A DNA stretch of 64,000 bases, taken from the IMG/VR virus record IMGVR_UViG_3300008116_000011, positions 1 to 64,000 of that record; one strand, 5' to 3'. The position numbers and the translations under genes are program-made. The notes below the pieces were generated by a model. It did no database searches and was not told the DNA's origin. It worked only from the letters and a program-made list of their open reading frames with translations. Source of the stretch: a virus. Of this stretch, positions 1 through 64,000 are shown piece by piece; the first letter of the stretch is position 1, and each line of letters opens with the position of its first letter.

Positions 1-25
1 ATATATAAATATTTTAATATTTTGT

Positions 26-2008
26 TTATTTTATGATTCCTGCTCTGTATTTTAATTGTCTCATCATATAGTTATTAACTATTGATTCTTTTAAAAGTTC
101 TTCAGGAGAAAAAGTTTTTATATTATAATCTTGGTCAGTAATTTGTATAGTGTCAAAGTCGTCAGATTTTAATTGGACACTATTTTTTCCATGAATTTGT
201 CGCGTAAGTATATTTTCTGGTATTTTTTCTTTATTTTTAAAAAATTCTACTGCTTTAATGTTATCTTTAATAGTATTTCCATTTTCATCCATAATTACCC
301 ATACATCTTCAGGATATCCTTGCTTATTTCGTGGTGAATCTTTTTTATTACGGGTTATAAGATATGGTTTATTATTTAACTCAAACACGATTGGATATCC
401 CATAAAGAAATTAGAATATTTTTCTATATTACTTTTATCATTTTTTAAATTATTATACAAATCATTAAGTTTTTTTCTTTCTTCTGGGGATAGATTTGTA
501 TATGATTCTTGGCTAATAGAGGGTAAAGTAATAAATAATTCTGAAGCATTAGTAGAATCATCATTAGCTGATGATTCATCATATATTGCGTCTCTAAAAG
601 CTAAGGAGTAGGTATCATATAAATCCCTTTGTTCTTTAGTCATATATTTTCTAGCTTCAGGAGGTAATTCAACACTAAATTGTCCAACCTTATCTTGAAC
701 AAAATCCCTAGCACCATCTTCACCAAAATATTTTTCAATTAGACTGAATGATAGTTCATTTTCAAATGTTTTTAAATATTCTTTTTTTTCATCATTATCA
801 AGATACGGAACAAAAGCTAAAGGTAGTACAGTCGAAAATTTTTTATTTGTTTTATAATCATCTATACCTCTACTAAATCTAAACTTAGCATAACTTCTTA
901 ACAATCCAGGATTATTTTTTAGATCATTAAAACTAGCTTTGTATCCTGTACGTGAACGTAATGCTAAATTTTTTAACTCAGGATCTAATGTATTAAACAT
1001 TTCTTTAGTAAAAGCACTAGGCTCATCTGCACGGCGACCTATATAAATTGCTTTTTGATTTCTAGTTAGTTTTTTAAAAGTATCAAGGTTTAATATTTTA
1101 TCTTGAACTAAAGCAACATCAGTTTCCTGTTCAGATGGTGAAACATATTTAAATATATCTTTATGGTTTTTAATTTTATCCCATGCTTTTTTACCACTTT
1201 CCCCACCATATTTTGTCATGAAATTACCTATTTCATTCCATTCAACACCACTTCCTTTACCATCAAGTTCATGTTCTGTTCCATATTGGTTAACAGTATC
1301 AGTAACTCCATATTTACCATTTTCAAAAGCATGTATAACAAAAAAATGATACCAATTTTTAAAATTTTCTCTTTTAGTTGGATCTCCTTCAATTTCTGGT
1401 GATTGGGTTGGGTCTACTACAAAATAAAAGGTTCTATATAATGCTCCTCTACCACCAGATCCAAAACGATATGCATAATATCTATTAGCATAATCTTCTT
1501 TTCTACCTATACAAAAATTGTACGTGTATACTTTATTTTCTTGGTCTTTATATTTAAAGGCGTAATTTAACTTAATACATGACTCATAGTTTGATCCTTC
1601 ATATACTTTTAATTCAGAAGTATCATATACAATAGGTACACCTGATATTTTAACTAGTTCAGCATCTTGTACTGTATAAAAATCTTTAGATGTTTTTGTA
1701 GCTTTTTCACCATATGAGTCTATTAAATATTCTAGTTCTTTCCAACTATATTGAAATATATCTTGAGGATTAGATATTTTATTAGTTTTAGGGTCAGGTT
1801 GAGTAAAACGTGGAGGTAATATAATTTGCCCAGCTTTTAATTTAGTAGGAATGTTGGGTTTAATAGCTTCGAATCTATTAATAACTCTTTTAATTTCATC
1901 ATCATTAAGATCTTTTTTTTCTTTTTTAAATTTATCAATTAACTGATTAATTACTTTATCGGTATATTCTTGCAGTATTATTTTATTATATAGGTCTATT
2001 AATTTCAT
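26..2008 (-). CDS. Putative internal virion protein with capsid-targeting-type leader
   Basis: The protein has 660 residues. Residues 1-14 (starting MKLIDLY and ending L-Q-E) form a short amphipathic leader like those on the next genes upstream. Around residues 125-270 there is a pattern of LKVYE, a lone Cys, FCIGRKE, YYAYRFG, FYFVVD and HFFVIHAFENGKYGVTD. I recall this order from unannotated proteins of other marine tailed phages, with no known activity. The remainder is charged and helical with no signal peptide or membrane segment. It ends a run of closely packed leader-bearing genes (12 nt after the ADP-ribosyltransferase gene). Packaging in the head and injection is inferred from the leader. 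Confidence 0.75.
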   Translation of the reverse strand: MKLIDLYNKIILQEYTDKVINQLIDKFKKEKKDLNDDEIKRVINRFEAIKPNIPTKLKAGQIILPPRFTQPDPKTNKISNPQDIFQYSWKELEYLIDSYGEKATKTSKDFYTVQDAELVKISGVPIVYDTSELKVYEGSNYESCIKLNYAFKYKDQENKVYTYNFCIGRKEDYANRYYAYRFGSGGRGALYRTFYFVVDPTQSPEIEGDPTKRENFKNWYHFFVIHAFENGKYGVTDTVNQYGTEHELDGKGSGVEWNEIGNFMTKYGGESGKKAWDKIKNHKDIFKYVSPSEQETDVALVQDKILNLDTFKKLTRNQKAIYIGRRADEPSAFTKEMFNTLDPELKNLALRSRTGYKASFNDLKNNPGLLRSYAKFRFSRGIDDYKTNKKFSTVLPLAFVPYLDNDEKKEYLKTFENELSFSLIEKYFGEDGARDFVQDKVGQFSVELPPEARKYMTKEQRDLYDTYSLAFRDAIYDESSANDDSTNASELFITLPSISQESYTNLSPEERKKLNDLYNNLKNDKSNIEKYSNFFMGYPIVFELNNKPYLITRNKKDSPRNKQGYPEDVWVIMDENGNTIKDNIKAVEFFKNKEKIPENILTRQIHGKNSVQLKSDDFDTIQITDQDYNIKTFSPEELLKESIVNNYMMRQLKYRAGIIK

Positions 2009-2019
2009 TTTAATTTTAT

Positions 2020-2847
2020 TTAGTTTTTACAAACATTAATAATTTCAATAGCTTTTTCATCAAATATAATTCTAACCTGTCCATTACTATGAGTATTTCC
2101 ATCAATGCCTGCTCTTAATAAAAATAAAGAAGCATCCTTAGCGGCCCATTTAGAACCTTTATTTTGAAAATAACCTTGTATTTCACCATATATATTACTT
2201 GGTGATTGTTTAGTATCAATTTGAAAATCTAGTTTTTCTTTATTAGCTTGATTGTTTATTTTATCTACTTGATCTTGAGGAGTTTCCTTTTTATCCCAAT
2301 CTAAATAAGTATATTGATCTGGTCTTTTGCCTTTATGGAGAAGCACAGTATAGACATATTTCATATCTTCTGTTTCTACATTTAGATCTTTAATTATATT
2401 AATAAATTTTTTATATTCATCAATAATTTCATCTTTGCCTTCAAAATCTTCATATTGAAGATAATCAATAGTTTCCTCAGCATATTCTATAAAATCCTTA
2501 GCAGTTGTTAATCCTTTAGGTAACCTATTAAATACATCATTATCATATTCAAACGCTAATTCTTCAGGTTTTTTACCTTGAAATAATACTTGTTTTATAT
2601 TACCACGATTTCCTACTCCAGCATATCCTTTAGCTATATTAAAATCTTTACCAAAATATAATCCCCAACCATACATTTGTGATCCTGATCCTCCCCCAAT
2701 ACCTGCTGTTCTGAAGCATTTAAAGTTATGGGAAGTACCATGATAAGCTGTTTCTTCTTCTGTGTATAAAGAAATCATTTCATCAATAATTTGATTAGAA
2801 TGATCATTAAGTAGTAACTCAACTAAACTATATTTTGTATTTTTCAT
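2020..2847 (-). CDS. ADP-ribosyltransferase (ART-PolyVal type), putative injected effector
   Basis: The 275-residue protein has the signature of a phage polyvalent-protein ADP-ribosyltransferase: Y-H-G-T at residues 35-38 (NAD-binding His), a Gly-rich turn at 49-55, and YGWGLYF at 59-65 followed by IAKGYAG. The family transfers ADP-ribose from NAD+ to protein or nucleic acid targets. T4 Alt and Mod are functional analogues that modify host RNA polymerase. The N-terminus (MKNTKYSLVELL, with an L-V-E) resembles the leader of neighbouring genes, so delivery with the DNA is plausible. Its target is unknown. It lies directly upstream of the 660-residue protein and 10 nt downstream of a nucleotidyltransferase-like gene. 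Confidence 0.85.
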   Translation of the reverse strand: MKNTKYSLVELLLNDHSNQIIDEMISLYTEEETAYHGTSHNFKCFRTAGIGGGSGSQMYGWGLYFGKDFNIAKGYAGVGNRGNIKQVLFQGKKPEELAFEYDNDVFNRLPKGLTTAKDFIEYAEETIDYLQYEDFEGKDEIIDEYKKFINIIKDLNVETEDMKYVYTVLLHKGKRPDQYTYLDWDKKETPQDQVDKINNQANKEKLDFQIDTKQSPSNIYGEIQGYFQNKGSKWAAKDASLFLLRAGIDGNTHSNGQVRIIFDEKAIEIINVCKN

Positions 2848-2857
2848 CAGCTATATT

Positions 2858-3241
2858 TTAACCATATTGCAAATCTTTTATATGCTTTTCAAGATTTGTA
2901 CGCTTTGTTAATAATTGATTAAACTTCCATTCCATTATTTCATCAACAGGAGATAATTTAATAATATTTCCCTTATAATATCCTTTTACATATTCAGCAT
3001 TAGGATTATGGAATAATTCAAATCTAATATTGTCGTAGTTATAGGATCTAATTCTAAAATGTTTATCTCTATTTACATTAAAAACTTCATATATATGAGT
3101 TTTGTATGGAGAAATTAAGTCAACATCTTTAGGTTTCCTAAAAGGAATAGCTTTTTGTAATATAAGAGCAATACTACCACCAACATAAATGTCAGGATAT
3201 TGTTGTTGAATTGATAATATTTTATCTAATATATTATGCAT
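2858..3241 (-). CDS. Minimal nucleotidyltransferase-fold protein
   Basis: The 127-residue protein shows the nucleotidyltransferase signature: G-G-S at residues 21-23 and D-x-D at 39-41 (K-D-V-D-L), then a beta-rich stretch and a helical tail with D-E-I-M-E-W-K. These are the metal and NTP-binding elements of MNT and AbiEii-type enzymes that add nucleotides to RNA or AMP to proteins. It overlaps the preceding gene by 8 nt and is followed after 10 nt by the ADP-ribosyltransferase, so the two are probably co-expressed. A toxin-antitoxin-like or effector role is inference only. It has no leader sequence. Confidence 0.7.
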   Translation of the reverse strand: MHNILDKILSIQQQYPDIYVGGSIALILQKAIPFRKPKDVDLISPYKTHIYEVFNVNRDKHFRIRSYNYDNIRFELFHNPNAEYVKGYYKGNIIKLSPVDEIMEWKFNQLLTKRTNLEKHIKDLQYG

Positions 3242-3776
3242 TGTCTCCTATATAATTTCCATCTTTATCAAAATTTTTAGTATCGGGGTGGTATTCGCCT
3301 GTGATATCAAACCATCCTACACTATATTCACCCTTACTATCTGGGTAAGGTATAGATAATGATATTTCATTTTCATTTTGCCAATTTATATGTATACACT
3401 CCTGAAATGAATTTTTAGGAGCTCCCGGACATGGAAATGACTCTGAAAGATCAAATATATCGTTACTTACAAATTTTTTACCATTTGGATATTTTTTTAT
3501 TAAGGAAATAATTTGTTCTAAATTCTTTACATATTCATCATTATCTTTATTACCTTCTATCATACCATTAATATATTCTAAGTCTCTATCTTCAGATGAA
3601 GGTTCATATAAATTGAATCCGCTATCTCCTTCTCCAAAAAATTCAAATAAAGTATATAATGGTTTTATATACATTGGATTTAATGTTGAACCTCCAGCAG
3701 GGATTACCTTTGCTTCTTTTACAGCACGCTTAATTATTTTCTTTAATTCTGTTATGTTAACTTTAACCTTATCCAT
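3234..3776 (-). CDS. Hypothetical protein with leader-like N-terminus
   Basis: I do not recognise this 180-residue protein. I place the start at the Met that begins MDKVKVN, because an upstream ATG ten codons earlier overlaps the end of the previous gene. The N-terminus contains I-T-E followed by a basic helix (KKIIKRAVKEA), then V-I-P-A-G-G. The body is acidic and rich in aromatic residues, with INWQNENEISLSIPYP and a C-terminal YSVGWFDITGEY. It sits in the block of leader-bearing genes and may be another head-internal protein. Confidence 0.6.
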   Translation of the reverse strand: MDKVKVNITELKKIIKRAVKEAKVIPAGGSTLNPMYIKPLYTLFEFFGEGDSGFNLYEPSSEDRDLEYINGMIEGNKDNDEYVKNLEQIISLIKKYPNGKKFVSNDIFDLSESFPCPGAPKNSFQECIHINWQNENEISLSIPYPDSKGEYSVGWFDITGEYHPDTKNFDKDGNYIGDNA

Positions 3777-3778
3777 AT

Positions 3779-5761
3779 TTAAAATTTTGTTAGTACAATT
3801 ACACATTCATTATCATCATCACATATTTCTTCAACATGTACATACCCTGCTACACTTGTTTTATTATCAACTCTTTTTATATCTCCTGGTTTTATTGTGT
3901 TATAATAGGTAGTAATTAGATTTTTTGCTGTGGTTTGATTTAGATTAATTCCATAGAGAGGATCTCCCCCCCAGCCCCAATTATCTTTTAAGTAATCTTC
4001 TAAATTATCATAGCCCATCTCTCCTATAAGCTCCTCTATTGTATCATAATATAACAATGTTTTAAGTAAGTAAGGATTAAATTCATATACATCATCAACA
4101 ATCTTACTTTTTGATATTGGAGGTACTACTCGTGCTTCTTTTTTTAAATTTGTTTGGTATATTATTACATACTTGTTTTTATCAGGATTAGACATAAACA
4201 ATGTTTTATTGCGGTCTAGTTTATTTACCTTAATAAATTGCATCATTACTAATCTAGCAGCTGATTCTGTTTTTGCTTCAATTATTTCTATTTTGATATC
4301 ATCTTCACTAACATTATCAAAATTTTCATATTTTACTTTTTCAAGAAAATCTATTTTATATCCTTCTTTTTCAAATCCTTTTACTACTTTTTCAATAATA
4401 CTTTTTGCTACTGGTTGAGATATAGAAGTAGGTGTAGCAGCTGAGGTAATATTTGGGCTTCCTAAAATAGTACTCAAAGCAATACCGGCTGCTGCTAGTC
4501 CTTTTTTTAAGTCCATTTCATTTAAATCCTCTTTATTTAATTTTACTTTTGCCTTTTCAGTATTAGGAACAAATTGTTTTCCTTTTTTAGAGCCAGCTAC
4601 TTTTTTACGAGCAGTAGCAGCGCGTTCGTCTTTTGTTAAACTATTTGCTTTAGCACGAGGTAAACAACGAGTAGTTGCCTTACCTTTTTTCATTGTACCA
4701 CAAGGACCTGTAATGTTACCTTGAGTATCTATACGAACCCAATCTTCTTTTTCAAACCAATCACGTAATGATTCTTCTAAAGAATCAGTAGGAAAAGATT
4801 CATCTCCAAATTTATTGAGTTGTTTTTTTACATTTGGAGTAATTAAATAAGTTTGTCCTGCCTTAGGACTTTCTGTTTCTTTTCTAGCAATGGCTATTGG
4901 GTTGTTATTATATGTTCCTGTAATATAAAATGAATAAGCACATCTTGTAGGAACTATCCCAACGTATATATCAGTAGGCGTTATATTTAGGGAATTAAAT
5001 AATTTTTCAGCGTTATTTCGTGTTGTTGAATTTAATTTATCTTTACCTTCATCCCATGAAATTTTAATTCCTTTTTCTTGTCCACTAAGATTATATTTAC
5101 CTATTTTTAAATCTAACGTGCTAAAAGAATCAACATTAAATTTTTTTTTAAATTTTTGTAAACAATTAGCATATCGCAGAATATCTTCTCTTGATCTTTG
5201 CATTTGTGGTAGTACTCTAGCTTCGTCAATATATCTATCTTTAATATATTGTTCTATTTTATCTTCTTTATATCCTAATAGTTTACCTATTTTTCTAGTA
5301 TCGTCTGCTGTAGCATTTGATGCTAAATAACCACCATATTTTTCAGCTAAATCTTTTAATTGTGTAGCTTTATTTTCACTACCAGATAAATAAGCAACAT
5401 ATGCATCATATGGATTTCCTTTTACATACATTACTTTAATACCATTATCTTGTATAACTTTTTGAACGTATTCCCAATTTTCAGGAGTATTTGATTTTGC
5501 TACTATAAAAGCAACATCACGTTTTTTATCTCTTAATGTATTAATAGCATCAACATCATTATATGCTTCAGATGGATCAATACCTCTAAAATTATCTTCA
5601 TCTTCTTTCATTAATCCTTTACACACTTTAACAGCGCGTCCTGATAAGTAGGCAGATGGTTTTTCACCAGCTGCAATGCGACGATTATAGTAAGCTCTGC
5701 CTTTAGGGCACAGCTTTTTTTCATCTAGCATTTCTGATAGTATATCTGATAGTTTAATCAT
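3779..5761 (-). CDS. Large leader-bearing internal protein with cysteine motifs
   Basis: This is a 660-residue protein beginning MIKLSDILSEMLDE. The L-S-E at residues 8-10 matches the (L/I)-x-E pattern cleaved by T4-type prohead proteases. A Cys-rich block follows (C-P-K-G, then a second Cys about 30 residues on). Mid-protein there is G-P-C-G-T and, after a Thr-Thr-Arg, C-L-P-R-A-K-A. I recall this pair from structural or internal proteins of many phages. A hydrophobic segment (LAAAGIALSTILGS) lies about two thirds along and could span a membrane. The start was chosen because it abuts the stop of the upstream gene. A longer GTG-initiated frame exists but lacks support. Confidence 0.7.
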   Translation of the reverse strand: MIKLSDILSEMLDEKKLCPKGRAYYNRRIAAGEKPSAYLSGRAVKVCKGLMKEDEDNFRGIDPSEAYNDVDAINTLRDKKRDVAFIVAKSNTPENWEYVQKVIQDNGIKVMYVKGNPYDAYVAYLSGSENKATQLKDLAEKYGGYLASNATADDTRKIGKLLGYKEDKIEQYIKDRYIDEARVLPQMQRSREDILRYANCLQKFKKKFNVDSFSTLDLKIGKYNLSGQEKGIKISWDEGKDKLNSTTRNNAEKLFNSLNITPTDIYVGIVPTRCAYSFYITGTYNNNPIAIARKETESPKAGQTYLITPNVKKQLNKFGDESFPTDSLEESLRDWFEKEDWVRIDTQGNITGPCGTMKKGKATTRCLPRAKANSLTKDERAATARKKVAGSKKGKQFVPNTEKAKVKLNKEDLNEMDLKKGLAAAGIALSTILGSPNITSAATPTSISQPVAKSIIEKVVKGFEKEGYKIDFLEKVKYENFDNVSEDDIKIEIIEAKTESAARLVMMQFIKVNKLDRNKTLFMSNPDKNKYVIIYQTNLKKEARVVPPISKSKIVDDVYEFNPYLLKTLLYYDTIEELIGEMGYDNLEDYLKDNWGWGGDPLYGINLNQTTAKNLITTYYNTIKPGDIKRVDNKTSVAGYVHVEEICDDDNECVIVLTKF

Positions 5762-5762
5762 A

Positions 5763-6140
5763 TTACCATTTTCTACAAGACCAGTATCTTGCTTTGGTAC
5801 GTGGTCCTGGGTTATCACAATTGTGTCTTGCCCTAAATGCTTTGCGGCGTTTAGGGTTATTTTTCTTAATATTCATTCCCTTAGCACCAAAGTTTACTTT
5901 TACAACTTTATCTGTTTTAGGGTTTTTAACATATACTTTAAATTTCTTACTGTCACCACGCATTGGTTTACCTAATGGCACAGTACGACCTTGATACTTG
6001 GCTTCTAACATACAATCGCAAGTAGCTTCGTTAAGCTCTTGTTGATATGCTTCCATGAACTCAATAAATTCCTTTATATCTTGTTCATTTTCTACATCAT
6101 ATTCTTCTACTTCATCTAAAATTTCTAATAATTTAATCAT
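5763..6140 (-). CDS. Leader-bearing basic conserved phage protein
   Basis: The 125-residue protein starts MIKLLEILDEVEEY, with L-D-E at 8-10. An acidic helix follows, then a basic C-terminal half carrying FKVYVKNPKTDKVVKVNFG, FRARHNCDNP and YWSCRKW. The FRARHNC...YWSC combination is widespread in tailed phages, where I know it only as a conserved domain of unknown function. The high Lys/Arg content suggests nucleic-acid binding inside the head. The gene abuts the next one downstream, as expected for a translational unit. Confidence 0.7.
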   Translation of the reverse strand: MIKLLEILDEVEEYDVENEQDIKEFIEFMEAYQQELNEATCDCMLEAKYQGRTVPLGKPMRGDSKKFKVYVKNPKTDKVVKVNFGAKGMNIKKNNPKRRKAFRARHNCDNPGPRTKARYWSCRKW

Positions 6141-6168
6141 AGCAGTTTATTTTGCATATCAAATATAT

Positions 6169-6690
6169 TTAAAGATACTCATAACGATTAAACATTTGTC
6201 TTAACTTAGATCTAAACTCAGGCCATAATTTATTAATTTCTTCTTGAGTAAGATTATCTGATATTTTATTAATTATTGTGTCTACAATTGAAGGTACTTC
6301 TTGAAAATATTTTTCTGAAAAAGTAATATTATGTTTTTTCTTTAGTTTATTAAAAAAATACTCGTTAATATCGTATTGTATTGTATTTAAAATATATCTT
6401 TTAAGATTTGATTTATTAAAATTTTCAGGAGGAGATAAATGTTTATATTTTATAAAATCTAAAATACTATTTTTAACATCATAATATAACCTTTTTTTCA
6501 TTCGCTCAAATCGATTTTTTACAACATCACTTTTCCATAATTCACGGTCGGTTGTTGGATACCTATTAACAGGAGCTTCAGGTTTATTTTGATTAGAATT
6601 AGGAAATTGATCAGTCCTTGTGGAAGTCCACGTGTAACTTTCATTTTTTTGTTTTGCTAACTCAGTTAATATGTTTATTAATTTAATCAT
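6169..6690 (-). CDS. Leader-bearing hypothetical protein
   Basis: The 173-residue protein starts MIKLINILTELAKQ (L-T-E at 8-10), then a Ser/Thr/Asn/Pro-rich linker to about residue 45 and a helical, Lys/Asn/Phe-rich domain. No domain is recognisable. The linker after the possible cleavage site fits a processed internal protein, but that is inferred only from similarity to the neighbouring leaders. Confidence 0.65.
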   Translation of the reverse strand: MIKLINILTELAKQKNESYTWTSTRTDQFPNSNQNKPEAPVNRYPTTDRELWKSDVVKNRFERMKKRLYYDVKNSILDFIKYKHLSPPENFNKSNLKRYILNTIQYDINEYFFNKLKKKHNITFSEKYFQEVPSIVDTIINKISDNLTQEEINKLWPEFRSKLRQMFNRYEYL

Positions 6691-6696
6691 AGTAGT

Positions 6697-6933
6697 TTAT
6701 TTTGCATGCCACCAATTACAACAATATTCATCTGCAGGAGCCGGAACTTTTGCTTTACCATCACGCCATTTCAACCAGTATTCATTATTACATAAATTAC
6801 CTTTTTCAACCCAATATTCACAGTTAGCACACATTGAACCACCTTTAGTTACACGCATACCTGGTTTATGGTCTGCTGGGTATTCAATTTTACCTTCTGT
6901 AATTAATCCTAGTAGTTCTGTTAATTTATGCAT
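6697..6933 (-). CDS. Leader-bearing four-cysteine HiPIP-like protein
   Basis: The start is taken at MHKLTELLGLITEG (I-T-E at 11-13), because the longer frame begins at a TTG inside the previous gene. The 78-residue protein contains M-C-A-N-C-E-Y-W, a third Cys nine residues later, and Y-C-C-N-W-W near the end. The order and spacing resemble high-potential iron-sulfur proteins or a small zinc ribbon. The start overlaps the membrane-coil gene by 8 nt. If it is packaged, it would be a metal-binding internal protein. Confidence 0.6.
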   Translation of the reverse strand: MHKLTELLGLITEGKIEYPADHKPGMRVTKGGSMCANCEYWVEKGNLCNNEYWLKWRDGKAKVPAPADEYCCNWWHAK

Positions 6934-7198
6934 GGTTTTGTTTTTCAAAAAATTCAACTTTAGTACGTAATTCAGCTACTTGAGAAGTTAATTGTAATAT
7001 TAAATTACGCATTTCCTCTTTTTCTCTAGATGATTCTTCTAATAGGGCTTCTAATTTAGCTATCCTATCTTTGCAATCATGACGAATAAAATCAGCATCG
7101 CGTTCACGATACAGTGCTCGTTTTTCATAATAACGGAAAGCTGTTGTACCACCCAAAACCGTTATTGCTGTAACAAGTACCGTCCAAACATTATCCAT
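6926..7198 (-). CDS. Small membrane protein with coiled coil
   Basis: The 90-residue protein has one N-terminal membrane segment (VWTVLVTAITVLGGTTAF) followed by a long charged coiled coil (residues 30-85, heptad-like Leu/Ile). The topology is typical of i-spanins and of some holin-associated proteins, but there is no direct evidence for lysis function. An AATATTTATAT box lies 25-35 nt upstream of the ATG. Confidence 0.65.
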   Translation of the reverse strand: MDNVWTVLVTAITVLGGTTAFRYYEKRALYRERDADFIRHDCKDRIAKLEALLEESSREKEEMRNLILQLTSQVAELRTKVEFFEKQNHA

Positions 7199-7222
7199 AT
7201 ATAAAGAGATATTTGATTTTAC

Positions 7223-7233
7223 ATATAAATATT
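7223..7233 (-). promoter_or_regulatory. Isolated AATATTTATA box (putative late promoter)
   Basis: The minus strand reads AATATTTATAT about 25 nt before the start of the membrane-coil gene at 7198, with no TTTG box 19-20 nt upstream. The same box recurs before several structural genes. Confidence 0.4.
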
Positions 7234-7801
7234 AAGAATTTATTTTATCTTTTAATTGTTGTAGCTTATCCATGATTTGTTTTTTAACTTCCTGCTTATC
7301 TAACCCATTTCCTACCCAATTTTGGATAGTACCATCTTCCATTACATAAGTTTCATTAATTAAATCATCTAAAAATTGATCTAAACCACTACTTACATTA
7401 TCTGCAAAATACAAAGCGTTTTTTCTAATCATATTTTTTTCATATTCCTCATATTTGCCTTGCATTTTTAATTCACTCTCCATATCAGTAACACAATGTA
7501 AACACATTTGGTGAATACCATACATCTTTTTATCCAAATGGTGTTTCATTGGTTTTGAACATTTTGGACATAATAAAGGTATTGATGTACCTTCTGTTTT
7601 GCGCAAAGTGCGTTTAACACCATTTTTAATAGTCCATGTTTTACCATTTTCTTCCCACACATCACCTTCATTATGGCGTTCTTCTGCTTTAGTATATCCT
7701 ACAGAAGTAATTGTTTTTTCGTTACCTTTCTTTTGTACTAGATTTCGAATACGTTGTAAATCTCTCTCCGTAAACTGTTTTTTTAACTGTGTTTCTTTCA
7801 T
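7232..7801 (-). CDS. Zinc-ribbon phage protein
   Basis: The 189-residue protein has four cysteines arranged C-P-K-C (78-81) and C-L-H-C (100-103), consistent with one zinc ribbon. A preceding segment reads EGDVWEENGKTWTIKNG, a pattern I recall from proteins of unknown role in T4-like phages of Bacteroidota. The C-terminal half is helical and acidic. It starts 3 nt after the stop of the ParB-like/zincin fusion gene. The function is unknown; it could be a packaging or DNA-binding factor. Confidence 0.65.
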   Translation of the reverse strand: MKETQLKKQFTERDLQRIRNLVQKKGNEKTITSVGYTKAEERHNEGDVWEENGKTWTIKNGVKRTLRKTEGTSIPLLCPKCSKPMKHHLDKKMYGIHQMCLHCVTDMESELKMQGKYEEYEKNMIRKNALYFADNVSSGLDQFLDDLINETYVMEDGTIQNWVGNGLDKQEVKKQIMDKLQQLKDKINS

Positions 7802-7804
7802 AAC

Positions 7805-8719
7805 TTATTTTTTATTTAAATGCTCAAATAAATTAGGTTTTGCTTGAGCAAAATTACGCATAATAATAGCTGCTCTAGAATTAGCTTCATTTTCATCATC
7901 ACTACCTGTAGTTCCAGAGTCTGATTTTAAGCGACCTTCTAAATCTTGTTTATAATGTACTAATTCATGTGCTAATGTTCTAAAAATATCTGCTGGGTGT
8001 CTTTTGGCTATTACTATGTTAATTGATTTGTCACTTGGTCTATATCCACCCCAAGAGCGCAAATCAATTGCTTCTTGTGAGTCGTTAGATAAGGTAATTT
8101 TAGGTAGTTTTTCTAGTTGAAGTTCATCCATTACATGCTTCATAAACTCACTAACTAAACTTTTATTTAAATTTTCTTTTAATATTTCAACATCTTGAGG
8201 ATCAACAATAATTGCTTTAATTTTATCTTTACCCAAAAGTTTATGTGCAAAATATCTATGATGACCATCTACAATTTGATACTTATTTCCTAATTCACGT
8301 ACAATAATTGGAGGTAATTCTTTACCTGCTTTAATAGTTTTTATAAGATCTTTTAATGTGGCTTTAGATTTAGGCTCTAACATTTTACTAGCAGGCTCAT
8401 TTAATAGTAACATATCTAATGGAATATCACTAGTAGGCATTTTACTAATTTCTATTTCACTGTAGTCAACATCTGCACCTTGACCTCCAGGATATATTTT
8501 AACTTTAATTTCTAGATTTAATTTATCAAGTTTTGTATAATATTTTGGATCTTCTACTAAATGATCCATAGCAATACGTGCAGCACGTTTTGCATTATCA
8601 GTATGTTCTTTTTCAACTTTAACACCCTTTTTTAATTCTTTTTTAAGGGTATCTACATCTACCTTATGTTTTTTTGCAATGTCTCCAATAGACATTCCTT
8701 TAGATAATCCGTTTGCCAT
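7805..8719 (-). CDS. DUF5661-like / ParB-like / zincin metallopeptidase fusion
   Basis: The 304-residue protein joins three modules. Residues 1-63 resemble DUF5661 (MSIGDIAKKHKV, then HTDNAKRAARIAMDHL). Residues 100-175 are a ParB-type nuclease fold with L-P-P-I-I-V and D-G-H-H-R-Y at 151-156. Residues 205-300 are a zincin with H-E-L-V-H at 251-255 (catalytic Glu252) and downstream Glu276/278 as a possible third ligand. Mixed architectures of this sort are known as polyvalent proteins of phages and conjugative elements. They are thought to enter the host with DNA and counter defences. A hairpin terminator and an AT-rich TATATTTATA box precede it. Confidence 0.8.
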   Translation of the reverse strand: MANGLSKGMSIGDIAKKHKVDVDTLKKELKKGVKVEKEHTDNAKRAARIAMDHLVEDPKYYTKLDKLNLEIKVKIYPGGQGADVDYSEIEISKMPTSDIPLDMLLLNEPASKMLEPKSKATLKDLIKTIKAGKELPPIIVRELGNKYQIVDGHHRYFAHKLLGKDKIKAIIVDPQDVEILKENLNKSLVSEFMKHVMDELQLEKLPKITLSNDSQEAIDLRSWGGYRPSDKSINIVIAKRHPADIFRTLAHELVHYKQDLEGRLKSDSGTTGSDDENEANSRAAIIMRNFAQAKPNLFEHLNKK

Positions 8720-8720
8720 G

Positions 8721-8732
8721 TATATAAATATA
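8721..8732 (-). promoter_or_regulatory. TATATTTATA box before the ParB/zincin gene
   Basis: The minus strand reads TATATTTATATA immediately upstream of the ATG at 8719, directly following a terminator hairpin. It could be a promoter -7 box giving a nearly leaderless transcript. Confidence 0.4.
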
Positions 8733-8737
8733 AAAAA

Positions 8738-8758
8738 AGGCTTGGATATACCAAGCCT
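8738..8758 (-). terminator. Rho-independent terminator after the PD-(D/E)XK nuclease gene
   Basis: An 8-bp perfect stem (AGGCTTGG/CCAAGCCT) with a 5-nt loop is followed on the minus strand by a run of seven T. It lies 23 nt after the stop of the nuclease gene at 8781. Confidence 0.8.
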
Positions 8759-8780
8759 ATTTTAAACATATAGATGTAAT

Positions 8781-9563
8781 TTACGATAATTTTATTGAAA
8801 TTGGTAGTAATTCTGTTGCGGGTTTAGCATCAGGATTTTCAAGTTTATATATATCGTATATTTTAAGAAACATTTCAAAATTACGGTCAATATCACCTAC
8901 GGATTTCAATTGCCATCCTTTACCTTGTATTGCATCACCTTTTCCCTCACCCCTAGTAGCGGCTTTTAACCACAAAATACCTGTTTCCTCAATTGGTGTA
9001 TCATGTGTTTCATTCCATGCTTTGGCATATGATGCTAACTGTAAATCATATGACGTGTGAAGTGAATTAGATGTTTTAACATCCATTAACCATACTTTAC
9101 CTTTTAACTTAATAATTAGGTCAGCAGTACCCGCATATTTGTGGTTATCTGAAAATAGATGATATTCAGTTGCTATCAATTCTGGTTTGTGTGTATTCCA
9201 AAAATCAGCAAATTTAAGAATCATTTTCCAAACATCAAGAGAATAAATTGCATTTCCATACTCATCGATCCAATTAATTTCATTTCCATTAATAAATGAT
9301 TCAACAGCATTGTGTACTTGAGTACCCTCGGCTGCGGCTTTAGCAGCAATAATATCACTATTATGACCTACATCTTTAAGCCAAGAATGAAAGAATTGGT
9401 TTTTAGGAAAATAATTTAAAATAGATGAAACAGAAGGATAATATTCCTCATTTCGTCTATAAAAGCGTTGATCCAAAACGTTAATTTGTTTATTATCCGC
9501 ACTGTATTCTACAATGCGTTTAATTTTTGGATCTTTAATGATGTTTACATTTTTATCTATCAT
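8781..9563 (-). CDS. PD-(D/E)XK nuclease (Cas4/RecB-like exonuclease)
   Basis: The 260-residue protein carries the PD-(D/E)XK nuclease core: His84 in GTQVHNAVE, Glu133 (TEYHLFS), G-T-A-D with Asp148, D-V-K-T-S with Asp161 and Lys163, and a QLASYA helix at 175-180. The family cuts single- or double-stranded DNA in recombination and repair. There is no helicase domain and no cysteine cluster as in Cas4. The start overlaps the stop of the primase by 4 nt, so it belongs to the replication unit. Confidence 0.8.
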   Translation of the reverse strand: MIDKNVNIIKDPKIKRIVEYSADNKQINVLDQRFYRRNEEYYPSVSSILNYFPKNQFFHSWLKDVGHNSDIIAAKAAAEGTQVHNAVESFINGNEINWIDEYGNAIYSLDVWKMILKFADFWNTHKPELIATEYHLFSDNHKYAGTADLIIKLKGKVWLMDVKTSNSLHTSYDLQLASYAKAWNETHDTPIEETGILWLKAATRGEGKGDAIQGKGWQLKSVGDIDRNFEMFLKIYDIYKLENPDAKPATELLPISIKLS

Positions 9564-10513
9564 GCTAATTCTAATTTTTTACTTACAAGGGTAGAAAAAG
9601 TAAGAGGAGGAGTAGCTTCGATGTTCTCTAGGAAGCGCTCGAAGCCAATTTCGTTTGCATCTTTTCCTCCTAACTCTACCAAATATACTTCTTTACCAAA
9701 CGACAATAACCTTTCACAATGTTTAATTGCTTCTTTTAAAGCATCATTATCTAGAGCAATGTACACTTTTTGTACTTGGGAGCCAACTATTTTCTTCATT
9801 AGTGCTTCTGAAATTGTTTTTCCTAGAAGCGGAATAACGTTACGTTTAATAGTTAGAGCATCAAAAATACCTTCTACAAGGATAATAGGTGCATTCCAAT
9901 TAATGTAATATTCCCACGTAATGATGTTTCTGTCAACTGCTGGATTTTTATATTTTTGTGGGTCGTCTGAGAGATAGGTACGTGATGAGAAGAAGTTTAG
10001 AATACCATTTTCATCATATGATGGAACAACAATACGTTTTGCAAAATTACCCTCAGCACAAAAACCGATATTATATTTTATAATGTCGTTTTCAGTAATA
10101 CCACGTTGTTTAAGAAACTTAAGGGCATGTCGTGCTTCGATTTGTGTAATTTTATCTAGACTGGATGTGGTGGTTAGAGAAATAAATTCTTTAGGGAGTG
10201 AAAGATTATGAATTTGATTTTCTTGCTTCTTTCCAGGCTTAATAAGGGAATTAAGTTCGGCAATTTTATGAGATGGTGCCTTTATTTTTTTAAATAAGGA
10301 AGAAAGTGTCTTACCCTTTTCACCGCATACCCAACAGTGCCAAGGATTTTCCTTTTTTTCATTTGTGTGAACCTGAATTTCTAACTTGGTTTTGGAGTGG
10401 TGGCAAAAAGGACAACTAAATGCCATGTTGTTGCGAGCGGTTGAACGTCCTTTACCTATAACAGACTCTACCAATACCACCAACATTTTCTCCCTTATTC
10501 CCTCTTCATTCAT
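9560..10513 (-). CDS. DNA primase (DnaG-type, zinc finger plus TOPRIM)
   Basis: The 317-residue protein has an N-terminal zinc finger (C34-x2-C37 and C60-x2-C63, the latter in CWVCGEKG), a middle region with ARHALKFLKQRGI and FAKRIVVPSYDENG, and a TOPRIM domain with V-E-G at 212-214, Asp217, and A-L-D-N-D at 252-256. These are the catalytic residues of DnaG-like primases, which synthesise RNA primers for lagging-strand replication. It is short compared with bacterial DnaG (about 600) and lacks the helicase-binding C-terminus, as usual in phages. A strong AGGAGG lies 10 nt upstream of the ATG, unusual here. Confidence 0.9.
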   Translation of the reverse strand: MNEEGIREKMLVVLVESVIGKGRSTARNNMAFSCPFCHHSKTKLEIQVHTNEKKENPWHCWVCGEKGKTLSSLFKKIKAPSHKIAELNSLIKPGKKQENQIHNLSLPKEFISLTTTSSLDKITQIEARHALKFLKQRGITENDIIKYNIGFCAEGNFAKRIVVPSYDENGILNFFSSRTYLSDDPQKYKNPAVDRNIITWEYYINWNAPIILVEGIFDALTIKRNVIPLLGKTISEALMKKIVGSQVQKVYIALDNDALKEAIKHCERLLSFGKEVYLVELGGKDANEIGFERFLENIEATPPLTFSTLVSKKLELA

Positions 10514-10524
10514 AACTTTTTAAA

Positions 10525-10534
10525 CCTCCTGTAG
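10525..10534 (-). promoter_or_regulatory. Canonical Shine-Dalgarno before the primase
   Basis: The minus strand has CAGGAGG followed by TTTAAAAAGTT and the ATG at 10513. Most genes in the window have only an A-rich leader or a weak AAGGTT, as is normal in Bacteroidota, so this site stands out. Confidence 0.6.
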
Positions 10535-10555
10535 GGTAAAGCTAATGGGGATTTC

Positions 10556-10987
10556 TTAGGTTTCCAAATCTCTAGTAAAAAACTTACCTAATATATTGTC
10601 GTTGTATGATCTGTTTTTACCTATTAATACTTCTTCTTTGCACTGGTAATGCATTTCGTAATAGGTTAGTTCTTTTTTAGTGCGACATTGCTTAAGAATC
10701 CAGCAATCAAAATTATCTTCTCCGTATTGTTTAATATCTGCGAGTAGTTGTTTATTTGATCCCCAATATTTCATCCAGTCACTTTCAGTACGAATTACTT
10801 CATGAGTTGGTTTACGCCCTGGTCCTGATTGTTCAGCGAGTTGTTTTTTGGTAAGTTTATGTTTTTTGTTATTCCAAAACACTTTTTTCCCAATGTAAAA
10901 CTTTCCTGTTTTTAAGTTAATTATTTTATAAACAAATCCAAAATATTTTTCTGGGTTTACTATATCCCAACTTTTCCATTTATGCAT
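10556..10987 (-). CDS. GIY-YIG family nuclease
   Basis: The 143-residue protein shows a GIY-YIG core: FGFVYKI at about 16-22 and FYIGKK at 30-35, then a Trp-rich segment (ESDWMKYWGSNK) and E-M-H-Y-Q as a possible catalytic Glu region. The family includes homing endonucleases such as the T4 Seg proteins. It sits between the primase and the fibre block, a common place for free-standing homing nucleases. No intron is visible around it. Confidence 0.75.
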   Translation of the reverse strand: MHKWKSWDIVNPEKYFGFVYKIINLKTGKFYIGKKVFWNNKKHKLTKKQLAEQSGPGRKPTHEVIRTESDWMKYWGSNKQLLADIKQYGEDNFDCWILKQCRTKKELTYYEMHYQCKEEVLIGKNRSYNDNILGKFFTRDLET

Positions 10988-10991
10988 AAAC

Positions 10992-11573
10992 TTATTTTAA
11001 AGTTATAACATTCCAATTATTTTCTTTACTTTGAGTAGCTCCTGAATTTTGTTTTTTTATATAAGCTAAATATAAATTTTCTCTTTGAGACCCATTATCA
11101 CTAGTTTCTGTATCTTGTTGTACTGGAGGATTATCTTCTGGTTTAAAACTTTTATTAGGTTTTATTTTATTAGTAGTTTTAATTTTTTGAGCAGGAACAA
11201 ATAATAAATATTTAATATTCTTATTATTATCCAATACAGATTTAATTGATTTAGATACCGTTCCCATTATCCTAAATAAATATCCTTTATTAAGTACAGG
11301 AAAAAGCCATTGATTTCCTTCAACAACACCAAATGATACAGCGGCTGCATTTACTGATTTACTTAAATCGAATCTAGGTTTAGTAACATTATCGCTTGGT
11401 TGAGACACAATATCATCTTTATCACCTAATTGTATAGCTACCCAAAAATTATCAATAGGAAAATCAGGATCATTTATTTTAAACCAAATATTTTTTCCTT
11501 GTTGAATTTCCTCCGTGTTATAATATTTGGAACCTTCACCAATTTCTAATAATATATCAATTAATTTTATCAT
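10992..11573 (-). CDS. Leader-bearing internal protein
   Basis: Starting at MIKLIDILLEIGEG (L-L-E at 8-10) gives 193 residues. Two upstream in-frame starts overlap the previous gene and one is a TTG. The centre is a compact alpha/beta domain (NIWFKIND, FWVAIQLGDKDD, GYLFRIMGTVSKS, IKYLLFVPAQKIK), and the tail is Asn/Gln/Ser-rich and disordered. The leader is almost identical to those at 5761, 6140 and 6690 although the rest is unrelated, which is the main reason to treat it as an injected protein. Confidence 0.65.
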   Translation of the reverse strand: MIKLIDILLEIGEGSKYYNTEEIQQGKNIWFKINDPDFPIDNFWVAIQLGDKDDIVSQPSDNVTKPRFDLSKSVNAAAVSFGVVEGNQWLFPVLNKGYLFRIMGTVSKSIKSVLDNNKNIKYLLFVPAQKIKTTNKIKPNKSFKPEDNPPVQQDTETSDNGSQRENLYLAYIKKQNSGATQSKENNWNVITLK

Positions 11574-11574
11574 A

Positions 11575-11913
11575 TTATTTATCATATCTAACGACAAATG
11601 TCATATCTGTGTTTTGAGAAATAGGAATAGGTTGTGCAAATTTAGCTACAGCTAATAAATCATTTTGTTCATTGTATAAACCAACTGTTGTAACATATGG
11701 TTCAAAGTATGATGCTGTTGCAAAATCTTTTAATTGAGGTAAAGGTGAATTTAATGATTGACTATAAAAATTACTACCACTAAAGAAATTATTTTTTAGT
11801 AATGTTGGGTTATATGAAGCATTAAACTCGTTATCTTTAACGTGGCAAATAACATTTTGTTGATATATTGTTACTTGGTTTTGAAAAGATAAACTAAGGC
11901 TAGATATAGGCAT
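11575..11913 (-). CDS. Small virion protein sharing a tail module with the 21.6-kb protein
   Basis: This 112-residue protein ends in a module TTVGLYNEQNDLLAVAK followed by P-I-P-I-S and a beta strand. The same module (TTVGLYNDQNELLAVAK) ends the 341-residue virion protein at 21556-22581. The position next to fibre genes and the shared module support a structural role. No enzymatic motif is present. Confidence 0.6.
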   Translation of the reverse strand: MPISSLSLSFQNQVTIYQQNVICHVKDNEFNASYNPTLLKNNFFSGSNFYSQSLNSPLPQLKDFATASYFEPYVTTVGLYNEQNDLLAVAKFAQPIPISQNTDMTFVVRYDK

Positions 11914-11930
11914 AAGTTAGTAATTTATAA

Positions 11931-12590
11931 TTAAACTTGAACACAATCACTACCTCCACATCCTGATCTACCATACACTGTAGGCAAATCATTACTATTA
12001 GGAGATGCTGTTATACTAGTTATTTGATAACAAGCATTATTAAAAGGATTATCTGTAAATGAAACAATATCATTTAAAGCTAATGCTAATATACTTCTAT
12101 AATCAGTTCCTGCACCTCCACTACATGGTGTAAGAGTATAGTAATTATAAGATGAAGGAGAAGATGGTGTTATTGAAGGAGTTATAGTAGGAGTAGGGGT
12201 AATTGTTCTTGTTGGTGTAATAGAAATTGATGGAGTAATAGATACAGTAACTGTAGGACTAATAGTAGGTGTTATAGTAATTGTAGGCGTTATAGAAGGT
12301 ACAATACTAAGTGTTGGAGTAATAGTAGGTGTAATAGTAGGTGTTGGAGCCATAGACACTGGAGGTGTAGGGAATATTACTTGTACTTCATTAGAACACC
12401 CATATGCATTATTATATACAACTATAGATGATGAAGGTACATTATCAGGTAATTCAACAGATATACCTGCTTGTAATTGGACTAAACTTACATCTGATTG
12501 ATATAAGGTTTCTCCACTGCTACCTGATAAATAAACATCAAAAGGTCCAGGAGCTTTACCTCCTGTAAGTTGTAAAAAATATTGTCTCAT
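11931..12590 (-). CDS. Short Thr-Pro-Ser repeat fibre protein
   Basis: The 219-residue protein has an N-terminal beta domain (FDVYLSGSSGETLY, a lone Cys at Y-G-C-S), a repeat region of about 60 residues made of ITPT/ITPS units, and a C-terminal domain with paired cysteines ending C-G-G-S-D-C. The C-terminal domain resembles the last domain of the giant repeat protein at 13255 (a central C-Y/F-x-I/V and a cysteine-rich end). It is probably a fibre or decoration protein exposed on the virion. Confidence 0.65.
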   Translation of the reverse strand: MRQYFLQLTGGKAPGPFDVYLSGSSGETLYQSDVSLVQLQAGISVELPDNVPSSSIVVYNNAYGCSNEVQVIFPTPPVSMAPTPTITPTITPTLSIVPSITPTITITPTISPTVTVSITPSISITPTRTITPTPTITPSITPSSPSSYNYYTLTPCSGGAGTDYRSILALALNDIVSFTDNPFNNACYQITSITASPNSNDLPTVYGRSGCGGSDCVQV

Positions 12591-12593
12591 ACG

Positions 12594-12603
12594 ATATAAA
12601 TAT
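12594..12603 (-). promoter_or_regulatory. Isolated ATATTTATA box (putative late promoter)
   Basis: The minus strand reads ATATTTATAT just before the start of the repeat protein at 12590, with no -33 box. It matches the boxes before other virion genes. Confidence 0.4.
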
Positions 12604-13235
12604 TATTTTTCTAAATATTTAACATAATTAATACCATCAAATATATTCCAATATACTTTATAGTACCCCTTATAAATTAAATCATTATATAAATTTTCAG
12701 TAAATATATCATCGTATATATGAGGAGGAGCAATATTATCTTCTATATTAGCCTTATCAGGAGACATATCAAAAATATATCCTTGTGCCGAAACTATAGT
12801 TCCTTTTTTACATAAGGGTTTACATAAGTCATAAAAAAGAGCATGTTGAACTAATGATGAACTATAATATATTCCGTCATATTTAGTTGTTAAAGTAGGA
12901 ACAACTTCTTCCCAAGCACCGTTTATAATAGTTACATTTGATTTATCTTTAGCCCATTCTAAAGCATGTTGATATATAATATCATTTATTTCTATACAGG
13001 TAAGAGATTCAACTCCTAATTCTATAAATTTATTGCTACTACATCCTAAACCATATCCAATTTCTAAAATGTGTCCTTTATTTTGAGCTACAATTTCAAC
13101 GTGTTTTTCTTCTAAATTTTTAAATGATACGTGAGCTAAAGGAACATTATTAGATCCATCTTCGTTAGTATAAAATATACAATTTGTAGTATAATTTACT
13201 TTATTATACTTAAAAGAATTATTATCAAAACTCAT
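12603..13235 (-). CDS. SAM-dependent methyltransferase
   Basis: The 210-residue protein has a class I methyltransferase fold: motif I H-I-L-E-I-G-Y-G-L-G (55-64) for SAM binding, an acidic residue ending the next strand (CIEIN, 80-84), then NVTIINGAWEE and a DGIYYSSS strand. It lies between two repeat-protein genes, so a role in modifying fibre protein, glycan or a small molecule is possible. The substrate cannot be read from the sequence. It is not obviously a DNA methylase (no DPPY or PC motif). Confidence 0.75.
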   Translation of the reverse strand: MSFDNNSFKYNKVNYTTNCIFYTNEDGSNNVPLAHVSFKNLEEKHVEIVAQNKGHILEIGYGLGCSSNKFIELGVESLTCIEINDIIYQHALEWAKDKSNVTIINGAWEEVVPTLTTKYDGIYYSSSLVQHALFYDLCKPLCKKGTIVSAQGYIFDMSPDKANIEDNIAPPHIYDDIFTENLYNDLIYKGYYKVYWNIFDGINYVKYLEK

Positions 13236-13254
13236 TAGTTATTAATTAATATAA

Positions 13255-16200
13255 TTAAAGACATCCTGCATCTGAACAATCTGTATCTATAGGTGTAAAT
13301 AGTTCTCCTGTTAAGAAGCTTGGAGAAGCTGCTGAAATTACTTCGAAACATCCTCCTATTGTACCTCTATAGTAGCTAAATCTATTTAAAGCATTAACTG
13401 ATATAACAGTACCAGTGTTACCTTCACAATATAGGACCCCATGTGAATATGTTACAACCGGAGTAGATGTTACAGAGCGTGTTGGTGTTAAAGTTGGTGT
13501 AATTGAAGGAGATGGGCTTCGTGTTGCCGTTATAGAAGGAACAGGTACAGGACAATTTAAAGTATAATACCATACTGTGGTAGACATAGGAGCATACACA
13601 TCAACTTGAGCAACAGTTGTAGATGTAGTCTTAATAAAAGAAGTAGATCCAGCAGCACTTCTAACAGTAGGATATCCATCTGAATCAACGTCATATGCGT
13701 TAATATTAGGATATGTTAGTCCTGTAACAGGATCTATTTTACCTGTTAAACTATTTGTAAATGAACTACGATCAGAATTACCAATTCTATAACTATTAGC
13801 ACCTCTATATCCAGCATATATTACAATATTACCATCAAATCTAACTAAAAATAAATCAGGAACAGAATCAGCATCAAAATCTAATACAACCTCTCCACCA
13901 TCAGTTCCTAAACTTACAGTTTTTGAACTTGGGTATGCTGATCCACCACTAAATGATTGAGCCTGGCTACATAATGCTACGGAAGGTGAAGGTGTAATTG
14001 TTCTTGTTAATGTTGGTGTCGGTGTAATTGTTCTAGTTACAGAAACAGTAAGTGTAGGTGTTGGTGATGCCGTAGGGAAATTGAAATCACAAGTTCCATA
14101 AGTTACAGTAAATGTTTGAGTTCCGGTTATACTACCATACTTAAGATAGAAAAATCCAAGTTCTGAGCTGCAAGGAAGTGATAGATTTGCTGATACTTCT
14201 AATGATGTATTATATGTGTTGCCATAGCAATCTTGATAGCTTATATTATTAGTAGTAGGGCCTGTATTAGTAATTGTACCTCCACAGAAACAAGGACATG
14301 GTGAAGTTGTAGGTGTAACTGATGGGGTTCTAGATGGTGTAATTGTTGGTGGCAATGATGTTGACGGTGTTATTGATGGTGTAACTGATGTAGTTCTAGA
14401 TGGTGTAATTGTTGGTGGCAATGACGGTGATGGTGTGATTGATGGTGTAATTGACGTAGATGCAGATGGTGTAATTGTTGGTGGCAATGACGGCGATGGA
14501 GTAATACTTGGACTAGCTGTTATACTAGGTGTAATTGTTGTACTAGGTGTAATAGTTGGCGTTATAGTACTAGAAGGGGTAATACTAGGAGTAGCTGTTA
14601 TACTAGGTGTAATAGTAGATGATGGAGTAATTGTCCTTGTAGGTGTTAAAGTAGGTGTAATTGTTCTAGATGGAGTAACAGTTAATGTTGATGTAGGAGT
14701 AGGATCAGGACAATTACCTTCAGTTACTGTAACAGGAGGAGAACCATTCCAATTAGTAACTAACCAAGGATATAGCACATTATCCGCTGAGCTATAGAAG
14801 GTAACAGCACTATTGGTATCATAAAGTCTCCATCCCGGGTTACCGATTCCAAATAAATTTAAATCCCAATATAATTGAAATGAAAATAATCCACCACCAT
14901 ATGAACGACTATAGAATGGTCTACCATTAACAATATTTTGAAAAGTATATGTTCCCTCTCCATTAGTTAAACCAGTTCCTGTAACGCATGCATTACTATT
15001 AATCCATACACTTATAGTAGGAGTAGGAGTTGGTGTAATTGTTTTTGTTGGTGTTCTTGTTGGTGTAATTGTTATAGATGGAGTTATAGTTAATGTAGGG
15101 GTAAGTGTTGGTGTAATTGTAAGTGTTGGGGTAGGGCTTGCTTCTGGACATGCATCTTTAGCAACAGTAGGTGCCGGGCTTGCTCCAGAACCATTCAAAG
15201 TCCATGTATTTTCCCATACTTGTCTTGAAGCAGGAGCTGCAAAAGCATCAGTAGTGTACAGTATTTGAAGTATATTAAAATCATATAACTCCCACAGTGT
15301 ATTAGCTAAACTATATCTTATTTGTATATTAGCATCACCTATTTTATCATATCTTGGAGCTCCATTAACAAATCCATTAACTGTATATGTTCCATTTGCT
15401 TGAGATGATCCAGCTCCAGTAACACATATAGAACTTAAATCATAAGATGATGGACTAGGAGTAGTAGTAACAGTTGGTGTTCTTGTTACAGTAGGTGTTC
15501 TAGTAGCTGATCTTGTTGGTGTTCTTGTTGGTGTAATTGTTCTTGATGGTGTTCTTGTTATAGTTGGAGTAATACTAGGAGTAATAGTTGTTGTTGGTGT
15601 AATAGTTGCTGTTGGTGTTACAGAAGCAGTTCTTGTTACTGTAGGAGTAATAGTGGAACTTGGTGTAACGGTAGATGATGGAGTAATAGTTGGAGTAACT
15701 GATGTTGTTGGTGTGATAGTTGGAGTATCAGTAATAGTTGGAGTAATAGTTCTTGTTGGAGTAATTGTCGGTGTAATAGTAGCTGAAGGAGTTATAGTTA
15801 AACTAGGTGTTACAGTTGGTGATGCTGTTATACTAGGTGTAATTGTAGAAGAAGGAGTTATTGTAGCAGTTGCTGTTATAGTTGCTGTTGGTGTAATTGT
15901 CGGTGTAATAGTTGCTGTAGGTGTAACTGTAAGTGTAACAGTTACTGTAGGTGTAATAGTCCGAGTAGGAGTAATACTTGGGCTAGCTGTAATACTTGGT
16001 GTAATAGTTCGAGTAGGGGTTACAGTTGGAGAAGCAGTTATACTAGGTGTAATAGTAGCACTTGGTGTAATAGTAACACTTGGCGTAATAGTAGCTGTTG
16101 CTGTAATTGAAGGTGTAATTGTAACAGAAGGTGTAATGGTTGAACTAGGAGTTACTGTTGGTGAAGCAGTAATACTAGGCGTTATTGTTACACTTGGAGT

Positions 16201-19200
16201 AATTGTTCTAGTAGGTGTTATAGATGGACTAGCTGTAATTGAAGGAGTAACAGTTACAGATGGAGTAAGTGTTACTGTTGGAGTAATTGATGGACTAGCT
16301 GTAATTGATGGAGTTATTGTTACACTTGGAGTAACTGTCCGAGTTGGTGTTATAGAAGGTGTTATAGTAACAGATGGTGTAATTGTTGAACTTGGAGTAA
16401 CAGTTGGAGAAGCAGTTATACTTGGTGTAATAGTAACTGAAGGAGTTATTGTTGCACTTGGAGTTATAGTCCTAGTTGGAGTAATAGTTGGAGTAATAGT
16501 AGCACTTGGAGTAACAGTAACAGTTGGTGTTATACTTGATGTAGGTGTAATAGTTGGAGTAATAGTAGCACTTGGAGTTATAGTAGATGATGGAGTAATT
16601 GATGGAGTTATAGTAACCGAAGGAGTTACAGTAACACTAGGCGTTATAGTAGCTGTTGGTGTAATACTTGGTGTTACAGTAACACTAGGCGTTATAGTCC
16701 TAGAAGGTGTAATTGTCCGAGTTGGAGTAATACTTGCTGTAGCAGTAATACTAGGTGTAACAGTAACAGAAGGTGTAATTGTAGATGATGGAGTAATTGA
16801 TGGAGTTATAGTAACCGAAGGAGTTACAGTAACACTAGGAGTAATTGTAGATGTTGGTGTAATTGAAGGAGTAATTGTAGCACTAGGAGTAATTGTCCTT
16901 GTTGGTGTTATAGTTGGTGTAGGAGTTATACTAGAAGTTGGAGTAATTGTAGGAGTAACAGTAGCACTAGGAGTAATAGTATTAGTAGGTGTAATTGTAG
17001 GAGTAACTGTTGCACTTGGTGTTACAGTTGCACTCGGAGTAATTGTCCGAGTTGGAGTAATACTAGCTGTTACACTAGGAGTTACTGTAGAAGTAGGTGT
17101 TAATGTTGGAGATACTGTAGCTGTAATACTAGGTGTAATACTTGGAGTTACAGTAGGTGTTACAGTAACACTAGGAGTTACTGTAGTAGTTGCTGTTATA
17201 GTTGGTGTTATACTAATACTAGGCGTTACAGTAGGAGTAACACTAAGTGATAAGAAAGGAGTTAATGTCGGAGTATGAGTAGGTGTTATACTAGGTGTAA
17301 TACTTGGAGTAACTGTAATAGTTGGTGTAATACTCGGAGTAATTGTTACACTAGGTGTAACAGTAGATGATGGTGTTATAGTAACACTTGGTGTTACAGT
17401 TAATGTAGGTGTAATTGTTCTAGTAGGAGTAATACTAGGAGTTATAGTAACACTTGGCGTTACAGTAGTACTAGGGGTAACTGTTCTACTAGGAGTAATT
17501 GTAGGAGTAACAGTAGCACTAGGAGTAATAGTATTAGTAGGTGTAATTGAAGGTGTAATTGTAGCTGAAGGAGTTATAGTAGCAGTTGGAGTAAGTGTAG
17601 CTGAAGGAGTTAATGTTGGAGTAACAGTTACAGACGGAGTAACCGTACTAGATGGCGTTATTGATGGGGTAACAGTAACACTAGGTGTAACTGTTCTACT
17701 AGGAGTAATTGTAGGAGTAATTGTTGCACTTGGCGTCACAGTAATACTAGGCGTTATAGTTGATGTTGGTGTAATTGAAGGAGTGATAGTAGGTGATGGA
17801 GTTACAGTTACACTAGGGGTAACAGTTACACTAGGTGTAACAGTACTAGAAGGTGTAATTGTCCTTGTAGGTGTAATTGATGGTGTAATAGTAACAGAAG
17901 GTGTTATTGTAGCTGATGGAGTAACTGTGTTACTAGGTGTAATTGTAGGTGTTATAGTAGCACTTGGAGTTACAGTAGATGATGGAGTAATTGTATTAGT
18001 AGGTGTTATACTTGGTGTTATAGTAACACTAGGAGTAATTGTTGCACTAGGTGTAATTGTCCTTGTAGGTGTAATCGATGGAGTTATTGTTACACTTGGT
18101 GTTACAGTTGCTGTTGAAGTAATTGAGGGTGTAATTGTAACAGTAGGAGTAACTGTTGCACTCGGAGTAATTGTAACAGTAGGAGTAATACTAGGAGTAA
18201 CAGTTGCACTTGGTGTTACAGTAACACTTGGAGTAACAGTAGCACTTGGCGTAATAGTATTAGTTGGTGTTATAGTAGGAGTAACTGTTGCACTCGGAGT
18301 AATTGTTACAGTAGGTGTAATACTTGCTGTTGGTGTAATACTTGGAGTAATAGTAACACTAGGTGTAACTGTAGCACTTGGTGTTATACTCGGAGTAATT
18401 GTTACACTAGGAGTAACAGTAGCACTTGGAGTAATAGTATTACTAGGAGTAATTGTAGGAGTAACAGTTGCACTCGGAGTAATTGTTACAGTTGGAGTAA
18501 TTGTAGCTGAAGGAGTTAATGTTGGAGTAACAGTTACAGACGGAGTAACAGTAGCACTTGGTGTAATAGTAGCGGTTGCTGTAATAGATGGTGTTATAGT
18601 TGCACTTGGTGTTACAGTTACACTAGGTGTTACAGTAGCGGTTGCTGTAATAGATGGTGTAGTAGTAACACTTGGGGTAGCTGTTATACTAGGAGTAATA
18701 GTAACACTAGGAGTAACAGTAGCACTAGGAGTAATTGTTGCACTAGGTGTTACAGTTACAGATGGAGTAACAGTAGAAGTAACAGTTGCAGATGGAGTAA
18801 CAGTAGCACTAGGAGTAACTGTTGCACTAGGTGTTACTGTAGAAGTTGGTGTTATGCTTGGTGTAACAGTATTACTAGGTGTTATACTTGGGCTAATACT
18901 AATACTTGGTGTAATAGAAGGAGTTACACTAAATGATAAAAAAGGAGTTAATGTTGGAGTATGAGTAGGTGTTATACTTGGACTGATACTAGTACTTGGA
19001 GTAATAGTAGGAGTAGGAGTAATAGAAGTTGTTCTAGTAATTGTAGGAGTAACAGTTACTGTAGGAGTAAATGTTGTTGATGGTGTAATACTTGGAGTAG
19101 CAGTTATAGAAGGTGTTACTGTAGGAGTTTCAGTTACAGATGGTGTAATTGTAACAGTAGGAGTAATTGTTGCTGATGGAGTAACTGTACTGCTTGGAGT

Positions 19201-20307
19201 AAGTGAAGGAGTAACAGTAACACTAGGAGTAACTGTAGTACTTGGAGTTATAGTTACTGTAGGTGTAATACTTGGTGTTATAGTAGAAGTTACAGTTACT
19301 GATGGAGTGATGGTAACACTAGGTGTTATAGTAGCTGTTGGTGTGATACTAGGAGTAGCTGTAATACTTGGTGTTATAGTATTAGTTGGTGTTATGCTTG
19401 GAGAAGGAGTTATTGTTGGAGTAACTGTAGCAGACGGCGTTATCGTTACTGTTGGAGTAATACTTGCTGTAGAAGTAATACTTGGTGTTATAGTGACAGA
19501 CGGGGTAATTGTTACTGTTGGTGTTAAAGTTGGTGTTACAGTTTCAGAAGGTGTGATTGTTACACTCGGAGTTATTGTGTTAGTTGGTGTTATAGTAGGT
19601 GTAACAGTAGCACTTGGGGTAACTGTTGCACTAGGTGTAACAGTAGCACTTGGTGTTATAGTAACAGACGGGGTTAAAGTTGGCGTTACAGTTTCAGATG
19701 GAGTGACTGTTACACTAGGTGTAACAGTAGATGAAGGAGTTACAGTTGGAGTTTCAGTTACTGAAGGAGTTATTGTTACTGAAGGAGTTACAGTGACAGA
19801 AGGGGTAACTGTTGAAGTAACAGTTACGCTTGGAGTTACAGTTACTGAAGGAGTTACTGTTTCAGAAGGAGTTACAGTTGGAGTACTTGTTAATGTTGGT
19901 GTTACAGTTACAGACGGTGTTACACTTGATGTAGGAGTAATTGTAGGTGTGTTAGTAACTGATGGGGTACGAGTTACTGTAGGTGTTATTGTTGCTGTTG
20001 GGGTTATAGATGGTGTTACTGTATTAGAAGGAGTTACAGTAGGAGTTACAGTTACACTAACACTAGGACTAGGACTTGCTGTAGAGCTAACTCCTGGAGT
20101 TCCTGATGGTGATGGTGTAATAGTAGCAGCAGGGGTTGTAGTTGTGCTAGGAGTAATAGTTGCTGTTGGAGTTATAGAAGGAGTAGGAGTCTGTGTTAAA
20201 GTAGGTGTAATTGTCACACTAGGAGTAAGCGCAGGAGTCGCTGTCATACTCACAGTGGGAGTTGGAGTTCTTGTAGGTGGGGGACTAAATATTATTATAA
20301 CAGACAT
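13255..20307 (-). CDS. Giant Thr-Pro-Ser hexapeptide repeat virion protein
   Basis: The protein has 2,350 residues. Residues ~5-1615 are almost entirely T-P-(S/T)-x-T-(V/I) units (18-bp period), followed by five non-repetitive cysteine-containing domains separated by more repeat. Two of these (about 1617-1720 and 1766-1866) are homologous (V-T-G-x-G ... G-x-Y-T ... V-N-G-x-P). The fourth has V-V-L-D-F-D-A-D-S-V-P-D. The repeat should be an extended, possibly glycosylated stalk, with the C-terminal domains as the tip. Position between tail genes suggests a long fibre or host-binding filament. There is no signal peptide. Such T-P-S repeats occur in other uncultured phages. Confidence 0.8.
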   Translation of the reverse strand: MSVIIIFSPPPTRTPTPTVSMTATPALTPSVTITPTLTQTPTPSITPTATITPSTTTTPAATITPSPSGTPGVSSTASPSPSVSVTVTPTVTPSNTVTPSITPTATITPTVTRTPSVTNTPTITPTSSVTPSVTVTPTLTSTPTVTPSETVTPSVTVTPSVTVTSTVTPSVTVTPSVTITPSVTETPTVTPSSTVTPSVTVTPSETVTPTLTPSVTITPSATVTPSATVTPSATVTPTITPTNTITPSVTITPSETVTPTLTPTVTITPSVTITPSITSTASITPTVTITPSATVTPTITPSPSITPTNTITPSITATPSITPTATITPSVTITPSVTVTSTITPSITPTVTITPSTTVTPSVTVTPSLTPSSTVTPSATITPTVTITPSVTETPTVTPSITATPSITPSTTFTPTVTVTPTITRTTSITPTPTITPSTSISPSITPTHTPTLTPFLSFSVTPSITPSISISPSITPSNTVTPSITPTSTVTPSATVTPSATVTPSATVTSTVTPSVTVTPSATITPSATVTPSVTITPSITATPSVTTTPSITATATVTPSVTVTPSATITPSITATATITPSATVTPSVTVTPTLTPSATITPTVTITPSATVTPTITPSNTITPSATVTPSVTITPSITPSATVTPSVTITPSITPTASITPTVTITPSATVTPTITPTNTITPSATVTPSVTVTPSATVTPSITPTVTITPSATVTPTVTITPSITSTATVTPSVTITPSITPTRTITPSATITPSVTITPSITPTNTITPSSTVTPSATITPTITPSNTVTPSATITPSVTITPSITPTRTITPSSTVTPSVTVTPSVTVTPSPTITPSITPTSTITPSITVTPSATITPTITPSRTVTPSVTVTPSITPSSTVTPSVTVTPTLTPSATLTPTATITPSATITPSITPTNTITPSATVTPTITPSRTVTPSTTVTPSVTITPSITPTRTITPTLTVTPSVTITPSSTVTPSVTITPSITPTITVTPSITPSITPTHTPTLTPFLSLSVTPTVTPSISITPTITATTTVTPSVTVTPTVTPSITPSITATVSPTLTPTSTVTPSVTASITPTRTITPSATVTPSATVTPTITPTNTITPSATVTPTITPTSSITPTPTITPTRTITPSATITPSITPTSTITPSVTVTPSVTITPSITPSSTITPSVTVTPSITATASITPTRTITPSRTITPSVTVTPSITPTATITPSVTVTPSVTITPSITPSSTITPSATITPTITPTSSITPTVTVTPSATITPTITPTRTITPSATITPSVTITPSITASPTVTPSSTITPSVTITPSITPTRTVTPSVTITPSITASPSITPTVTLTPSVTVTPSITASPSITPTRTITPSVTITPSITASPTVTPSSTITPSVTITPSITATATITPSVTITPSATITPSITASPTVTPTRTITPSITASPSITPTRTITPTVTVTLTVTPTATITPTITPTATITATATITPSSTITPSITASPTVTPSLTITPSATITPTITPTRTITPTITDTPTITPTTSVTPTITPSSTVTPSSTITPTVTRTASVTPTATITPTTTITPSITPTITRTPSRTITPTRTPTRSATRTPTVTRTPTVTTTPSPSSYDLSSICVTGAGSSQANGTYTVNGFVNGAPRYDKIGDANIQIRYSLANTLWELYDFNILQILYTTDAFAAPASRQVWENTWTLNGSGASPAPTVAKDACPEASPTPTLTITPTLTPTLTITPSITITPTRTPTKTITPTPTPTISVWINSNACVTGTGLTNGEGTYTFQNIVNGRPFYSRSYGGGLFSFQLYWDLNLFGIGNPGWRLYDTNSAVTFYSSADNVLYPWLVTNWNGSPPVTVTEGNCPDPTPTSTLTVTPSRTITPTLTPTRTITPSSTITPSITATPSITPSSTITPTITPSTTITPSITASPSITPSPSLPPTITPSASTSITPSITPSPSLPPTITPSRTTSVTPSITPSTSLPPTITPSRTPSVTPTTSPCPCFCGGTITNTGPTTNNISYQDCYGNTYNTSLEVSANLSLPCSSELGFFYLKYGSITGTQTFTVTYGTCDFNFPTASPTPTLTVSVTRTITPTPTLTRTITPSPSVALCSQAQSFSGGSAYPSSKTVSLGTDGGEVVLDFDADSVPDLFLVRFDGNIVIYAGYRGANSYRIGNSDRSSFTNSLTGKIDPVTGLTYPNINAYDVDSDGYPTVRSAAGSTSFIKTTSTTVAQVDVYAPMSTTVWYYTLNCPVPVPSITATRSPSPSITPTLTPTRSVTSTPVVTYSHGVLYCEGNTGTVISVNALNRFSYYRGTIGGCFEVISAASPSFLTGELFTPIDTDCSDAGCL
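17241..17280 (-). repeat. Copy 1 of a non-consensus marker inside the repeat array
   Basis: Encodes T-H-T-P-T-L-T-P-F-L-S-L-S-V-T-P, which breaks the hexapeptide pattern. A near-identical copy lies 1,686 bp away at 18927-18966. Confidence 0.8.
18927..18966 (-). repeat. Copy 2 of the non-consensus marker inside the repeat array
   Basis: Encodes T-H-T-P-T-L-T-P-F-L-S-F-S-V-T-P and differs from the 17241 copy by only a few bases. The pair points to an internal duplication of a block of about 560 residues. Confidence 0.8.
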
Positions 20308-20319
20308 ATTCTTATAGTG

Positions 20320-20511
20320 TTAGCTTGGATCAAAATAAGGGTCTACATTATAAACATAAGCCTGATAAGTCTCCCCAGAAGCAGTAGTAAATGTAGCACA
20401 TCCACTAACATTATTAGCATAAACTATTATATCTACATATTCATAATTATAATTTGTATCATAATATAATACAGAAGCGGTTACATCAAATGAAGCACTA
20501 GCGTATGCCAT
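20320..20511 (-). CDS. Small virion-region protein
   Basis: The 63-residue protein is Tyr/Ala/Ser/Val-rich and predicted to be beta-stranded, with one Cys in VSGCATF. It is immediately upstream of the giant repeat gene (12 nt) and may be a cap or chaperone for it. Not recognised. Confidence 0.55.
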   Translation of the reverse strand: MAYASASFDVTASVLYYDTNYNYEYVDIIVYANNVSGCATFTTASGETYQAYVYNVDPYFDPS

Positions 20512-20538
20512 TTTTATTTATATTTTTTAATTGTTCCA

Positions 20539-21534
20539 CTATCCTAAAGGCCCAGCAAATGTTTCAAATATAACACAAATCTCATCTCCATTTACATTAG
20601 CTGTGGCTAATATTAATTCCTCATATTGTGTTACACTTAATTCAAAAGAACATTCAGGGTCTTGTACGGTAATAATTATGCTCCCTGTATTGCTTGTTAG
20701 CGGAGATCCATAAGAACCTGTTACCTGGAATGTGTAAAAGGTTTGGTATACTCCAACTCCAAGGCCACTAAATGACATTGTTACAGTATTATTAGAACCG
20801 GTTGCAAAATAACTAACCTGTCCCCCAAACAATTGAATAGATTGATTTATAAGTGTGTTTCCTCGTAAATCATCATTAGTTAATGGAGATAAATTTAACA
20901 CAACAGGATCACCATAGTCACTTCTTATAATGTTAATAACATCATTATATGCAACAGGGGGTAAGGGAAATTCATTTTGAAGATTAGCATTTGTAATTAC
21001 TACAATACCTTCGGGATAAAATATATTTCCAACTTGTGTTTGTCCACTATATAGGTTTCCTTTACCATCATCTGTTATAACAAAAGCAGAAGAACTTAAT
21101 TGAAAAGTATAAGGTAAAACCTGCTCTCCAAACACACTAGGAGATATAGATAATATTTTTATAGAATCACTCACACCAGTTGGAAAAGTATTTATAAACC
21201 CAGGATCATTATTAAAATTAAAATATGATTGAGTTGGTCTTAACCCACTAGCTGATTCATAGTATATTGAAGAAGCAAGAGAAGCAGTTGATAAACTGCC
21301 TGAATATTGATGATAAAATAATTGGTTAATGAAATCATACATTAACCTATCATATTGCCCATTAGTTATGGGTTCCCCTTCAGGATTAAAAATACCTGGT
21401 ATGTTGGTTCCGTTATAAAAGCCAATATAGGGATCGTTTAAGGGTAAAGGGGAATAGTTAAAATTCCATTGTTTATTAGCTATAACGGGTGTTGTTATAA
21501 CATCTGAAGATTTTAACTTTTTGAATGATCCCAT
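20539..21534 (-). CDS. Virion structural protein (fibre or decoration)
   Basis: The 331-residue protein is rich in Ser, Asn, Tyr and Pro with beta-sandwich character. Its C-terminal 90 residues (VSYFATGSNNTVTMSFSG ... GSIIITVQDPEC) resemble an Ig-like domain. It lacks transmembrane or enzymatic motifs. It is placed within the tail gene run and shares the low-charge composition of its neighbours, so I call it structural. Confidence 0.6.
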   Translation of the reverse strand: MGSFKKLKSSDVITTPVIANKQWNFNYSPLPLNDPYIGFYNGTNIPGIFNPEGEPITNGQYDRLMYDFINQLFYHQYSGSLSTASLASSIYYESASGLRPTQSYFNFNNDPGFINTFPTGVSDSIKILSISPSVFGEQVLPYTFQLSSSAFVITDDGKGNLYSGQTQVGNIFYPEGIVVITNANLQNEFPLPPVAYNDVINIIRSDYGDPVVLNLSPLTNDDLRGNTLINQSIQLFGGQVSYFATGSNNTVTMSFSGLGVGVYQTFYTFQVTGSYGSPLTSNTGSIIITVQDPECSFELSVTQYEELILATANVNGDEICVIFETFAGPLG

Positions 21535-21555
21535 GTAGCAACATTATTATATAAA

Positions 21556-22581
21556 TTAGTAGTCTAATTTTACTTTAATTAAGGCCTCTTTAGTAAAGTC
21601 TTTTACTAATGGTCTACTTAATTTAGCAACCGCTAATAACTCGTTTTGGTCATTGTAAAGACCTACTGTTGTTATAAACGTTTGAGGATTATTAATTAAA
21701 GTAGAATAAATCAAATTACCATTATTGTCTATAATAGATGGATTTGTTGTATAGTTAAAGTCTTGATTTTTTACTCTTGTAAAGAAATAATGAGCAGCTA
21801 CATTTTCAGCAGATTGTAAAGCAAAATAAGCTCCTGCAGAAATAGTATTATAAAAAGCACCATCTACATCATTATCTGCTCCTGGAGTTTGTACTGTAGG
21901 GTTAAATCCTATTCCACCATCACCGGCTGACTTAGATAAGGCTGTTGGATTCAATACAATAATATCATTATCAGGGAATAAATATCCATAAATAGAAGCG
22001 TTAGTAGCTACGTTTGGAGATTGTATTCCTTCACTTCCACTAATTAATGTATAATATAATAAACCATTAGTAGTATAATTAGTAGTTGAACTTACTTGGC
22101 TATTATCTGTTAGTGAAATTACATTTCCTCCGTTAGAAAGTTTTAATGTTAAAGAACCAGGTTGAATGTGTTCTTTATATCGGTTTCTAGCTACGTTAAT
22201 AATGTATATACCATTTGGATTATCACTACCAAACTCAAAACTTCCGCTTTCTGTTCCTAACAATAGTGTTCTATATTGTCCATATACTACCCTAGTAGGA
22301 GTAATAGATGAGCTATCTGGTAATTGAGCAGTTACTGAAGGGTTAATATATGCAGAACCACTACCATATTTGTTACCATACTGTACAGCAAATTGTACTG
22401 AAGCAGAAGTAGAAAGTGAACTTCCTGGAGCTTCAGCATATACATTAAGGTAAAAAGAACTTGTAATTACAGTAGAGGTATAAAAAGTAGTTAATAAATT
22501 GGTATTACCACTCCACATTGGGCGTACTACCGTTTCAACACTTACTACTGAATCTTCTGGAGTATATCTTACAAATGACAT
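21556..22581 (-). CDS. Virion structural protein with C-terminal TVGLYN module
   Basis: The 341-residue beta-rich protein has repeated Ser/Thr strands (SSFYLNVYAEAPGSS, FEFGSDNPNGIYIINVARNR) and ends in TTVGLYNDQNELLAVAK, the module also found at 11575-11913. This module may be a docking segment for a common tail partner. The start at MSFVRYTPEDSV follows the previous gene by 10 nt. Confidence 0.6.
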   Translation of the reverse strand: MSFVRYTPEDSVVSVETVVRPMWSGNTNLLTTFYTSTVITSSFYLNVYAEAPGSSLSTSASVQFAVQYGNKYGSGSAYINPSVTAQLPDSSSITPTRVVYGQYRTLLLGTESGSFEFGSDNPNGIYIINVARNRYKEHIQPGSLTLKLSNGGNVISLTDNSQVSSTTNYTTNGLLYYTLISGSEGIQSPNVATNASIYGYLFPDNDIIVLNPTALSKSAGDGGIGFNPTVQTPGADNDVDGAFYNTISAGAYFALQSAENVAAHYFFTRVKNQDFNYTTNPSIIDNNGNLIYSTLINNPQTFITTVGLYNDQNELLAVAKLSRPLVKDFTKEALIKVKLDY

Positions 22582-22591
22582 ATGTTATGTA

Positions 22592-23254
22592 TTAAGAATT
22601 TGTTTTTGTTATTACTAATGGAACAGTAATTCTAGCACCGCTATCTCTACCTAATACTGTTATTGTAGTTGTAATTTGATTTGAATTTGAACCAAATAAA
22701 GTATTAATTGTAGTACCAGTCAATGTAAATGAAGTACCAATCAATGTTTGGCTTACTTGTGAACCAAGTGTTTGGGTAACACCGGTTGGAGTAACTTCAG
22801 CTCCAGCAACTCCTGTAGATGAGAATGTAGATAAATATCTAACATCACCTACTGTTACAGCATATCCATTAGCTTCAAATGTACTTGTAGCTCCAAGATA
22901 GTTTAATGTTTGAGGAGTAATTGTTAAAGTTGCACCTTGTTTTAAATTAATACTGTTATAACCAATATTGATTACAGGTAGTTTAGCCGTTCCTCTTGGT
23001 AATGTTACCAATTTATAAATCATAATTTGCGTATCATCAGGAAACGCTTCAATTAACGGCATTGCTTCAATAGCTTGACCATAAAAGGCAGAACCTGAAG
23101 GATTTTGAGGATTATATAAGGTATAATCAACTTCATCATCTGCTAGAGAAAATTGGGTAATTTGAAAAGAACCATCATTACGAGCCATTAGTTCTCTACC
23201 TTTAGCTGTTAAAACTGCATCAATTGTTACAGTATTATTATTTAAAATAGCCAT
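22592..23254 (-). CDS. Virion structural protein of T4-like Bacteroidota phages
   Basis: The 220-residue protein starts MAILNNNTVTIDAVLTAKGRE followed by LMARNDGSF and FSLADDEVDY. I recall this beginning as a conserved first domain in tail-region proteins of related phages. The rest is Thr/Ser/Val-rich beta structure ending ARITVPLVITK. The exact position in the virion is unknown. Confidence 0.65.
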   Translation of the reverse strand: MAILNNNTVTIDAVLTAKGRELMARNDGSFQITQFSLADDEVDYTLYNPQNPSGSAFYGQAIEAMPLIEAFPDDTQIMIYKLVTLPRGTAKLPVINIGYNSINLKQGATLTITPQTLNYLGATSTFEANGYAVTVGDVRYLSTFSSTGVAGAEVTPTGVTQTLGSQVSQTLIGTSFTLTGTTINTLFGSNSNQITTTITVLGRDSGARITVPLVITKTNS

Positions 23255-23273
23255 TTTTTACAATATATTTTGT

Positions 23274-23283
23274 TATAAATATT
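23274..23283 (-). promoter_or_regulatory. Isolated AATATTTATA box (putative late promoter)
   Basis: The minus strand reads AATATTTATA about 20 nt before the start at 23254, in a 48-nt intergenic gap and without a -33 box. Confidence 0.45.
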
Positions 23284-23302
23284 TAACTTTTATAAATTTA
23301 GA

Positions 23303-26300
23303 TTATGTTGTTGTATTAATTCCCACATCTATCAACTGTTGATTTACATTTTTCGTAATTTGATCAATATTATCTAGTACTGCTGGGTTGATATTTTGAG
23401 GTATGTTAAAGCCATAAGATGTTTTACCTACTGGTTTAGGAAAATCTAATATAATGCTGGTTTCGTCTTGTAATCTTTTTAAGAACAAAATTCTATAAAA
23501 TTTATTACATAAGTTTCCGAAGTATCCGTCTATATCTTCTTTAGTATAAATGTATACGTTTCCTGTTCCTCCTGCTATAGATGAACTTGCAACAGTATAT
23601 ACAAGTGCTGAGCCACTAGGGCTTTCGATTTGTGCTACTATTTTATCATTTTCTTCTAAAACGAATGGGTATAAAATATCTCCATAGGTAAGGTATAAAT
23701 TAGCATATGAAGCCGAAACAGCTGCATCTAAAGGATTAAAAAAGTAAGCAGGACCATAATACGGAGATAATGATGAACTTAAGAAAAAGGCATTTTGGGT
23801 TTGATCAACACATACCTTAGTATCAGTGGCTGTTAAAGTATTATTTGAAGGAACAACTTTTAAAATTCCACCTTCTTTTATTGTAGCAGAAGTTATTCCT
23901 GTTGTATTAGAGTCAACAAAAAATCTAAATTCTACTAAATCTCCAGGATTAGCAACTCCTAAAGTATCTACAATTACTGATCTTCTAAATGATAATAGTT
24001 GGGTTGATCCTCCACCTCCTGGGGCTGTTAATTGGCTATATAATTTTATAAAAGTATAATTAGAACTACTAAAGCCACTAGCTTGATCAGCCCAGAAAAA
24101 TCCTAAATTAGTTCTAAAAGTTTCTGAGTTAGCAAAAGAGAATGGTATTCCTGTTACTCTATATAACCTATAGGTAGTATTTGTGTTTATAGGTAATATA
24201 TTAAATGGAGTTGTATCTGTAGGTAAGTTATACTCATATATATCAAATCCTGTTGGTATTGTTATAGTCACAGATTGATCTTGTACTATAATATTACTAA
24301 ACCCGTTTGGAACTTGACCTAAAACTCCTCTATAAAACACATCATTAAATGGAGCTATAATCTTATTTTGATCAAGAAGAGTAGCACCTGCTGAGCTACT
24401 TAACCATACTTCCATACTAGCTGTAAGACTATTAACAGGGCTACTTACAGAAGCAGTAGCAGCAACATTAAAATTATAACTAAATTCATAGATACCATTT
24501 GCGGGTATTTGATAATAAGAAGATGTTACATTAATAGGAGTTCCTGTAGGATCAACTCCATTTCCTGGTCCAACGCCTGGGAAGAAATAAAGTCCATCAT
24601 TGTTGTTAGTATTAGTAGAATTAAATAAATTCCATACCTCATACATGTTTACAGATCCTATAAGTGAATAACTTGAAGAAGTAAAAGTAACACTTGATGG
24701 AATTACATCACCCTGATCAATATATATTGTAAAATATCTATTTAATATATTTTGTGAACCTAACTGAACTGGAACAAAAGCAGCACTTGAATCCCACTCT
24801 GCAGGAGTTGATTCATCTCCATAGGCATAATAAACAGGGAAATAAGCATATCCACTTTCGTATATAAATTTATTTCCATTAGTTTGTATCTGATTAGAAT
24901 ATTTTTGTGGATCAAATAAAGACACATTTAGTGTATCTCCAGTCTTAAATGTATTTTGTACTTCTACCCAATTTCTATTACGTTTATTTAGTTCAGTTAA
25001 TCTACCTGTTTCATCAACTAAATACTTTAATCTAACATTACTTTTATAAGGTAAATAAGTATTATCTACAACTTCAGTAAATAAACCTAATTTTTTAACA
25101 TAATAATTAATTACAGGAGAACTACCATAAGATACATCTCCAATAGACCATGTATTAAATAATCTACCATATAATTGAACACCATCATATCTTGGTGTAA
25201 CATATGAATGTAAAGAAAGATATGAATCTTGCAATTCAACTGATTCAGTTATAGAATAAGAAATATAATTAGCATTATTAGTTCCTGCAGAATATATTGG
25301 TACTAGTTTTTTTCTATATTCAGATGTTAAACTTACATCTATATTATTTTGCAATACATTAAAATCTGAATTTAAAAAGAAATTTTCAAATCTAGGAGAA
25401 TTATATTCTAATACAAATTCTGTACTACCACTAATAAACCCAGGAGGAACATACCCTACAGTATTGTTTACTAAAAACGGATTTCTATTGTTTTCTTCAA
25501 AAACTAAATAAGTATCAAGTTCAGAACCAGGTATAGCACCATCATAATAGTCGGCTTTATCTCCTGCTAAATAATAATAATAAGGATCATATATAGGTTC
25601 TAAAGAAGCACTATCTGTTGTAGTAGAAAATTCATTTGTTTGTGTAAATCTAGGTTCATATTGAGCAACCTTAGGTCGTTCAAGTACAGGTGATTTAATA
25701 GAAACACCTGTCCAAGTATTACCTCTGGCAGGAGTAAAGTCTTTGATCATTTTAAATAATGAATTATCAAAGAATTGTATTAATCTTATAAACCCACCAT
25801 AATCAAAAGGTTCATCAAATGTTTGCCCAAACCAATAATCACGTTCAAGTGATAAAGAAGGATATGTATTTAATTCTAAATCTCTAGGATCACCAATATA
25901 ATTGTCTATTACCCATGTTGGATCAACAGTAGTAATTGAAGCAGATACAGCAGCATCAATCTGTGTTTCTGGAGAAAATGAAACATCAATAAAGTGTAAA
26001 TCTTGGCTTTTTATAGCTCTAGACGAAGTTGGAGATGTTTCTAAACGTTTAATTGAAGATAAAACACTACCTGTAATAGTATTTGAACCTAAAGTAATTT
26101 TATTTGGGTTGTATCCTTTTAAATCCTGATAATCTGTTGTACCCCCATATTCTTTAATAGGAAGAATAGAACCAGTAATACCAAATGCAGTAATTAAACC
26201 TTGTAATCCACCATGTGATCCTTTAGTTTTAAATAAATAAGGTAAATTATGGTATAATCTTTTATAGTTATCTAATACTAAATCTTTTCTAGGTACGTTA

Positions 26301-27895
26301 TTTAAAAAACTACTTGATGGAGAATAATCACCATTAAAATCAACACTACCACTATATCCACCTACTTGATAATCAAGTACAGTTTGGTTACCTTGGGAAT
26401 TATAAAGTTTCATCCCAAATGATTCTAACCATTCATATACTAAATCTTGAGATATACCTTTATTTAAATTATTATCATTATCCCATACATCCGTTAATTT
26501 ATCTATATAAATCCAAATATTATCAAAATATTGACCTATCATATTAACAAACGTAATATAAGGTAAATAGTTATCCGGATCTTCTAATATATAAGAAGGT
26601 ATAGTATCTATTAAAATATCTTTATTATCTATATCATAAGCCACAGCTACATTAGAAGCAGTAGCATACCAACTTTGAGCTGTAGCTGAAGATGAAGCAT
26701 ATAGGCTATAAGGTTGGGTATTATTTGTTTTAGGATAAGGAGCTATATAATATTCAAGAAATGAACCTGTTTCTAATGTATATTCTACAATAGAAGAAGT
26801 TAATGAACTTGAATTAAAATATAAATAATATTCAAACCCATCAAATTTTGAAATAATTTCATTTAAACTAGAACTAGCTCTAGTTACAGAACCAATTAAA
26901 GATGGATTGCTAGCAGTTAAAGGAGTATTAACACTAATCTCAGATTGATAAGATTCAATCTCTCCTATTTTATACATAAAATTATACAACCTATTCTCAG
27001 CAGAACTGTAATGAACAAAATCATTAAGCGTGCTATAGTCTATATTAATATTAGTGTTTTGATTGTTAATAACATTTAAAACAACTTGATAATATGATCC
27101 TGTAAGAGATGATATAAGTTGAGTGTAATTACTATATGGTGTAGGTACTACTTCTTTAGTTTGTAAATCAATGTCAAAGTTAGGACCCTTTAAAGTAGGT
27201 TGTGGTAATGGAGAAATTAACTTATCAAGATTAAGATCAAATATGTACGGATTAATAATTTCCTCTACAATCCAAAAAGTATTTTTTAACCCTAAATTAG
27301 CAGGAAGTGGATTAGCCAATTTAAATAAAATACTAGCTTCTCCGGTGTCAGTAACAGTACTTAAAGCATTAACTGCTATTACTTGATTATTGTCTCCAAA
27401 ATTTAATATTACATAATAGTAATATGGAACTTCATTTTGTCTTTGAGTAAAATTAGTAACTATAGATAACAAACTTTCTGGAGACAACACAGTAGAGTTT
27501 ACTCTAATTTCTGTTCTGTCCGTAGAAATTTGTTGGATAAATAGTTGATTGCTAAATGGTTGACTAGCAATTTTTCTAAAAAAGTTATATCTAACTGTTA
27601 CTTCACCCGATTCATATCCTAAATTTTGGATATCCTGAATAGGATCTATTTCGATAGCAGGGAGTAAGCTTTGGGAATAACCTACATTAGAAGGTAATTT
27701 ATATGATTGATAATTATAATCCGAATTTAAAACACTTCCTCCAAGATCAAAAACAAAATATTCAATATAATCAGTAGAAGCACCAAATGTTTCTGACTGT
27801 ATACTAGGAACAAGTAATTGTTGATCCTGTAAGGGATAACGACTTACTATGTCTGTATCAAGAATCTGTCCTACTATTTTAATATTATCTGCCAT
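23303..27895 (-). CDS. Large baseplate or tail protein (1,530 residues)
   Basis: This is a very long, low-charge beta-rich protein with an N-terminal MADNIKIVGQILDTD and a conserved middle segment L-F-K-T-K-G-S-H-G-G-L-Q-G-L-I-T-A-F-G (about residues 555-575) followed by I-K-E-Y-G-G-T. I recall this segment from large baseplate-region proteins of myoviruses. T4 gp7 or gp10 are possible functional equivalents by size and gene order (next to gp6 and gp25 equivalents), but that is inference. Its start overlaps the small coil protein by 11 nt. Confidence 0.65.
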   Translation of the reverse strand: MADNIKIVGQILDTDIVSRYPLQDQQLLVPSIQSETFGASTDYIEYFVFDLGGSVLNSDYNYQSYKLPSNVGYSQSLLPAIEIDPIQDIQNLGYESGEVTVRYNFFRKIASQPFSNQLFIQQISTDRTEIRVNSTVLSPESLLSIVTNFTQRQNEVPYYYYVILNFGDNNQVIAVNALSTVTDTGEASILFKLANPLPANLGLKNTFWIVEEIINPYIFDLNLDKLISPLPQPTLKGPNFDIDLQTKEVVPTPYSNYTQLISSLTGSYYQVVLNVINNQNTNINIDYSTLNDFVHYSSAENRLYNFMYKIGEIESYQSEISVNTPLTASNPSLIGSVTRASSSLNEIISKFDGFEYYLYFNSSSLTSSIVEYTLETGSFLEYYIAPYPKTNNTQPYSLYASSSATAQSWYATASNVAVAYDIDNKDILIDTIPSYILEDPDNYLPYITFVNMIGQYFDNIWIYIDKLTDVWDNDNNLNKGISQDLVYEWLESFGMKLYNSQGNQTVLDYQVGGYSGSVDFNGDYSPSSSFLNNVPRKDLVLDNYKRLYHNLPYLFKTKGSHGGLQGLITAFGITGSILPIKEYGGTTDYQDLKGYNPNKITLGSNTITGSVLSSIKRLETSPTSSRAIKSQDLHFIDVSFSPETQIDAAVSASITTVDPTWVIDNYIGDPRDLELNTYPSLSLERDYWFGQTFDEPFDYGGFIRLIQFFDNSLFKMIKDFTPARGNTWTGVSIKSPVLERPKVAQYEPRFTQTNEFSTTTDSASLEPIYDPYYYYLAGDKADYYDGAIPGSELDTYLVFEENNRNPFLVNNTVGYVPPGFISGSTEFVLEYNSPRFENFFLNSDFNVLQNNIDVSLTSEYRKKLVPIYSAGTNNANYISYSITESVELQDSYLSLHSYVTPRYDGVQLYGRLFNTWSIGDVSYGSSPVINYYVKKLGLFTEVVDNTYLPYKSNVRLKYLVDETGRLTELNKRNRNWVEVQNTFKTGDTLNVSLFDPQKYSNQIQTNGNKFIYESGYAYFPVYYAYGDESTPAEWDSSAAFVPVQLGSQNILNRYFTIYIDQGDVIPSSVTFTSSSYSLIGSVNMYEVWNLFNSTNTNNNDGLYFFPGVGPGNGVDPTGTPINVTSSYYQIPANGIYEFSYNFNVAATASVSSPVNSLTASMEVWLSSSAGATLLDQNKIIAPFNDVFYRGVLGQVPNGFSNIIVQDQSVTITIPTGFDIYEYNLPTDTTPFNILPINTNTTYRLYRVTGIPFSFANSETFRTNLGFFWADQASGFSSSNYTFIKLYSQLTAPGGGGSTQLLSFRRSVIVDTLGVANPGDLVEFRFFVDSNTTGITSATIKEGGILKVVPSNNTLTATDTKVCVDQTQNAFFLSSSLSPYYGPAYFFNPLDAAVSASYANLYLTYGDILYPFVLEENDKIVAQIESPSGSALVYTVASSSIAGGTGNVYIYTKEDIDGYFGNLCNKFYRILFLKRLQDETSIILDFPKPVGKTSYGFNIPQNINPAVLDNIDQITKNVNQQLIDVGINTTT

Positions 27896-28244
27896 TCGTA
27901 CTGTTTGCTAGTTGTTCGGCCAAGTTTGCATTTTCAGTCTCAGCTGTTAATAATTGTTGTCTTAAATCTGTTATTTCTTGCAATAATGCTTGTATATCAA
28001 CATCATCAGCAAATTTAACACCTAAATATTCTGCTTCTCTTTGTAAGATATATCTATGAGAGTCAATATCTCCTTCTTTAGGAATATCAAAAAATAACTC
28101 ATCATACAAAGCAAAAAAATCTTCTATTGTTACTTCTGGAGCAACAGATTCAGGTGAATTTAATTCTCTAAATTGAGTGTCGATAACTTTAGGGAATCTA
28201 TTCTTGTCATATATAGCGCGTTGAACAGGAATATTTTCTGCCAT
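27885..28244 (-). CDS. Small baseplate-region protein with coiled coil
   Basis: The 119-residue acidic protein has a helical core (VTIEDFFALYDELFFDIP, then SHRYILQREAEYLGV) and a C-terminal coiled coil of about 30 residues. It is translationally coupled: it overlaps the next gene and shares its first base with the stop of the gene upstream. Probably an assembly or trimerisation partner of the large protein. Confidence 0.6.
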   Translation of the reverse strand: MAENIPVQRAIYDKNRFPKVIDTQFRELNSPESVAPEVTIEDFFALYDELFFDIPKEGDIDSHRYILQREAEYLGVKFADDVDIQALLQEITDLRQQLLTAETENANLAEQLANSTNGR

Positions 28245-29335
28245 TACTTGGTTATTTTAAAGGTGTAATTGTTATCAAATACTACTGTAGAACCATCTGC
28301 AAAAGAAGATTTAATTAGTATTTTATAATATCTTTCAGGTTGAAAACTTTCCATATACAAATCAAAATAATTTCCAGATGAATCACAACTTACTTTAGTA
28401 TATAAATTATCAAAATCTATAACATATTCTCCAGTATCTAAATCTTGTATTGCCCAATAAGAAGAAGATGGTAATGCTTGATTTAAGGTATAAACGGATT
28501 GTGTTGTAAACTGTCTAGCAGGATATGTTGGGCGAGCATTTACTCTAAATTGATATGTTGTATCGGTTTTGTAATATCCTATATTATTACCTAAAGTAAT
28601 AATGGTATTATCATTAGGTAAAACCGTTAAAGACCCTGTATTATATGTACTGTCATCCCATCTTATTTCTAGAATAGGAGGATAAATAGTATGGGTATCT
28701 TTAGAGAAAAATTTTAATGAGTAAGAAGATGAAGCATTAAATTCATACCCGTCGTCCATTTTAATAATAAAACCATCATTAAATACATTTCCATTATTAA
28801 AGTTACCTACAATATCTGTAACATCTATATGAGTATCTTTTGTATTATTTATTTCAAAAGATTGAGAACCTTCATACAATATATACCACACACCACCACC
28901 TGGATTACCTGGTTGATAAGAGGCTGTAGTGTCAAGAATAAAACTAGTAACAGGCCAATTTATACCATTTTGTCTTTGCACCCAGTTACAATCGCTAGTA
29001 ATTGGTGGATTATAAAGAAAACGCCCAGTACCCATATCCCAAGATTGAGATATAGGAAAAACATCTAAAGTATAATTATCAGGAAGACTAGTAGCATTTG
29101 CTAAGTATAAATCTAAATAAGCACGAAATAATGAAGGATTTCCTACTTTAGTAGCAATTACTTCTCGAATAGTACTTGTAGGATATTTTACTAAAATCCT
29201 AGATACCTGTGACGGTGCACCAAAAGAAGATGTAGTGTTTGAAATTTCTAATATCTGATCTAGCCCTGTATTTGTTGAGGGATATTCAGAGTACATGGTT
29301 GTATCCTTTTCAGGGAATATTCTATAGACGGCCAT
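28244..29335 (-). CDS. DNRLRE-like virion protein
   Basis: The 363-residue protein begins with a pattern typical of DNRLRE/CBM-like beta-sandwiches: F-P-E-K-D-T-T-M-Y, Y-P-S-T-N-T-G, and V-S-R-I-L-V-K-Y at about 43-50. Later parts have I-L-E-I-R-W-D and further beta strands. This fold is used by surface and fibre proteins to bind carbohydrate or to form stalks. In this gene order it may be the baseplate-to-fibre connector. Confidence 0.65.
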   Translation of the reverse strand: MAVYRIFPEKDTTMYSEYPSTNTGLDQILEISNTTSSFGAPSQVSRILVKYPTSTIREVIATKVGNPSLFRAYLDLYLANATSLPDNYTLDVFPISQSWDMGTGRFLYNPPITSDCNWVQRQNGINWPVTSFILDTTASYQPGNPGGGVWYILYEGSQSFEINNTKDTHIDVTDIVGNFNNGNVFNDGFIIKMDDGYEFNASSSYSLKFFSKDTHTIYPPILEIRWDDSTYNTGSLTVLPNDNTIITLGNNIGYYKTDTTYQFRVNARPTYPARQFTTQSVYTLNQALPSSSYWAIQDLDTGEYVIDFDNLYTKVSCDSSGNYFDLYMESFQPERYYKILIKSSFADGSTVVFDNNYTFKITK

Positions 29336-29367
29336 CTATGTTTTTATTTACAATAAATATAGAAATA

Positions 29368-31176
29368 TTAGAAAGTTACAACTCTACCCTGAATATCTAA
29401 ATCGGGGAATCTAACTTCAAATATTGATGGGTCTAATGAAGGATATATAACTCCGTTAAGAGTAGCACCATTTACATCATAGCTATACGGAGAATAATTA
29501 CCTCCTGATTTATTTGTAAATTGTACATTTACTACTGATTGTACTCCTGGGACTTGTAGTAGTGCAGAGTATAAATTTGATAATATAATAGGTTGATTAA
29601 TTTGCCATTTATCTATGTCAAATATATTCTTTAAAGTAGTAATACAATCTGTTAATATTTGATTATTGCTCAAACCAGGAATAACAGTAATATCAAAATT
29701 AATTCCTATATTAATATAAAAACCATCTTTAATAGTAACAGCATCAGTAACCATTCTAAATGGTTCAAGATATTCTTTTAAATTAGTTTTTAATTCTAAA
29801 GTAGCATTTTCTAATTGTTTATTATCATTATATGCTAAAACATACATTGATAATGCTAACGGGTTATTATCAATTAGAGGATCATTACCTGCTTGAACAG
29901 ATAAAGCTGAGGCTTGTTCAACATATACTTTTGCAATGGTGCCAAATTGAGATGGCATACTTAAAGCACGATTTATATAGTCCTCTTTAGTTACAGATCT
30001 TAACTGAGCAGAAAATGCATTTAAAGTATTTAAGCGAATTTCTTCTACTGTATCTCCTCCTCTACCTCCTGTAGAAGGAACAGGATTGGTTACAACAAGA
30101 GTTGATAAAGAAGTATTAGTAAAGGCAGAGTCAACAGCAACAATACCCGCGTTTGAAGTTATTCTAGTAATATCATTAGCAGGAACATTTGATTCAATTC
30201 CACCTCCTACAGTATATTGAACATTCAATGATATATTAGAAGGTACAGTACCATATTGTTTAGTATAAAATACAGCTGCTTGGTTGTAATTATTAACCAA
30301 ATCAGAAGTATCCACTGATGGTACTAGGCCAAGTTGAATTGTATCCGGATTAGGGATAATAATATCATCCGGATCATTTACATACATTCCTGAGCCAAAT
30401 TGTAATTCTACAACATCGTCTGTTTTTATTCTTGTAACAAAGCGGTTAGGAGTTTCAAGTAAACTCATTAAATAAGGAACCTTATCAGCATTAGCTCCAG
30501 TATTAGTTGTTTTATTAATAATGTTAGATTGGGCTAAATAAGGTACTTCATACCATACACTACTATCACTTCCTGTTACTTGAAGTACTTGTAAAAAATT
30601 AGGTTCATTAATTTCAACAGAAGTAAATTTTTGAGGGGCACCAAAAGTAAAATTAGTACTTAAAACCTCAGCTGAAATAGCTCTAGTTGATTTTTTAAAT
30701 AGGTAATTACCTGAATCGTATAAACTAATAATAACTGATCCTGTATCAGAAAAATCTACTCTATCTACAGTTAAAAATTTTATTCCTGTAGAAACAGATT
30801 GTAACTGAGTATTTTCAGGAATTGTTAAAGCATATCTTAAATCTGGCTGACCAGATGAAATAGGTACTATTTGGTAAAAATCAACGGCAGCAACAGAGGC
30901 ATAAGATGATTTAGGTCTATAACCTAGTGAATATGCCATGTTTAACAAATTCTGTTTTTCAACAGCTGTTAAAACAAAGTTTTCTTGAATTTGAGTATCA
31001 GTATAAAATGACAGTACATCACCAACATACGAAGCCATCTCAATAAACATAGTACCTGGAGATGCTTCTGAGAAATCTGTGTATGTGTTAGGAAAGTAAT
31101 TTTTAGCAAACTCAATAAGAGAAGCTCTAAATTGAGTAAAATTTTTATTTAAATATGATATATTCTTTTCTGCCAT
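29368..31176 (-). CDS. Baseplate wedge protein, gp6-like (baseplate J family)
   Basis: The 602-residue protein starts with the gp6 hallmark: NFTQFRASLIEFAKNYFP, then D-F-S-E-A-S-P-G-T-M-F-I-E-M-A-S-Y-V-G-D and E-K-Q-N-L-L-N-M-A-Y-S-L-G-Y. It ends in a domain with VPGVQSVVNVQFTN. T4 gp6 has 660 residues and forms the inner ring of the baseplate wedges with gp25 and gp53. The stop of the gp25 equivalent overlaps its start by one base, as expected for partners made together. Confidence 0.9.
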   Translation of the reverse strand: MAEKNISYLNKNFTQFRASLIEFAKNYFPNTYTDFSEASPGTMFIEMASYVGDVLSFYTDTQIQENFVLTAVEKQNLLNMAYSLGYRPKSSYASVAAVDFYQIVPISSGQPDLRYALTIPENTQLQSVSTGIKFLTVDRVDFSDTGSVIISLYDSGNYLFKKSTRAISAEVLSTNFTFGAPQKFTSVEINEPNFLQVLQVTGSDSSVWYEVPYLAQSNIINKTTNTGANADKVPYLMSLLETPNRFVTRIKTDDVVELQFGSGMYVNDPDDIIIPNPDTIQLGLVPSVDTSDLVNNYNQAAVFYTKQYGTVPSNISLNVQYTVGGGIESNVPANDITRITSNAGIVAVDSAFTNTSLSTLVVTNPVPSTGGRGGDTVEEIRLNTLNAFSAQLRSVTKEDYINRALSMPSQFGTIAKVYVEQASALSVQAGNDPLIDNNPLALSMYVLAYNDNKQLENATLELKTNLKEYLEPFRMVTDAVTIKDGFYINIGINFDITVIPGLSNNQILTDCITTLKNIFDIDKWQINQPIILSNLYSALLQVPGVQSVVNVQFTNKSGGNYSPYSYDVNGATLNGVIYPSLDPSIFEVRFPDLDIQGRVVTF

Positions 31177-31592
31177 TATTCAAAATTAACTGTTACTGTA
31201 TCTGTTTGCCCTGATATTAATATTTGATAGTCAATTTTAACAACCAGAGTATTACTACCATATTCTCCTTCCTGTAAAAAATCTACTCGATTTATTAAGA
31301 TTTCAGGAATGTATGTTTGAACACTATCAACAATACTATCCCTAATATCACCAAAAGTAGCTTCCGTCATCTGCCCAAATAGTTGGGATCTTAAAAGAGT
31401 ACCAAATTCAGGATTATCTATTCTTTCACCTTTTGATGTTAATAATAAATTTACAAGATTGTATTTTAATTGATCTTTAGTAGAAAAAGTACTATAAAAA
31501 ACACCCGGGGCGTTAAATGGTAGTTTAACACCGATTGCTGTGTTTCGTTGTAAATCTCTAGGATCAACCCTAGTACTTCTTACATAAGCCAT
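31176..31592 (-). CDS. Baseplate wedge protein, gp25-like
   Basis: The 138-residue protein has the GPW/gp25 fold signature: GVKLPFNAPGVFYST, L-L-L-T-S-K-G-E-R-I, N-P-E-F-G-T-L-L-R and a C-terminal VVKIDYQI. gp25 nucleates sheath assembly on the baseplate in T4 and related contractile systems. Length matches T4 gp25 (132). Directly overlaps gp6-like by one base. Confidence 0.92.
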   Translation of the reverse strand: MAYVRSTRVDPRDLQRNTAIGVKLPFNAPGVFYSTFSTKDQLKYNLVNLLLTSKGERIDNPEFGTLLRSQLFGQMTEATFGDIRDSIVDSVQTYIPEILINRVDFLQEGEYGSNTLVVKIDYQILISGQTDTVTVNFE

Positions 31593-31918
31593 TATTGAGC
31601 GTTTCTAAAATTATTAATCTCACCAGGATTTTGTCTCATTTCAGCAGCTACCTGAGCTAACATATTCTGATATACATTTTGTTTTTCAGCAAATGTTGTT
31701 GGTTTAGCTGGTTGAGGAGCATTTATACCCATTTGATCCATTAAACTTTGACGAAAAGCAGCTGGGTTAACATTTTTAGTTGTTAGGTTAACAGTAGGCC
31801 ACTCTTCATTATTAGTTAATGATTCTTGGATTTTTTGTTTTCCAAGATTAGCCAATTCTTCTTTCAAAACTTCTCTAACGGCTTCTTTAATTAGATTTTT
31901 TAATTTTGTTGTTTCCAT
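31592..31918 (-). CDS. Small protein with N-terminal basic helix
   Basis: This 108-residue protein opens with METTKLKNLIKEAVREVLKEEL, a helix similar to leaders of other genes in the window, then an Asn/Gln/Pro-rich, poorly structured body. It lies between gp25-like and the coiled-coil protein and shares a base with both reading frames nearby. Assembly factor or packaged protein are both possible. Confidence 0.55.
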   Translation of the reverse strand: METTKLKNLIKEAVREVLKEELANLGKQKIQESLTNNEEWPTVNLTTKNVNPAAFRQSLMDQMGINAPQPAKPTTFAEKQNVYQNMLAQVAAEMRQNPGEINNFRNAQ

Positions 31919-31929
31919 ATTAATAAATA

Positions 31930-33222
31930 TTAAGCTTCAAGATTTTGTTCGTCGATTTGTAGTTTTAACTCTTCAATTAATACGCTAGGATTTAATGTAA
32001 ATGATGACTGAGATCGCAGACGGATAAATCCACTGCGATCTAAAGCAACAGCATATCTACGTTTATTTCCAGCTACTACAAGATTAGGATCATTTTCTTC
32101 TTTTACATCAAATGTAAATCCTCTATATGTTATATTACCTACATTATTTCCATTATCTAACAAACCTTTTATCTCCTCAGGTGTTAAATTTTCATCTAAT
32201 GCTTTATCAATAACATCACTAATAGGTAGTAATCTAGATTCTTGGTATATAACTTCTGATATCAGATCGTCTAGTGCTGAGCGGGTTGTACCTAGTAGGA
32301 TAGTAATAGAGTCTATAGTTAAAATAGTATTAACTATTTTTTGGACAGTTAATGGTGTTGTAGGGAATTGAACAGTAGCTATTAATATTTTAGCTGCTAA
32401 AGATAAAATAGTAAGAAATATTTCTAAAGTTTTAACTATATCTCTAATATTTTCTATTTGTCTTTTAGCTTTACCTAATTCAGCTAAAGCAGCATCTCTT
32501 GTAATTCTTGCTTTTAAAACATCTTGTTTAGTTTGAATTGATAAAATTTGATCATTTACCTTATCAACCAATTCAGATAACTGTTGAACTGTTTTAGCTA
32601 ATCGCTGAACTTCTCTATTTAGTAGTTTTGCTATTATAAATAAAGCAGCGGCTTTAGCTACTGCTTTAACAGCTGCTTTTCTTTTTTTAAGTTCAATTAA
32701 TACTTCATTTAATTTAATTTTTTTAGTTCTTATCTTAACTTTAAGTTTACTTGTTTTTTTAGCTATATCGGCTTGTTTTTTTAAAGTTATTCCTGAAAGT
32801 GCTATTCCTAATTGTTGTAATATAAGTCTTATTTGGGTGTCAATTCCCGTTAATGCTTTAGTAGTTTTTTGAACTTCTGCTTCTGCTTTTTTTATAGCAG
32901 CTTCAGCTACTTTAGTAACACCTTTTGCTTTATCTGCTAATTCTTGCTTTATTTTTTGAGGATCTATTCCTGGTTGGTTTATGCGATTAGCATATTCTTG
33001 AGGGTTAGGGGCAAAAGAAGCAGCTGTTTTTAAAGCGGTAGCAGGATCTAAACTAAGATTACCTAAAATACTAGAAAAAGAAACAGCTTGAGATAATGCT
33101 ACTTTAGACTGCTCAAATGAAGCAATAGCAATATCATATTGTCTCTTAGTATCTTCATACAATGCTTGAGAGTCCTCTAATGTTTTTTTAAGCAATTCTA
33201 TTCTTTCGTTTGTCTTAGGCAT
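31930..33222 (-). CDS. Helical coiled-coil tail-hub protein
   Basis: The 430-residue protein is Lys/Ala/Ile/Leu-rich with long helices, including a hydrophobic segment (VAKAAALFIIAKLL, about 195) and a second at about 275-290 (IFLTILSLAAKILIATV). The last ~70 residues form a separate domain (YRGFTFDVKEENDPN, RRYAVALDRSGFIRLRSQ). It is encoded with the spike gene (one-base overlap). A role near the hub, or as a membrane-interacting component during injection, is inferred. It is too short to be the tape measure of a long tail. Confidence 0.55.
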   Translation of the reverse strand: MPKTNERIELLKKTLEDSQALYEDTKRQYDIAIASFEQSKVALSQAVSFSSILGNLSLDPATALKTAASFAPNPQEYANRINQPGIDPQKIKQELADKAKGVTKVAEAAIKKAEAEVQKTTKALTGIDTQIRLILQQLGIALSGITLKKQADIAKKTSKLKVKIRTKKIKLNEVLIELKKRKAAVKAVAKAAALFIIAKLLNREVQRLAKTVQQLSELVDKVNDQILSIQTKQDVLKARITRDAALAELGKAKRQIENIRDIVKTLEIFLTILSLAAKILIATVQFPTTPLTVQKIVNTILTIDSITILLGTTRSALDDLISEVIYQESRLLPISDVIDKALDENLTPEEIKGLLDNGNNVGNITYRGFTFDVKEENDPNLVVAGNKRRYAVALDRSGFIRLRSQSSFTLNPSVLIEELKLQIDEQNLEA

Positions 33223-34430
33223 TATACAGTAAATGTTGTTTTAGAAAGTAATTTATCAGTATCTAAATCTTTACTAACAGAAGTTATACCTTTCTGTAAA
33301 GCTTCAGATCCTACTGCTATAGACGTAAGAGTTATACCTTCAGGAGTTGCTTTTGCATCTGATATGGCTGTGCAAAAATTACTTAGTGCTTGTAAAAGGT
33401 TACTAAGAAAAGTTTCTAAATTATTTCCTAGTACAAGCGGTTGAGTTGTTGTATTATTAGATGAAGGACCTAAAAATATACTATTATTTTGCAGTGCAAT
33501 TCCCACTTCATCACTTTGCATATAAACAGGACCTTGAGAATATAATTCTACTCCTGTTCTACCAAATACTAATACTTCATCCCATTTAGCCGAAATAACA
33601 GTTCTATCTGCATTTAAAATTGCTTGAGAACCATTATAGTCTCGTATAGATATGGGAGATGTTATATTGCTTAATCTAACATTTCCTATATTTAAAGGAA
33701 TAGACTGTTTAGAAGTTAAATAAAGTGAAGATCCATCCCAATTAATATCTTCAACAAACATATCTGATCCTGAAATTTTAAAATTATGTTCATTAGATAA
33801 AATAACAATAGGGTTATTTTCTAGTTCATTTGGATTTGTAGACCAAGGACTTAAGTCTTTACTCCCCAATTTATTTGTACTTCCAAAACGAATAGAATTT
33901 CCAAATCTACCCTCTATAATATTATCTCCTGCAAATGGTTGAACCCCTCTAAAGTCATCATTTTGAGTAAATGATCGATAATCTTCAAGCAATTGTTTAT
34001 TTTCATCTATAAATAAACCATTAAATTGAGGACTATTCCAAGCATTAATTGGAGACAAATAATACGTTTCAAATGCTTTATTAGTAATAGGAGATGGGGC
34101 TGCAGGGAGTTGAAATAATAAAACAACTTCACCTGGTAAGGGAAAATATTTTTGATAAGGTAATAAAGGCAAAGCAGTAGTTAATGATGCTATCTTATCA
34201 TCAGTTAAACTAGCCAAATCAATTTCAGATTCAGGATTATAAGTATCAAAACATATAGTTCCAATACCACTCCACCCACCATTATCTTCCCATACTTTTT
34301 TAGGTACATTCCCCGGATTAAGCATAGTAGCATATACTTTTCCTACTTGATATGTTGTAGGAGGAGTATAGTTATTATATCCTGTATTAGCAGTTATTGT
34401 AGCTAAACCTTCTCTTACCCTTACACTCAT
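33222..34430 (-). CDS. Baseplate central spike protein, gp5-like
   Basis: The 402-residue protein has an OB-fold-type first half (PLPGEVVLLFQLP) and the segment E-G-R-F-G-N-S-I-R-F-G-S-T at about 172-184 that is typical of gp5-like baseplate spikes of phages. The second half shows beta-strand spacing of a spike (VYMQSDEVGIALQNNSIFLG). The lysozyme domain of T4 gp5 is absent. It would form the trimeric membrane-piercing needle under the hub. Confidence 0.8.
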   Translation of the reverse strand: MSVRVREGLATITANTGYNNYTPPTTYQVGKVYATMLNPGNVPKKVWEDNGGWSGIGTICFDTYNPESEIDLASLTDDKIASLTTALPLLPYQKYFPLPGEVVLLFQLPAAPSPITNKAFETYYLSPINAWNSPQFNGLFIDENKQLLEDYRSFTQNDDFRGVQPFAGDNIIEGRFGNSIRFGSTNKLGSKDLSPWSTNPNELENNPIVILSNEHNFKISGSDMFVEDINWDGSSLYLTSKQSIPLNIGNVRLSNITSPISIRDYNGSQAILNADRTVISAKWDEVLVFGRTGVELYSQGPVYMQSDEVGIALQNNSIFLGPSSNNTTTQPLVLGNNLETFLSNLLQALSNFCTAISDAKATPEGITLTSIAVGSEALQKGITSVSKDLDTDKLLSKTTFTV

Positions 34431-34431
34431 A

Positions 34432-34785
34432 TTATTTGTTTATGGGTCCGTTAATGTTATCGCCAACCTCTTTAACAGCTGAAAATAATTGCTCCTTTTC
34501 AGCTTCACTTAAAATAAAACTAGCTGCTTCATCTGTGTTAGCAGACAGGGCACGTTGAACAATACCTGCTAATTTAACAAGTTGTTCATCATTTTTTACA
34601 CTAATATTAAGATGTTCAGCAATTAAAGGAACAATCATAAGAGCTGATTGGGCGTCGTTAACCAATGGTTTTAACGTCTCAATCAGCTCCCTAATTTGTT
34701 TTTCTTTATCCTTAGAGTTAGTGTATATGTCCTTAAGTAGGTCCGAAAACTTTTTACTACCCCACATTACTTGATCAAAATTCAT
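34432..34785 (-). CDS. Small helical protein next to the spike
   Basis: The 117-residue helical protein (KKFSDLLKDIYTNSKDKEKQI, then alternating charged and Leu/Ile segments) ends one base before the spike start. Not recognised. The ATG is preceded by an ATATTTATA box, so it is the first gene of the structural unit that runs leftward. Confidence 0.6.
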   Translation of the reverse strand: MNFDQVMWGSKKFSDLLKDIYTNSKDKEKQIRELIETLKPLVNDAQSALMIVPLIAEHLNISVKNDEQLVKLAGIVQRALSANTDEAASFILSEAEKEQLFSAVKEVGDNINGPINK

Positions 34786-34800
34786 TATCTAATTTTTGAC

Positions 34801-34810
34801 TATAAATATA
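34801..34810 (-). promoter_or_regulatory. TATATTTATA box (putative late promoter)
   Basis: The minus strand reads TATATTTATA 15 nt before the ATG at 34785. No TTTG box lies 19-20 nt upstream. It precedes the run of baseplate genes. Confidence 0.5.
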
Positions 34811-34824
34811 GGAACAATAAAATT

Positions 34825-35628
34825 TTATATTTTTATATAACCCTCTTGGTAATATTTATTATATAAATCAACGTATATCGACTTTAGCTTCTTAATAATC
34901 TTAGTAATTTGAGGGGTATCTACGTCAACCATTTCACGTATATAAATGTATAATGCCTTCTTGTTAAAAATATCTAATGATTCACATTTACGAAACAATT
35001 CCATTATGGCGTCGGCTGTTTTAGCATCATTTTCTTTTGGAAATAATTTACTAAGATTTTTATCAACATACCTAATATATAAACTCATAAACTCGGTAAT
35101 GCTATAATCTTGACTATAGTAACTATTAATCGTTTCTTCTTTAATTTTCTTATCGTCATCTACTTCCGCCAAATCACCTTTATCCTGTAATTTTTGGTAA
35201 TTCTTTTTGTTTTTAAGGATAAGATAACGTTTGGCTATAGTACCAAAGTATGAGTATGCTTTACCCTTATGTGGCTTATATAACTTAAGTTTCTCAAGTA
35301 AAAACGCAATTACCTCTTGTTGTACATCCTCTACCGATTCACCATCGGTATAGTAAAATTTAAACGTATGGATAATATTTTGGGTTAATTTAAAAAATCC
35401 ATACTCAATACGCTCGCGATAGACATTATTTCTAAATTCTTGGTCTTCCGAAGCAACATACTCAACAATAGCATTCTGAGTGTCTTCGGTAAAATAGGTA
35501 TTAGATGTCTTAGGTTTGCGTTTACGTGGCTTACCGGATTTAGTTAATTCAACTGTTATAGAATTATCTTCTACTAGAAGGTGGGGTTGACTGTGTGTTT
35601 CTGTTGTTTTCATTAATATTAAATTCAT
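34825..35628 (-). CDS. Late-transcription sigma factor, gp55-like
   Basis: The 267-residue protein has a basic N-terminal linker (KSGKPRKRKPKTSNTYFTEDT) followed by a sigma region 2-like helical core: FRNNVYRERIEYGFFKLTQNI, then ESVEDVQQEVIAFLLEKLKLY and KAYSYFGTIAKRYLI. This order matches the gp55 family, which binds RNA polymerase core and directs it to short -10-only late promoters together with the sliding clamp. The body (residues 165-267) is helical. Its start overlaps the upstream gene by 65 nt. A second Met five codons in is an alternative. Confidence 0.8.
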   Translation of the reverse strand: MNLILMKTTETHSQPHLLVEDNSITVELTKSGKPRKRKPKTSNTYFTEDTQNAIVEYVASEDQEFRNNVYRERIEYGFFKLTQNIIHTFKFYYTDGESVEDVQQEVIAFLLEKLKLYKPHKGKAYSYFGTIAKRYLILKNKKNYQKLQDKGDLAEVDDDKKIKEETINSYYSQDYSITEFMSLYIRYVDKNLSKLFPKENDAKTADAIMELFRKCESLDIFNKKALYIYIREMVDVDTPQITKIIKKLKSIYVDLYNKYYQEGYIKI

Positions 35629-35890
35629 TTAGTTCTCTCTGCAATGTTTTTACACTTTCAAAGAACCAACCTATTTCATCGTCTGATTCAAATGTTCCTT
35701 TATTGTCGATATTGTCTAATTGCTGTTTAGTATAGTTTACAGTATTAGAAAATCGACGAATATATGAATCTTGTGAGTCGACAATTTTTTCTAATTTTTC
35801 AACCTTCCTAAACAAATTATAGGAAATATACCCTATAAGCAAGTTAACCAAAAATAAAATAATAGATAAAGTTACCATAATTAGTTCCAT
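35564..35890 (-). CDS. Membrane protein with coiled coil
   Basis: The 108-residue protein has one N-terminal membrane helix (VTLSIILFLVNLLIGYISY) and a charged coiled coil (residues 28-90), ending in a Gln/Ser/Pro/Arg tail. It overlaps both neighbours. The topology fits an inner-membrane spanin component or a membrane-anchored regulator. Function unknown. Confidence 0.6.
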   Translation of the reverse strand: MELIMVTLSIILFLVNLLIGYISYNLFRKVEKLEKIVDSQDSYIRRFSNTVNYTKQQLDNIDNKGTFESDDEIGWFFESVKTLQRELNEFNINENNRNTQSTPPSSRR

Positions 35891-36150
35891 TCATCATTTT
35901 CAATAGAAATAGTACCACGTATGCTATCAACTATTTCTTTTATATTATCGATAGTTTTTTGAACCTCAACAGCAGGAAATGAACGATGAAGACTCATTTC
36001 TAAGGTCTTAAGTTGATTTTCAAGTTTTTCAATTTTTGAAAGTGCTTGTTGTTTATATTTCATAAATAATTTTTTTAAATCTAACAACAATATACGACCT
36101 TTCTCTAATACTACCAAGTCTCTAATGCTCCGTTTTGAGTGCTTTACCAC
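35881..36150 (-). CDS. Small helical protein
   Basis: The 89-residue form begins at a GTG. An ATG start at 36063 would give 60 residues (MKYKQQALSKIEKLENQ) with an A-rich leader and is equally plausible. The C-terminal half is a helix pair (VEVQKTIDNIKEIVDSIRG). The short 10-nt overlap with the membrane protein gene suggests coupling. Confidence 0.5.
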   Translation of the reverse strand: MVKHSKRSIRDLVVLEKGRILLLDLKKLFMKYKQQALSKIEKLENQLKTLEMSLHRSFPAVEVQKTIDNIKEIVDSIRGTISIENDEWN

Positions 36151-36195
36151 TCACTCCTCAATAAATACGTATATACAACATTCTTAGCTAGAGAG

Positions 36196-36228
36196 AAAGC
36201 CTAAAAGGCTTTTACGCGTTTTAGGCTT
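36196..36228 (-). terminator. Terminator-like hairpins after the 36.2-kb gene
   Basis: Two mutually exclusive hairpins overlap here: AAAGCC/GGCTTT with a 5-nt loop (196-212), and a perfect 10-bp AAGCCTAAAA/TTTTAGGCTT pair (197-206 and 219-228) that includes the last codons of the gene ending at 36221. This could be an attenuator or a simple terminator. Confidence 0.5.
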
Positions 36229-36496
36229 GTTTACGAGATGCTTTAGCCATCTCTTTAAGGTCAATTTTCTTTACAGGATAAGAAAATGATTTATTATTAA
36301 TCAAAGTATCGAGCATACCAATTTCTTGTGGACTATCAGTAGCAAATATAGTTTTATCTTCAGATTTATTACTACCAGGAACATCAAGAAAATTAGTAGT
36401 ATCTAAACCCAATTTAGGATCCATTTGTCCTAAAAGTTTATTCATGTAATTAATAAACGCTGCTTTATCTCTGTCGCGCAATAGATATTCTGCCAT
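36221..36496 (-). CDS. Small phage protein
   Basis: The start is taken at MAEYLLRDRDKAAF, giving 91 residues. The upstream extension in the reading frame overlaps a TATATTTATA promoter-like box and the 3' end of the preceding gene. Basic C-terminus (KEMAKASRKQA). Not recognised. Confidence 0.6.
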   Translation of the reverse strand: MAEYLLRDRDKAAFINYMNKLLGQMDPKLGLDTTNFLDVPGSNKSEDKTIFATDSPQEIGMLDTLINNKSFSYPVKKIDLKEMAKASRKQA

Positions 36497-36517
36497 GTTT
36501 GAATTTTGAGTATATAT

Positions 36518-36527
36518 TATAAATATA
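36518..36527 (-). promoter_or_regulatory. TATATTTATA box before the 36.5-kb gene
   Basis: The minus strand reads TATATTTATA 22 nt before the ATG at 36496, in the gap between two genes. Confidence 0.45.
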
Positions 36528-36533
36528 GAATAG

Positions 36534-36707
36534 TTATGTGTTCTTAGTCGATTTCTTAGTTGATGATTTTTTCCCAAACTTATAATACTTAATAACATCA
36601 CCCTTAGAACCGATAATAGTATTGATATCGGGTGTACCGTGTACAGCAGCTATCTTAACAGGAATATCGGGATCAAGAGTAAAAAGATAATCGATAGTAG
36701 ATTGCAT
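36534..36707 (-). CDS. Small hypothetical protein
   Basis: A 57-residue protein (start MQSTIDYLF) with a beta core (DPDIPVKIAAVHGTPDI) and a Lys/Ser/Thr-rich tail. The start was chosen just after the stop of the T5orf172 gene. Higher GC than the structural genes. Confidence 0.5.
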   Translation of the reverse strand: MQSTIDYLFTLDPDIPVKIAAVHGTPDINTIIGSKGDVIKYYKFGKKSSTKKSTKNT

Positions 36708-36718
36708 GTATATAACCA

Positions 36719-37198
36719 TCATATAGCAGCATTATTTTCAGCGATAATACGAGTAATAATATCATCAGCAGTAGATACGGTGACTGCGAATCCTTCCTTA
36801 TTAACGCGATATCGATTAAGCTGGGAATGTATAATAGACTCGATTTGCGCGGGTGCTTTACATGGGAATGCATTAACTATAAACCACGGGGTGATAACAC
36901 CCGTACCGGAGTTAATTTCTTTAACGCGCGCTTGTGGCGTACGATCCGTATATCCTATTTTAAGTATACCCGGTTGCCCTTTATTCTCCAACACATATAT
37001 ATATCCCTCGTTAAATGACAATTGAGCCTCAAATCGTTGGCGCTTAATCCAATAATTGATAAACTCGGCTGTTGTATAATTCTCATATTGAGGACCATCG
37101 AGCGGTGTTAACGTAAATGCATCCGTATATTTAACCGACATTCCTGCTGGCCTGGGATAATAATTCTCTTTAGCTTCCTCCAACGATATTTTAATCAT
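36719..37198 (-). CDS. T5orf172-type GIY-YIG nuclease
   Basis: The 159-residue protein carries a GIY-YIG-related domain at about 65-145: GYIYVLENKG, L-K-I-G-Y-T-D-R-T-P-Q-A-R, E-I-N-S-G-T-G and IESIIHSQLNRYRV, which matches the T5orf172/Mug113 family. These proteins are probably DNA nucleases or DNA-binding proteins. It has a N-terminal domain of about 60 residues that I do not recognise. It overlaps the next gene by 4 nt. Confidence 0.75.
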   Translation of the reverse strand: MIKISLEEAKENYYPRPAGMSVKYTDAFTLTPLDGPQYENYTTAEFINYWIKRQRFEAQLSFNEGYIYVLENKGQPGILKIGYTDRTPQARVKEINSGTGVITPWFIVNAFPCKAPAQIESIIHSQLNRYRVNKEGFAVTVSTADDIITRIIAENNAAI

Positions 37199-37422
37199 AA
37201 TATAACACCCTCCACTATTGTGTGTTCCATCAACTTATCGTCGTTTGGGTTGTCAATCTCCTCGTGAGCACCGTAATACCATTCTTTATTCACATCCAAT
37301 GCGAAATGTTTAATCGCACTTACGGGACCGGCGTCGTTAAATCCACCCTCGTACCCGGGAACAAATACGTGTAATTCTGGGTCAAGTTTACTTAGTTGTT
37401 CAATTAATTCCTTTACTTTCAT
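37195..37422 (-). CDS. Small phage protein of the KELIEQLSKLDPE type
   Basis: Starting at MKVKELIEQL gives 75 residues. The motif E-L-I-E-Q-L-S-K-L-D-P-E-L-x-V followed by GPVSAIK occurs in many small phage and plasmid proteins of unknown function. A TTTGGAAGTCC promoter element lies just upstream, inside the longer reading frame, which supports the shorter start. Confidence 0.6.
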   Translation of the reverse strand: MKVKELIEQLSKLDPELHVFVPGYEGGFNDAGPVSAIKHFALDVNKEWYYGAHEEIDNPNDDKLMEHTIVEGVIL

Positions 37423-37441
37423 ATAAGGTATGTTTAATTGT

Positions 37442-37472
37442 GAATGTATGTATATACGCTTGGACTTCCAAA
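37442..37472 (-). promoter_or_regulatory. Early promoter (TTTG, 20 nt, TACATTC)
   Basis: The minus strand reads TTTGGAAGTCC, then TACATTCAC 20 nt after the TTTG, ending 20 nt before the ATG at 37422. Confidence 0.5.
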
Positions 37473-37524
37473 AAAGGTTGTACAAAAAGAGGGTTGCAAA
37501 TTTATAACCTTATAATAAAAAGGA

Positions 37525-37680
37525 CTATAATGATTTTGCGCGTTTGTTTTTTGGCCATGTACTAGCCACGTTCCATATTAGTTGTACTATCGATGCAATG
37601 AATATAATAACACTAATTGAATATACTGTTATTACTGTTTTGTCTAGAGAGGTTAGCTCTTTTAGGATTTGGTTTTTCAT
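37525..37680 (-). CDS. 51-residue single-pass membrane microprotein
   Basis: ATG at 37680, TAG at 37525. The protein has a short charged N-terminus (MKNQILKELTSLDK), one membrane helix (VITVYSISVIIFIASIVQ) and a basic tail (WPKNKRAKSL). Typical of the many one-helix microproteins in this early region. It has its own TTTGGAGAACCC promoter. Confidence 0.6.
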   Translation of the reverse strand: MKNQILKELTSLDKTVITVYSISVIIFIASIVQLIWNVASTWPKNKRAKSL

Positions 37681-37687
37681 ATGTTTA

Positions 37688-37716
37688 CAATAAATATGAA
37701 AATTGGGTTCTCCAAA
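37688..37716 (-). promoter_or_regulatory. Early promoter (extended TTTGGAGAACCC -33 box)
   Basis: The minus strand reads TTTGGAGAACCCAATTTTCA and then TATTTATTG, placing the -7 box only 7 nt before the ATG at 37680, so the mRNA may be nearly leaderless. Confidence 0.5.
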
Positions 37717-37729
37717 TATATTTGTATAT

Positions 37730-37870
37730 ATGCGCGCCTGGGGTAAAGATTGTAGTTTATCTGTAGATACGGGGCAGCTATGCGCGCCGGCGGCGGCGCG
37801 TCGATGGACCGCTATTGCTGTGGGGTCGTTTCGCTAGCGTCTCGCCAGCGCCGCGCTAGTGATCATCTTT
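37730..37870. other. GC-rich intergenic island without gene
   Basis: A stretch rich in GCGCGC, GGCGGCGGCGCG and CGCCGCGC lies in an otherwise AT-rich genome. Neither strand has a convincing frame. Hairpins can form (for example CTAGCG/CGCTAG on the minus strand). It lies between a terminator and the promoter of the 51-residue microprotein. Candidates are a structured RNA, an origin-like element or recently acquired DNA. Confidence 0.6.
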
Positions 37871-37900
37871 TTTTTGACAGGGCGAGGATCGGATAAAAAT

Positions 37901-37921
37901 GCCTGCTTTTTTATGGCAGGC
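37901..37921 (-). terminator. Rho-independent terminator after the 37.9-kb gene
   Basis: Stem GCCTGC/GCAGGC with a 9-nt loop, followed on the minus strand by ATTTTTA, 24 nt after the stop at 37946. Confidence 0.75.
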
Positions 37922-37945
37922 GATTTCTCATGAGGATTAATATTA

Positions 37946-38206
37946 TTATCCGTTACACCGATCGATCAGGCGCTCTAGCTGAGGCAGACAATCACTCGCC
38001 GTACGCCCCTTCAATCCATAATAATGCTTCAGATCCCTTAATTTAACTTGCCTATTTTGAATGCCGCGCGCCATCAGGCTCAAATAAAATTTGTGTACCG
38101 CTAGTTGATAATGAAAATAATTGATCGAGCCGGATGAGGTAGAAACTGATGGTGTTTGAAGCTTACCTTCGGCTGCTTGTAATACTGCTTGTTCAAATGG
38201 AGTCAT
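37946..38206 (-). CDS. Small hypothetical protein
   Basis: The preferred start is MTPFEQAVLQAAEG (86 residues), which has the usual A-rich leader (AAAATTAAATGTT). A start at 38278 would add a hydrophobic N-terminal helix (MNFLSMLFFVLIIPIIF) and follows a TATATTTACTG box. The still longer frame runs through the upstream terminator and is not credible. The C-terminal half is basic and helical (QNRQVKLRDLKHYYGLKGR). Not recognised. Confidence 0.5.
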   Translation of the reverse strand: MTPFEQAVLQAAEGKLQTPSVSTSSGSINYFHYQLAVHKFYLSLMARGIQNRQVKLRDLKHYYGLKGRTASDCLPQLERLIDRCNG

Positions 38207-38320
38207 AACATTTAATTTTTGTGATATGAATATAATTGGGATTATTAATACGAAAAAAAGCATCGATAAAAAATTCATACAGTAAATATAATAATCATAG
38301 TTATGCTCCCAATAAAAAAG

Positions 38321-38342
38321 CCCCGGATGAAAATCCAGGGCG
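38321..38342 (-). terminator. Rho-independent terminator after the 38.4-kb gene
   Basis: A 9-bp stem (GCCCTGGAT/ATCCGGGGC on the minus strand, one T-G pair) with a TTTC loop is followed by six T. It lies about 35 nt after the stop at 38377. Confidence 0.8.
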
Positions 38343-38376
38343 TAACCATTAAAATTAAAAGTATGAACTGTAATTA

Positions 38377-38784
38377 TCAAACGCTTGTTTGCTCGTATAA
38401 TTTAATTTGTACAGGGCCGTATGTATCAAAACACTCCCAATAATCGCCATCGAAAATATAAGTATAATCCACTCCCTTATCATTTATTATCTCACTGTAC
38501 TTATCATTTCTAGCTCCAGTATTCGGCTCGCCCCTATCCCTTCCATATGCCAAACACCACTTTTCATTATGAGTGGAGCGATCATTAAAATCCTGTTTCT
38601 CACCGATCTCCTCCCCCAATATACTCAAATCACCTAGCGCCAGCAACGCCTTTACTTTATCAATTGTCTTATAATGCTCAGTTAAAATAACTCCATTGTG
38701 AGATGGATAACCATCATAATGGCAATAAATGTAATCAACTGAGTCGTCTGTGTTTCTGATTCCAATGAAAGATCTTGTAGCCAT
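38377..38784 (-). CDS. Conserved phage protein (MATRSFIGI family)
   Basis: The 135-residue protein begins MATRSFIGIRN and contains I-Y-C-H-Y-D-G-Y-P (19-27), a signature found in many phage proteins with no known function. The C-terminal half has acidic and aromatic residues (YTYIFDGDYWECFD). It is followed by a strong terminator, so it is a single-gene unit. Confidence 0.7.
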   Translation of the reverse strand: MATRSFIGIRNTDDSVDYIYCHYDGYPSHNGVILTEHYKTIDKVKALLALGDLSILGEEIGEKQDFNDRSTHNEKWCLAYGRDRGEPNTGARNDKYSEIINDKGVDYTYIFDGDYWECFDTYGPVQIKLYEQTSV

Positions 38785-38854
38785 AAATTTAATTTTTTAA
38801 TGGGATGAATATATACAAAAATATTAGGGTACAAAAATATATAACACAAAAAAA

Positions 38855-39064
38855 CTATACCCAATCTTCTATTGATGCAAAACATTCTGCTATCACTTTA
38901 GGAGCAAAACTCATTTCTATTCCTGCACACCATCCTCTTACACCAACTAGATCAACCCACCCTTCTTCGGTAGCTAAAACTGTTACCACATCACCCTGTA
39001 AAAAAACAACATTTTCTTCTGATGCATAACCTTTAATAGCGATTAAATTTTTTCCTTTGTTCAT
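38855..39064 (-). CDS. Small SH3-like protein
   Basis: The 69-residue beta-rich protein has a pattern resembling an SH3-like barrel (NVVFLQGDVVTVLATEEGWVDL, GVRGW). It may bind protein or nucleic acid. The ATG follows an A/T-rich leader and the gene stands alone. Confidence 0.55.
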   Translation of the reverse strand: MNKGKNLIAIKGYASEENVVFLQGDVVTVLATEEGWVDLVGVRGWCAGIEMSFAPKVIAECFASIEDWV

Positions 39065-39106
39065 AGCATTTAATTTTATATTATAAATGTAGACAAAAAA
39101 ATATGG

Positions 39107-39295
39107 TTACCCAAACAAAAAACATTGTTTGTCTAACATAATTCCTACATTCATCTGCTCATACCACTCAAATTCACTTAACTGCTCCTCAGGGTAGGTT
39201 GATCTAAAAGATGGCTCTTTGGGGCGTTCACCCTGTACTGGTTTGCCGAAGAAAAATTCCTTAACTGCATTAATAATTTGTTCTAATAATTCCAT
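39107..39295 (-). CDS. Small hypothetical protein
   Basis: A 62-residue protein from MELLEQIINAVKEF with a helical N-terminus and an aromatic, acidic C-terminus. The longer frame runs through the terminator of the upstream gene and is rejected. The -7-like TATATTTACATT box sits directly after that terminator. Confidence 0.55.
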   Translation of the reverse strand: MELLEQIINAVKEFFFGKPVQGERPKEPSFRSTYPEEQLSEFEWYEQMNVGIMLDKQCFLFG

Positions 39296-39328
39296 AACCT
39301 TTAATTTTATAATGTAAATATAAAAAAA

Positions 39329-39343
39329 GGGGGCAATGCCCCC
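39329..39343 (-). terminator. Rho-independent terminator after the 39.35-kb gene
   Basis: A GGGGGC/GCCCCC stem with a 3-nt loop is followed on the minus strand by TTTTTTT and then by TATATTTACATT, so terminator and promoter are adjacent. Confidence 0.85.
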
Positions 39344-39347
39344 TAAT

Positions 39348-39584
39348 TTATGCTTGAGCTGAAACACCATTTTTTATTAGCTGCTCAATATAATCATCCT
39401 CACTTTCTTGCTCTTTTAATCTCATTACAACCTTAAACATTGCTAACTTAAACAATTCATCAATGTTTGGGTCTTCAATAATTGCGGAGGCAATCATGCT
39501 TGATAAATCACCGCCATTACCTTCGATTTGAACTTTAATTTGATCGTTTACCATTTCAAGTAACAAAATGTTTTTTTCGCTCAT
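39348..39584 (-). CDS. Small acidic protein
   Basis: A 78-residue helical, acidic protein (start MSEKNILLLEMVNDQIKV). Not recognised. It begins with an A-rich leader, downstream of the terminator of the 107-residue gene. Confidence 0.55.
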   Translation of the reverse strand: MSEKNILLLEMVNDQIKVQIEGNGGDLSSMIASAIIEDPNIDELFKLAMFKVVMRLKEQESEDDYIEQLIKNGVSAQA

Positions 39585-39630
39585 AACATAAAATTTTAAT
39601 TGTTAATAATGATTAAATATAGAAAAAAAA

Positions 39631-39646
39631 ACGGGGTTACCCCCGT
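39631..39646 (-). terminator. Terminator hairpin ACGGGG/CCCCGT, copy 1
   Basis: ACGGGG-TTAC-CCCCGT, followed on the minus strand by a T run and TATATTTAAT. The same hairpin recurs at 40013 and, shorter, at 41956. Confidence 0.85.
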
Positions 39647-39652
39647 TTTGTT

Positions 39653-39976
39653 TTATTTGTTTTCTTCATCCTTAAACCATTCAACCCAATTATTAACTGC
39701 ACTTTTAACTGCATTTGAAACTGAATAATCACTTATATCAACAGAATCAATTTCTACCTCTCTACCGTTCATTGATAAATCATAATCATCAAATGCATCG
39801 ATCCCTAAATCCTTAATTTCATCAACAACATTATTAACTAATTCTTTAATTTGTTGATCATTGAGTTCAAAAGACGCTCCGGTTTCAATTTTACTGATCA
39901 TGTCGATTACCTGTTCTACTGAATAAAACCCTGGTAATTGCTGTTTTAAAAGATCGATTGTTGCTTGCTTTGTCAT
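39653..39976 (-). CDS. Acidic hypothetical protein
   Basis: A 107-residue acidic protein, mainly helical (ATIDLLKQQLPGF, then VNNVVDEIKDLGIDAFDDYD), ending in a Trp-containing helix. It has its own terminator (39631) and shares the A/T-rich leader. Not recognised. Confidence 0.55.
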   Translation of the reverse strand: MTKQATIDLLKQQLPGFYSVEQVIDMISKIETGASFELNDQQIKELVNNVVDEIKDLGIDAFDDYDLSMNGREVEIDSVDISDYSVSNAVKSAVNNWVEWFKDEENK

Positions 39977-40012
39977 AATTTTTAATTTTATAATGTGAAT
40001 GTAAACAATGAA

Positions 40013-40028
40013 ACGGGGTTACCCCCGT
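40013..40028 (-). terminator. Terminator hairpin ACGGGG/CCCCGT, copy 2
   Basis: The same hairpin as copy 1, positioned immediately after the stop at 40030. On the minus strand it is followed by TTTCATTGTTTACATTCAC, which includes a possible -7 box. Confidence 0.85.
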
Positions 40029-40029
40029 T

Positions 40030-40224
40030 TTATTTTTTGGTTGTTAATAATGTTACTGCGCTGAACATTACAACGAAGAATCCGAATATGAACATCACTA
40101 GTAGAGCCTGTCTGACTGGCTCGCTAGCGCCAGCCGTCCTAGCCATACAAAAAATAACAATTGCGGTTCCTAAAGCAAATGATGTCCATGCTGACTGTCT
40201 TAATAATTTAGGTCTGTTGTCCAT
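40030..40224 (-). CDS. Two-helix membrane protein
   Basis: Starting at MDNRPKLLRQ gives 64 residues with two membrane segments (ALGTAIVIFCMAR and LLVMFIFGFFVVMFSAVTLL), a short loop and KK tail. The upstream extension overlaps a TTTGGAAACC promoter, so the shorter start is favoured. It could be a small holin-like or immunity membrane protein. No assigned function. Confidence 0.55.
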   Translation of the reverse strand: MDNRPKLLRQSAWTSFALGTAIVIFCMARTAGASEPVRQALLVMFIFGFFVVMFSAVTLLTTKK

Positions 40225-40237
40225 GTGTTTTAATTTT

Positions 40238-40271
40238 GATAAAGATACACAACACACACACGGTTTCCAAA
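40238..40271 (-). promoter_or_regulatory. Early promoter (TTTGGAAACC, N20, TATCTTTA)
   Basis: Minus strand: TTTGGAAACC, then TATCTTTATC 20 nt after TTTG, ending 14 nt before the ATG at 40224. Confidence 0.55.
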
Positions 40272-40319
40272 TTTATGCTGGCAATATTATTTTTGGAGGC
40301 CCAATTATGTTTCGTAGAT

Positions 40320-40400
40320 TTACATTATCGATTTGGATAGGCGCCCCATGAAACGGGTGGAGAGATCAGAGGTAGGTTGCTTAAGATTTCTTACATACAT
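40320..40400 (-). CDS. 26-residue microprotein (candidate)
   Basis: An ATG at 40400 is 18 nt after the -7 box of a strong promoter, the same spacing as for other early genes. The frame reads MYVRNLKQPTSDLS and ends RLSKSIM. It is basic with no hydrophobic segment. The fixed promoter spacing is the main support, because its length alone gives no coding evidence. Confidence 0.35.
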   Translation of the reverse strand: MYVRNLKQPTSDLSTRFMGRLSKSIM

Positions 40401-40417
40401 CCTAAAAAGCAATTGGT

Positions 40418-40450
40418 CTAAAGGTACGTACTATTAGTTGGGTCTCCAAA
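40418..40450 (-). promoter_or_regulatory. Early promoter A (TTTGGAGACCC, N20, TACCTTTAG)
   Basis: Minus strand: TTTGGAGACCCAACTAATAG, TACG, TACCTTTAG. A near-copy (promoter B) lies 60 bp upstream and shares the GTACGTACCTT core. Confidence 0.6.
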
Positions 40451-40477
40451 TTTATTTTTCCCAAAATGAAATTGGTA

Positions 40478-40510
40478 TGAAGGTACGTACGGATAATTGG
40501 GTCTCCAATT
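40478..40510 (-). promoter_or_regulatory. Early promoter B (ATTGGAGACCC, TACCTTCA)
   Basis: Minus strand: ATTGGAGACCCAATTATCC, GTACG, TACCTTCATACC. The -33 is ATTG rather than TTTG. There is no ATG between it and promoter A, so the two may act in tandem. Confidence 0.45.
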
Positions 40511-40522
40511 TTGGAGAGAAAT

Positions 40523-40550
40523 GAGACCCAGCTCCATCAAGCTGAGTCTC
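40523..40550 (-). terminator. Terminator after the AT-hook-like gene
   Basis: An 11-bp stem (GAGACTCAGCT/AGCTGGGTCTC on the minus strand, one T-G pair) with a TGATGG loop and ATTTCTCT downstream, 31-58 nt after the stop at 40581. Confidence 0.75.
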
Positions 40551-40580
40551 TAACTGATAACCCCTAATTACCAGTTAATA

Positions 40581-40835
40581 TTAAGCTGCCTTTTCGGCAG
40601 CTGTATTTTTTGGACGACCACGTTTTACAACATCCCCGTTTGCAATTCGTTCTGCAAACATTGCGAGGCGTTGTTGACGATCACTGGTCGGGTTTGGTTT
40701 GCGACCTCTCTGAATTGACAACCCTTGCTCTGCAAGTGTCGCTTTTAAAGCCAATTTCATTTGACGAGCACTGTTTGGGTTTGACTTACGACCCCTTTGT
40801 TTTGTTTCTACTGTTTGTACTGTTGTTTCTGACAT
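40581..40835 (-). CDS. AT-hook-like DNA-binding protein with three RGR repeats
   Basis: The 84-residue basic protein has three imperfect units: QRGRKSNPNSARQ, QRGRKPNPTSDRQ and KRGRPKNTAA, spaced 25-30 residues apart. R-G-R-(K/P)-P resembles an AT-hook, which inserts in the minor groove of AT-rich DNA. The first two are followed by Arg-Gln and a Leu-Ala helix. In an AT-rich genome it could be a nucleoid-type or transcription factor. Preceded by a TTTGGAACCC promoter. Confidence 0.6.
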   Translation of the reverse strand: MSETTVQTVETKQRGRKSNPNSARQMKLALKATLAEQGLSIQRGRKPNPTSDRQQRLAMFAERIANGDVVKRGRPKNTAAEKAA

Positions 40836-40876
40836 AACCTTTGTTTTAAAATTTGTTTTAATAATTAATTTAACAT

Positions 40877-40910
40877 GGTAAATATACGCTGGGTTCTTTT
40901 GGGTTCCAAA
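40877..40910 (-). promoter_or_regulatory. Early promoter (TTTGGAACCC, N20, TATATTTA)
   Basis: Minus strand: TTTGGAACCCAAAAGAACCC, AGCG, TATATTTACC, upstream of the AT-hook-like gene with a leader of about 35 nt. Confidence 0.6.
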
Positions 40911-41240
40911 TTTGCTTCAACAAAAAGAAAAAAAAAACAAAAAAACATATATACAAAATATTTCGAAGTGTTTTAGTTGTGTCGCAATGCATTTTTGCAT
41001 ACAACAAAAAAACCACAATACCCATTACCTCGCCTCATTCCACCTACTATAGCGCCTTAACACAAAAAAAATCAATGATATACCTATGTTTTGATATACT
41101 TATATGTTGTTTTCTACACTTTATTTAACAACAAAAACAAAAAAACATACGTAAATTCGTTAAGTTTCTCGCGCAAAAAACCATTATCTCTCGTTAGTCA
41201 ATATAGTGTGTAACAAAAAAAAGCACACGGTAACTCAGTT
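40911..41240. other. Gene-free AT-rich region with A-runs
   Basis: I see no supported gene here. It contains recurring CAACAAAAA/ACAAAAAAAC runs (near 40920-40950, 41000 and 41130-41150) and GATATACCTATGTTTTGATATAC. Low-complexity A-tracts on the plus strand could mark an origin or a curved regulatory region. Confidence 0.45.
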
Positions 41241-41630
41241 TTACTTATCAATAGCCACCCTCATATAGTCACCCTCTTTTGATAACACCACTACATCACC
41301 ATCACGTATCAACCTACGTTTACGTTTCGGTACTAACTTAAGTGCACGTTCGTATTTGTTTTTCAACTCGTACATATCCGCTTCACCATTCGCTATGATC
41401 GAATCTAGTTTTGCTTTTTCAAACAAAAAATCTAATTCCCTATTCGTCAACGTACGTTTCAATTCGGTTATCTGTCTCGTCGTATAGGCGAGTCGTTGCT
41501 CCATTACCGCACACTGTTCTAATCTACGCGTTAATCGTGTTAGTGCCTCCCTCGTTATATATACCTTTTGAGCGTATATATTGCCTGTTATTACTAGTCC
41601 TGTTGTTAGTAACAAAAATATTTTATTCAT
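41241..41630 (-). CDS. Exported coiled-coil protein (possible spanin component)
   Basis: The 129-residue protein has a signal peptide (MNKIFLLLTTGLVITGNIYA, cut before QKV) and then a charged coiled coil (residues 28-100) with one Cys, ending in a small basic beta domain (VPKRKRRLIRDGDVVVLS). Periplasmic helical proteins of this size act as spanins in phages, but a lipobox is absent. It is followed by an A/T-rich gap. Confidence 0.55.
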   Translation of the reverse strand: MNKIFLLLTTGLVITGNIYAQKVYITREALTRLTRRLEQCAVMEQRLAYTTRQITELKRTLTNRELDFLFEKAKLDSIIANGEADMYELKNKYERALKLVPKRKRRLIRDGDVVVLSKEGDYMRVAIDK

Positions 41631-41647
41631 TATTCGCTGGGTTATTA

Positions 41648-41923
41648 TTATTCATTATCCATCTCATTACCATTATTCTCCCAATACTTGTGAGCCTCGT
41701 CCATAGCAACCAAATACCCTCGCAATTCATCTTCCGTATCTTCACTAAACAAACCACTGTCCAACAATTCCTCTACTGTTTGTTTAACATAATCCAATGC
41801 GTTCTCGTTTTGCTCCGCAAATTTTGCCGGTGTTGGGTCATTAAATGTGTCTTCGAATTGATCTGCTACTGCCCAACCGTGTTGTGAATTAATCACTGCT
41901 TTTACAATGTCTATTGTGTACAT
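41648..41923 (-). CDS. Acidic hypothetical protein
   Basis: A 91-residue acidic helical protein (start MYTIDIVKAVINSQHG). Not recognised. Its leader is A/T-rich and it follows a terminator. Confidence 0.55.
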   Translation of the reverse strand: MYTIDIVKAVINSQHGWAVADQFEDTFNDPTPAKFAEQNENALDYVKQTVEELLDSGLFSEDTEDELRGYLVAMDEAHKYWENNGNEMDNE

Positions 41924-41955
41924 AACTTTTATTTAATTAAATGTAAAATAAAAAA

Positions 41956-41969
41956 CGGGGTTACCCCCG
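41956..41969 (-). terminator. Terminator hairpin CGGGG/CCCCG, copy 3
   Basis: CGGGG-TTAC-CCCCG, followed on the minus strand by TTTTTTATTTTACATTTAA. Third copy of the hairpin seen at 39631 and 40013. Confidence 0.8.
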
Positions 41970-41975
41970 CTTTAC

Positions 41976-42209
41976 TTATAATTCTATACTCGCTGGTACT
42001 GCTGGTATGTATTTTAATTTCTTACCTGCTGTTAACTCGTGTATAGTTAAGCTATTAACAAAATTCTTAGCACTTTCATTGTGTCCACCCGCTATATTCA
42101 TCTCAATTTCTTCCCTTATTTCATCCCATTCACCTTGGGTGAAAATATCACCATACTCGTCCATTACAACGTAATACTTAGGTTTAGCTGTTGCTTTTTT
42201 AGTTGCCAT
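41976..42209 (-). CDS. Small hypothetical protein
   Basis: A 77-residue protein: a basic N-terminus (MATKKATAKPKYYVVMDEYGD), an acidic helix and a short beta end. It has its own promoter (TTTGGGAACC) and terminator (41956). Not recognised. Confidence 0.55.
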   Translation of the reverse strand: MATKKATAKPKYYVVMDEYGDIFTQGEWDEIREEIEMNIAGGHNESAKNFVNSLTIHELTAGKKLKYIPAVPASIEL

Positions 42210-42236
42210 AATTTTTTATTTTAATTGTTTAATACA

Positions 42237-42268
42237 CTAAATATACGCACATTCATTTGGTTCCCAAA
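42237..42268 (-). promoter_or_regulatory. Early promoter (TTTGGGAACC, N19, TATATTTA)
   Basis: Minus strand: TTTGGGAACCAAATGAATG, then TATATTTAGTG, 28 nt before the ATG at 42209. Confidence 0.6.
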
Positions 42269-42327
42269 TGTATATACGTATGTTTGTATTGATGTTGTGT
42301 ACTGTTAAAGCTTTGCTATTTTTTGTT

Positions 42328-42393
42328 TTAAGCTTTACGTCTAATATTTTCGTTAATTGCGAATAGCAAAAGAATGATTACAAAATATACCAT
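42328..42393 (-). CDS. 21-residue hydrophobic microprotein (candidate)
   Basis: The frame reads MVYFVIILLLFAINENIRRKA, a single membrane-length hydrophobic stretch with a basic tail. It lies 3 nt downstream of the stop of the 75-residue gene, as other coupled microgenes do. Too short for coding statistics. Confidence 0.35.
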   Translation of the reverse strand: MVYFVIILLLFAINENIRRKA

Positions 42394-42396
42394 AAC

Positions 42397-42624
42397 TTAT
42401 TTATTTATATCTTTCTCAATTTTCCTAATCACCGTTCTAACAACGGGGTACATGGCTACTGTTTCTCTACGTTTAATTCCGTCCTCATCTTCACCTATTA
42501 CCTTCCAAAAATCATATACACCACTACTAGTACCCCAACCAATCCCGTCAGCTTCCACCGTTATAGCATTTGTTATTATACCTAACGGACCACCAACTAT
42601 TAAATCTAAATGATATCTGTTCAT
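42397..42624 (-). CDS. Small hypothetical protein
   Basis: A 75-residue protein (start MNRYHLDLIVGGPLGI) with alternating beta strands and a helical end. Not recognised. Part of a run of five closely spaced small genes with microprotein genes between them. Confidence 0.5.
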   Translation of the reverse strand: MNRYHLDLIVGGPLGIITNAITVEADGIGWGTSSGVYDFWKVIGEDEDGIKRRETVAMYPVVRTVIRKIEKDINK

Positions 42625-42635
42625 TTGTTATTATT

Positions 42636-42725
42636 TTACATTATATCCTCACCCTTATGTGTTTTAGCGAGTAGATACGATACAAACATGATGTTTAATA
42701 TTAAACATGTTATTATTGTTCTCAT
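42636..42725 (-). CDS. 29-residue membrane microprotein (candidate)
   Basis: The frame MRTIITCLILNIMFVSYLL ... GEDIM starts directly after the upstream stop (42726) and has one hydrophobic segment. The tight coupling argues for translation. Confidence 0.4.
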   Translation of the reverse strand: MRTIITCLILNIMFVSYLLAKTHKGEDIM

Positions 42726-42962
42726 TTATTCATCATACGCTTTAGGTGAAGGTAAGCCACTATAATGACAATCCAAACCATTAATTAATAGGTCTGCTAT
42801 TTTACCACGATTCGCCTCGATTCGATCATCAACATTATCTATTTTGGCACTTAAATAACCCTGAACGAATCCACTAATCCAAAAGTATTTATCATTCTCA
42901 TCACAACCGTGACATCCTTCCCATTGCGTTTCGGCTAATTGTTCTATTTCTTTTAATGTCAT
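42726..42962 (-). CDS. Small acidic protein
   Basis: A 78-residue protein: MTLKEIEQLAETQWEGCHGCDEND, an acidic and Cys-containing N-terminus, and a helix with a Leu/Ile face. Not recognised. It is coupled to the microgene downstream. Confidence 0.5.
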   Translation of the reverse strand: MTLKEIEQLAETQWEGCHGCDENDKYFWISGFVQGYLSAKIDNVDDRIEANRGKIADLLINGLDCHYSGLPSPKAYDE

Positions 42963-42965
42963 AAC

Positions 42966-43070
42966 TTATTTATTAAGTAAATCTACTAACTTAATTATGC
43001 CACTCACAATAGCCATTCCAATCACAATTGACACTACCGTCATTGCTATAAAGAAACCTATTTCCTCCAT
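42966..43070 (-). CDS. 34-residue membrane microprotein (candidate)
   Basis: MEEIGFFIAMTVVSIVIGMAIVSG then IIKLVDLLNK: one membrane helix with acidic N-terminus and basic C-terminus. It lies 4 nt upstream of the 78-residue gene (42962), consistent with coupling. Confidence 0.45.
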   Translation of the reverse strand: MEEIGFFIAMTVVSIVIGMAIVSGIIKLVDLLNK

Positions 43071-43093
43071 TTTATGTATGTTTATTTTATTTT

Positions 43094-43324
43094 TCATTTA
43101 CTGAATAATTCTTTTAACCGTTCTTTTAATGTTAATTGTACCAAATTAAATTGTCCACTTTGCCACCTCACAACCTTATTTCCATTACTACTGTCTTTCC
43201 AAACACACACTCTACAATTCCTAACTGTACCTAACGCTATTGGTAATTGAAATTTGCGGCTATCCTTCTTAAACATAAATAGCGGGTACCACCTATTACA
43301 CGTATAACAACGTTTACCCTTCAT
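43094..43324 (-). CDS. Zinc-ribbon small protein
   Basis: A 76-residue basic protein with C-Y-T-C (6-9) and C-R-V-C (about 37-40), consistent with one zinc site, separated by a basic segment (MFKKDSRKF). It may bind nucleic acid. Its stop at 43094 precedes the microgene. Confidence 0.55.
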   Translation of the reverse strand: MKGKRCYTCNRWYPLFMFKKDSRKFQLPIALGTVRNCRVCVWKDSSNGNKVVRWQSGQFNLVQLTLKERLKELFSK

Positions 43325-43325
43325 A

Positions 43326-43535
43326 TTATTTACTCAATTCTTTATCACACATTTCAATCAGCATTTCAGCCAACGGATCATCATTATCAATTATATCACC
43401 ATTCTCATCCATTACCTGGTAGTCATCATGAAGATCATTTTCGGCTAAACTAACACGATATTCCCTACCATCTTCACGTTCAATTGTGAAATGTACTGTT
43501 CTGTAACTTGCTTTGTCTGTGATTTCGTATTTCAT
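43326..43535 (-). CDS. Small acidic protein
   Basis: A 69-residue protein with a beta-rich N-terminal half (YRTVHFTIEREDGREYRVSL) and an acidic helix. Not recognised. It follows the upstream gene after 5 nt. Confidence 0.5.
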   Translation of the reverse strand: MKYEITDKASYRTVHFTIEREDGREYRVSLAENDLHDDYQVMDENGDIIDNDDPLAEMLIEMCDKELSK

Positions 43536-43540
43536 AGCTT

Positions 43541-43756
43541 TTATTTTATAAATTTAATTGCCAATGCTGTTTCTACCTTATCATATTCACCCATTGTAAT
43601 ATCCGACTTATATTCTTTAAGGACACTTAACACCGCTTTTTCGGCTTCATCAGCCGTGAACCCCTCCTTCAACATCAATATCCTACAACATTTATCGGCC
43701 ATTATGTAGACTTTCTTTAGGTCTTTAGGTAACCCTTTCAATAATTTTTTATCCAT
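43541..43756 (-). CDS. Small helical protein
   Basis: A 71-residue protein: MDKKLLKGLPKDLKKVY, with two Cys (KCCRI) in a helix and an acidic second half (EAEKAVLSVLKEYKSD). Not recognised. Confidence 0.5.
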   Translation of the reverse strand: MDKKLLKGLPKDLKKVYIMADKCCRILMLKEGFTADEAEKAVLSVLKEYKSDITMGEYDKVETALAIKFIK

Positions 43757-43767
43757 AACCTATATCT

Positions 43768-44052
43768 TTAATCTATCATTTCTTTAATCTTAAGTGCTCT
43801 AGCAGTTATATCCTCAATAAATTTCTTTGCTCTATCTACTGTTTTAGTGTAAGCCCAAAACTGACAATACTCTGAATCGAAAACAACGCCGGTACAATCT
43901 ATGTGCTTATTAATATACTCTTCTAAATCATAAGCACTTTCAAAATCTCTGAATCGATAGGCTTTAGCTATCTTACCTGTAATGGTGTACTCTTCTTTAC
44001 TTTCTTCTAACTTGAAAATAGTGAACCCGATTGGATAATTAATGTCTTGCAT
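43768..44052 (-). CDS. Small hypothetical protein
   Basis: A 94-residue mixed alpha/beta protein (MQDINYPIGFTIFKLEES, and a C-terminal helix AKKFIEDITARALK). It starts 16 nt after the -7 box of a TTTGGAAACC promoter. Confidence 0.55.
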   Translation of the reverse strand: MQDINYPIGFTIFKLEESKEEYTITGKIAKAYRFRDFESAYDLEEYINKHIDCTGVVFDSEYCQFWAYTKTVDRAKKFIEDITARALKIKEMID

Positions 44053-44067
44053 AACCTTTTATTTGAA

Positions 44068-44099
44068 CTAAATGTATAAACAATAATTTGGTTTCCAAA
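44068..44099 (-). promoter_or_regulatory. Early promoter (TTTGGAAACC, N19, TACATTTAG)
   Basis: Minus strand: TTTGGAAACCAAATTATTG, then TACATTTAG, a close match to the Bacteroidota consensus. It drives the gene at 44052. Confidence 0.65.
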
Positions 44100-44447
44100 T
44101 TAATGATTATCAGCCCATTTTCTACCTTCTTCCGTTGATGAATATAATACCTCACCATCATCACCTATACTCATCTTAACCATTCCTTTATCTACTAAAT
44201 TACCTAACGTATCACCTACTAATTTTTCAGTTGCTGTTCTAAATGTTTGTTCTAAATCAACATCAGATAAAGCATATGTCTTTTCTTCCCCGGTAATGTA
44301 GTGGAGGAATTTAACATTACATAGTTGTCTTATTTCAATACTCCAATAATCAATTACATCTTCAGGTAATCCATTATCGAATGTTTTTAAATCATTGATG
44401 ATTGCATCTGCATACTCATCACCGTTGCTGAAATTGAATTCCATCAT
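44100..44447 (-). CDS. Winged-helix-like small protein
   Basis: A 115-residue protein with a helical core, then a segment (VGDTLGNLVDKGMVKMSIGDDG) that resembles the recognition and wing part of winged-helix proteins, and a tail ending EEGRKWADNH. A transcription-regulatory role is possible but not shown. Confidence 0.45.
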   Translation of the reverse strand: MMEFNFSNGDEYADAIINDLKTFDNGLPEDVIDYWSIEIRQLCNVKFLHYITGEEKTYALSDVDLEQTFRTATEKLVGDTLGNLVDKGMVKMSIGDDGEVLYSSTEEGRKWADNH

Positions 44448-44449
44448 AA

Positions 44450-44566
44450 TTAATAGTTGTTTCTTCTAAATATAGAGGCTATTTCCTTAACCAATATTAA
44501 AATGAATATTCCCACAATTATAGCGGTTACAGGATAGTCATTCACTAATCTAAATAAATCTCTCAT
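44450..44566 (-). CDS. 38-residue membrane microprotein (candidate)
   Basis: MRDLFRLVNDYPVTAIIVGIF then ILILVKEIASIF and basic end: one membrane helix after a short amphipathic start. It begins about 10 nt after the upstream stop at 44577. Confidence 0.45.
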   Translation of the reverse strand: MRDLFRLVNDYPVTAIIVGIFILILVKEIASIFRRNNY

Positions 44567-44576
44567 TCAATTGAAT

Positions 44577-44840
44577 TTATGATTCTATATTTGGTTTTTC
44601 AGAAGGAGTTGGTTTACCAACTCCTAATCCTTCAAATTTAAGTAATGCATTTGCAATGTATAATTGAACTTTGTGTAGGTATTTCATTTGTTCAATTTCA
44701 GTAATCATTTTAAGACGATCTGATTCTTTAATTTTACTGTCTTTAAGAAAATCAAGGCAAATTGTTTTGGCTTGTTCTAATGTTTTTGCTTCGAAGACTT
44801 GTGTTGCAATTTTGTCGAGTGTTGATGTAAAATGTTTCAT
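44577..44840 (-). CDS. Small helical protein
   Basis: An 87-residue protein: MKHFTSTLDKIATQVF, a helical middle (LEQAKTICLDFLKDSK) and a Gly/Pro/Glu tail. Not recognised. A TTTGGAGAAACCC promoter precedes it. Confidence 0.55.
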   Translation of the reverse strand: MKHFTSTLDKIATQVFEAKTLEQAKTICLDFLKDSKIKESDRLKMITEIEQMKYLHKVQLYIANALLKFEGLGVGKPTPSEKPNIES

Positions 44841-44862
44841 ACTTATAATTTTATAAGATAAA

Positions 44863-44890
44863 GATAAATATGTTATTGGGTTTCTCCAAA
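44863..44890 (-). promoter_or_regulatory. Early promoter (TTTGGAGAAACCC -33 box)
   Basis: Minus strand: TTTGGAGAAACCCAATAAC, then ATATTTATC, 23 nt before the ATG at 44840. Confidence 0.55.
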
Positions 44891-44892
44891 CA

Positions 44893-45054
44893 TTATTCTG
44901 TGTATTTGTTATCTAAATCGACAACATTATTACTCCACCACTTTCTAAATTTATTTGTCTTTGATATTTTTACTAAACGTTCTGTAATTAATATAATTCC
45001 TATAAAAGTAGGAATCGAAATTAATACTAGTAATAGATAAATTTTAACTATCAT
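44893..45054 (-). CDS. 53-residue membrane microprotein
   Basis: MIVKIYLLLVLISIPTFIGII then a basic and aromatic part (KISKTNKFRKWWSNN) and acidic end. One membrane helix. It begins 5 nt after the upstream stop at 45060. Confidence 0.5.
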   Translation of the reverse strand: MIVKIYLLLVLISIPTFIGIILITERLVKISKTNKFRKWWSNNVVDLDNKYTE

Positions 45055-45059
45055 AATTT

Positions 45060-45614
45060 TTATTCTGCTAGGTATAATCTTAAACTATTGTATTTTGCTA
45101 CTGGGTTGTTTTCAGCTAGCATTTCATATTTGTTAAGTGTATGGTGGTAAGCATCTTTAACAGGTAAGTGAGAGACATTTCCTAACCATTGAGCGAATGA
45201 ATCATTTGATTCATCAACTACTGACTGTGGTGTACCAGGTAAACCACAGAACAAGGCTTCACTCACCTCACTAATAAACATGCCACTATAGAACCCCTTT
45301 AATTCATATTTCTTTACAAATTGATCAGCATTACACCAGATAAACATGTTTTGTTTCTTAGGAATTAAAGCATGTACTGTTTCACTATCAATAATGTAAG
45401 TTGGATAGTAATTATTTTCTCTAAAACGACCAACACCAAATAACCCCCATGGTGAACCATGACCCATCATCATTACACGATCATGTTCTTCAATCAACTT
45501 AATAATATCCGATTTTAACCCTTCTGTTAACACAGTAGTATTAGGTATATTTTCGTAAATCGGCTTTAAAAAGTCGGTTGTTCTGTCTTTGGGGTGTATA
45601 ACTAATGTTTTCAT
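45060..45614 (-). CDS. Caspase/CHAT-like fold protein
   Basis: The 184-residue protein begins MKTLVIHPKDRTTDFL and has H-D-R-V-M-M-M-G-H-G-S-P (44-55), with His and Gly as in the caspase catalytic His-Gly pair, and later I-W-C-N-A-D (about 92-97), with the Cys in the position expected of the nucleophile. Further conserved-looking parts are Y-S-G-M-F-I-S-E and NPVAKYNSLRLYL. I recall homologues in Bacteroidota phages without annotation. A peptidase role is inferred from the motifs. It could be an inactive fold. Confidence 0.55.
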   Translation of the reverse strand: MKTLVIHPKDRTTDFLKPIYENIPNTTVLTEGLKSDIIKLIEEHDRVMMMGHGSPWGLFGVGRFRENNYYPTYIIDSETVHALIPKKQNMFIWCNADQFVKKYELKGFYSGMFISEVSEALFCGLPGTPQSVVDESNDSFAQWLGNVSHLPVKDAYHHTLNKYEMLAENNPVAKYNSLRLYLAE

Positions 45615-45616
45615 TT

Positions 45617-45907
45617 TTATCTTTTAATCAACGACTCAGATATTAATCCTACTCCCATGTATATAAGTTGTCCTGCAAGAAATAGTTTATAGAAAATTTC
45701 AATTTGATTGTATTCCACTAAATGGTAAATACCAACAATATACACTAAAGACAATATAAATGAAAGATTAACTAACACTCCAACTCTAAGTTTAAAAAGA
45801 TTATCGTCTTTAGTATTCCATAATAATTTAACTATACCTGATGTAGCAGCAAAATATATTAATATAAATCCTAAACTAGTAAGAAACGATTTTAAGTCTT
45901 TATTCAT
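45617..45907 (-). CDS. Three-helix membrane protein
   Basis: A 96-residue protein with three membrane segments (SLGFILIYFAATSGIVKLLW; VNLSFILSLVYIVGIYHL; FYKLFLAGQLIYMGVGLI), directly upstream of the caspase-like gene. Superinfection immunity or lysis control are possible roles without support. Confidence 0.55.
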   Translation of the reverse strand: MNKDLKSFLTSLGFILIYFAATSGIVKLLWNTKDDNLFKLRVGVLVNLSFILSLVYIVGIYHLVEYNQIEIFYKLFLAGQLIYMGVGLISESLIKR

Positions 45908-45948
45908 AACCTTTTTTATTTACTTAAATATAAGATAACTTATTGGGT

Positions 45949-46167
45949 TTAGGACTTCTCCTCAGGAATATCTAACATTTCATCTCCAGTAAGTATTCCT
46001 TTATCTTTTAATGTTTTAGTGATAGTGAAATTAATTAATGAAGCAACAAGTTGGTTACTTTTCATTACTTCTACTACTGCTTCTAACTTACGAATCTTAT
46101 ACATACAAAATCCAAAACCAACAACACTGATGATGTTGTACAATTCCTGTAACCCAATTTCTATCAT
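45949..46167 (-). CDS. Small membrane-associated protein
   Basis: A 72-residue protein with one hydrophobic segment near the N-terminus (LYNIISVVGFGFCMYKI) and an acidic tail. A degenerate promoter (AAACCCAATAAGTTATCT, TATATTTAAG on the minus strand, 45915-45945) belongs to the next gene downstream. Confidence 0.5.
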   Translation of the reverse strand: MIEIGLQELYNIISVVGFGFCMYKIRKLEAVVEVMKSNQLVASLINFTITKTLKDKGILTGDEMLDIPEEKS

Positions 46168-46184
46168 TTGTTTATTTTTATATT

Positions 46185-46427
46185 TTAATATTCATCATCA
46201 TAATCATTACCATCATAATAGTTATTTATATCCTTTAAAGATAAAATACTATCCCCCTCACTAACTAAGTTGTGCAATATTCCTTCATCTTCATTTTCAG
46301 TAGCCCAATCTATAAGGTCATCTAAATTATCTACCTCTGCTTCTTCAAATGCATTATCAAGAACAGTATTCCACATCTCATCATCAATGAGTTGCTCATG
46401 AATTTCTAAAAGTTGATCAATAATCAT
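46185..46427 (-). CDS. Strongly acidic small protein
   Basis: An 80-residue, Asp/Glu-rich protein (MIIDQLLEIHEQLIDDEMWNT), ending YYDGNDYDDEY. High negative charge suggests a DNA-mimic or inhibitor of a DNA- or RNA-binding host protein, which is inference only. Confidence 0.55.
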   Translation of the reverse strand: MIIDQLLEIHEQLIDDEMWNTVLDNAFEEAEVDNLDDLIDWATENEDEGILHNLVSEGDSILSLKDINNYYDGNDYDDEY

Positions 46428-46456
46428 CGTTTTTAAATTTAGGATAAATATACTGG

Positions 46457-46909
46457 CTATTGTTCAAGTATCCAACTACATTCATTAAAAGCTCTTTCAA
46501 TATTTCTTTTAGCAAAGTCTTCTGCTTGTAACTCATAAGGATTCTTCCAATAACCATATTTGTCTAATAATTCAAAATACACTTTCATATCTTGAGTATA
46601 ATGACAAAACTCATGTAATAATGAATGTGTTAAAGATTTTACTGTTTTATTTCGTTTTAAATGGATTGTAATTAAATTATCTTCTTTCACCCAATCAGCA
46701 ACACCAATAAAATGCTTTGTATTGCGTCTTAAAACATTAACTCCTGGTTTGCGTTTCGGTGCTTTATATCTGTATATTTTAAATTTGATTTTTTTATGGT
46801 ATGGTTTGTGGTACTCCTTATGTAATAAGTTAAGTACTTCTTTAACATAAGCAATTAAAACCTTTCTCGGTAGTTTGCGAGTACGAGTATATAAAGATAT
46901 ATTGCTCAT
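46457..46909 (-). CDS. Zincin metallopeptidase (HEFCH)
   Basis: Starting at MSNISLYTRTRK gives 150 residues. The frame begins at a TTG three codons earlier. The motif H-E-F-C-H-Y-T-Q-D near residue 99 is a HExxH zinc site, with a later E-L-Q-A-E-D-F-A as a candidate third ligand (gluzincin-like). Upstream is a basic domain. Similar small phage zincins exist. The substrate is unknown. Confidence 0.7.
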   Translation of the reverse strand: MSNISLYTRTRKLPRKVLIAYVKEVLNLLHKEYHKPYHKKIKFKIYRYKAPKRKPGVNVLRRNTKHFIGVADWVKEDNLITIHLKRNKTVKSLTHSLLHEFCHYTQDMKVYFELLDKYGYWKNPYELQAEDFAKRNIERAFNECSWILEQ

Positions 46910-46964
46910 AAGGATCAATTTTCATGTCTAAATATATAAACATGAACTTAACCCTTAAAATTAT

Positions 46965-47117
46965 TTACTCAGATTTTTGATCAGATAACCAAGCGTAATA
47001 TGCTTCTTCCTCGTTTTGTTGATTTAACCATTCATCATATTGATAATCAGCATCAATTGTATCAGGCCATAAATCAATGTATCTATCTACCAAAAGCGCT
47101 TCTTTGATTTTACTCAT
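46965..47117 (-). CDS. 50-residue acidic microprotein
   Basis: MSKIKEALLVDRYIDLWPD then IDADYQYDEWLNQQNEEEAYY and a short tail. It has no hydrophobic segment, and its many Asp/Glu/Trp/Tyr residues suggest a soluble protein. The promoter fused to the terminator at 47150 precedes it. Confidence 0.5.
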   Translation of the reverse strand: MSKIKEALLVDRYIDLWPDTIDADYQYDEWLNQQNEEEAYYAWLSDQKSE

Positions 47118-47149
47118 ATTATTTAATTTTATAGTGTAAAGTTAAAATT

Positions 47150-47173
47150 GGGAGCTTGGTTTCCCAAACTCCC
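47150..47173 (-). terminator. Fused terminator and -33 box after the 47.2-kb gene
   Basis: A 10-bp stem (GGGAGTTTGG/CCAAGCTCCC on the minus strand) with a GAAA loop follows the stop at 47194. Its TTTGGGAAACC lies 20 nt upstream of TAACTTTACAC, so the hairpin also supplies the -33 box of the next promoter (gene 47117). Confidence 0.7.
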
Positions 47174-47193
47174 TATTATAACAACACAATTAA

Positions 47194-48522
47194 CTAATTA
47201 ATAGGTATAACTCCATTTCGCTCATAGTCTCTTACATAAACGTAAGGTTTTAAAATTTCATCAAATTTATTTTTTATAGTTAACCATTCATTTTCATCAA
47301 ATGATAACATATCTTCTAAATTATATTTTTTAATTTTTTCAGGACCGTAATAATATATGTAAAATTCTCTATTTAATTTTACTATTTCTTTTCTATCTAA
47401 TATAACAGGATGTTCCCAAATTCTATGTAAATTTTCATACATTTCCTTAATAAAAGGCCATTCTTCTGTTTTATAATTAAAATCATTTTCTAAACCATAC
47501 ACTTGTATTTTATTAGGCCCATACCACCAAATAAGATACTCTCTCTGAGCCTCAATAAATTCTTTTCTTGTTTGTGTTTGGATAAACCATCCATTTATAA
47601 ATTTAGAATATGCAACAGATGGATCATTATCTGGGCGGCGTTCATGCCATACTATTCCACGATAAGCAATAAGAGTTACATCATGAAACCTAGCAAACAT
47701 TTCAGAAGTAAATGATGATGTAAATTCATGACCAACTATACCATCATGCATTCGAGCTGATAATTTAGTTCTGTAGTGTAATCTTACTAATTCATTCCAA
47801 AAGTTATAATACTTTAGTAATAAGTTTTTATCTTGAAAAAGATAACCAATTAGAAAACCATCAAGATCAAGATCACCATCGTATGTTTTTACTTCAGGAT
47901 TTAAATTGCCATCTAAAAATATAAATTTAAAATTAGGAGCCTGCTTAGAAGTATCAAACCCCATTGAATGCATAAGATTTTCAATACCTGTCACTGCTGA
48001 GTTTTCTCCTTTTATTCGCTTTACAAATTCATTATGTGGATATCCATTTGAAAGTCTATTTGGATGGCCTATAATTATATTTTCACTACATTCAGGAGCA
48101 TTAAAATGTTTTTTAAATTCTTCAAAGGCAGTATACATTCCTGCATTAGTAATGTAACACCCAATATCACATAAGATAAAATTTGTTATATCGTTTTCAG
48201 CACACCATTTTATCCCATGTCTTATAATTCCAATAGGAAAGCTATGCCATATTTTACCTATTTCTTTAAAGTATTCATCTTCATCTGTGATGCATAGAAT
48301 AGGTTCATTTATTCTATCTTCATCTGTTCGTAATGTTTCTAGATCAACTACTATTAATTTACAAGGTACAGAAACATTATCTAGTAATTGGGGTGTATTA
48401 GTTATAATTACTACGTTAACTTCTTTAGGAGCTGTTTGTAGCATTTTAACTAATGAATTTATATAAGGAGGACCTATTAATGTATAGACAAAATGAAAAT
48501 TTTCTATGGGACTTAACTTCAT
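47194..48522 (-). CDS. Glycosyltransferase-like protein
   Basis: Starting at MKLSPIENFHFVYTL gives 442 residues. The upstream reading frame runs through a terminator and is rejected. The first half is alpha/beta (VVIITNTPQLLD, then FILCDIGCYITN), with D-x-D-type acidic pairs, and resembles nucleotide-sugar-dependent transferases. The end is Arg/Lys/aromatic-rich with repeated YYGPEKI-like segments (WYGPNKI, YYGPEKI). Substrate unknown. Confidence 0.6.
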   Translation of the reverse strand: MKLSPIENFHFVYTLIGPPYINSLVKMLQTAPKEVNVVIITNTPQLLDNVSVPCKLIVVDLETLRTDEDRINEPILCITDEDEYFKEIGKIWHSFPIGIIRHGIKWCAENDITNFILCDIGCYITNAGMYTAFEEFKKHFNAPECSENIIIGHPNRLSNGYPHNEFVKRIKGENSAVTGIENLMHSMGFDTSKQAPNFKFIFLDGNLNPEVKTYDGDLDLDGFLIGYLFQDKNLLLKYYNFWNELVRLHYRTKLSARMHDGIVGHEFTSSFTSEMFARFHDVTLIAYRGIVWHERRPDNDPSVAYSKFINGWFIQTQTRKEFIEAQREYLIWWYGPNKIQVYGLENDFNYKTEEWPFIKEMYENLHRIWEHPVILDRKEIVKLNREFYIYYYGPEKIKKYNLEDMLSFDENEWLTIKNKFDEILKPYVYVRDYERNGVIPIN

Positions 48523-48549
48523 ATTATTTTGCAATAAATACATAAAATA

Positions 48550-48570
48550 GGGATCTAGTTTCCTAGACCC
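48550..48570 (-). terminator. Terminator after the DUF932 gene
   Basis: Stem GGGTCTAG/CTAGATCCC (one bulged base) with a GAAA loop, followed by TATTTTATG on the minus strand. The downstream TATTTATTG may be the -7 box for the glycosyltransferase. Confidence 0.7.
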
Positions 48571-48591
48571 CATATTATGACAACACAACTA

Positions 48592-49383
48592 TCAATTAAC
48601 ATATTCTTCGGCTAATTGCCACAATTCACCATTGAATTGCATATCTGCTGTAAAGTTTTTAAGCGCTCTAACTTTACGTGTTTTTCTCCCGTTATTGTAA
48701 TTAATACCTCCGTTTACTAATTTCTCTTGAATGCGATTAAATACATTCCATAAATTAGCACCGTTATCTTCATTACGCTCAGAGGCAAGTAACTCTATTA
48801 CATCTATTTGAATGTTTTTATTTTTCCAACGCAATGCTGCTGCTTTTAAAGCAAATTCAGTCATTTGTTCATCACTCAATGGAGTATCTCTAAATGTATT
48901 AATCTTTTGAACAAGGTTAGGTAATGAATTGATCATTGCTAATACTTGCTCACGAAGCGCTTCAAACGTATAACCCATATGACGAATTGCTACATTACTA
49001 AATTCACTATCAGCAATTACAAGTCCATTTGAGCATACTAAACGATATAATCCTACTCTCAAATGAAATGCATTTTTACCATCATGACTATTAGTCAATA
49101 GTAATTCAGGAAATACATCGTCACCATCATTTCCCTTAATCATGATGTTTTGATTTTGGAAACGAATAATATGTTTTTGATACCCTTTACCTCTACGTGC
49201 TTTAACTTCTTGAGCACTTACTGGTGTCCACCCTAGCTCAATCATGTCTTCAATTACTTGAGACGTTGGGATGTGGGTGTAATTAGTTGATACATTAGGT
49301 GCTGATGCAAGTGTGAATGCACTTGAACACATTCTTTGAATTTCTTGCAAACTCATTGGTTCGCGTTTGTTTGTAATTGTCAT
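48592..49383 (-). CDS. DUF932-family protein
   Basis: Starting at MTITNKREPMSLQEI gives 263 residues. The centre contains E-L-L-L-T-N-S-H-D-G, V-G-L-Y-R-L-V-C-S-N-G-L-V-I-A-D and I-R-H-M-G-Y, which is the signature of DUF932 (YfjQ-like). The family is frequent on phages and plasmids, with no settled function. A TTTGGAAACC promoter lies 20 nt upstream and a hairpin terminator follows. Confidence 0.85.
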   Translation of the reverse strand: MTITNKREPMSLQEIQRMCSSAFTLASAPNVSTNYTHIPTSQVIEDMIELGWTPVSAQEVKARRGKGYQKHIIRFQNQNIMIKGNDGDDVFPELLLTNSHDGKNAFHLRVGLYRLVCSNGLVIADSEFSNVAIRHMGYTFEALREQVLAMINSLPNLVQKINTFRDTPLSDEQMTEFALKAAALRWKNKNIQIDVIELLASERNEDNGANLWNVFNRIQEKLVNGGINYNNGRKTRKVRALKNFTADMQFNGELWQLAEEYVN

Positions 49384-49402
49384 AACCGTTTTTTTAATTG
49401 TG

Positions 49403-49437
49403 CTATAAATATACAACTATAAAATCAGGTTTCCAAA
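49403..49437 (-). promoter_or_regulatory. Early promoter (TTTGGAAACC, N20, TATATTTA)
   Basis: Minus strand: TTTGGAAACCTGATTTTATA, then TATATTTATAG, 20 nt before the ATG at 49383. Confidence 0.65.
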
Positions 49438-49438
49438 C

Positions 49439-50137
49439 TTAATCTCTTTTAGGTAAGAATACAGAATTAGGATCTTCTATTTTTAATCGTTCTAATTTTT
49501 CAATAGATGTAGGTCCTAAATCACCATCAACACTAATATATCTATCTAATAAATAAAATTTATTCTGTGCTGGACCTGAATATCCTTCTTCCTCTTGTAT
49601 AAAATGGATATTTTCTTCTGTTATTGTTTTTTTTAACCCTGGATATATTTGGTTGTGGAAGTGTCCGGCAAATGGTGGATTTTCAGGGTCAAGTATTGCT
49701 TGGCGAAATGAGTCTAGGTATTTGAAAGGCAATGCATAGAAGTTATCACAGGTAAAATATCTACCATCATAGAAATGATGTATTTCTCTAAATAGGAAAT
49801 TAAATTTATTAAAATCAATATTAAATGAAGATACCTTATCTAGAAATACAATATCAGGCCTTGTAAATATGATAAAATCAAGATCTTCATTTTGCACCAA
49901 TTCAATACTTTTTAATGTTCTACGTTGAAGGTGAAAAGTCAAAATTGATTCAGCCCACTTTTCAGGTTTGTAAAATTCTAATATCTCAGGAGTTATTTCA
50001 TTAGTACTTAAATATATTTTTGTTTCATGACCGGACCAACAGTTTATTAAATTTTCTTTAATATTATCTTTAGTTCGTCTCCAATCTCTATTTCTTAATC
50101 TAGAAACAAGACCAGTCAACACAATCCCTATCTTCAT
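49439..50137 (-). CDS. Glycosyltransferase-like protein
   Basis: The 232-residue protein begins MKIGIVLTGLVSRLRNRD and contains L-D-F-I-I-F-T-R-P-D-I-V-F-L-D (about 85-99), an Rossmann-type strand with a possible acidic sugar-nucleotide site, followed by FYDGRYFTCDNFYAL. Similar proteins occur in large viruses as unassigned glycosyltransferases. The next gene starts one base upstream of its end. Confidence 0.6.
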   Translation of the reverse strand: MKIGIVLTGLVSRLRNRDWRRTKDNIKENLINCWSGHETKIYLSTNEITPEILEFYKPEKWAESILTFHLQRRTLKSIELVQNEDLDFIIFTRPDIVFLDKVSSFNIDFNKFNFLFREIHHFYDGRYFTCDNFYALPFKYLDSFRQAILDPENPPFAGHFHNQIYPGLKKTITEENIHFIQEEEGYSGPAQNKFYLLDRYISVDGDLGPTSIEKLERLKIEDPNSVFLPKRD

Positions 50138-50433
50138 TACTTAGTTTTATTTAAATAAGCAGTAAATGAGGCAATGAATACTTCTACAGGCATATTAGCA
50201 CCATTAAGTTTTTCCTCTTTAACCCATTTACTCATTAATTGCTTTATTTCTTCTGTGTAATCTGTTTTTAATTTTTCAGAGTACAAATAAGCATCATGTA
50301 ATTCATCTTGTAGATGTTGAATCCATTCTAATACAGTAAGATCATTTCTATCAAGATCAGTTCCGTATTTTTTATTTCCCATTTCCGCTCTTGTTTTAAA
50401 GCGGTTTATTACTCTAGTTACTATACTATCCAT
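50137..50433 (-). CDS. MazG-like helical phage protein
   Basis: The 98-residue helical protein has R-A-E-M-G-N-K-K-Y-G-T-D-L-D-R-x-D-L and H-L-Q-D-E-L-H-D-A-Y-L-Y, which resemble MazG-type NTP pyrophosphohydrolases (E-x2-D/E-x-A metal motif). These clean non-canonical nucleotides or modulate ppGpp. Length is close to minimal MazG domains. Confidence 0.6.
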   Translation of the reverse strand: MDSIVTRVINRFKTRAEMGNKKYGTDLDRNDLTVLEWIQHLQDELHDAYLYSEKLKTDYTEEIKQLMSKWVKEEKLNGANMPVEVFIASFTAYLNKTK

Positions 50434-50436
50434 AAA

Positions 50437-51069
50437 CTATTTTATTTTAAATTTAAAACCAGTAATTTGCTCAACCACCTTTAGATCAACCTCATTATTT
50501 TTTAGACCGTCTGCTTTAGTATTATTATTATCAAATAAATAAGCCTCGTAAGTGTTCATTCGCTTATTGTAAATTACCTTCCAACATTGTTTAGGTATAG
50601 ACATTTTACCTATTTTCCTTACTTCACCTATAGCCCCAGCCCAAATATAAAGCGAATCATATTTACTAGCATCCTCACGTGTCATTGATTCTAATACTTT
50701 CCAATCACCTCTATTAAGTTGTGGTGTTTGAGGAATCATATTTGAAAAGTAAAATGATTCTCTCATTTTATCTATATCACAACCACCATCAGCAGCAGGA
50801 AATACATGACCACGATCAAATCCTGAGCCGTTGTAGTGTTGTTGTAAATTAGTGTGTTCAGATAATTGTGGGTCAGGTTCAAAATTGTCTGTTCGTTTTA
50901 CTTTAGTATCACAACTAATCATTTTCCTTGTTAACCACCACTCAACCTTAACAGGATATTGTTTTGATTTGCTGTAGGTTGTTTTGTAGGCTTTATGGAT
51001 AATAGTAACTGTATCTTGAGCTGATGCTTCAAGATTAATGAATATGAGAATTGATAGTAGGTATTTCAC
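50437..51069 (-). CDS. Secreted DNA/RNA non-specific nuclease
   Basis: The 210-residue protein has a signal peptide (MKYLLSILIFINLEASA) and the NUC domain motif D-R-G-H (residues 85-88, catalytic His) with N-M-I-P-Q-T-P-Q-L-N-R-G-D-W and W-K-V-L-E downstream. Such enzymes (Serratia nuclease family) cut DNA and RNA with one metal ion. It would act in the periplasm or outside. The neighbours are small membrane genes. Similar nuclease genes occur on other phages and on Bacteroidota chromosomes. Confidence 0.85.
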   Translation of the reverse strand: MKYLLSILIFINLEASAQDTVTIIHKAYKTTYSKSKQYPVKVEWWLTRKMISCDTKVKRTDNFEPDPQLSEHTNLQQHYNGSGFDRGHVFPAADGGCDIDKMRESFYFSNMIPQTPQLNRGDWKVLESMTREDASKYDSLYIWAGAIGEVRKIGKMSIPKQCWKVIYNKRMNTYEAYLFDNNNTKADGLKNNEVDLKVVEQITGFKFKIK

Positions 51070-51084
51070 CTTTATAAATATTCC

Positions 51085-51210
51085 CTATTGCTTATTTATT
51101 AAATCAATTACAACTTGAATAATAAACACAATAACCATTCCAATAAAGGAATAAAATACTATTTTTTCGCTTGTTTTAGTTTGATCAGGACGTTTACCTT
51201 GATTATCCAT
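51085..51210 (-). CDS. 41-residue membrane microprotein
   Basis: MDNQGKRPDQTKTSEKIVF followed by one membrane helix and a short INKQ end. Its start overlaps the end of the next gene by 8 nt, as coupled phage genes do. Part of the microprotein series. Confidence 0.5.
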   Translation of the reverse strand: MDNQGKRPDQTKTSEKIVFYSFIGMVIVFIIQVVIDLINKQ

Positions 51211-51400
51211 TTGGTAATGATTTAGATATTGCCTCGTAATATTCTTCCCTTAAACGACGAACTGCTGCTTCAGCACTTGCTGCTCCTGCTTTGAACATTT
51301 GGTTGTTGCTCTCAAAGCCACGTTCATTAATTACTCTAAATACTTCTTCAAAGATTTCAAATCCAAAGATGTTACTACCTAATGCTTGATACTTATCCAT
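51203..51400 (-). CDS. Small helical protein
   Basis: From MDKYQALGSNIFGFEIF the product is 65 residues. An ATG at 51415 is possible but overlaps the upstream stop. Alanine-rich helix (AGAASAEAAVRRLREEYYEA). Not recognised. Confidence 0.5.
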   Translation of the reverse strand: MDKYQALGSNIFGFEIFEEVFRVINERGFESNNQMFKAGAASAEAAVRRLREEYYEAISKSLPNG

Positions 51401-51404
51401 AAAT

Positions 51405-51647
51405 TTATTTTTCAATTTTTACTTCTATTTCATATTGTTCACCATCGACTTCAGCATGTGCTTGTTCTAGCATTATTGTTAAATATTGTTCCGCTACAGC
51501 GTCATTTTTAAATGGTGTTCCATTTAAATCATTAACATCAATATATCCATCTCCATGATATATAAACTCACACTTTGGATTTCCATCTACATACATTAAA
51601 AATGTTTTATCATCAATATCTTCAAATTCTAATTTATGTTTTTTCAT
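51405..51647 (-). CDS. Small acidic beta-rich protein
   Basis: An 80-residue protein with MKKHKLEFEDIDDKTFLMYV, then a beta hairpin (FIYHGDGYIDVND) and an acidic end. Not recognised. Confidence 0.5.
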   Translation of the reverse strand: MKKHKLEFEDIDDKTFLMYVDGNPKCEFIYHGDGYIDVNDLNGTPFKNDAVAEQYLTIMLEQAHAEVDGEQYEIEVKIEK

Positions 51648-51653
51648 AATATA

Positions 51654-51830
51654 CTATTTAAAGAATTTATTTCTTGGTTTACTTAAATCAACAATAGCTT
51701 GTGGTTTTGGTTTTGCCTTGCGACCTCTTGGCTTTGATTCCTTAGACTCAGGCTCATCCCATTTCCATTTCTTTACTTTTTCAAGAAATGCGGCCCTATA
51801 ACCTGCTAAACGTTCTGCTTCTGTTCTCAT
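51654..51830 (-). CDS. 58-residue basic microprotein with RGRK motif
   Basis: MRTEAERLAGYRAAFLEKV then WKWDEPESKESKPRGRKAKP, and a basic end (SKPRNKFFK). The PRGRK element is like the repeats of the AT-hook-like gene at 40581. It could bind DNA. Confidence 0.5.
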   Translation of the reverse strand: MRTEAERLAGYRAAFLEKVKKWKWDEPESKESKPRGRKAKPKPQAIVDLSKPRNKFFK

Positions 51831-52021
51831 ATAAACTCATATATTAATTCTAAACCGTGAGATATACTTTGTAATGTATGAAATTTACTCATATCGTTAA
51901 GTGGCTTAGCATCTCTAACATTATATGACCATTGTGGCACACCACCATAAGCTAAACCAGTAAAGTAACCATAATCACTCATTACAATATATTCAGGTAT
52001 TTTATGCTTTTTATTTTTCAT
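51827..52021 (-). CDS. Small hypothetical protein
   Basis: A 64-residue protein (MKNKKHKIPEYIVMSDYG) with aromatic and acidic residues. Not recognised. A promoter-like TTTGGAGGATCC precedes it inside the end of the upstream gene. Confidence 0.5.
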   Translation of the reverse strand: MKNKKHKIPEYIVMSDYGYFTGLAYGGVPQWSYNVRDAKPLNDMSKFHTLQSISHGLELIYEFI

Positions 52022-52026
52022 TTATA

Positions 52027-52058
52027 TAAAAGTATAAAGTTTATTTGGATCCTCCAAA
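52027..52058 (-). promoter_or_regulatory. Early promoter inside the 3' end of the upstream gene
   Basis: Minus strand: TTTGGAGGATCCAAATAAAC, then TATACTTTTATA. It overlaps the last codons of the 181-residue gene ending at 52041. Confidence 0.5.
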
Positions 52059-52586
52059 TTTACTATTAGCTAATAGATCATCCCAATCTTTATAGCCTTG
52101 TGATTTAGCATACTCATCATTCTTTTTCCTACGATAATGTGCAACTGCTTCAGGTTCTCTCATTTGATCACTATCAGTAAAGCCAAGTGACTTAGCACAT
52201 TCCTCTTCACACCATTCATGTGAACCTATCTTTATTTCAATTGGTAGATCTGTTTCTAGTGATTCAATAAAGTCTTCAAATTGAGATGCTGCTTCAAATG
52301 GCATAGTGTAGATTCCTTCATCTACTTGATAATCTGATTCATTTTCTTTATCAAATATTTCAATCCTACCCATTCTATATTTTTCACCAAACAAAGTCAT
52401 TACGCCGTAACCTACAGTTGAATAATAATATCTACCAGTTCTTGCCACACCATTTACATCAATACAACCAGGATTGAGTTCAATATAATTAGCAAGATGA
52501 TCAGCAAATTCTTCTTCAGTCGCTTCAGGGAAGCGTTGTTTGACATTATATATAAAATATTTAAGGTCTTGTCTATTTACTTTCAT
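52041..52586 (-). CDS. Hypothetical protein
   Basis: The 181-residue protein starts MKVNRQDLKYFIYNVKQRF and contains HLANYIELNPGCIDVNG, ARTGRYYYSTVGYGVM and CEEECAKSLGF. A mixed alpha/beta protein that I do not recognise. A plus-strand gene starts 18 nt to its right, so the two are divergent. Confidence 0.6.
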   Translation of the reverse strand: MKVNRQDLKYFIYNVKQRFPEATEEEFADHLANYIELNPGCIDVNGVARTGRYYYSTVGYGVMTLFGEKYRMGRIEIFDKENESDYQVDEGIYTMPFEAASQFEDFIESLETDLPIEIKIGSHEWCEEECAKSLGFTDSDQMREPEAVAHYRRKKNDEYAKSQGYKDWDDLLANSKFGGSK

Positions 52587-52603
52587 TTTATATTTATTTG
52601 TGT

Positions 52604-52852
52604 ATGCTAAATAAATTTATATATTATTTTTTAAGGTATTGGGTATCTATATCTTTTCTTCTTCTTGCTTTTTATTTTTATGAACCAACACCATCTATAA
52701 TCCACTGTTCACCAGATTCTATCTTACAAGAAATTGAAGTAAAAACATTTTTAGGTTTAAACGAAATGACTTTAATGTGGATTTTAATGGCTATAGCACA
52801 CGGTGCTAACGCTTGTTATTGTGATATTAAATCCATACTAAAGAAAGTCTAG
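52604..52852 (+). CDS. Plus-strand membrane protein
   Basis: ATG at 52604 gives 82 residues: MLNKFIYYFLRYWVSISFLL (membrane helix), an acidic/Pro/Cys-rich middle, and a second hydrophobic part (LMWILMAIAHGANA) with CYCDIKS. It is one of only two plus-strand genes I support. Codon composition matches neighbours and no minus-strand gene fills the gap. It converges on the 52849 gene by 4 nt. Not recognised. Confidence 0.55.
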   Translation: MLNKFIYYFLRYWVSISFLLLAFYFYEPTPSIIHCSPDSILQEIEVKTFLGLNEMTLMWILMAIAHGANACYCDIKSILKKV

Positions 52853-53319
52853 TCACTTAATCTATGTGTTACAGTAATTATATTTACTTGGGTTGCAATA
52901 TTTGATTCTTCATAATTATAATTCATACAAATAGCTGATCTAATTATGCTATCAGTATCAATTATTCTTTCATCATACATTTTTTCTGTAATTTTAGGAA
53001 CTTCATCTTCAATACAGCAGGCACCACCACAGTCTTTATATCTAACTACTTTAGAAATAGTATAAATGTATCTAGTATTTGCCTCTACTATTGCTTTATA
53101 TATTGTATCAATGTGTGTCGGTAAATAATAATCATAACTATCTAAATAACAAATATATTTTAAACCTTCATCTAATATAAATTGAATAGTCTGATTAGTA
53201 GTCTCAGGATCAGTTTCATAGACTTTAAACTCCTTATTTGTTTGTTGTTCTAATGAAGCTAAACATTTATCTAAAAGTCTATCTTCTCCTTTATGTTTTA
53301 TCAATAGTACTGCTATCAT
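52849..53319 (-). CDS. Small GT2-like glycosyltransferase fragment
   Basis: Starting at MIAVLLIKHKGEDRLL gives 156 residues, with C-L-A-S-L-E-Q-Q-T-N-K-E-F-K-V-Y and I-C-Y-L-D-S-Y-D-Y-Y (D-x-D-like acidic site). This is the N-terminal Rossmann half of a GT2 transferase. It is short (usual domain is about 220-250), so it may be a remnant or a minimal form. Confidence 0.5.
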   Translation of the reverse strand: MIAVLLIKHKGEDRLLDKCLASLEQQTNKEFKVYETDPETTNQTIQFILDEGLKYICYLDSYDYYLPTHIDTIYKAIVEANTRYIYTISKVVRYKDCGGACCIEDEVPKITEKMYDERIIDTDSIIRSAICMNYNYEESNIATQVNIITVTHRLSD

Positions 53320-53596
53320 AATCTGATATTTTAAGTCCACAATATAAATCAAGCCAAGCCATTTCACGTGAAGCTATTTTCGAATAGTGACGTTTTTTCT
53401 TTTTAATATGTTCAACACCCCAATCTCTCCATTCTTTATTTTGGGCTTCAGTCATTGTATACTGTGTAAACCATTCATCAGTTCTACCTTCTACATCTTC
53501 AAACTTAAGATCGTGGCCTGCAATCTCAAACATCTTATCAATAAGTTCTTTAAGAAACATTCTCTCTTTATTTGCTTTTTGTTCTGCTCGTGTCAT
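53291..53596 (-). CDS. Helical phage protein
   Basis: A 101-residue helical protein (MTRAEQKANKERMFLKELID) with W-F-T-Q-Y-T-M-T-E-A-Q and H-Y-S-K-I-A-S-R-E-M-A-W-L. The pattern resembles unassigned proteins of T4-like phages. No known activity. Confidence 0.55.
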   Translation of the reverse strand: MTRAEQKANKERMFLKELIDKMFEIAGHDLKFEDVEGRTDEWFTQYTMTEAQNKEWRDWGVEHIKKKKRHYSKIASREMAWLDLYCGLKISDYDSSTIDKT

Positions 53597-53601
53597 AACA
53601 T

Positions 53602-54339
53602 TTATTTTACTGAGTTAACGGTAATTTTATTATCTTGAATAACCAAATAGTTTCCTGATATTTCCATAGTGTCTATAAAATAATACCTACCGCCAGTGAA
53701 TTTATCACTGCCTTCTAAGTCAATTCTTCTCATTGCAGTGTGACCTACAATTTGAATATAATCTTTCTTTAATCCTTTAGGGTGCTTCTTATTTGCAGAC
53801 ATTAATGATCTAGGTCTAATCCAAATAGGTGTTTGAGTTGTATTATCACCACTAGATTCAAAACCATTAAAATCAAATGCTTTAGGTTTATATCTAAACA
53901 TTTCATTTAGGTCAACTACAACATTTTCTATACTCCAATCATTCTCACCAAACACTTCATCCATAAATATAGGACTTACACCTGCGTGTGTACACAAGAA
54001 GTTATCAAAACCATAAGCTATTTGTAAATGATTTCTATTCTCATCTATTACTTGATTAATTGATGGAGCAATTTTTGACTGGTAACCACTAGTTCCAGTG
54101 TAACCAACTTCAGGAAAGTAGTGATGATCGTGATTACCAATCAACATAACTACCTCAACTTGTGGATTATTTTCCTTATATTGAATAATTTCTTTAAAGT
54201 TAGCAATTTGTTCTACACCACTAAAGTCAAATGAATCAAAGTAATCGCCTATGAAGATAACTCTATCCGGTTTATCTTGATGTACTGCTAATTTCCAAAG
54301 TGAACGTCCGTGGGTATCACCCAATACAATTGTTTTCAT
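53602..54339 (-). CDS. Calcineurin-like metallophosphoesterase 1
   Basis: The 245-residue protein has the five metallophosphoesterase motifs: G-D-T-H-G (7-11), G-D-Y-F-D-S (31-36), G-N-H-D-H-H, T-H-A-G and V-G-H-T. These bind two metals and hydrolyse phosphate esters. The TTTGGTGAATCC promoter 30 nt upstream makes it a separate unit. A related enzyme lies at 54815. Confidence 0.9.
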   Translation of the reverse strand: MKTIVLGDTHGRSLWKLAVHQDKPDRVIFIGDYFDSFDFSGVEQIANFKEIIQYKENNPQVEVVMLIGNHDHHYFPEVGYTGTSGYQSKIAPSINQVIDENRNHLQIAYGFDNFLCTHAGVSPIFMDEVFGENDWSIENVVVDLNEMFRYKPKAFDFNGFESSGDNTTQTPIWIRPRSLMSANKKHPKGLKKDYIQIVGHTAMRRIDLEGSDKFTGGRYYFIDTMEISGNYLVIQDNKITVNSVK

Positions 54340-54341
54340 AA

Positions 54342-54375
54342 CCTAAATTTAAGTTACTAATTTGGATTCACCAAA
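54342..54375 (-). promoter_or_regulatory. Early promoter (TTTGGTGAATCC, N20, TAAATTTA)
   Basis: Minus strand: TTTGGTGAATCCAAATTAGT, then TAAATTTAGG, 3 nt before the ATG at 54339. It overlaps the end of the 86-residue gene at 54368. Confidence 0.55.
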
Positions 54376-54628
54376 TTTTCCACCATGGTTTTTTAGACTC
54401 TATTTTAGGTCTATTAAAGCTAATATTACGATTGAATGCAGAAGATACTATACGAAACACCTTACTATGGTCCTCAACTTTGACATCATTAACATTCACT
54501 TGATATTGGATTGGGATAACCATATCATCTATCTCAAGTGAACCATCAATTACAATATATTCCTTATTGAAATGTCTAGTGTATCGAATCATAGCATAAA
54601 TAAATATACTACGACTTGTATCTTTCAT
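54368..54628 (-). CDS. Small hypothetical protein
   Basis: An 86-residue beta-rich protein (YIVIDGSLEIDD, IPIQYQVNVNDV), ending SKKPWWKIW. An internal Met at 54592 (MIRYTRHFN) preceded by TATATTTATT is an alternative start. Not recognised. Confidence 0.5.
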   Translation of the reverse strand: MKDTSRSIFIYAMIRYTRHFNKEYIVIDGSLEIDDMVIPIQYQVNVNDVKVEDHSKVFRIVSSAFNRNISFNRPKIESKKPWWKIW

Positions 54629-54815
54629 ATTCTAATTTACCCACCTCTTGGTAAGCATCATAGATGTTATCTATAGCAGTGTGTAAGAGATTTCTAATTT
54701 CTCTTTCTTGTCTACCAAGTGGGTGTTTAATACAGTGGTCTTCAATGGTACACATCACAACGTGTAAACGATCCATTAGTTCTAAATAATGACCTTGATT
54801 AATTTTATTTTCCAT
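54609..54815 (-). CDS. Small helical protein
   Basis: A 68-residue helical protein (MENKINQGHYLELMDRL, then CTIEDHCIKH and HTAIDNIYDAYQEV). It overlaps the phosphoesterase gene by one base. Not recognised. Confidence 0.5.
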   Translation of the reverse strand: MENKINQGHYLELMDRLHVVMCTIEDHCIKHPLGRQEREIRNLLHTAIDNIYDAYQEVGKLEYERYKS

Positions 54816-55459
54816 TATGATAATATTTCATGATGGTCTGAAAGGATAACGCTTGTTTTAATGGGTCTACTTTCAAGTAATGATATTATTTCTTTCATTT
54901 CATATGGTCTTAAATTATTTCCATCCATACCAACATCCATTGCTTTACCAGGCATTATTTTCCTATATCCAGGTAAATGAACATGGCCAAACACATGAAA
55001 ACGACCTTTATTCATATCATGCCAACTTACAATTGGGAAATGAGATAATACAAACCCATATTCTAAATCATCACTATCTTCATCTACTACATTTAACAAT
55101 TCATAATGTGATGTTTTAACAAATATATCTTGAATATTATTTTTATTTCGTTCAATATGATGATCATGATTACCTAATATTAAATAAACATTTTTACATA
55201 CTATTCTATTTCTAAAATCCCCAATAGACTCAAACCCACTAAAAGCCCAATCACCTAAATGAACTAATATATCATCTTGTCCTACCATTGTATTAATATT
55301 ATTTACAATAGTATCATTCATTTTTTCTAATGATGGAAAGTCTCTAGTTACACTTTCAGGACCCCAGTTTGAAGTACTACGACATATATTTCTGTGATTG
55401 TAATGGGTATCTGAGGTGAAGAATAATTTTTGTCCTGGGGTTAGATTAATGTTCCACAT
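54815..55459 (-). CDS. Calcineurin-like metallophosphoesterase 2
   Basis: The 214-residue protein has F-T-S-D-T-H-Y-N-H (14-22), H-L-G-D-W-A-F, G-N-H-D-H-H, L-S-H-F-P-I and F-G-H-V-H-L, the full set for a two-metal phosphoesterase. It is closest in pattern to the small YfcE-like enzymes. It is a different subfamily from the 53602 gene. Substrate unknown. Confidence 0.88.
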   Translation of the reverse strand: MWNINLTPGQKLFFTSDTHYNHRNICRSTSNWGPESVTRDFPSLEKMNDTIVNNINTMVGQDDILVHLGDWAFSGFESIGDFRNRIVCKNVYLILGNHDHHIERNKNNIQDIFVKTSHYELLNVVDEDSDDLEYGFVLSHFPIVSWHDMNKGRFHVFGHVHLPGYRKIMPGKAMDVGMDGNNLRPYEMKEIISLLESRPIKTSVILSDHHEILS

Positions 55460-55676
55460 TGTTTATTTTTTGAAGATCTTTGCATTTATTTAATTCTATT
55501 TCTTTTATAAATAGTTCACCTTTAATACTGTCTACTCTATATTCTAAAGTATCAGTCTCAAAAGCATTTAAATTTAATTCATCTTTAAGCATTGAATTAC
55601 TAATATACAATTGAGTAGCAATAAATGATAAGGTAAATATAATTCCTAAAGCTAGAATTCTTGAAAGATTTGTCAT
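55446..55676 (-). CDS. Small membrane-anchored protein
   Basis: A 76-residue protein with one N-terminal membrane segment (ALGIIFTLSFIATQLYI) and an acidic, helical extracytoplasmic part with one Cys. It overlaps the phosphoesterase start by 14 nt. Confidence 0.5.
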   Translation of the reverse strand: MTNLSRILALGIIFTLSFIATQLYISNSMLKDELNLNAFETDTLEYRVDSIKGELFIKEIELNKCKDLQKINNVEH

Positions 55677-55682
55677 TGTATT

Positions 55683-55835
55683 TTATTTTTTATTTTTCTT
55701 TTCAGGTGTATTGAAAGGTCCAATTTCATAATCATCAATCTCTTTATCCCAACATTTAATCCCACCAATCCATAACCAAACTAATGAACCTAGTAATATT
55801 GCTGTTATAATAACTATAATAATTAATCCCACCAT
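55683..55835 (-). CDS. 50-residue membrane microprotein
   Basis: MVGLIIIVIITAILLGSLV and WLWIGGIKCW, then an acidic and Lys-rich tail. One membrane helix followed by an aromatic turn. Its start overlaps the end of the 164-residue gene. Confidence 0.5.
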   Translation of the reverse strand: MVGLIIIVIITAILLGSLVWLWIGGIKCWDKEIDDYEIGPFNTPEKKNKK

Positions 55836-56317
55836 CTTTGAATATTTTCTTCTAAGATTTTAAATAATAATTTATGTGCTCGTTTTTCATTTTCACGACC
55901 TATATAAAATGCTGTTCTATGGTTATCTTCAGTTTTAACCTGATTGTAGATGCGAGGGTATTTATTGAAATAGTCATCATAACGCTCCCATAGTGTTTCT
56001 GTCTCCATCTCATACATACCAGGGCGTAATTTACTCTCAATAAACTTTATATTTACTTTCTCGTAGTTTTGGTATTCACATCCATAATATTCATCTTGTA
56101 CTCTTTCAATTAAACGAACACATAACATCATTATTTCAGCGTCGCGTTCAGCTGATAGATGGTTACCTCTTTTTCCAATATATTCAGCTTGGTTTTTAAG
56201 CTTAAATTTAAGTATTTCGAAAATAAAATGGTGATCCCAATCCTGATCTTTCCATATAATTGGAAACCAACGATATAAATTATAAATGCGTCTAAAGAAT
56301 TGTTTTATTATGTACAT
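55823..56317 (-). CDS. Conserved phage protein (WFPIIWKDQDWD family)
   Basis: The 164-residue protein contains R-W-F-P-I-I-W-K-D-Q-D-W-D-H-H (17-31), FEILKFKLKNQAEYIG and R-L-I-E-R-V-Q-D-E-Y-Y-G, a pattern I know from many T4-like and Bacteroidota phages without assigned role. Its start overlaps the glycosyltransferase-like gene by 26 nt. Confidence 0.65.
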   Translation of the reverse strand: MYIIKQFFRRIYNLYRWFPIIWKDQDWDHHFIFEILKFKLKNQAEYIGKRGNHLSAERDAEIMMLCVRLIERVQDEYYGCEYQNYEKVNIKFIESKLRPGMYEMETETLWERYDDYFNKYPRIYNQVKTEDNHRTAFYIGRENEKRAHKLLFKILEENIQRWWD

Positions 56318-57281
56318 AACCTTTACTAAATGGATCTAAGAATAAGTAATGGAGTGGTTTTACTCCTTCAGGGTTGTCTTTTATGGTTTCCCATATAGGG
56401 AGTTCTTCATGGTAAAAAGTAGTAAACGTCCAGTCTTTAAACCATTCAGGGTATTTAACATGAATATACCCCATTAATTCTTGTTCTGTGCATATATAAT
56501 TTTGCTCAGGTAAACTTAATACACGTTCAGCTAACTCAGTAAAAGCATTAATATATTGTTTAAGATATGGAGTATTACCACCAAACATTGCTCCTACAGG
56601 AAATTTGTTTGATGATATAACTTGCTCACTAAATGATTCCTGGATTTGGGTTTCTAGTAATCTATAGTCATTATCCATTACATTTTGTCTACAAATACAT
56701 AATATTTTATCTTCTACATATTCATTTATTTTATTTAAAGCCTCAGGAGTAAGTATTTTAGCAAATATAAACTCTTTAAAAGCATGTTCATGGTGGTGTT
56801 CCCTATCATGATACTTAATATAAAATCCAGGTTCGGTAGAATATAAATTATATTTGTAAGGAAATATAGCTCCGGTTGATAATCCAGAGTCAATCCAATA
56901 TAAATAAATTCCATCTTCATATTCCATATTTAGGAAATGCCATTTTAACCAATATATAGCCATTGGCAGTGTATAAAATGGATGAAATTCATTATTATAC
57001 AATTCAGGATTATTCATCCTAATATTGTATATTCTATCGTGAAATGGACTATCTTTTAAATTATATTTTTTAACTGTTAGATTTGTTAGGTTATGTTTTT
57101 CTTTTAATCTTAAAAGGTAGTTGTATCCATCCTGTTCGTCATCAGTATAACAAACTATGTCTGCTCCTAAACCACAGATTGAAATTAGAGAGTAAGAATA
57201 CCACTCATATCTACTTCGCTTCCCCCAAAATGGAGGATCATAATGAGCAGCATAAAACGTAGTAACTAATTTAGTAACCAT
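56292..57281 (-). CDS. Glycosyltransferase-like protein (HtrL/WlaTC-like)
   Basis: The 329-residue protein has an N-terminal alpha/beta half (VVTTFYAAHYDPP-like start, then GADIVCYTDDEQDG), Y-W-I-D-S-G-L-S-T-G-A (acidic site) and a C-terminal helical half. The pattern resembles WlaTC/HtrL-type transferases. It begins the RNA-cluster-proximal end of the early region. Confidence 0.6.
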   Translation of the reverse strand: MVTKLVTTFYAAHYDPPFWGKRSRYEWYSYSLISICGLGADIVCYTDDEQDGYNYLLRLKEKHNLTNLTVKKYNLKDSPFHDRIYNIRMNNPELYNNEFHPFYTLPMAIYWLKWHFLNMEYEDGIYLYWIDSGLSTGAIFPYKYNLYSTEPGFYIKYHDREHHHEHAFKEFIFAKILTPEALNKINEYVEDKILCICRQNVMDNDYRLLETQIQESFSEQVISSNKFPVGAMFGGNTPYLKQYINAFTELAERVLSLPEQNYICTEQELMGYIHVKYPEWFKDWTFTTFYHEELPIWETIKDNPEGVKPLHYLFLDPFSKGYVHNKTIL

Positions 57282-57306
57282 ATATTTTTTAATAAATATC
57301 TTTAGC

Positions 57307-57461
57307 TGTCAGGGAAGGATTCGAACCTTCACGCAGCGATTCAATAAGCAACAAATTAAGCCGGCTTTGTGGTCAACCCCTATTACTTATCTATTTCGAT
57401 ATCTGCGCCCACGAGACGAGTGGGTGTGTCTGCCGTGTAGCTACCCTTTCACCACCTGACA
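57307..57461 (-). tRNA. tRNA-like gene with a large inserted arm (anticodon unassigned)
   Basis: The minus strand forms a 7-bp acceptor stem (TGTCAGG/CCTGACA), a D-arm (GTG, GGG-containing loop, CAC) and a normal T-arm (GAAGG-TTCGAAT-CCTTC). The span is 155 nt against about 75-90 in ordinary tRNAs. The excess is mostly a helical arm between CGCAG and CTGCG (57332-57407) with inner pairs ATAAG/CTTAT and ACAAA/TTTGT. A possible anticodon arm CCCAC-TCGTCTC-GTGGG would read GUC (Asp) but has C instead of U at position 33. It may be an intron, a huge variable arm or a non-tRNA RNA. Confidence 0.6.
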
Positions 57462-57463
57462 AT

Positions 57464-57664
57464 TTACTGTTTCCTTTCTTTATACAATCTAATCCATGTC
57501 ATAGAAACATCCACAGCCATTAATACTGGGGCCATAACTAGTATAGCTAATGTTTCTAATCCTGGCGATGCATAAAGTGGATCTTCATTTCTTTTAGAGT
57601 AACTTGTATACATTTTGTACACACAGTAAATAACCGAAATAATATAAATTAATGTTAATATCAT
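57464..57664 (-). CDS. Two-helix membrane protein
   Basis: A 66-residue protein: MILTLIYIISVIYCVYKMYT (membrane helix), a polar middle (SKRNEDPLYASPGL), and a second hydrophobic part (LAILVMAPVLMAVDVSM) with basic end (YKERKQ). It lies between the tRNA-like gene and the structured-RNA terminator. Could be a small holin-type or accessory protein. Confidence 0.55.
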   Translation of the reverse strand: MILTLIYIISVIYCVYKMYTSYSKRNEDPLYASPGLETLAILVMAPVLMAVDVSMTWIRLYKERKQ

Positions 57665-57687
57665 ATGTTAAATATACGTTAAAAAAA

Positions 57688-57713
57688 TAGGGTAACCAAA
57701 AATGGTTACCCTA
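57688..57713 (-). terminator. Bidirectional terminator after the structured RNA
   Basis: A 10-bp perfect stem (TAGGGTAACC/GGTTACCCTA) with a 6-nt A-rich loop, flanked by A-run on one side and T-run on the other. It would end minus-strand transcripts from the RNA at 57721-58052. Confidence 0.9.
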
Positions 57714-57720
57714 AAAAATT

Positions 57721-58052
57721 GATGGGAATAACGATTACCCACAATCCCTGGACGGACCCCTTTTCACCTATAGTCCACAAAGATGATCAGTCTAAGTGTT
57801 AAGACTAGCTGGATTGTCTACCAGCAACGCCTGCGGAGATCGTCTTGATTTATCTTCGGCGTATCCAGAGCACTGTTGGGTTGCGCATTCTACCCTTAGT
57901 GATGGTGGTTTTAACTCATCCGTCTGTGATACCCAACTCAACGGTTTTTCAACCGTCTCGCCAGTGCCTTAGTCCCTCTCAAGAACTTATTCAGCCACAG
58001 TTTGTAAATGACTTAGCCTGGGACAGTGAACCAGGAGAACTGTGCTAAGTAC
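57721..58052 (-). ncRNA. Unidentified structured RNA (about 330 nt)
   Basis: This gene-free region on the minus strand folds into nested helices with perfect or near-perfect pairing: ACTTAG/CTAAGT enclosing CCTGG/CCAGG, a pseudoknot pair CACAGTT/AACTGTG, GCACTG/CAGTGC, GTTGGG/CCCAAC, ACGGTT-TTTC-AACCGT, CTGGAT/ATCCAG around ACGCC/GGCGT, and AGTCT/AGACT. A TATATTTATATAC box lies just before it and a strong terminator follows. It is flanked by tRNA-type genes. It does not show RNase P, 6S or group I intron hallmarks that I can recognise (no GAGGAAAGUCC, no ordered P-Q-R-S). Family and function unknown. Confidence 0.6.
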
Positions 58053-58056
58053 TTGT

Positions 58057-58070
58057 GTATATAAATATAT
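58057..58070 (-). promoter_or_regulatory. TATATTTATATAC box before the structured RNA
   Basis: Minus-strand TATATTTATATAC (with flanking ATA) 5-15 nt before the first helix of the RNA. The expected -33 TTTG is not present at 19-20 nt. Confidence 0.45.
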
Positions 58071-58153
58071 CAAAGATCTAGAAAACCGCTAATTTATTTA
58101 TTTTTTTTTAATATTTATACTCGATCTATTATTATTAACTAAAACAATTTATT

Positions 58154-58321
58154 ATGAAAGATCAATTATTAGGACTTATCAGACATGCTTTAACCTTTGT
58201 TGGTGGTATTGTTGTTACTAAAGGTTTAATTGATGAAAGTTTGTCTCAAGAAGTAATCGGTGGTATTATGACGTTGGTTGGTGCTGTTTGGTCCATCGTT
58301 TCTAAAAAGAAAGTTGCTTAA
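58154..58321 (+). CDS. Holin (two-helix small holin)
   Basis: This 55-residue protein is on the plus strand. It has two membrane helices (LTFVGGIVVTKGLI and GGIMTLVGAVWSIVS), a short loop with DESLSQEVIG and a basic C-terminus (KKKVA), the typical layout of small class II-type phage holins (similar to Pam3 gp28-like holins, from memory). Holins form holes in the inner membrane at lysis. A strong terminator follows. The opposite orientation lets its timing differ from neighbours. Confidence 0.75.
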   Translation: MKDQLLGLIRHALTFVGGIVVTKGLIDESLSQEVIGGIMTLVGAVWSIVSKKKVA

Positions 58322-58344
58322 TATTATTTAACAATTTTAAAAGA

Positions 58345-58374
58345 GGGGTTGATTAATATCAATCCCTTTTTTTA
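58345..58374 (+). terminator. Rho-independent terminator after the holin gene
   Basis: GGGGTTGAT-TAAT-ATCAATCCC (9 bp with one G-T pair), followed by TTTTTTT. It lies 24 nt after the stop of the holin. Confidence 0.9.
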
Positions 58375-58376
58375 TG

Positions 58377-58463
58377 TGCCTCCAGCGGGAATCGAACCCG
58401 CACGAACTTTTTCGGTTCACAGGATTTTAAGTCCTGCGTGTCTACCAATTCCACCACAAAGGC
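58377..58463 (-). tRNA. tRNA-Leu (anticodon UAA)
   Basis: A full class II cloverleaf on the minus strand: acceptor GCCTTTG/TGGAGGC, D-arm with GGTAGA, anticodon arm CAGGA-CTTAAAA-TCCTG, a long variable arm (GAACCGAAAAAGTTC) and T-arm GCGGG-TTCGATT-CCCGC. Discriminator A, no encoded CCA. UUA codons are heavily used in this AT-rich genome. Confidence 0.95.
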
Positions 58464-58473
58464 AAATATTGTG

Positions 58474-58547
58474 AGCCACCTGTAGGAATCGAACCCACAA
58501 CCCTCTGAGTACAAATCAGATGCTCTACCAAATTGAGCTAAGGTGGC
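58474..58547 (-). tRNA. tRNA-Thr (anticodon UGU)
   Basis: A 74-nt cloverleaf on the minus strand: acceptor GCCACCT/AGGTGGC, D-arm GCTC-AATTTGGTA-GAGC, anticodon arm TCTGA-TTTGTAC-TCAGA, T-arm GTGGG-TTCGATT-CCTAC. Discriminator U, no encoded CCA. The giant protein needs very many Thr codons. Confidence 0.95.
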
Positions 58548-58555
58548 TTATTAGG

Positions 58556-58636
58556 TAAGTAGAAGATGGGTGCGTGGACATCTACTTTTACGATTGGCAT
58601 TTCTTTACGCTCTTGCGTTCCGTCATATCCCAATCA
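58556..58636 (-). other. Hairpin-containing intergenic stretch
   Basis: Nested hairpins (GATTGG/CCAATC enclosing ACGC-AAGA-GCGT) lie between the lipoprotein and tRNA-Thr. A 20-codon frame (MPIVKVDVHAPIFYLP) is present but has no support. Confidence 0.35.
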
Positions 58637-58649
58637 ACCTAATTTTAAT

Positions 58650-58889
58650 TTACTTAATTACTTCTCTTTTGGTAGGATTTCCTAGTTCTCCATCTTTTGC
58701 TGGGAAAACTTCTTCTACAGGTGAACCTCCACCTTGAATAACTCCTACTGAAGAATCAGCAACTGCTACTGAGTCAGCAACTACTGTAGAATCTACTACT
58801 AATGAATCTACTGGTTGAGATTCACTTGATGAGCCGTTGCAGCTAGTAAGTGCAACTAATGTGGCCAAAGCCATAACTGTTTTTTTCAT
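58650..58889 (-). CDS. Small lipoprotein
   Basis: The 79-residue protein has a lipoprotein signal (MKKTVMALATLVALTSC, lipobox A-L-T-S-C), followed by a Ser/Asp/Val-rich low-complexity stretch (DSLVVDSTVVADSVAVADSS). It would be anchored in the outer or inner membrane. A small lipoprotein near a holin can be an o-spanin, but this one is acidic and disordered. Confidence 0.65.
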   Translation of the reverse strand: MKKTVMALATLVALTSCNGSSSESQPVDSLVVDSTVVADSVAVADSSVGVIQGGGSPVEEVFPAKDGELGNPTKREVIK

Positions 58890-58900
58890 ATTTCTATTTT

Positions 58901-59302
58901 TTATTTTACTCTGTAAACTGGTACTTTAAGTCCAACAAATCTTAATCGATCATTGAAAGAACTTGTAAATGCTAATCTAACTTGGTGAGATAATTTAAAA
59001 TCTAAACCAAACATCGGTTCAAAAGTGTGATTTTGAATGTATGCTCCACTTAACTGGATTCCTAATTTTTCTTTCCAGAAGGAATGTCTGAATCCGACAG
59101 TAGAAACATCATACCCAGCAAGAACTTTAGAATAGGTTCCAACTGCATGTAAATTTTTGGTTAAGTGGCCGCTAACTTCTACTTGGGAAAAACCATAATT
59201 TTTACCTCTGTAGGTTACATTTCCTCCTTGAACAGATACTACTTGTGCTTTGATTGCTGCTGTGCTTAACATCAGAACAACCATTAAAAATAGTTTTTTC
59301 AT
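58901..59302 (-). CDS. Outer-membrane-like beta-barrel protein
   Basis: The 133-residue protein has a signal peptide (MKKLFLMVVLMLSTAAIKA, cut before Q) and alternating beta strands such as NYGFSQVEVSGHL, VGTYSKVLAGYD, GIQLSGAYIQNH, FGLDFKLSHQVRLAFTSS, ending RVK. The pattern matches small outer membrane proteins of Bacteroidota. It could alter the host surface or lysis. Likely host-derived. Confidence 0.6.
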   Translation of the reverse strand: MKKLFLMVVLMLSTAAIKAQVVSVQGGNVTYRGKNYGFSQVEVSGHLTKNLHAVGTYSKVLAGYDVSTVGFRHSFWKEKLGIQLSGAYIQNHTFEPMFGLDFKLSHQVRLAFTSSFNDRLRFVGLKVPVYRVK

Positions 59303-59339
59303 TTTGTTTTTTGTTTTTTAATTAATAAATATAAATCAG

Positions 59340-59726
59340 TGGAGATAGTGGGATTCGAACCCACGTCTCCGAAAGAGACAATAATACTAACGTCTCACAT
59401 GCTTAGTACTGCTTGCGCTGCACCGTAAGGGCTGACCTGGTTAGGGTCAAATTCCACCACTTGATTTTATGACTATCAAGAAAACTAACTCACAGTCCTT
59501 ATTTAACGAGTCGATCGTGAATACTCGGTGGTATTCTGTTCCTAGGTTACTCACACCCGATGCGGACTAAGCAAATGTTGCTTCGTCGGCGCCTACGAAC
59601 GCCATAAGGTCGTCGAAGGTCATGGTTGACATTTCGTCATTTATTGTTTAGTATCTTCTAAGGCAGTATACTCAAATGCCTGCATGTAGTATTACCTCTG
59701 CATCCGGATCAATACCGGTTATCCCC
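59340..59726 (-). ncRNA. ssrA: Transfer-messenger RNA (tmRNA)
   Basis: The minus-strand RNA of 387 nt has the tmRNA hallmarks: GGGGATA at the 5' end pairing with TATCTCC at the 3' end, with the third pair G-U (the alanine identity pair), a degenerate D-arm (CCGGTATTGATCCGG), a T-arm GTGGG-TTCGAAT-CCCAC preceded by a GTCTC/GAGAC stem, helix 2 (TAATACTA/TAGTATTA), a first pseudoknot (GGCA/TGCC with AGTAT/ATACT), and the downstream AGTCC/GGACT, GAATAC/GTATTC and CTTGAT/ATCAAG elements. It rescues stalled ribosomes by trans-translation. A TTTGGAGACC promoter lies upstream. Its tag is unusual (see the tag reading frame). Confidence 0.93.
59567..59638 (-). other. tmRNA tag reading frame (23 residues, atypical)
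   Basis: Eleven nt after the first pseudoknot, in the position of the resume codon, a frame reads GAC GAA ATG TCA and continues to DEMSTMTFDDLMAFVGADE, ending A-T-F-A before TAG. Length (23) is above the usual 8-15 and the end lacks the common LAA or VAA. Confidence 0.6.
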
Positions 59727-59740
59727 ATATGTTAAAGAAC

Positions 59741-59777
59741 TAGTATAAATATACAATACTATGTTTAGGTCTCCAAA
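59741..59777 (-). promoter_or_regulatory. Promoter of the tmRNA (TTTGGAGACC, N20, TATATTTA)
   Basis: Minus strand: TTTGGAGACCTAAACATAGT, then TATATTTATACTA, 15 nt before the tmRNA 5' end. Confidence 0.65.
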
Positions 59778-59778
59778 C

Positions 59779-60174
59779 TTAAAGTTTCTTAATAGTATTA
59801 ATCAAATCATCTACTGCATTTTTCTTTTTTTTGCGAGATGATTTTTTAGGAAGTCCTTTTATTATTTTTTCCTTGGCCTTCATTATTTCAGCACATAACT
59901 CATATTCTTCATTTTCAACTAAAATATCCATATTTGCTTCTAATGTTTCAAGAAAACTACTTTCATCAACATTTAAGCAAACTATTTCTTTAGAATTAGG
60001 AATTATAATTTCAGCAAATGTTGTTTTTGATTTGCCAAATTTAATACAATGTAATATAGCCTCAACTATCTTTTTAGATATTTCATCCCTATGAGTATCA
60101 AATACAGATTTGGGATCATTTGTTCTTATAGACAAAGGCTCAAATATTATTATATTTGCTTTAGGATTTACCAT
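59779..60174 (-). CDS. Small protein, paralogue of the 61.8-kb gene
   Basis: Starting at MVNPKANIIIFEP gives 131 residues. The middle (AEIIIPNSKEIVCLN and ENEEYELCAEIMKAKEKI) is similar to the 132-residue gene at 61794 (ATIIELNSSGNYISL and DMEEYEVCADIQKLIESI), so the two are paralogues. Basic C-terminal tail (KKSSRKKKKNA). Function unknown. Confidence 0.6.
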   Translation of the reverse strand: MVNPKANIIIFEPLSIRTNDPKSVFDTHRDEISKKIVEAILHCIKFGKSKTTFAEIIIPNSKEIVCLNVDESSFLETLEANMDILVENEEYELCAEIMKAKEKIIKGLPKKSSRKKKKNAVDDLINTIKKL

Positions 60175-60349
60175 CAGTATCAATTTTCTTTACCTTTGAT
60201 TCAGGTACAGGGATAGGCTTTGGCGGTGGTGGAGCTATACTAGCCTCATAGCTAGTTATACATTGATCACAGCATAATTTTCCATCAGATGCTGTTCTTC
60301 TTTGACATCCACAAGATAGTTGGGTATTACAATTGTTACAAAGTTTCAT
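60161..60349 (-). CDS. Small zinc-finger protein
   Basis: From ATG at 60349 the product is 62 residues: MKLCNNCNTQLSCGCQRR, DGKLCCDQC, then a Pro-rich and basic tail. Seven Cys in CxxC-type pairs suggest one or two zinc sites. The start overlaps an upstream TTG frame. Confidence 0.55.
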   Translation of the reverse strand: MKLCNNCNTQLSCGCQRRTASDGKLCCDQCITSYEASIAPPPPKPIPVPESKVKKIDTDGKS

Positions 60350-60396
60350 ATTATTACTATTTACCAATAAATATTATTAATATATACTTTTTCCTT

Positions 60397-60591
60397 TTAT
60401 TGTTTATTGTAATCGTTTTGTTTTTTCTTTAATTCTAGCCATTCCATTTGTAATGCTAGTGAAGCACCCATTTGATGTAAATCAGGTAAAGTTAATTCAC
60501 TTAGTGGTGGCATTTTTTTCTTTTTAAAGAATGATTTGTCTACTTTCCTATCTGCTTTACTTTGTGCTTCGTCTTTTGTTTGAATAGCCAT
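60397..60591 (-). CDS. Small basic helical protein
   Basis: From MAIQTKDEAQSKADRKVDKS the product is 64 residues. Basic middle (FFKKKKMPP) and a helical end (ALQMEWLELKKKQND). Not recognised. Confidence 0.5.
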   Translation of the reverse strand: MAIQTKDEAQSKADRKVDKSFFKKKKMPPLSELTLPDLHQMGASLALQMEWLELKKKQNDYNKQ

Positions 60592-60601
60592 TATATTAAT
60601 T

Positions 60602-60811
60602 TTAAACAATTACATCTACAATAGGTGAAGTAATAGCGGCTTTAATTTCAAAATTACGCTCACTTCTTTCTACTAAATACTTAGTCATTTTAGCTTCTGC
60701 TTCTGTAACCGATACAGCATCAATAAGGTAATCTACTTTTTGTCTTTTAATTTTACCTTTTTCGTCTTCAAGTTGAAATTCAACTTTAACTGTGTAATAC
60801 TTGTTTTCCAT
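60602..60811 (-). CDS. DUF4494-like small protein
   Basis: The 69-residue protein reads KVEFQLEDEKGKIKRQKVDYL, then V-S-V-T-E-A-E-A-K, matching DUF4494, a small family mainly from Bacteroidota. It supports the host assignment. No function known. An ATATTTATA box lies upstream. Confidence 0.7.
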   Translation of the reverse strand: MENKYYTVKVEFQLEDEKGKIKRQKVDYLIDAVSVTEAEAKMTKYLVERSERNFEIKAAITSPIVDVIV

Positions 60812-60828
60812 AATCTATTTTTTGTGTT

Positions 60829-60838
60829 TATAAATATT
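60829..60838 (-). promoter_or_regulatory. AATATTTATA box
   Basis: Minus-strand AATATTTATA about 18 nt before the start at 60811, in a short gap. Confidence 0.4.
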
Positions 60839-61481
60839 ATTTTTGATATGCTATAAATTCAGATCCCGGTTCATCATCATCGTCATCTTCATCCCACAAA
60901 CCTAATGATTTCATGTTTTCAATTTGCTCAGGTGATAAATCCCACTCATGTGGTACGGCTTTAACTTCAGTGTTATCTTCAATATGTCTAATTTGGTCCT
61001 GAGTTAGTGGGTCAGCAACATATAGGAAATAGCAATTGTAGCAGTATAATTCTAAATTGTCAATTAGATAGTTACATTTATTATTATCTTTAAAATGTAA
61101 TAACAATGGTGTTTTATAATCTGTTATTCGACGCTCATTAAATCCACAATGATAACATTCATCTTTTAAATACGCCTCAGCTATTAATCGTGACTTAATT
61201 TTTTCAGGTGTAAATGATTCCCAACCTGTACCGGTTTCAACAATTTGTTTTACATTTGGATCTTTACGTTTATTAGGTAAGAATTTAGGAATACCTTTAC
61301 CTGATTGATTTTTATGTAGTTCAAATAATGTTGGGCCGTCATCTTCTAGTTTATACAATTTAGCCCAAGGTTTATAGTGTTGGTATGATACTCCTAAATA
61401 GCGAGCAGCAGCACGATTTGATTTTGTAAATCGCATTGCACGCAATATATCTTCTTTACTTAGTGGTTTTGGAGCAGGCAT
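60837..61481 (-). CDS. HTH and HNH-like zinc-finger protein
   Basis: The 214-residue protein has an N-terminal helix-turn-helix (LSKEDILRAMRFTKSNRAAARYLGVS) and a CxxC-type zinc-binding HNH-like module (C-Y-H-C-G-F at about 112-117, then L-L-H-F-K-D-N-N, E-L-Y-C-Y-N-C-Y). This is common in phages and resembles an HNH endonuclease core. The tail is acidic (DEDDDDDEPGSE). It could be a homing nuclease or transcription regulator. Confidence 0.65.
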   Translation of the reverse strand: MPAPKPLSKEDILRAMRFTKSNRAAARYLGVSYQHYKPWAKLYKLEDDGPTLFELHKNQSGKGIPKFLPNKRKDPNVKQIVETGTGWESFTPEKIKSRLIAEAYLKDECYHCGFNERRITDYKTPLLLHFKDNNKCNYLIDNLELYCYNCYFLYVADPLTQDQIRHIEDNTEVKAVPHEWDLSPEQIENMKSLGLWDEDDDDDEPGSEFIAYQK

Positions 61482-61885
61482 TACTTTTTAATAAATTGTT
61501 TTACTAATTCCCATAAATCTTCAATTCGCTCTAAAGGAATAATATTATCTTCACTATCGTAAAGAGGATTAATTGTTCCGTCTGGATTGGTTCTCTCATA
61601 GAGATAGAACATAATTAATTCTCCTGCATCTTTTCCAAATTGCATAAATATTAAGCTATCAATAATTTGAAAAAAAGGTTCATCATAATTACTTAAATCA
61701 ACAGCATAATCAACATGGAGCATAGAGCTCCTATTTATGATATGTTCTAATAAAGGAATAGTATTTAAAAAAAGCTCTCGTTGATTATCCTCATTAGTCT
61801 TTTTTCGACGTTTTAGTGTACTTTGAGCCCCTATTATTTGGTTTATCTGTTCTTGAAGCTTTTCTATATAATCTTTTTGTTCCAT
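61481..61885 (-). CDS. Helical hypothetical protein
   Basis: A 134-residue protein with an N-terminal coiled part (EKLQEQINQIIGAQSTLKRR) and an acidic helical end. Its start overlaps the upstream gene by 92 nt, and its stop shares a base with the HNH-like gene. Not recognised. Confidence 0.55.
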   Translation of the reverse strand: MEQKDYIEKLQEQINQIIGAQSTLKRRKKTNEDNQRELFLNTIPLLEHIINRSSMLHVDYAVDLSNYDEPFFQIIDSLIFMQFGKDAGELIMFYLYERTNPDGTINPLYDSEDNIIPLERIEDLWELVKQFIKK

Positions 61886-62192
61886 AACTTGCTATTGATT
61901 CAATTAATTTTTGAATATCAGCACACACTTCATATTCTTCCATATCTGAAAAATATGTTTGGGCTTTTTCTAGAGATTGAGTCCAATCTGAACGATCAAG
62001 AGAAATATAATTTCCGCTTGAATTTAATTCTATTATAGTTGCTTCTGCTTGATTGCGTTCAGAAGCTTCTTTAATTGCTGATACGAGACTGTTAAATACC
62101 ACATTTTGGACCTGTGGGTTAATTTGAATTGCGTTAAAATCTACTCCATCTTGGAGAGTAATGTACAAATTTGGGATTTGTCTTCTACGCAT
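61794..62192 (-). CDS. Paralogue of the 59.8-kb gene
   Basis: A 132-residue protein with a beta-alpha-beta N-terminal half (ATIIELNSSGNYISLDRSDW) and E-E-Y-E-V-C-A-D-I-Q-K-L, plus a basic Lys/Ser/Thr tail. It is similar to the 59779 gene. The last ~30 codons overlap the start of the downstream gene in another frame, which is unusual. Confidence 0.55.
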   Translation of the reverse strand: MRRRQIPNLYITLQDGVDFNAIQINPQVQNVVFNSLVSAIKEASERNQAEATIIELNSSGNYISLDRSDWTQSLEKAQTYFSDMEEYEVCADIQKLIESIASYGTKRLYRKASRTDKPNNRGSKYTKTSKKD

Positions 62193-62201
62193 ATTTAAAA
62201 T

Positions 62202-62585
62202 TTAAGCAGGTTCAACGACAGGTTCAGAATTTCCTCCTTCAAGTGCAGATTTAACAAGCATTTTAATGTTACTCAATCTAATTAAGAATCCAATAACATT
62301 TTCATAAGGTACATCTAAATCAACATCTACACTTAGCATATGTGGTGCTAAGCCAGCATTCAATTTAGTTTTTAACTTTTGTGTTAATTCTTCTTTTTGG
62401 TTTGTAGTATATCCCTTAGGTAATATGAATTGTACCTTAACACCCTTTTTAGTTGGATTAGGATTAACGTCTAATTTTAAACGAGGTGAAGAAGGTACTT
62501 CTACTTCAGCATCAATATTTGCTTCAACTTCTTCTTCGGCTTCAAGAAATAATTTTAATTCCTCTAATATGCTTATTGGTTCCAT
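62202..62585 (-). CDS. Acidic hypothetical protein
   Basis: A 127-residue protein: an acidic N-terminus (EELKLFLEAEEEVEANIDAE), a Pro-containing linker and a beta/helix core (GVKVQFILPKGYTTN, SVDVDLDVPYENVIGFL). Not recognised. An ATATTTATAC box lies before the ATG. Confidence 0.5.
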   Translation of the reverse strand: MEPISILEELKLFLEAEEEVEANIDAEVEVPSSPRLKLDVNPNPTKKGVKVQFILPKGYTTNQKEELTQKLKTKLNAGLAPHMLSVDVDLDVPYENVIGFLIRLSNIKMLVKSALEGGNSEPVVEPA

Positions 62586-62588
62586 GTA

Positions 62589-63521
62589 TTATTTTTGTAT
62601 AAATATTAAATCTTGTTCAAATGATTCTAATGATTTTACTGTAACTTTGGTATTTCCTAGCTCAAATGTACCTATTTCATTATTTTCAGCAACAATGTCA
62701 TTTAATTGGGTTAAGAATGTATAATCTTGTTGAGTAAAGGTACTAACATCTATTTCAACAACCACATTTGCTTTTTCAGGAGTAGATGTAAAGAATAAAT
62801 CTAAAGCATTAGTCAGGTCAGGGGTTGATATTCCTTTAATAGTATATGCTTTTTTATACACTTTGTTATATCTAGATATTCTAAAACCCCATTTTTTAAT
62901 GAATGCTAGGTTAGACAACATTTCTATTTCTTGATAATTGTCGGATCTTGATGTTTTGCTTACAAAGTGATAGACCATAGCTCCTGTAGTTACTTTGCAG
63001 CTATAACCTGCTAGTTTATATCTTAAATGTACATCATCATCTTCACAGAATTTTTTAAATGTGTATCCATCTATATCCAAATAATCTTCTTTGTAAACAG
63101 CAAAGAACAATTGTGAACCACCCTCTAATACCATATCATCACTATTGTATGAAAAGAATTTATCTTTATCGTATGTTTCAATATCTCTTCCACAATCAAA
63201 TATAGATTTACCTGGATAGGTATCTGTGTATATTGGCGGTTCTACTCGATGATAAACAAGTACCATTTTGCGCTCTATATACTTTAATATTGTCTCCACA
63301 AATCCAGGATGTGGAACCATGTCATTGTGCATTAATACTACTACTTCACCTTTTGCTTTAGCAACAGCATTATTATAGTTAATTCCTAAAGTAACATTAT
63401 CATTTACTTCAACTACAATTTCAACTTCATTTTCATTAGGATATAATTCTCTAATTTGTTGAATTGCAAAGTCAGTATATTTTTGATTAGATGAAGTCGC
63501 TGGTATTATTAAAGATATCAT
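62589..63521 (-). CDS. GT2-family glycosyltransferase
   Basis: The 310-residue protein begins MISLIIPATSSNQKYTDFAI, with G-E-V-V-V-L-M-H-N-D-M-V-P-H (about 61-74; a D-x-M/D-x-D-type site), then F-C-E-D-D-D-V-H-L-R-Y-K-L-A-G-Y-S-C (ED-x-D-x-R), the catalytic acidic cluster of GT2 enzymes. The C-terminal 80 residues form another domain. It probably modifies virion protein or host glycans. Its start overlaps the partial transferase at the right edge by 35 nt. Confidence 0.8.
   Translation of the reverse strand: MISLIIPATSSNQKYTDFAIQQIRELYPNENEVEIVVEVNDNVTLGINYNNAVAKAKGEVVVLMHNDMVPHPGFVETILKYIERKMVLVYHRVEPPIYTDTYPGKSIFDCGRDIETYDKDKFFSYNSDDMVLEGGSQLFFAVYKEDYLDIDGYTFKKFCEDDDVHLRYKLAGYSCKVTTGAMVYHFVSKTSRSDNYQEIEMLSNLAFIKKWGFRISRYNKVYKKAYTIKGISTPDLTNALDLFFTSTPEKANVVVEIDVSTFTQQDYTFLTQLNDIVAENNEIGTFELGNTKVTVKSLESFEQDLIFIQK
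62598..62607 (-). promoter_or_regulatory. AATATTTATA box
   Basis: Minus-strand AATATTTATA about 13 nt before the ATG at 62585. It lies inside the 3' end of the glycosyltransferase gene. Confidence 0.4.
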
Positions 63522-64000
63522 ATTTCATTTTGTTTTTGTTTGATGGGATTGGTTTTACAAATGAGTATTCATCAAATTTAGGCATTTGTCCCCATTTGTT
63601 TAAAAATTTTACAGCATTTCTGTGTTCTGTAATTCTTTGCCTTTCAGAGGATTGTCCATTATTTTCTTCTAGACGATGAGAACCTCTACCAGCGAAGTGC
63701 CAAATTACAGATTTTGTTGTTTGTACAAATCCAAATCCTTCATTTTGCATTCTAATAAACAAGTCCATATCTTCCCAAGATGTAGGGGCAAATAAAGCAT
63801 CATTACCTCCTATGTAATCCCAATCTTCTTTTCTAATTATATACCCACCTGCTCCTTCTCCTCTTCTAATTTGGATATCATTCATGCAACTAACTTCTCT
63901 TGAAAATTCTAAAAAAGCCTCTTCTTTAAAACCATCATGATATGCTCCAAAAGTATCTAATGGAGTAAATATTGTACCTGCTCTTTCATGATCATTAAAT
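63487..64000 (-). CDS. GT2-like glycosyltransferase, cut at the window edge
   Basis: The frame is open to the right edge; only the C-terminal part (about 170 residues) is visible. It contains F-N-D-H-E-R-A-G near the edge, G-A-G-G-Y-I-I-R, T-S-W-E-D-M-D-L-F-I-R-M (ED-x-D-x-x-x-R) and H-F-A-G-R-G-S-H-R, a GT2 C-terminal half. The internal ATG at 63885 is not the start. It forms a pair with the downstream glycosyltransferase. Confidence 0.75.
   Translation of the reverse strand, partial: FNDHERAGTIFTPLDTFGAYHDGFKEEAFLEFSREVSCMNDIQIRRGEGAGGYIIRKEDWDYIGGNDALFAPTSWEDMDLFIRMQNEGFGFVQTTKSVIWHFAGRGSHRLEENNGQSSERQRITEHRNAVKFLNKWGQMPKFDEYSFVKPIPSNKNKMKYDIFNNTSDFI

Follow-up and report, generated by a model that had tools for sequence, protein, structure and literature searches.

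The analysed stretch of DNA, hereafter the window, comprises the first 64 kb of a record of 174,437 bases of virus DNA, and its minus strand carries nearly all of its genes. A Bacteroidota host is likely, because the baseplate protein of the window is nearest to that of Flavobacterium phage immuto (43.6% identity). Close to tRNA-Thr, tRNA-Leu, a tmRNA and a tRNA-like gene lies a structured RNA, whose parts and surroundings are as follows:

59339–59726, minus strand: tmRNA, in the same cluster as the RNA
58154–58321, plus strand: small holin gene (PF23987)
58065–58078, minus strand: boxA-like GATCTTTGATATAT, upstream of the RNA, of putative function; similar sequences lie before homologues
58005–58052, minus strand: lineage-specific 5' extension, with no equivalent in relatives whose 5' flank was read
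57718–58004, minus strand: conserved structured RNA (match to model R1, 285.8 bits; covariation over 14 loci)
57966–57995, minus strand: 5' core GCUGAAUAAGUUCUUGAGAGGGACUAAGGC, the signature motif of manA RNA, within the RF01745 alignment
57943–57954, minus strand: P3 hairpin GGUUGAAAAACC, with two-sided changes in 3 of 4 pairs
57918–57923, minus strand: 5' strand of long-range helix P4, ACGGAU, pairing with 57757–57752
57808–57825, minus strand: HP A GCUGGUAGACAAUCCAGC, the first manA-type 3' hairpin (GGUA...AAUCC), within the RF01745 alignment; its stem covaries
57771–57807, minus strand: P9 (UAGUC/GACUA), capped by the P10 hairpin, with covariation
57752–57757, minus strand: 3' strand of P4, GUCCGU, with covariation
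57722–57742, minus strand: HP B GUGGGUAAUCGUUAUUCCCAU, the second manA-type 3' hairpin
57681–57714, minus strand: intrinsic terminator UAGGGUAACCAUUUUUGGUUACCCUAUUUUUUU; L227 and L091 have terminators at the same place
57464–57664, minus strand: 66-aa ORF, starting just past the terminator

The G+C content of the RNA is 47%, against 31.7% for the window. The conserved part spans 58004–57718 and the terminator runs on to 57681, so that the whole RNA, including the first ~48 nt (58052–58005) peculiar to the window genome, reads from 58052 to 57681. The direction follows from the terminator hairpin (57690–57711, arms GGGTAACCA/TGGTTACCC), after which a run of U's occurs on the minus strand only. 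Sequences resembling the boxA-like element also precede the RNAs of L219, L222, L091 and L233, and tmRNAs. Folding of 58070–57675 was compared with shuffled sequences and gave z = -2.25, with 1 of 100 shuffles folding equally well; single-sequence folding thus sets the region moderately apart and is by itself weak support for structure.

The tRNA-like gene at 57303–57462 (minus strand) has GTCAGG...CCTGAC ends, a T-loop GGTTCGAATCC and a long conserved insertion (ACACCCACTCGTCTCGTGGGCGC ... TTGACCACAAAGCCGGCT); it was not called by ARAGORN, and it is conserved in relatives (L086 7507–7660; L227 ~11470–11305). Between tRNAs, at 58549–58650 (minus strand), there is a second conserved structured intergenic RNA, GGTTGATTGG...CCAATCGTAAAAGTAGATGTCCACGCACCCATCTTCTACTT, with counterparts at L086 7682–7800 and L002 5405–5478. 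The predicted tag of the tmRNA is unusually long (DEMSTMTFDDLMAFVGADEATFA), and its last residues vary among relatives (DYAVAA in L002). The syntenic relative L086 has a tmRNA-like sequence uncalled by ARAGORN and, beside its tRNA cluster (7900–8370), more tRNA-like sequences with large insertions.

A BLASTN search of phages with the window RNA as query gave no match, and the RNA was absent from baseplate-related or syntenic viral records. The syntenic records without it include L086 and L002, and it is therefore not essential for this phage group. Scans with patterns of RF01745 (manA) motifs led to L091, a divergent manA match that lies in a tRNA cluster and has a terminator of its own, and to L090/L093. 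A pattern on the 3' part common to the window and L091 then yielded L219, L220, L222, L224, L226, L227 and L230, while BLAST with the L091 RNA as query reached the 735-kb phage LR756501, and the LR756501 sequence as query reached the Lak megaphages (giant Prevotella phages) A1, A2, B1–B9 and C1, of which five loci were read. Homologues were placed at 14 loci, namely IMG/VR phage contigs, the five Lak loci and LR756501, with identities to the window RNA from 90% (L227) down to 45–47% (Lak). A scan of the 174-kb record with R1 found a single copy of the RNA, and LR756501, Lak-A1 and Lak-B9 likewise have one per genome. Pattern matches L216–L218 were dropped as chance matches in coding sequence, as were L221, L223, L225, L228, L229, L231 and L232 upon inspection. 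An L230 query that included its tRNA retrieved essentially tRNA matches, and the L230 RNA by itself retrieved only short Vibrio-phage matches (~25 nt). A search of 297 Bacteroidota genomes returned zero matches, a result that shows little, as the search had no positive control.

Nine sequences excluding Lak were aligned with plain MAFFT (alignment A2), and a covariance model, R1, was built from them, with 289 positions and 53 base pairs in 11 helices, one of them long-range. In A2, 93.5% of cells are paired under the 53-pair structure, against 77.1% in shuffles; two-sided changes occur in 32 pairs, and the covariation score is 0.514 against 0.214, a level matched by 0 of 500 shuffles. When partners were shifted along the alignment, pairing fell to 37–48%, a control biased in favour of the structure because the structure was partly derived from the A2 sequences. 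R1 matched the five Lak loci, unseen in training, with 104–119 bits (E≤4e-33). With these loci fitted to R1 (alignment A5, 14 sequences), the paired fraction of cells is 94.2%, and two-sided changes are seen in 41 of the 53 pairs. The structured RNA is real and conserved across phages.

Sequence turnover with retained pairing extends to individual helices. In the 5' core, a helix (57995–57993/57968–57966) encloses a hairpin (57987–57982/57976–57971), and two-sided changes are found in 8 of 9 pairs with 100% of cells paired; the corresponding pattern, CTGAATAAN{6,36}TAAGG, occurs once in the 174-kb record. Two-sided changes affect every pair of P4 (6/6, 94% of cells paired), P9 (5/5) and P10 (8/8), and between groups these three helices show near-complete sequence turnover while pairing is kept. 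Pairing between the 5' and 3' flanks was compared with permuted flanks: the native combination was equalled in 10 of 40320 permutations (native included). This end-closing helix is strong in L219, L220, L222, L233 and Lak, and weak in the window and L227.

These results partly bear out a first-pass annotation of the window, which had described a gene-free structured RNA with a strong terminator among tRNA-type genes. The structured RNA is gene-free and G+C-rich, and covariation across its homologues is far stronger evidence than the folding z; the terminator is intrinsic, with its U-run on the minus strand; and two tRNAs, the tmRNA and the tRNA-like gene lie nearby. The span given then, 57721–58052, is corrected to 58004–57718 for the conserved RNA, 58052–58005 being genome-specific. 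A pseudoknot, CACAGTT/AACTGTG, had also been proposed. The helix exists (58044–58038 with 58002–57996) and crosses CTTAG/CTAAG (58049–58045 with 58016–58012), but it is not conserved, its 5' strand being absent in relatives whose 5' flank was read; a 7-bp stem arises by chance in 5.5% of shuffles of the 62-nt stretch and, when all 332 nt are shuffled, in 91% of cases. The eight helices listed earlier give way to 11 covarying ones, mostly with different pairings. The promoter-like box could not be confirmed; the boxA-like element lies at 58078–58065.

The RNA was compared with Rfam, where no family matched at its gathering score. With relaxed thresholds, RF01745 (manA) aligned to 58015–57798 with 19.8 bits (E 0.0048; gathering score 55.2), covering the conserved CUGAAUAA, UAAGG and GGUA..AAUCC motifs. 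The manA 5' core feature, CUGAAUAA-hairpin-UAAGG, is present exactly at 57995–57966 with covarying stems, and the manA 3' hairpin, GGUA...AAUCC after UUG, is present twice, as HP A and as the variant HP B; in the 3' part of the RNA, RF01745 positions 124–182 match 57785–57722 with 10.9 bits. Relatives gave 33.5 (L219), 29.0 (L220), 26.4 (L091) and 23.9 bits (L230), and two matches were obtained on the Lak-B1 RNA, each weak alone (5', 20.4 bits, E 0.13; 3', 19.1 bits, E 0.31). Family members score 18–33 bits overall, all under the gathering score. Judged by sequence and fold, the RNA is therefore a divergent, enlarged relative of manA and not a filed member of RF01745. The new phage RNA class near tRNAs that had been suggested thus largely stands, given the Rfam result, the covariation and the location of nearly all homologues in tRNA clusters, and is qualified by this relationship. 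In the reverse comparison R1, which contains no canonical manA sequence, matched canonical marine manA loci with 19–26 bits (E 1e-6 to 3e-4), although these loci had been picked by manA motif pattern and the matches are not fully independent. Canonical manA aligns in R1 to the 5' core plus HP B, and RF01745 aligns to the core plus HP A; both alignments are consistent with a doubled module. The simplest reading of the sequence is that the RNA comprises two manA-like modules, the second one compact.

The surroundings of the RNA and of canonical manA were also compared. Canonical manA, filed as cis-regulatory (RF01745; PMC2864571), has a same-strand ORF start within 400 nt at 101 of 111 loci. By eye, several of these ORFs, in marine phage contigs (L096–L215), resemble gp32 (single-strand DNA-binding protein), transaldolase or ThyX genes, with manA on their upstream side. 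Most homologues of the window RNA, as against this 5' UTR position, precede tRNA or tRNA-like genes, and the RNA adjoins such genes in Lak, L219, L220, L222, L224, L226, L227, L230 and L091. Among Lak types the preceding tRNA varies while the RNA is nearly unchanged, and apart from tRNAs we found no neighbour gene recurring across members. Some members have their own terminator; others lack a GC-rich one. A tRNA setting occurs within manA itself, as in L090/L093 a true manA (RF01745, 67.9 bits) immediately precedes tRNA-Leu within an array of phage tRNAs (L093 5450–7052). This position in L093 clashes with the cis-regulatory filing of manA.

We consider it likely that this is a non-coding RNA gene in its own right, carried by large Bacteroidota-type phages: an RNA of ~290 nt with two manA-like modules, which acts in trans and most plausibly has a role in translation. 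One module would consist of the 5' core and HP A and the other, more compact, would end in HP B; the long-range helix would tie the two together, as would the closing end helix in most members. The RNA would be transcribed together with the tRNA/tmRNA region, released when transcription stops at its terminator or when the tRNAs are processed, and, stable and structured, would then act in trans. Its likeliest partner would be the translation machinery brought by the phage, and it may homodimerise by way of its palindromic P10 loop. Trans action and a link to translation are suggested by the neighbourhood.

It is also conceivable that the RNA is a leader of the 66-aa ORF (57664–57464), a riboswitch-type attenuator in which ligand sensing by the manA-type modules would govern the terminator at 57714–57681. 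The order in the window (RNA, terminator, and an ORF that begins right after it) would suit such a leader, as would the filing of RF01745 as cis-regulatory and the location of canonical manA before genes (PMC2864571). In L227, however, the RNA lies between a lipoprotein-like ORF and tRNA-Met, which the RNA and its terminator precede, and the homologue of the 66-aa ORF is ~0.8 kb off, with tRNA-Met, one further ORF and the holin gene in between. The RNA thus moves as a unit and is not the leader of that ORF there; other homologues have no GC-rich terminator or are followed by a tRNA or tRNA-like gene, and we regard the leader as improbable. A role as guide or scaffold in a nuclease or defence system, or as a ribozyme or an intron, to which size and complexity alone would point, is very improbable: Rfam gave no match to RNase P RNA, introns, HEARO or CRISPR-related families, models for RNase P RNA, tmRNA and group I/II introns gave none at 57718–58004, and neighbours vary among members, with only tRNAs recurring.

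A more specific form of the independent trans-acting RNA would be an RNA-only assembly like those of GOLLD and ROOL, in which copies joined at their palindromic loops, as dimers or oligomers, would package tRNAs or ribosomes or keep hold of them. Like the window RNA, GOLLD and ROOL are found near phage tRNA islands, and they form RNA cages (PMC12286853). The P10 loop, CUGAUCA (57790–57784), contains the palindrome UGAUCA, which is found in 8 of 9 non-Lak alignment loci and is replaced by another palindrome, UCAUGA, in Lak. This replacement is a G-C to C-G swap between two symmetrically placed loop bases, which are unable to pair inside a single loop; the paired change is left unexplained by one hairpin loop and suggests a kissing dimer of the RNA. 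The Lak change counts as one event, however, the palindrome has shrunk to GAUC in the 735-kb phage, and the loop might alternatively pair intramolecularly with an upstream GAU element. The RNA, at ~290 nt, is also half the size of ROOL, and GOLLD and ROOL covariance models gave no match up to E = 10. We therefore regard such an assembly as possible but doubtful. Mimicry of an anticodon loop by CUGAUCA was rejected, having only length and U33 in its favour and being lost in Lak. The fullest version of the preferred reading, a widespread two-module tandem manA-like RNA of megaphage tRNA islands that self-associates by kissing of its palindromic loops and affects translation in trans, is put forward tentatively and is less likely than the independent RNA gene as such.

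The RNA is an uncatalogued phage RNA related to manA, but larger and standing alone. Megaphage genomes thereby gain a well-supported structured RNA, for which Rfam and the searched literature list none; no description was found in the open-access papers searched on structured RNAs of Lak and huge phages, which is not proof of novelty, nor is it described in the passages on manA RNA that were consulted. This unsolved motif gains a second, probably trans-type context, and if the fullest version of the reading is correct, manA, an orphan 'riboswitch candidate', would be recast as a module that occurs in free RNA as well. The RNA would also be a small, testable companion to the GOLLD and ROOL cage RNAs, likewise of phage tRNA islands, and its covariation is strong enough for direct design of probing experiments and mutants.

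Like the tmRNA (59339–59726), the RNA is encoded in the tRNA cluster; unlike tmRNA, it has no tRNA-like end, tag frame or Rfam match to that class. With GOLLD and ROOL it shares the character of a structured phage RNA near tRNA islands, the function of both being unsolved (PMC12286853), but it is much shorter, matches neither in Rfam by sequence or structure, and has an oligomer only hinted at by its palindromic loop. The manA RNAs of L090/L093, which share its tRNA setting, lack the second module and the P9/P10 domain, and R1 scores only 20.2 bits there. The closest likeness is to manA as described by Weinberg et al. (2010; RF01745, PMC2864571), with which the RNA has in common the 5' core UG-CUGAAUAA-hairpin-UAAGG, the UUG and GGUA...AAUCC hairpin, an end-closing helix in most members, though weak in the window, and occurrence in phages; it differs from manA in length (~290 versus 192 nt), in the doubled hairpin motif, in the additional P4, P9 and P10, and in lying among tRNA genes rather than in 5' UTRs.
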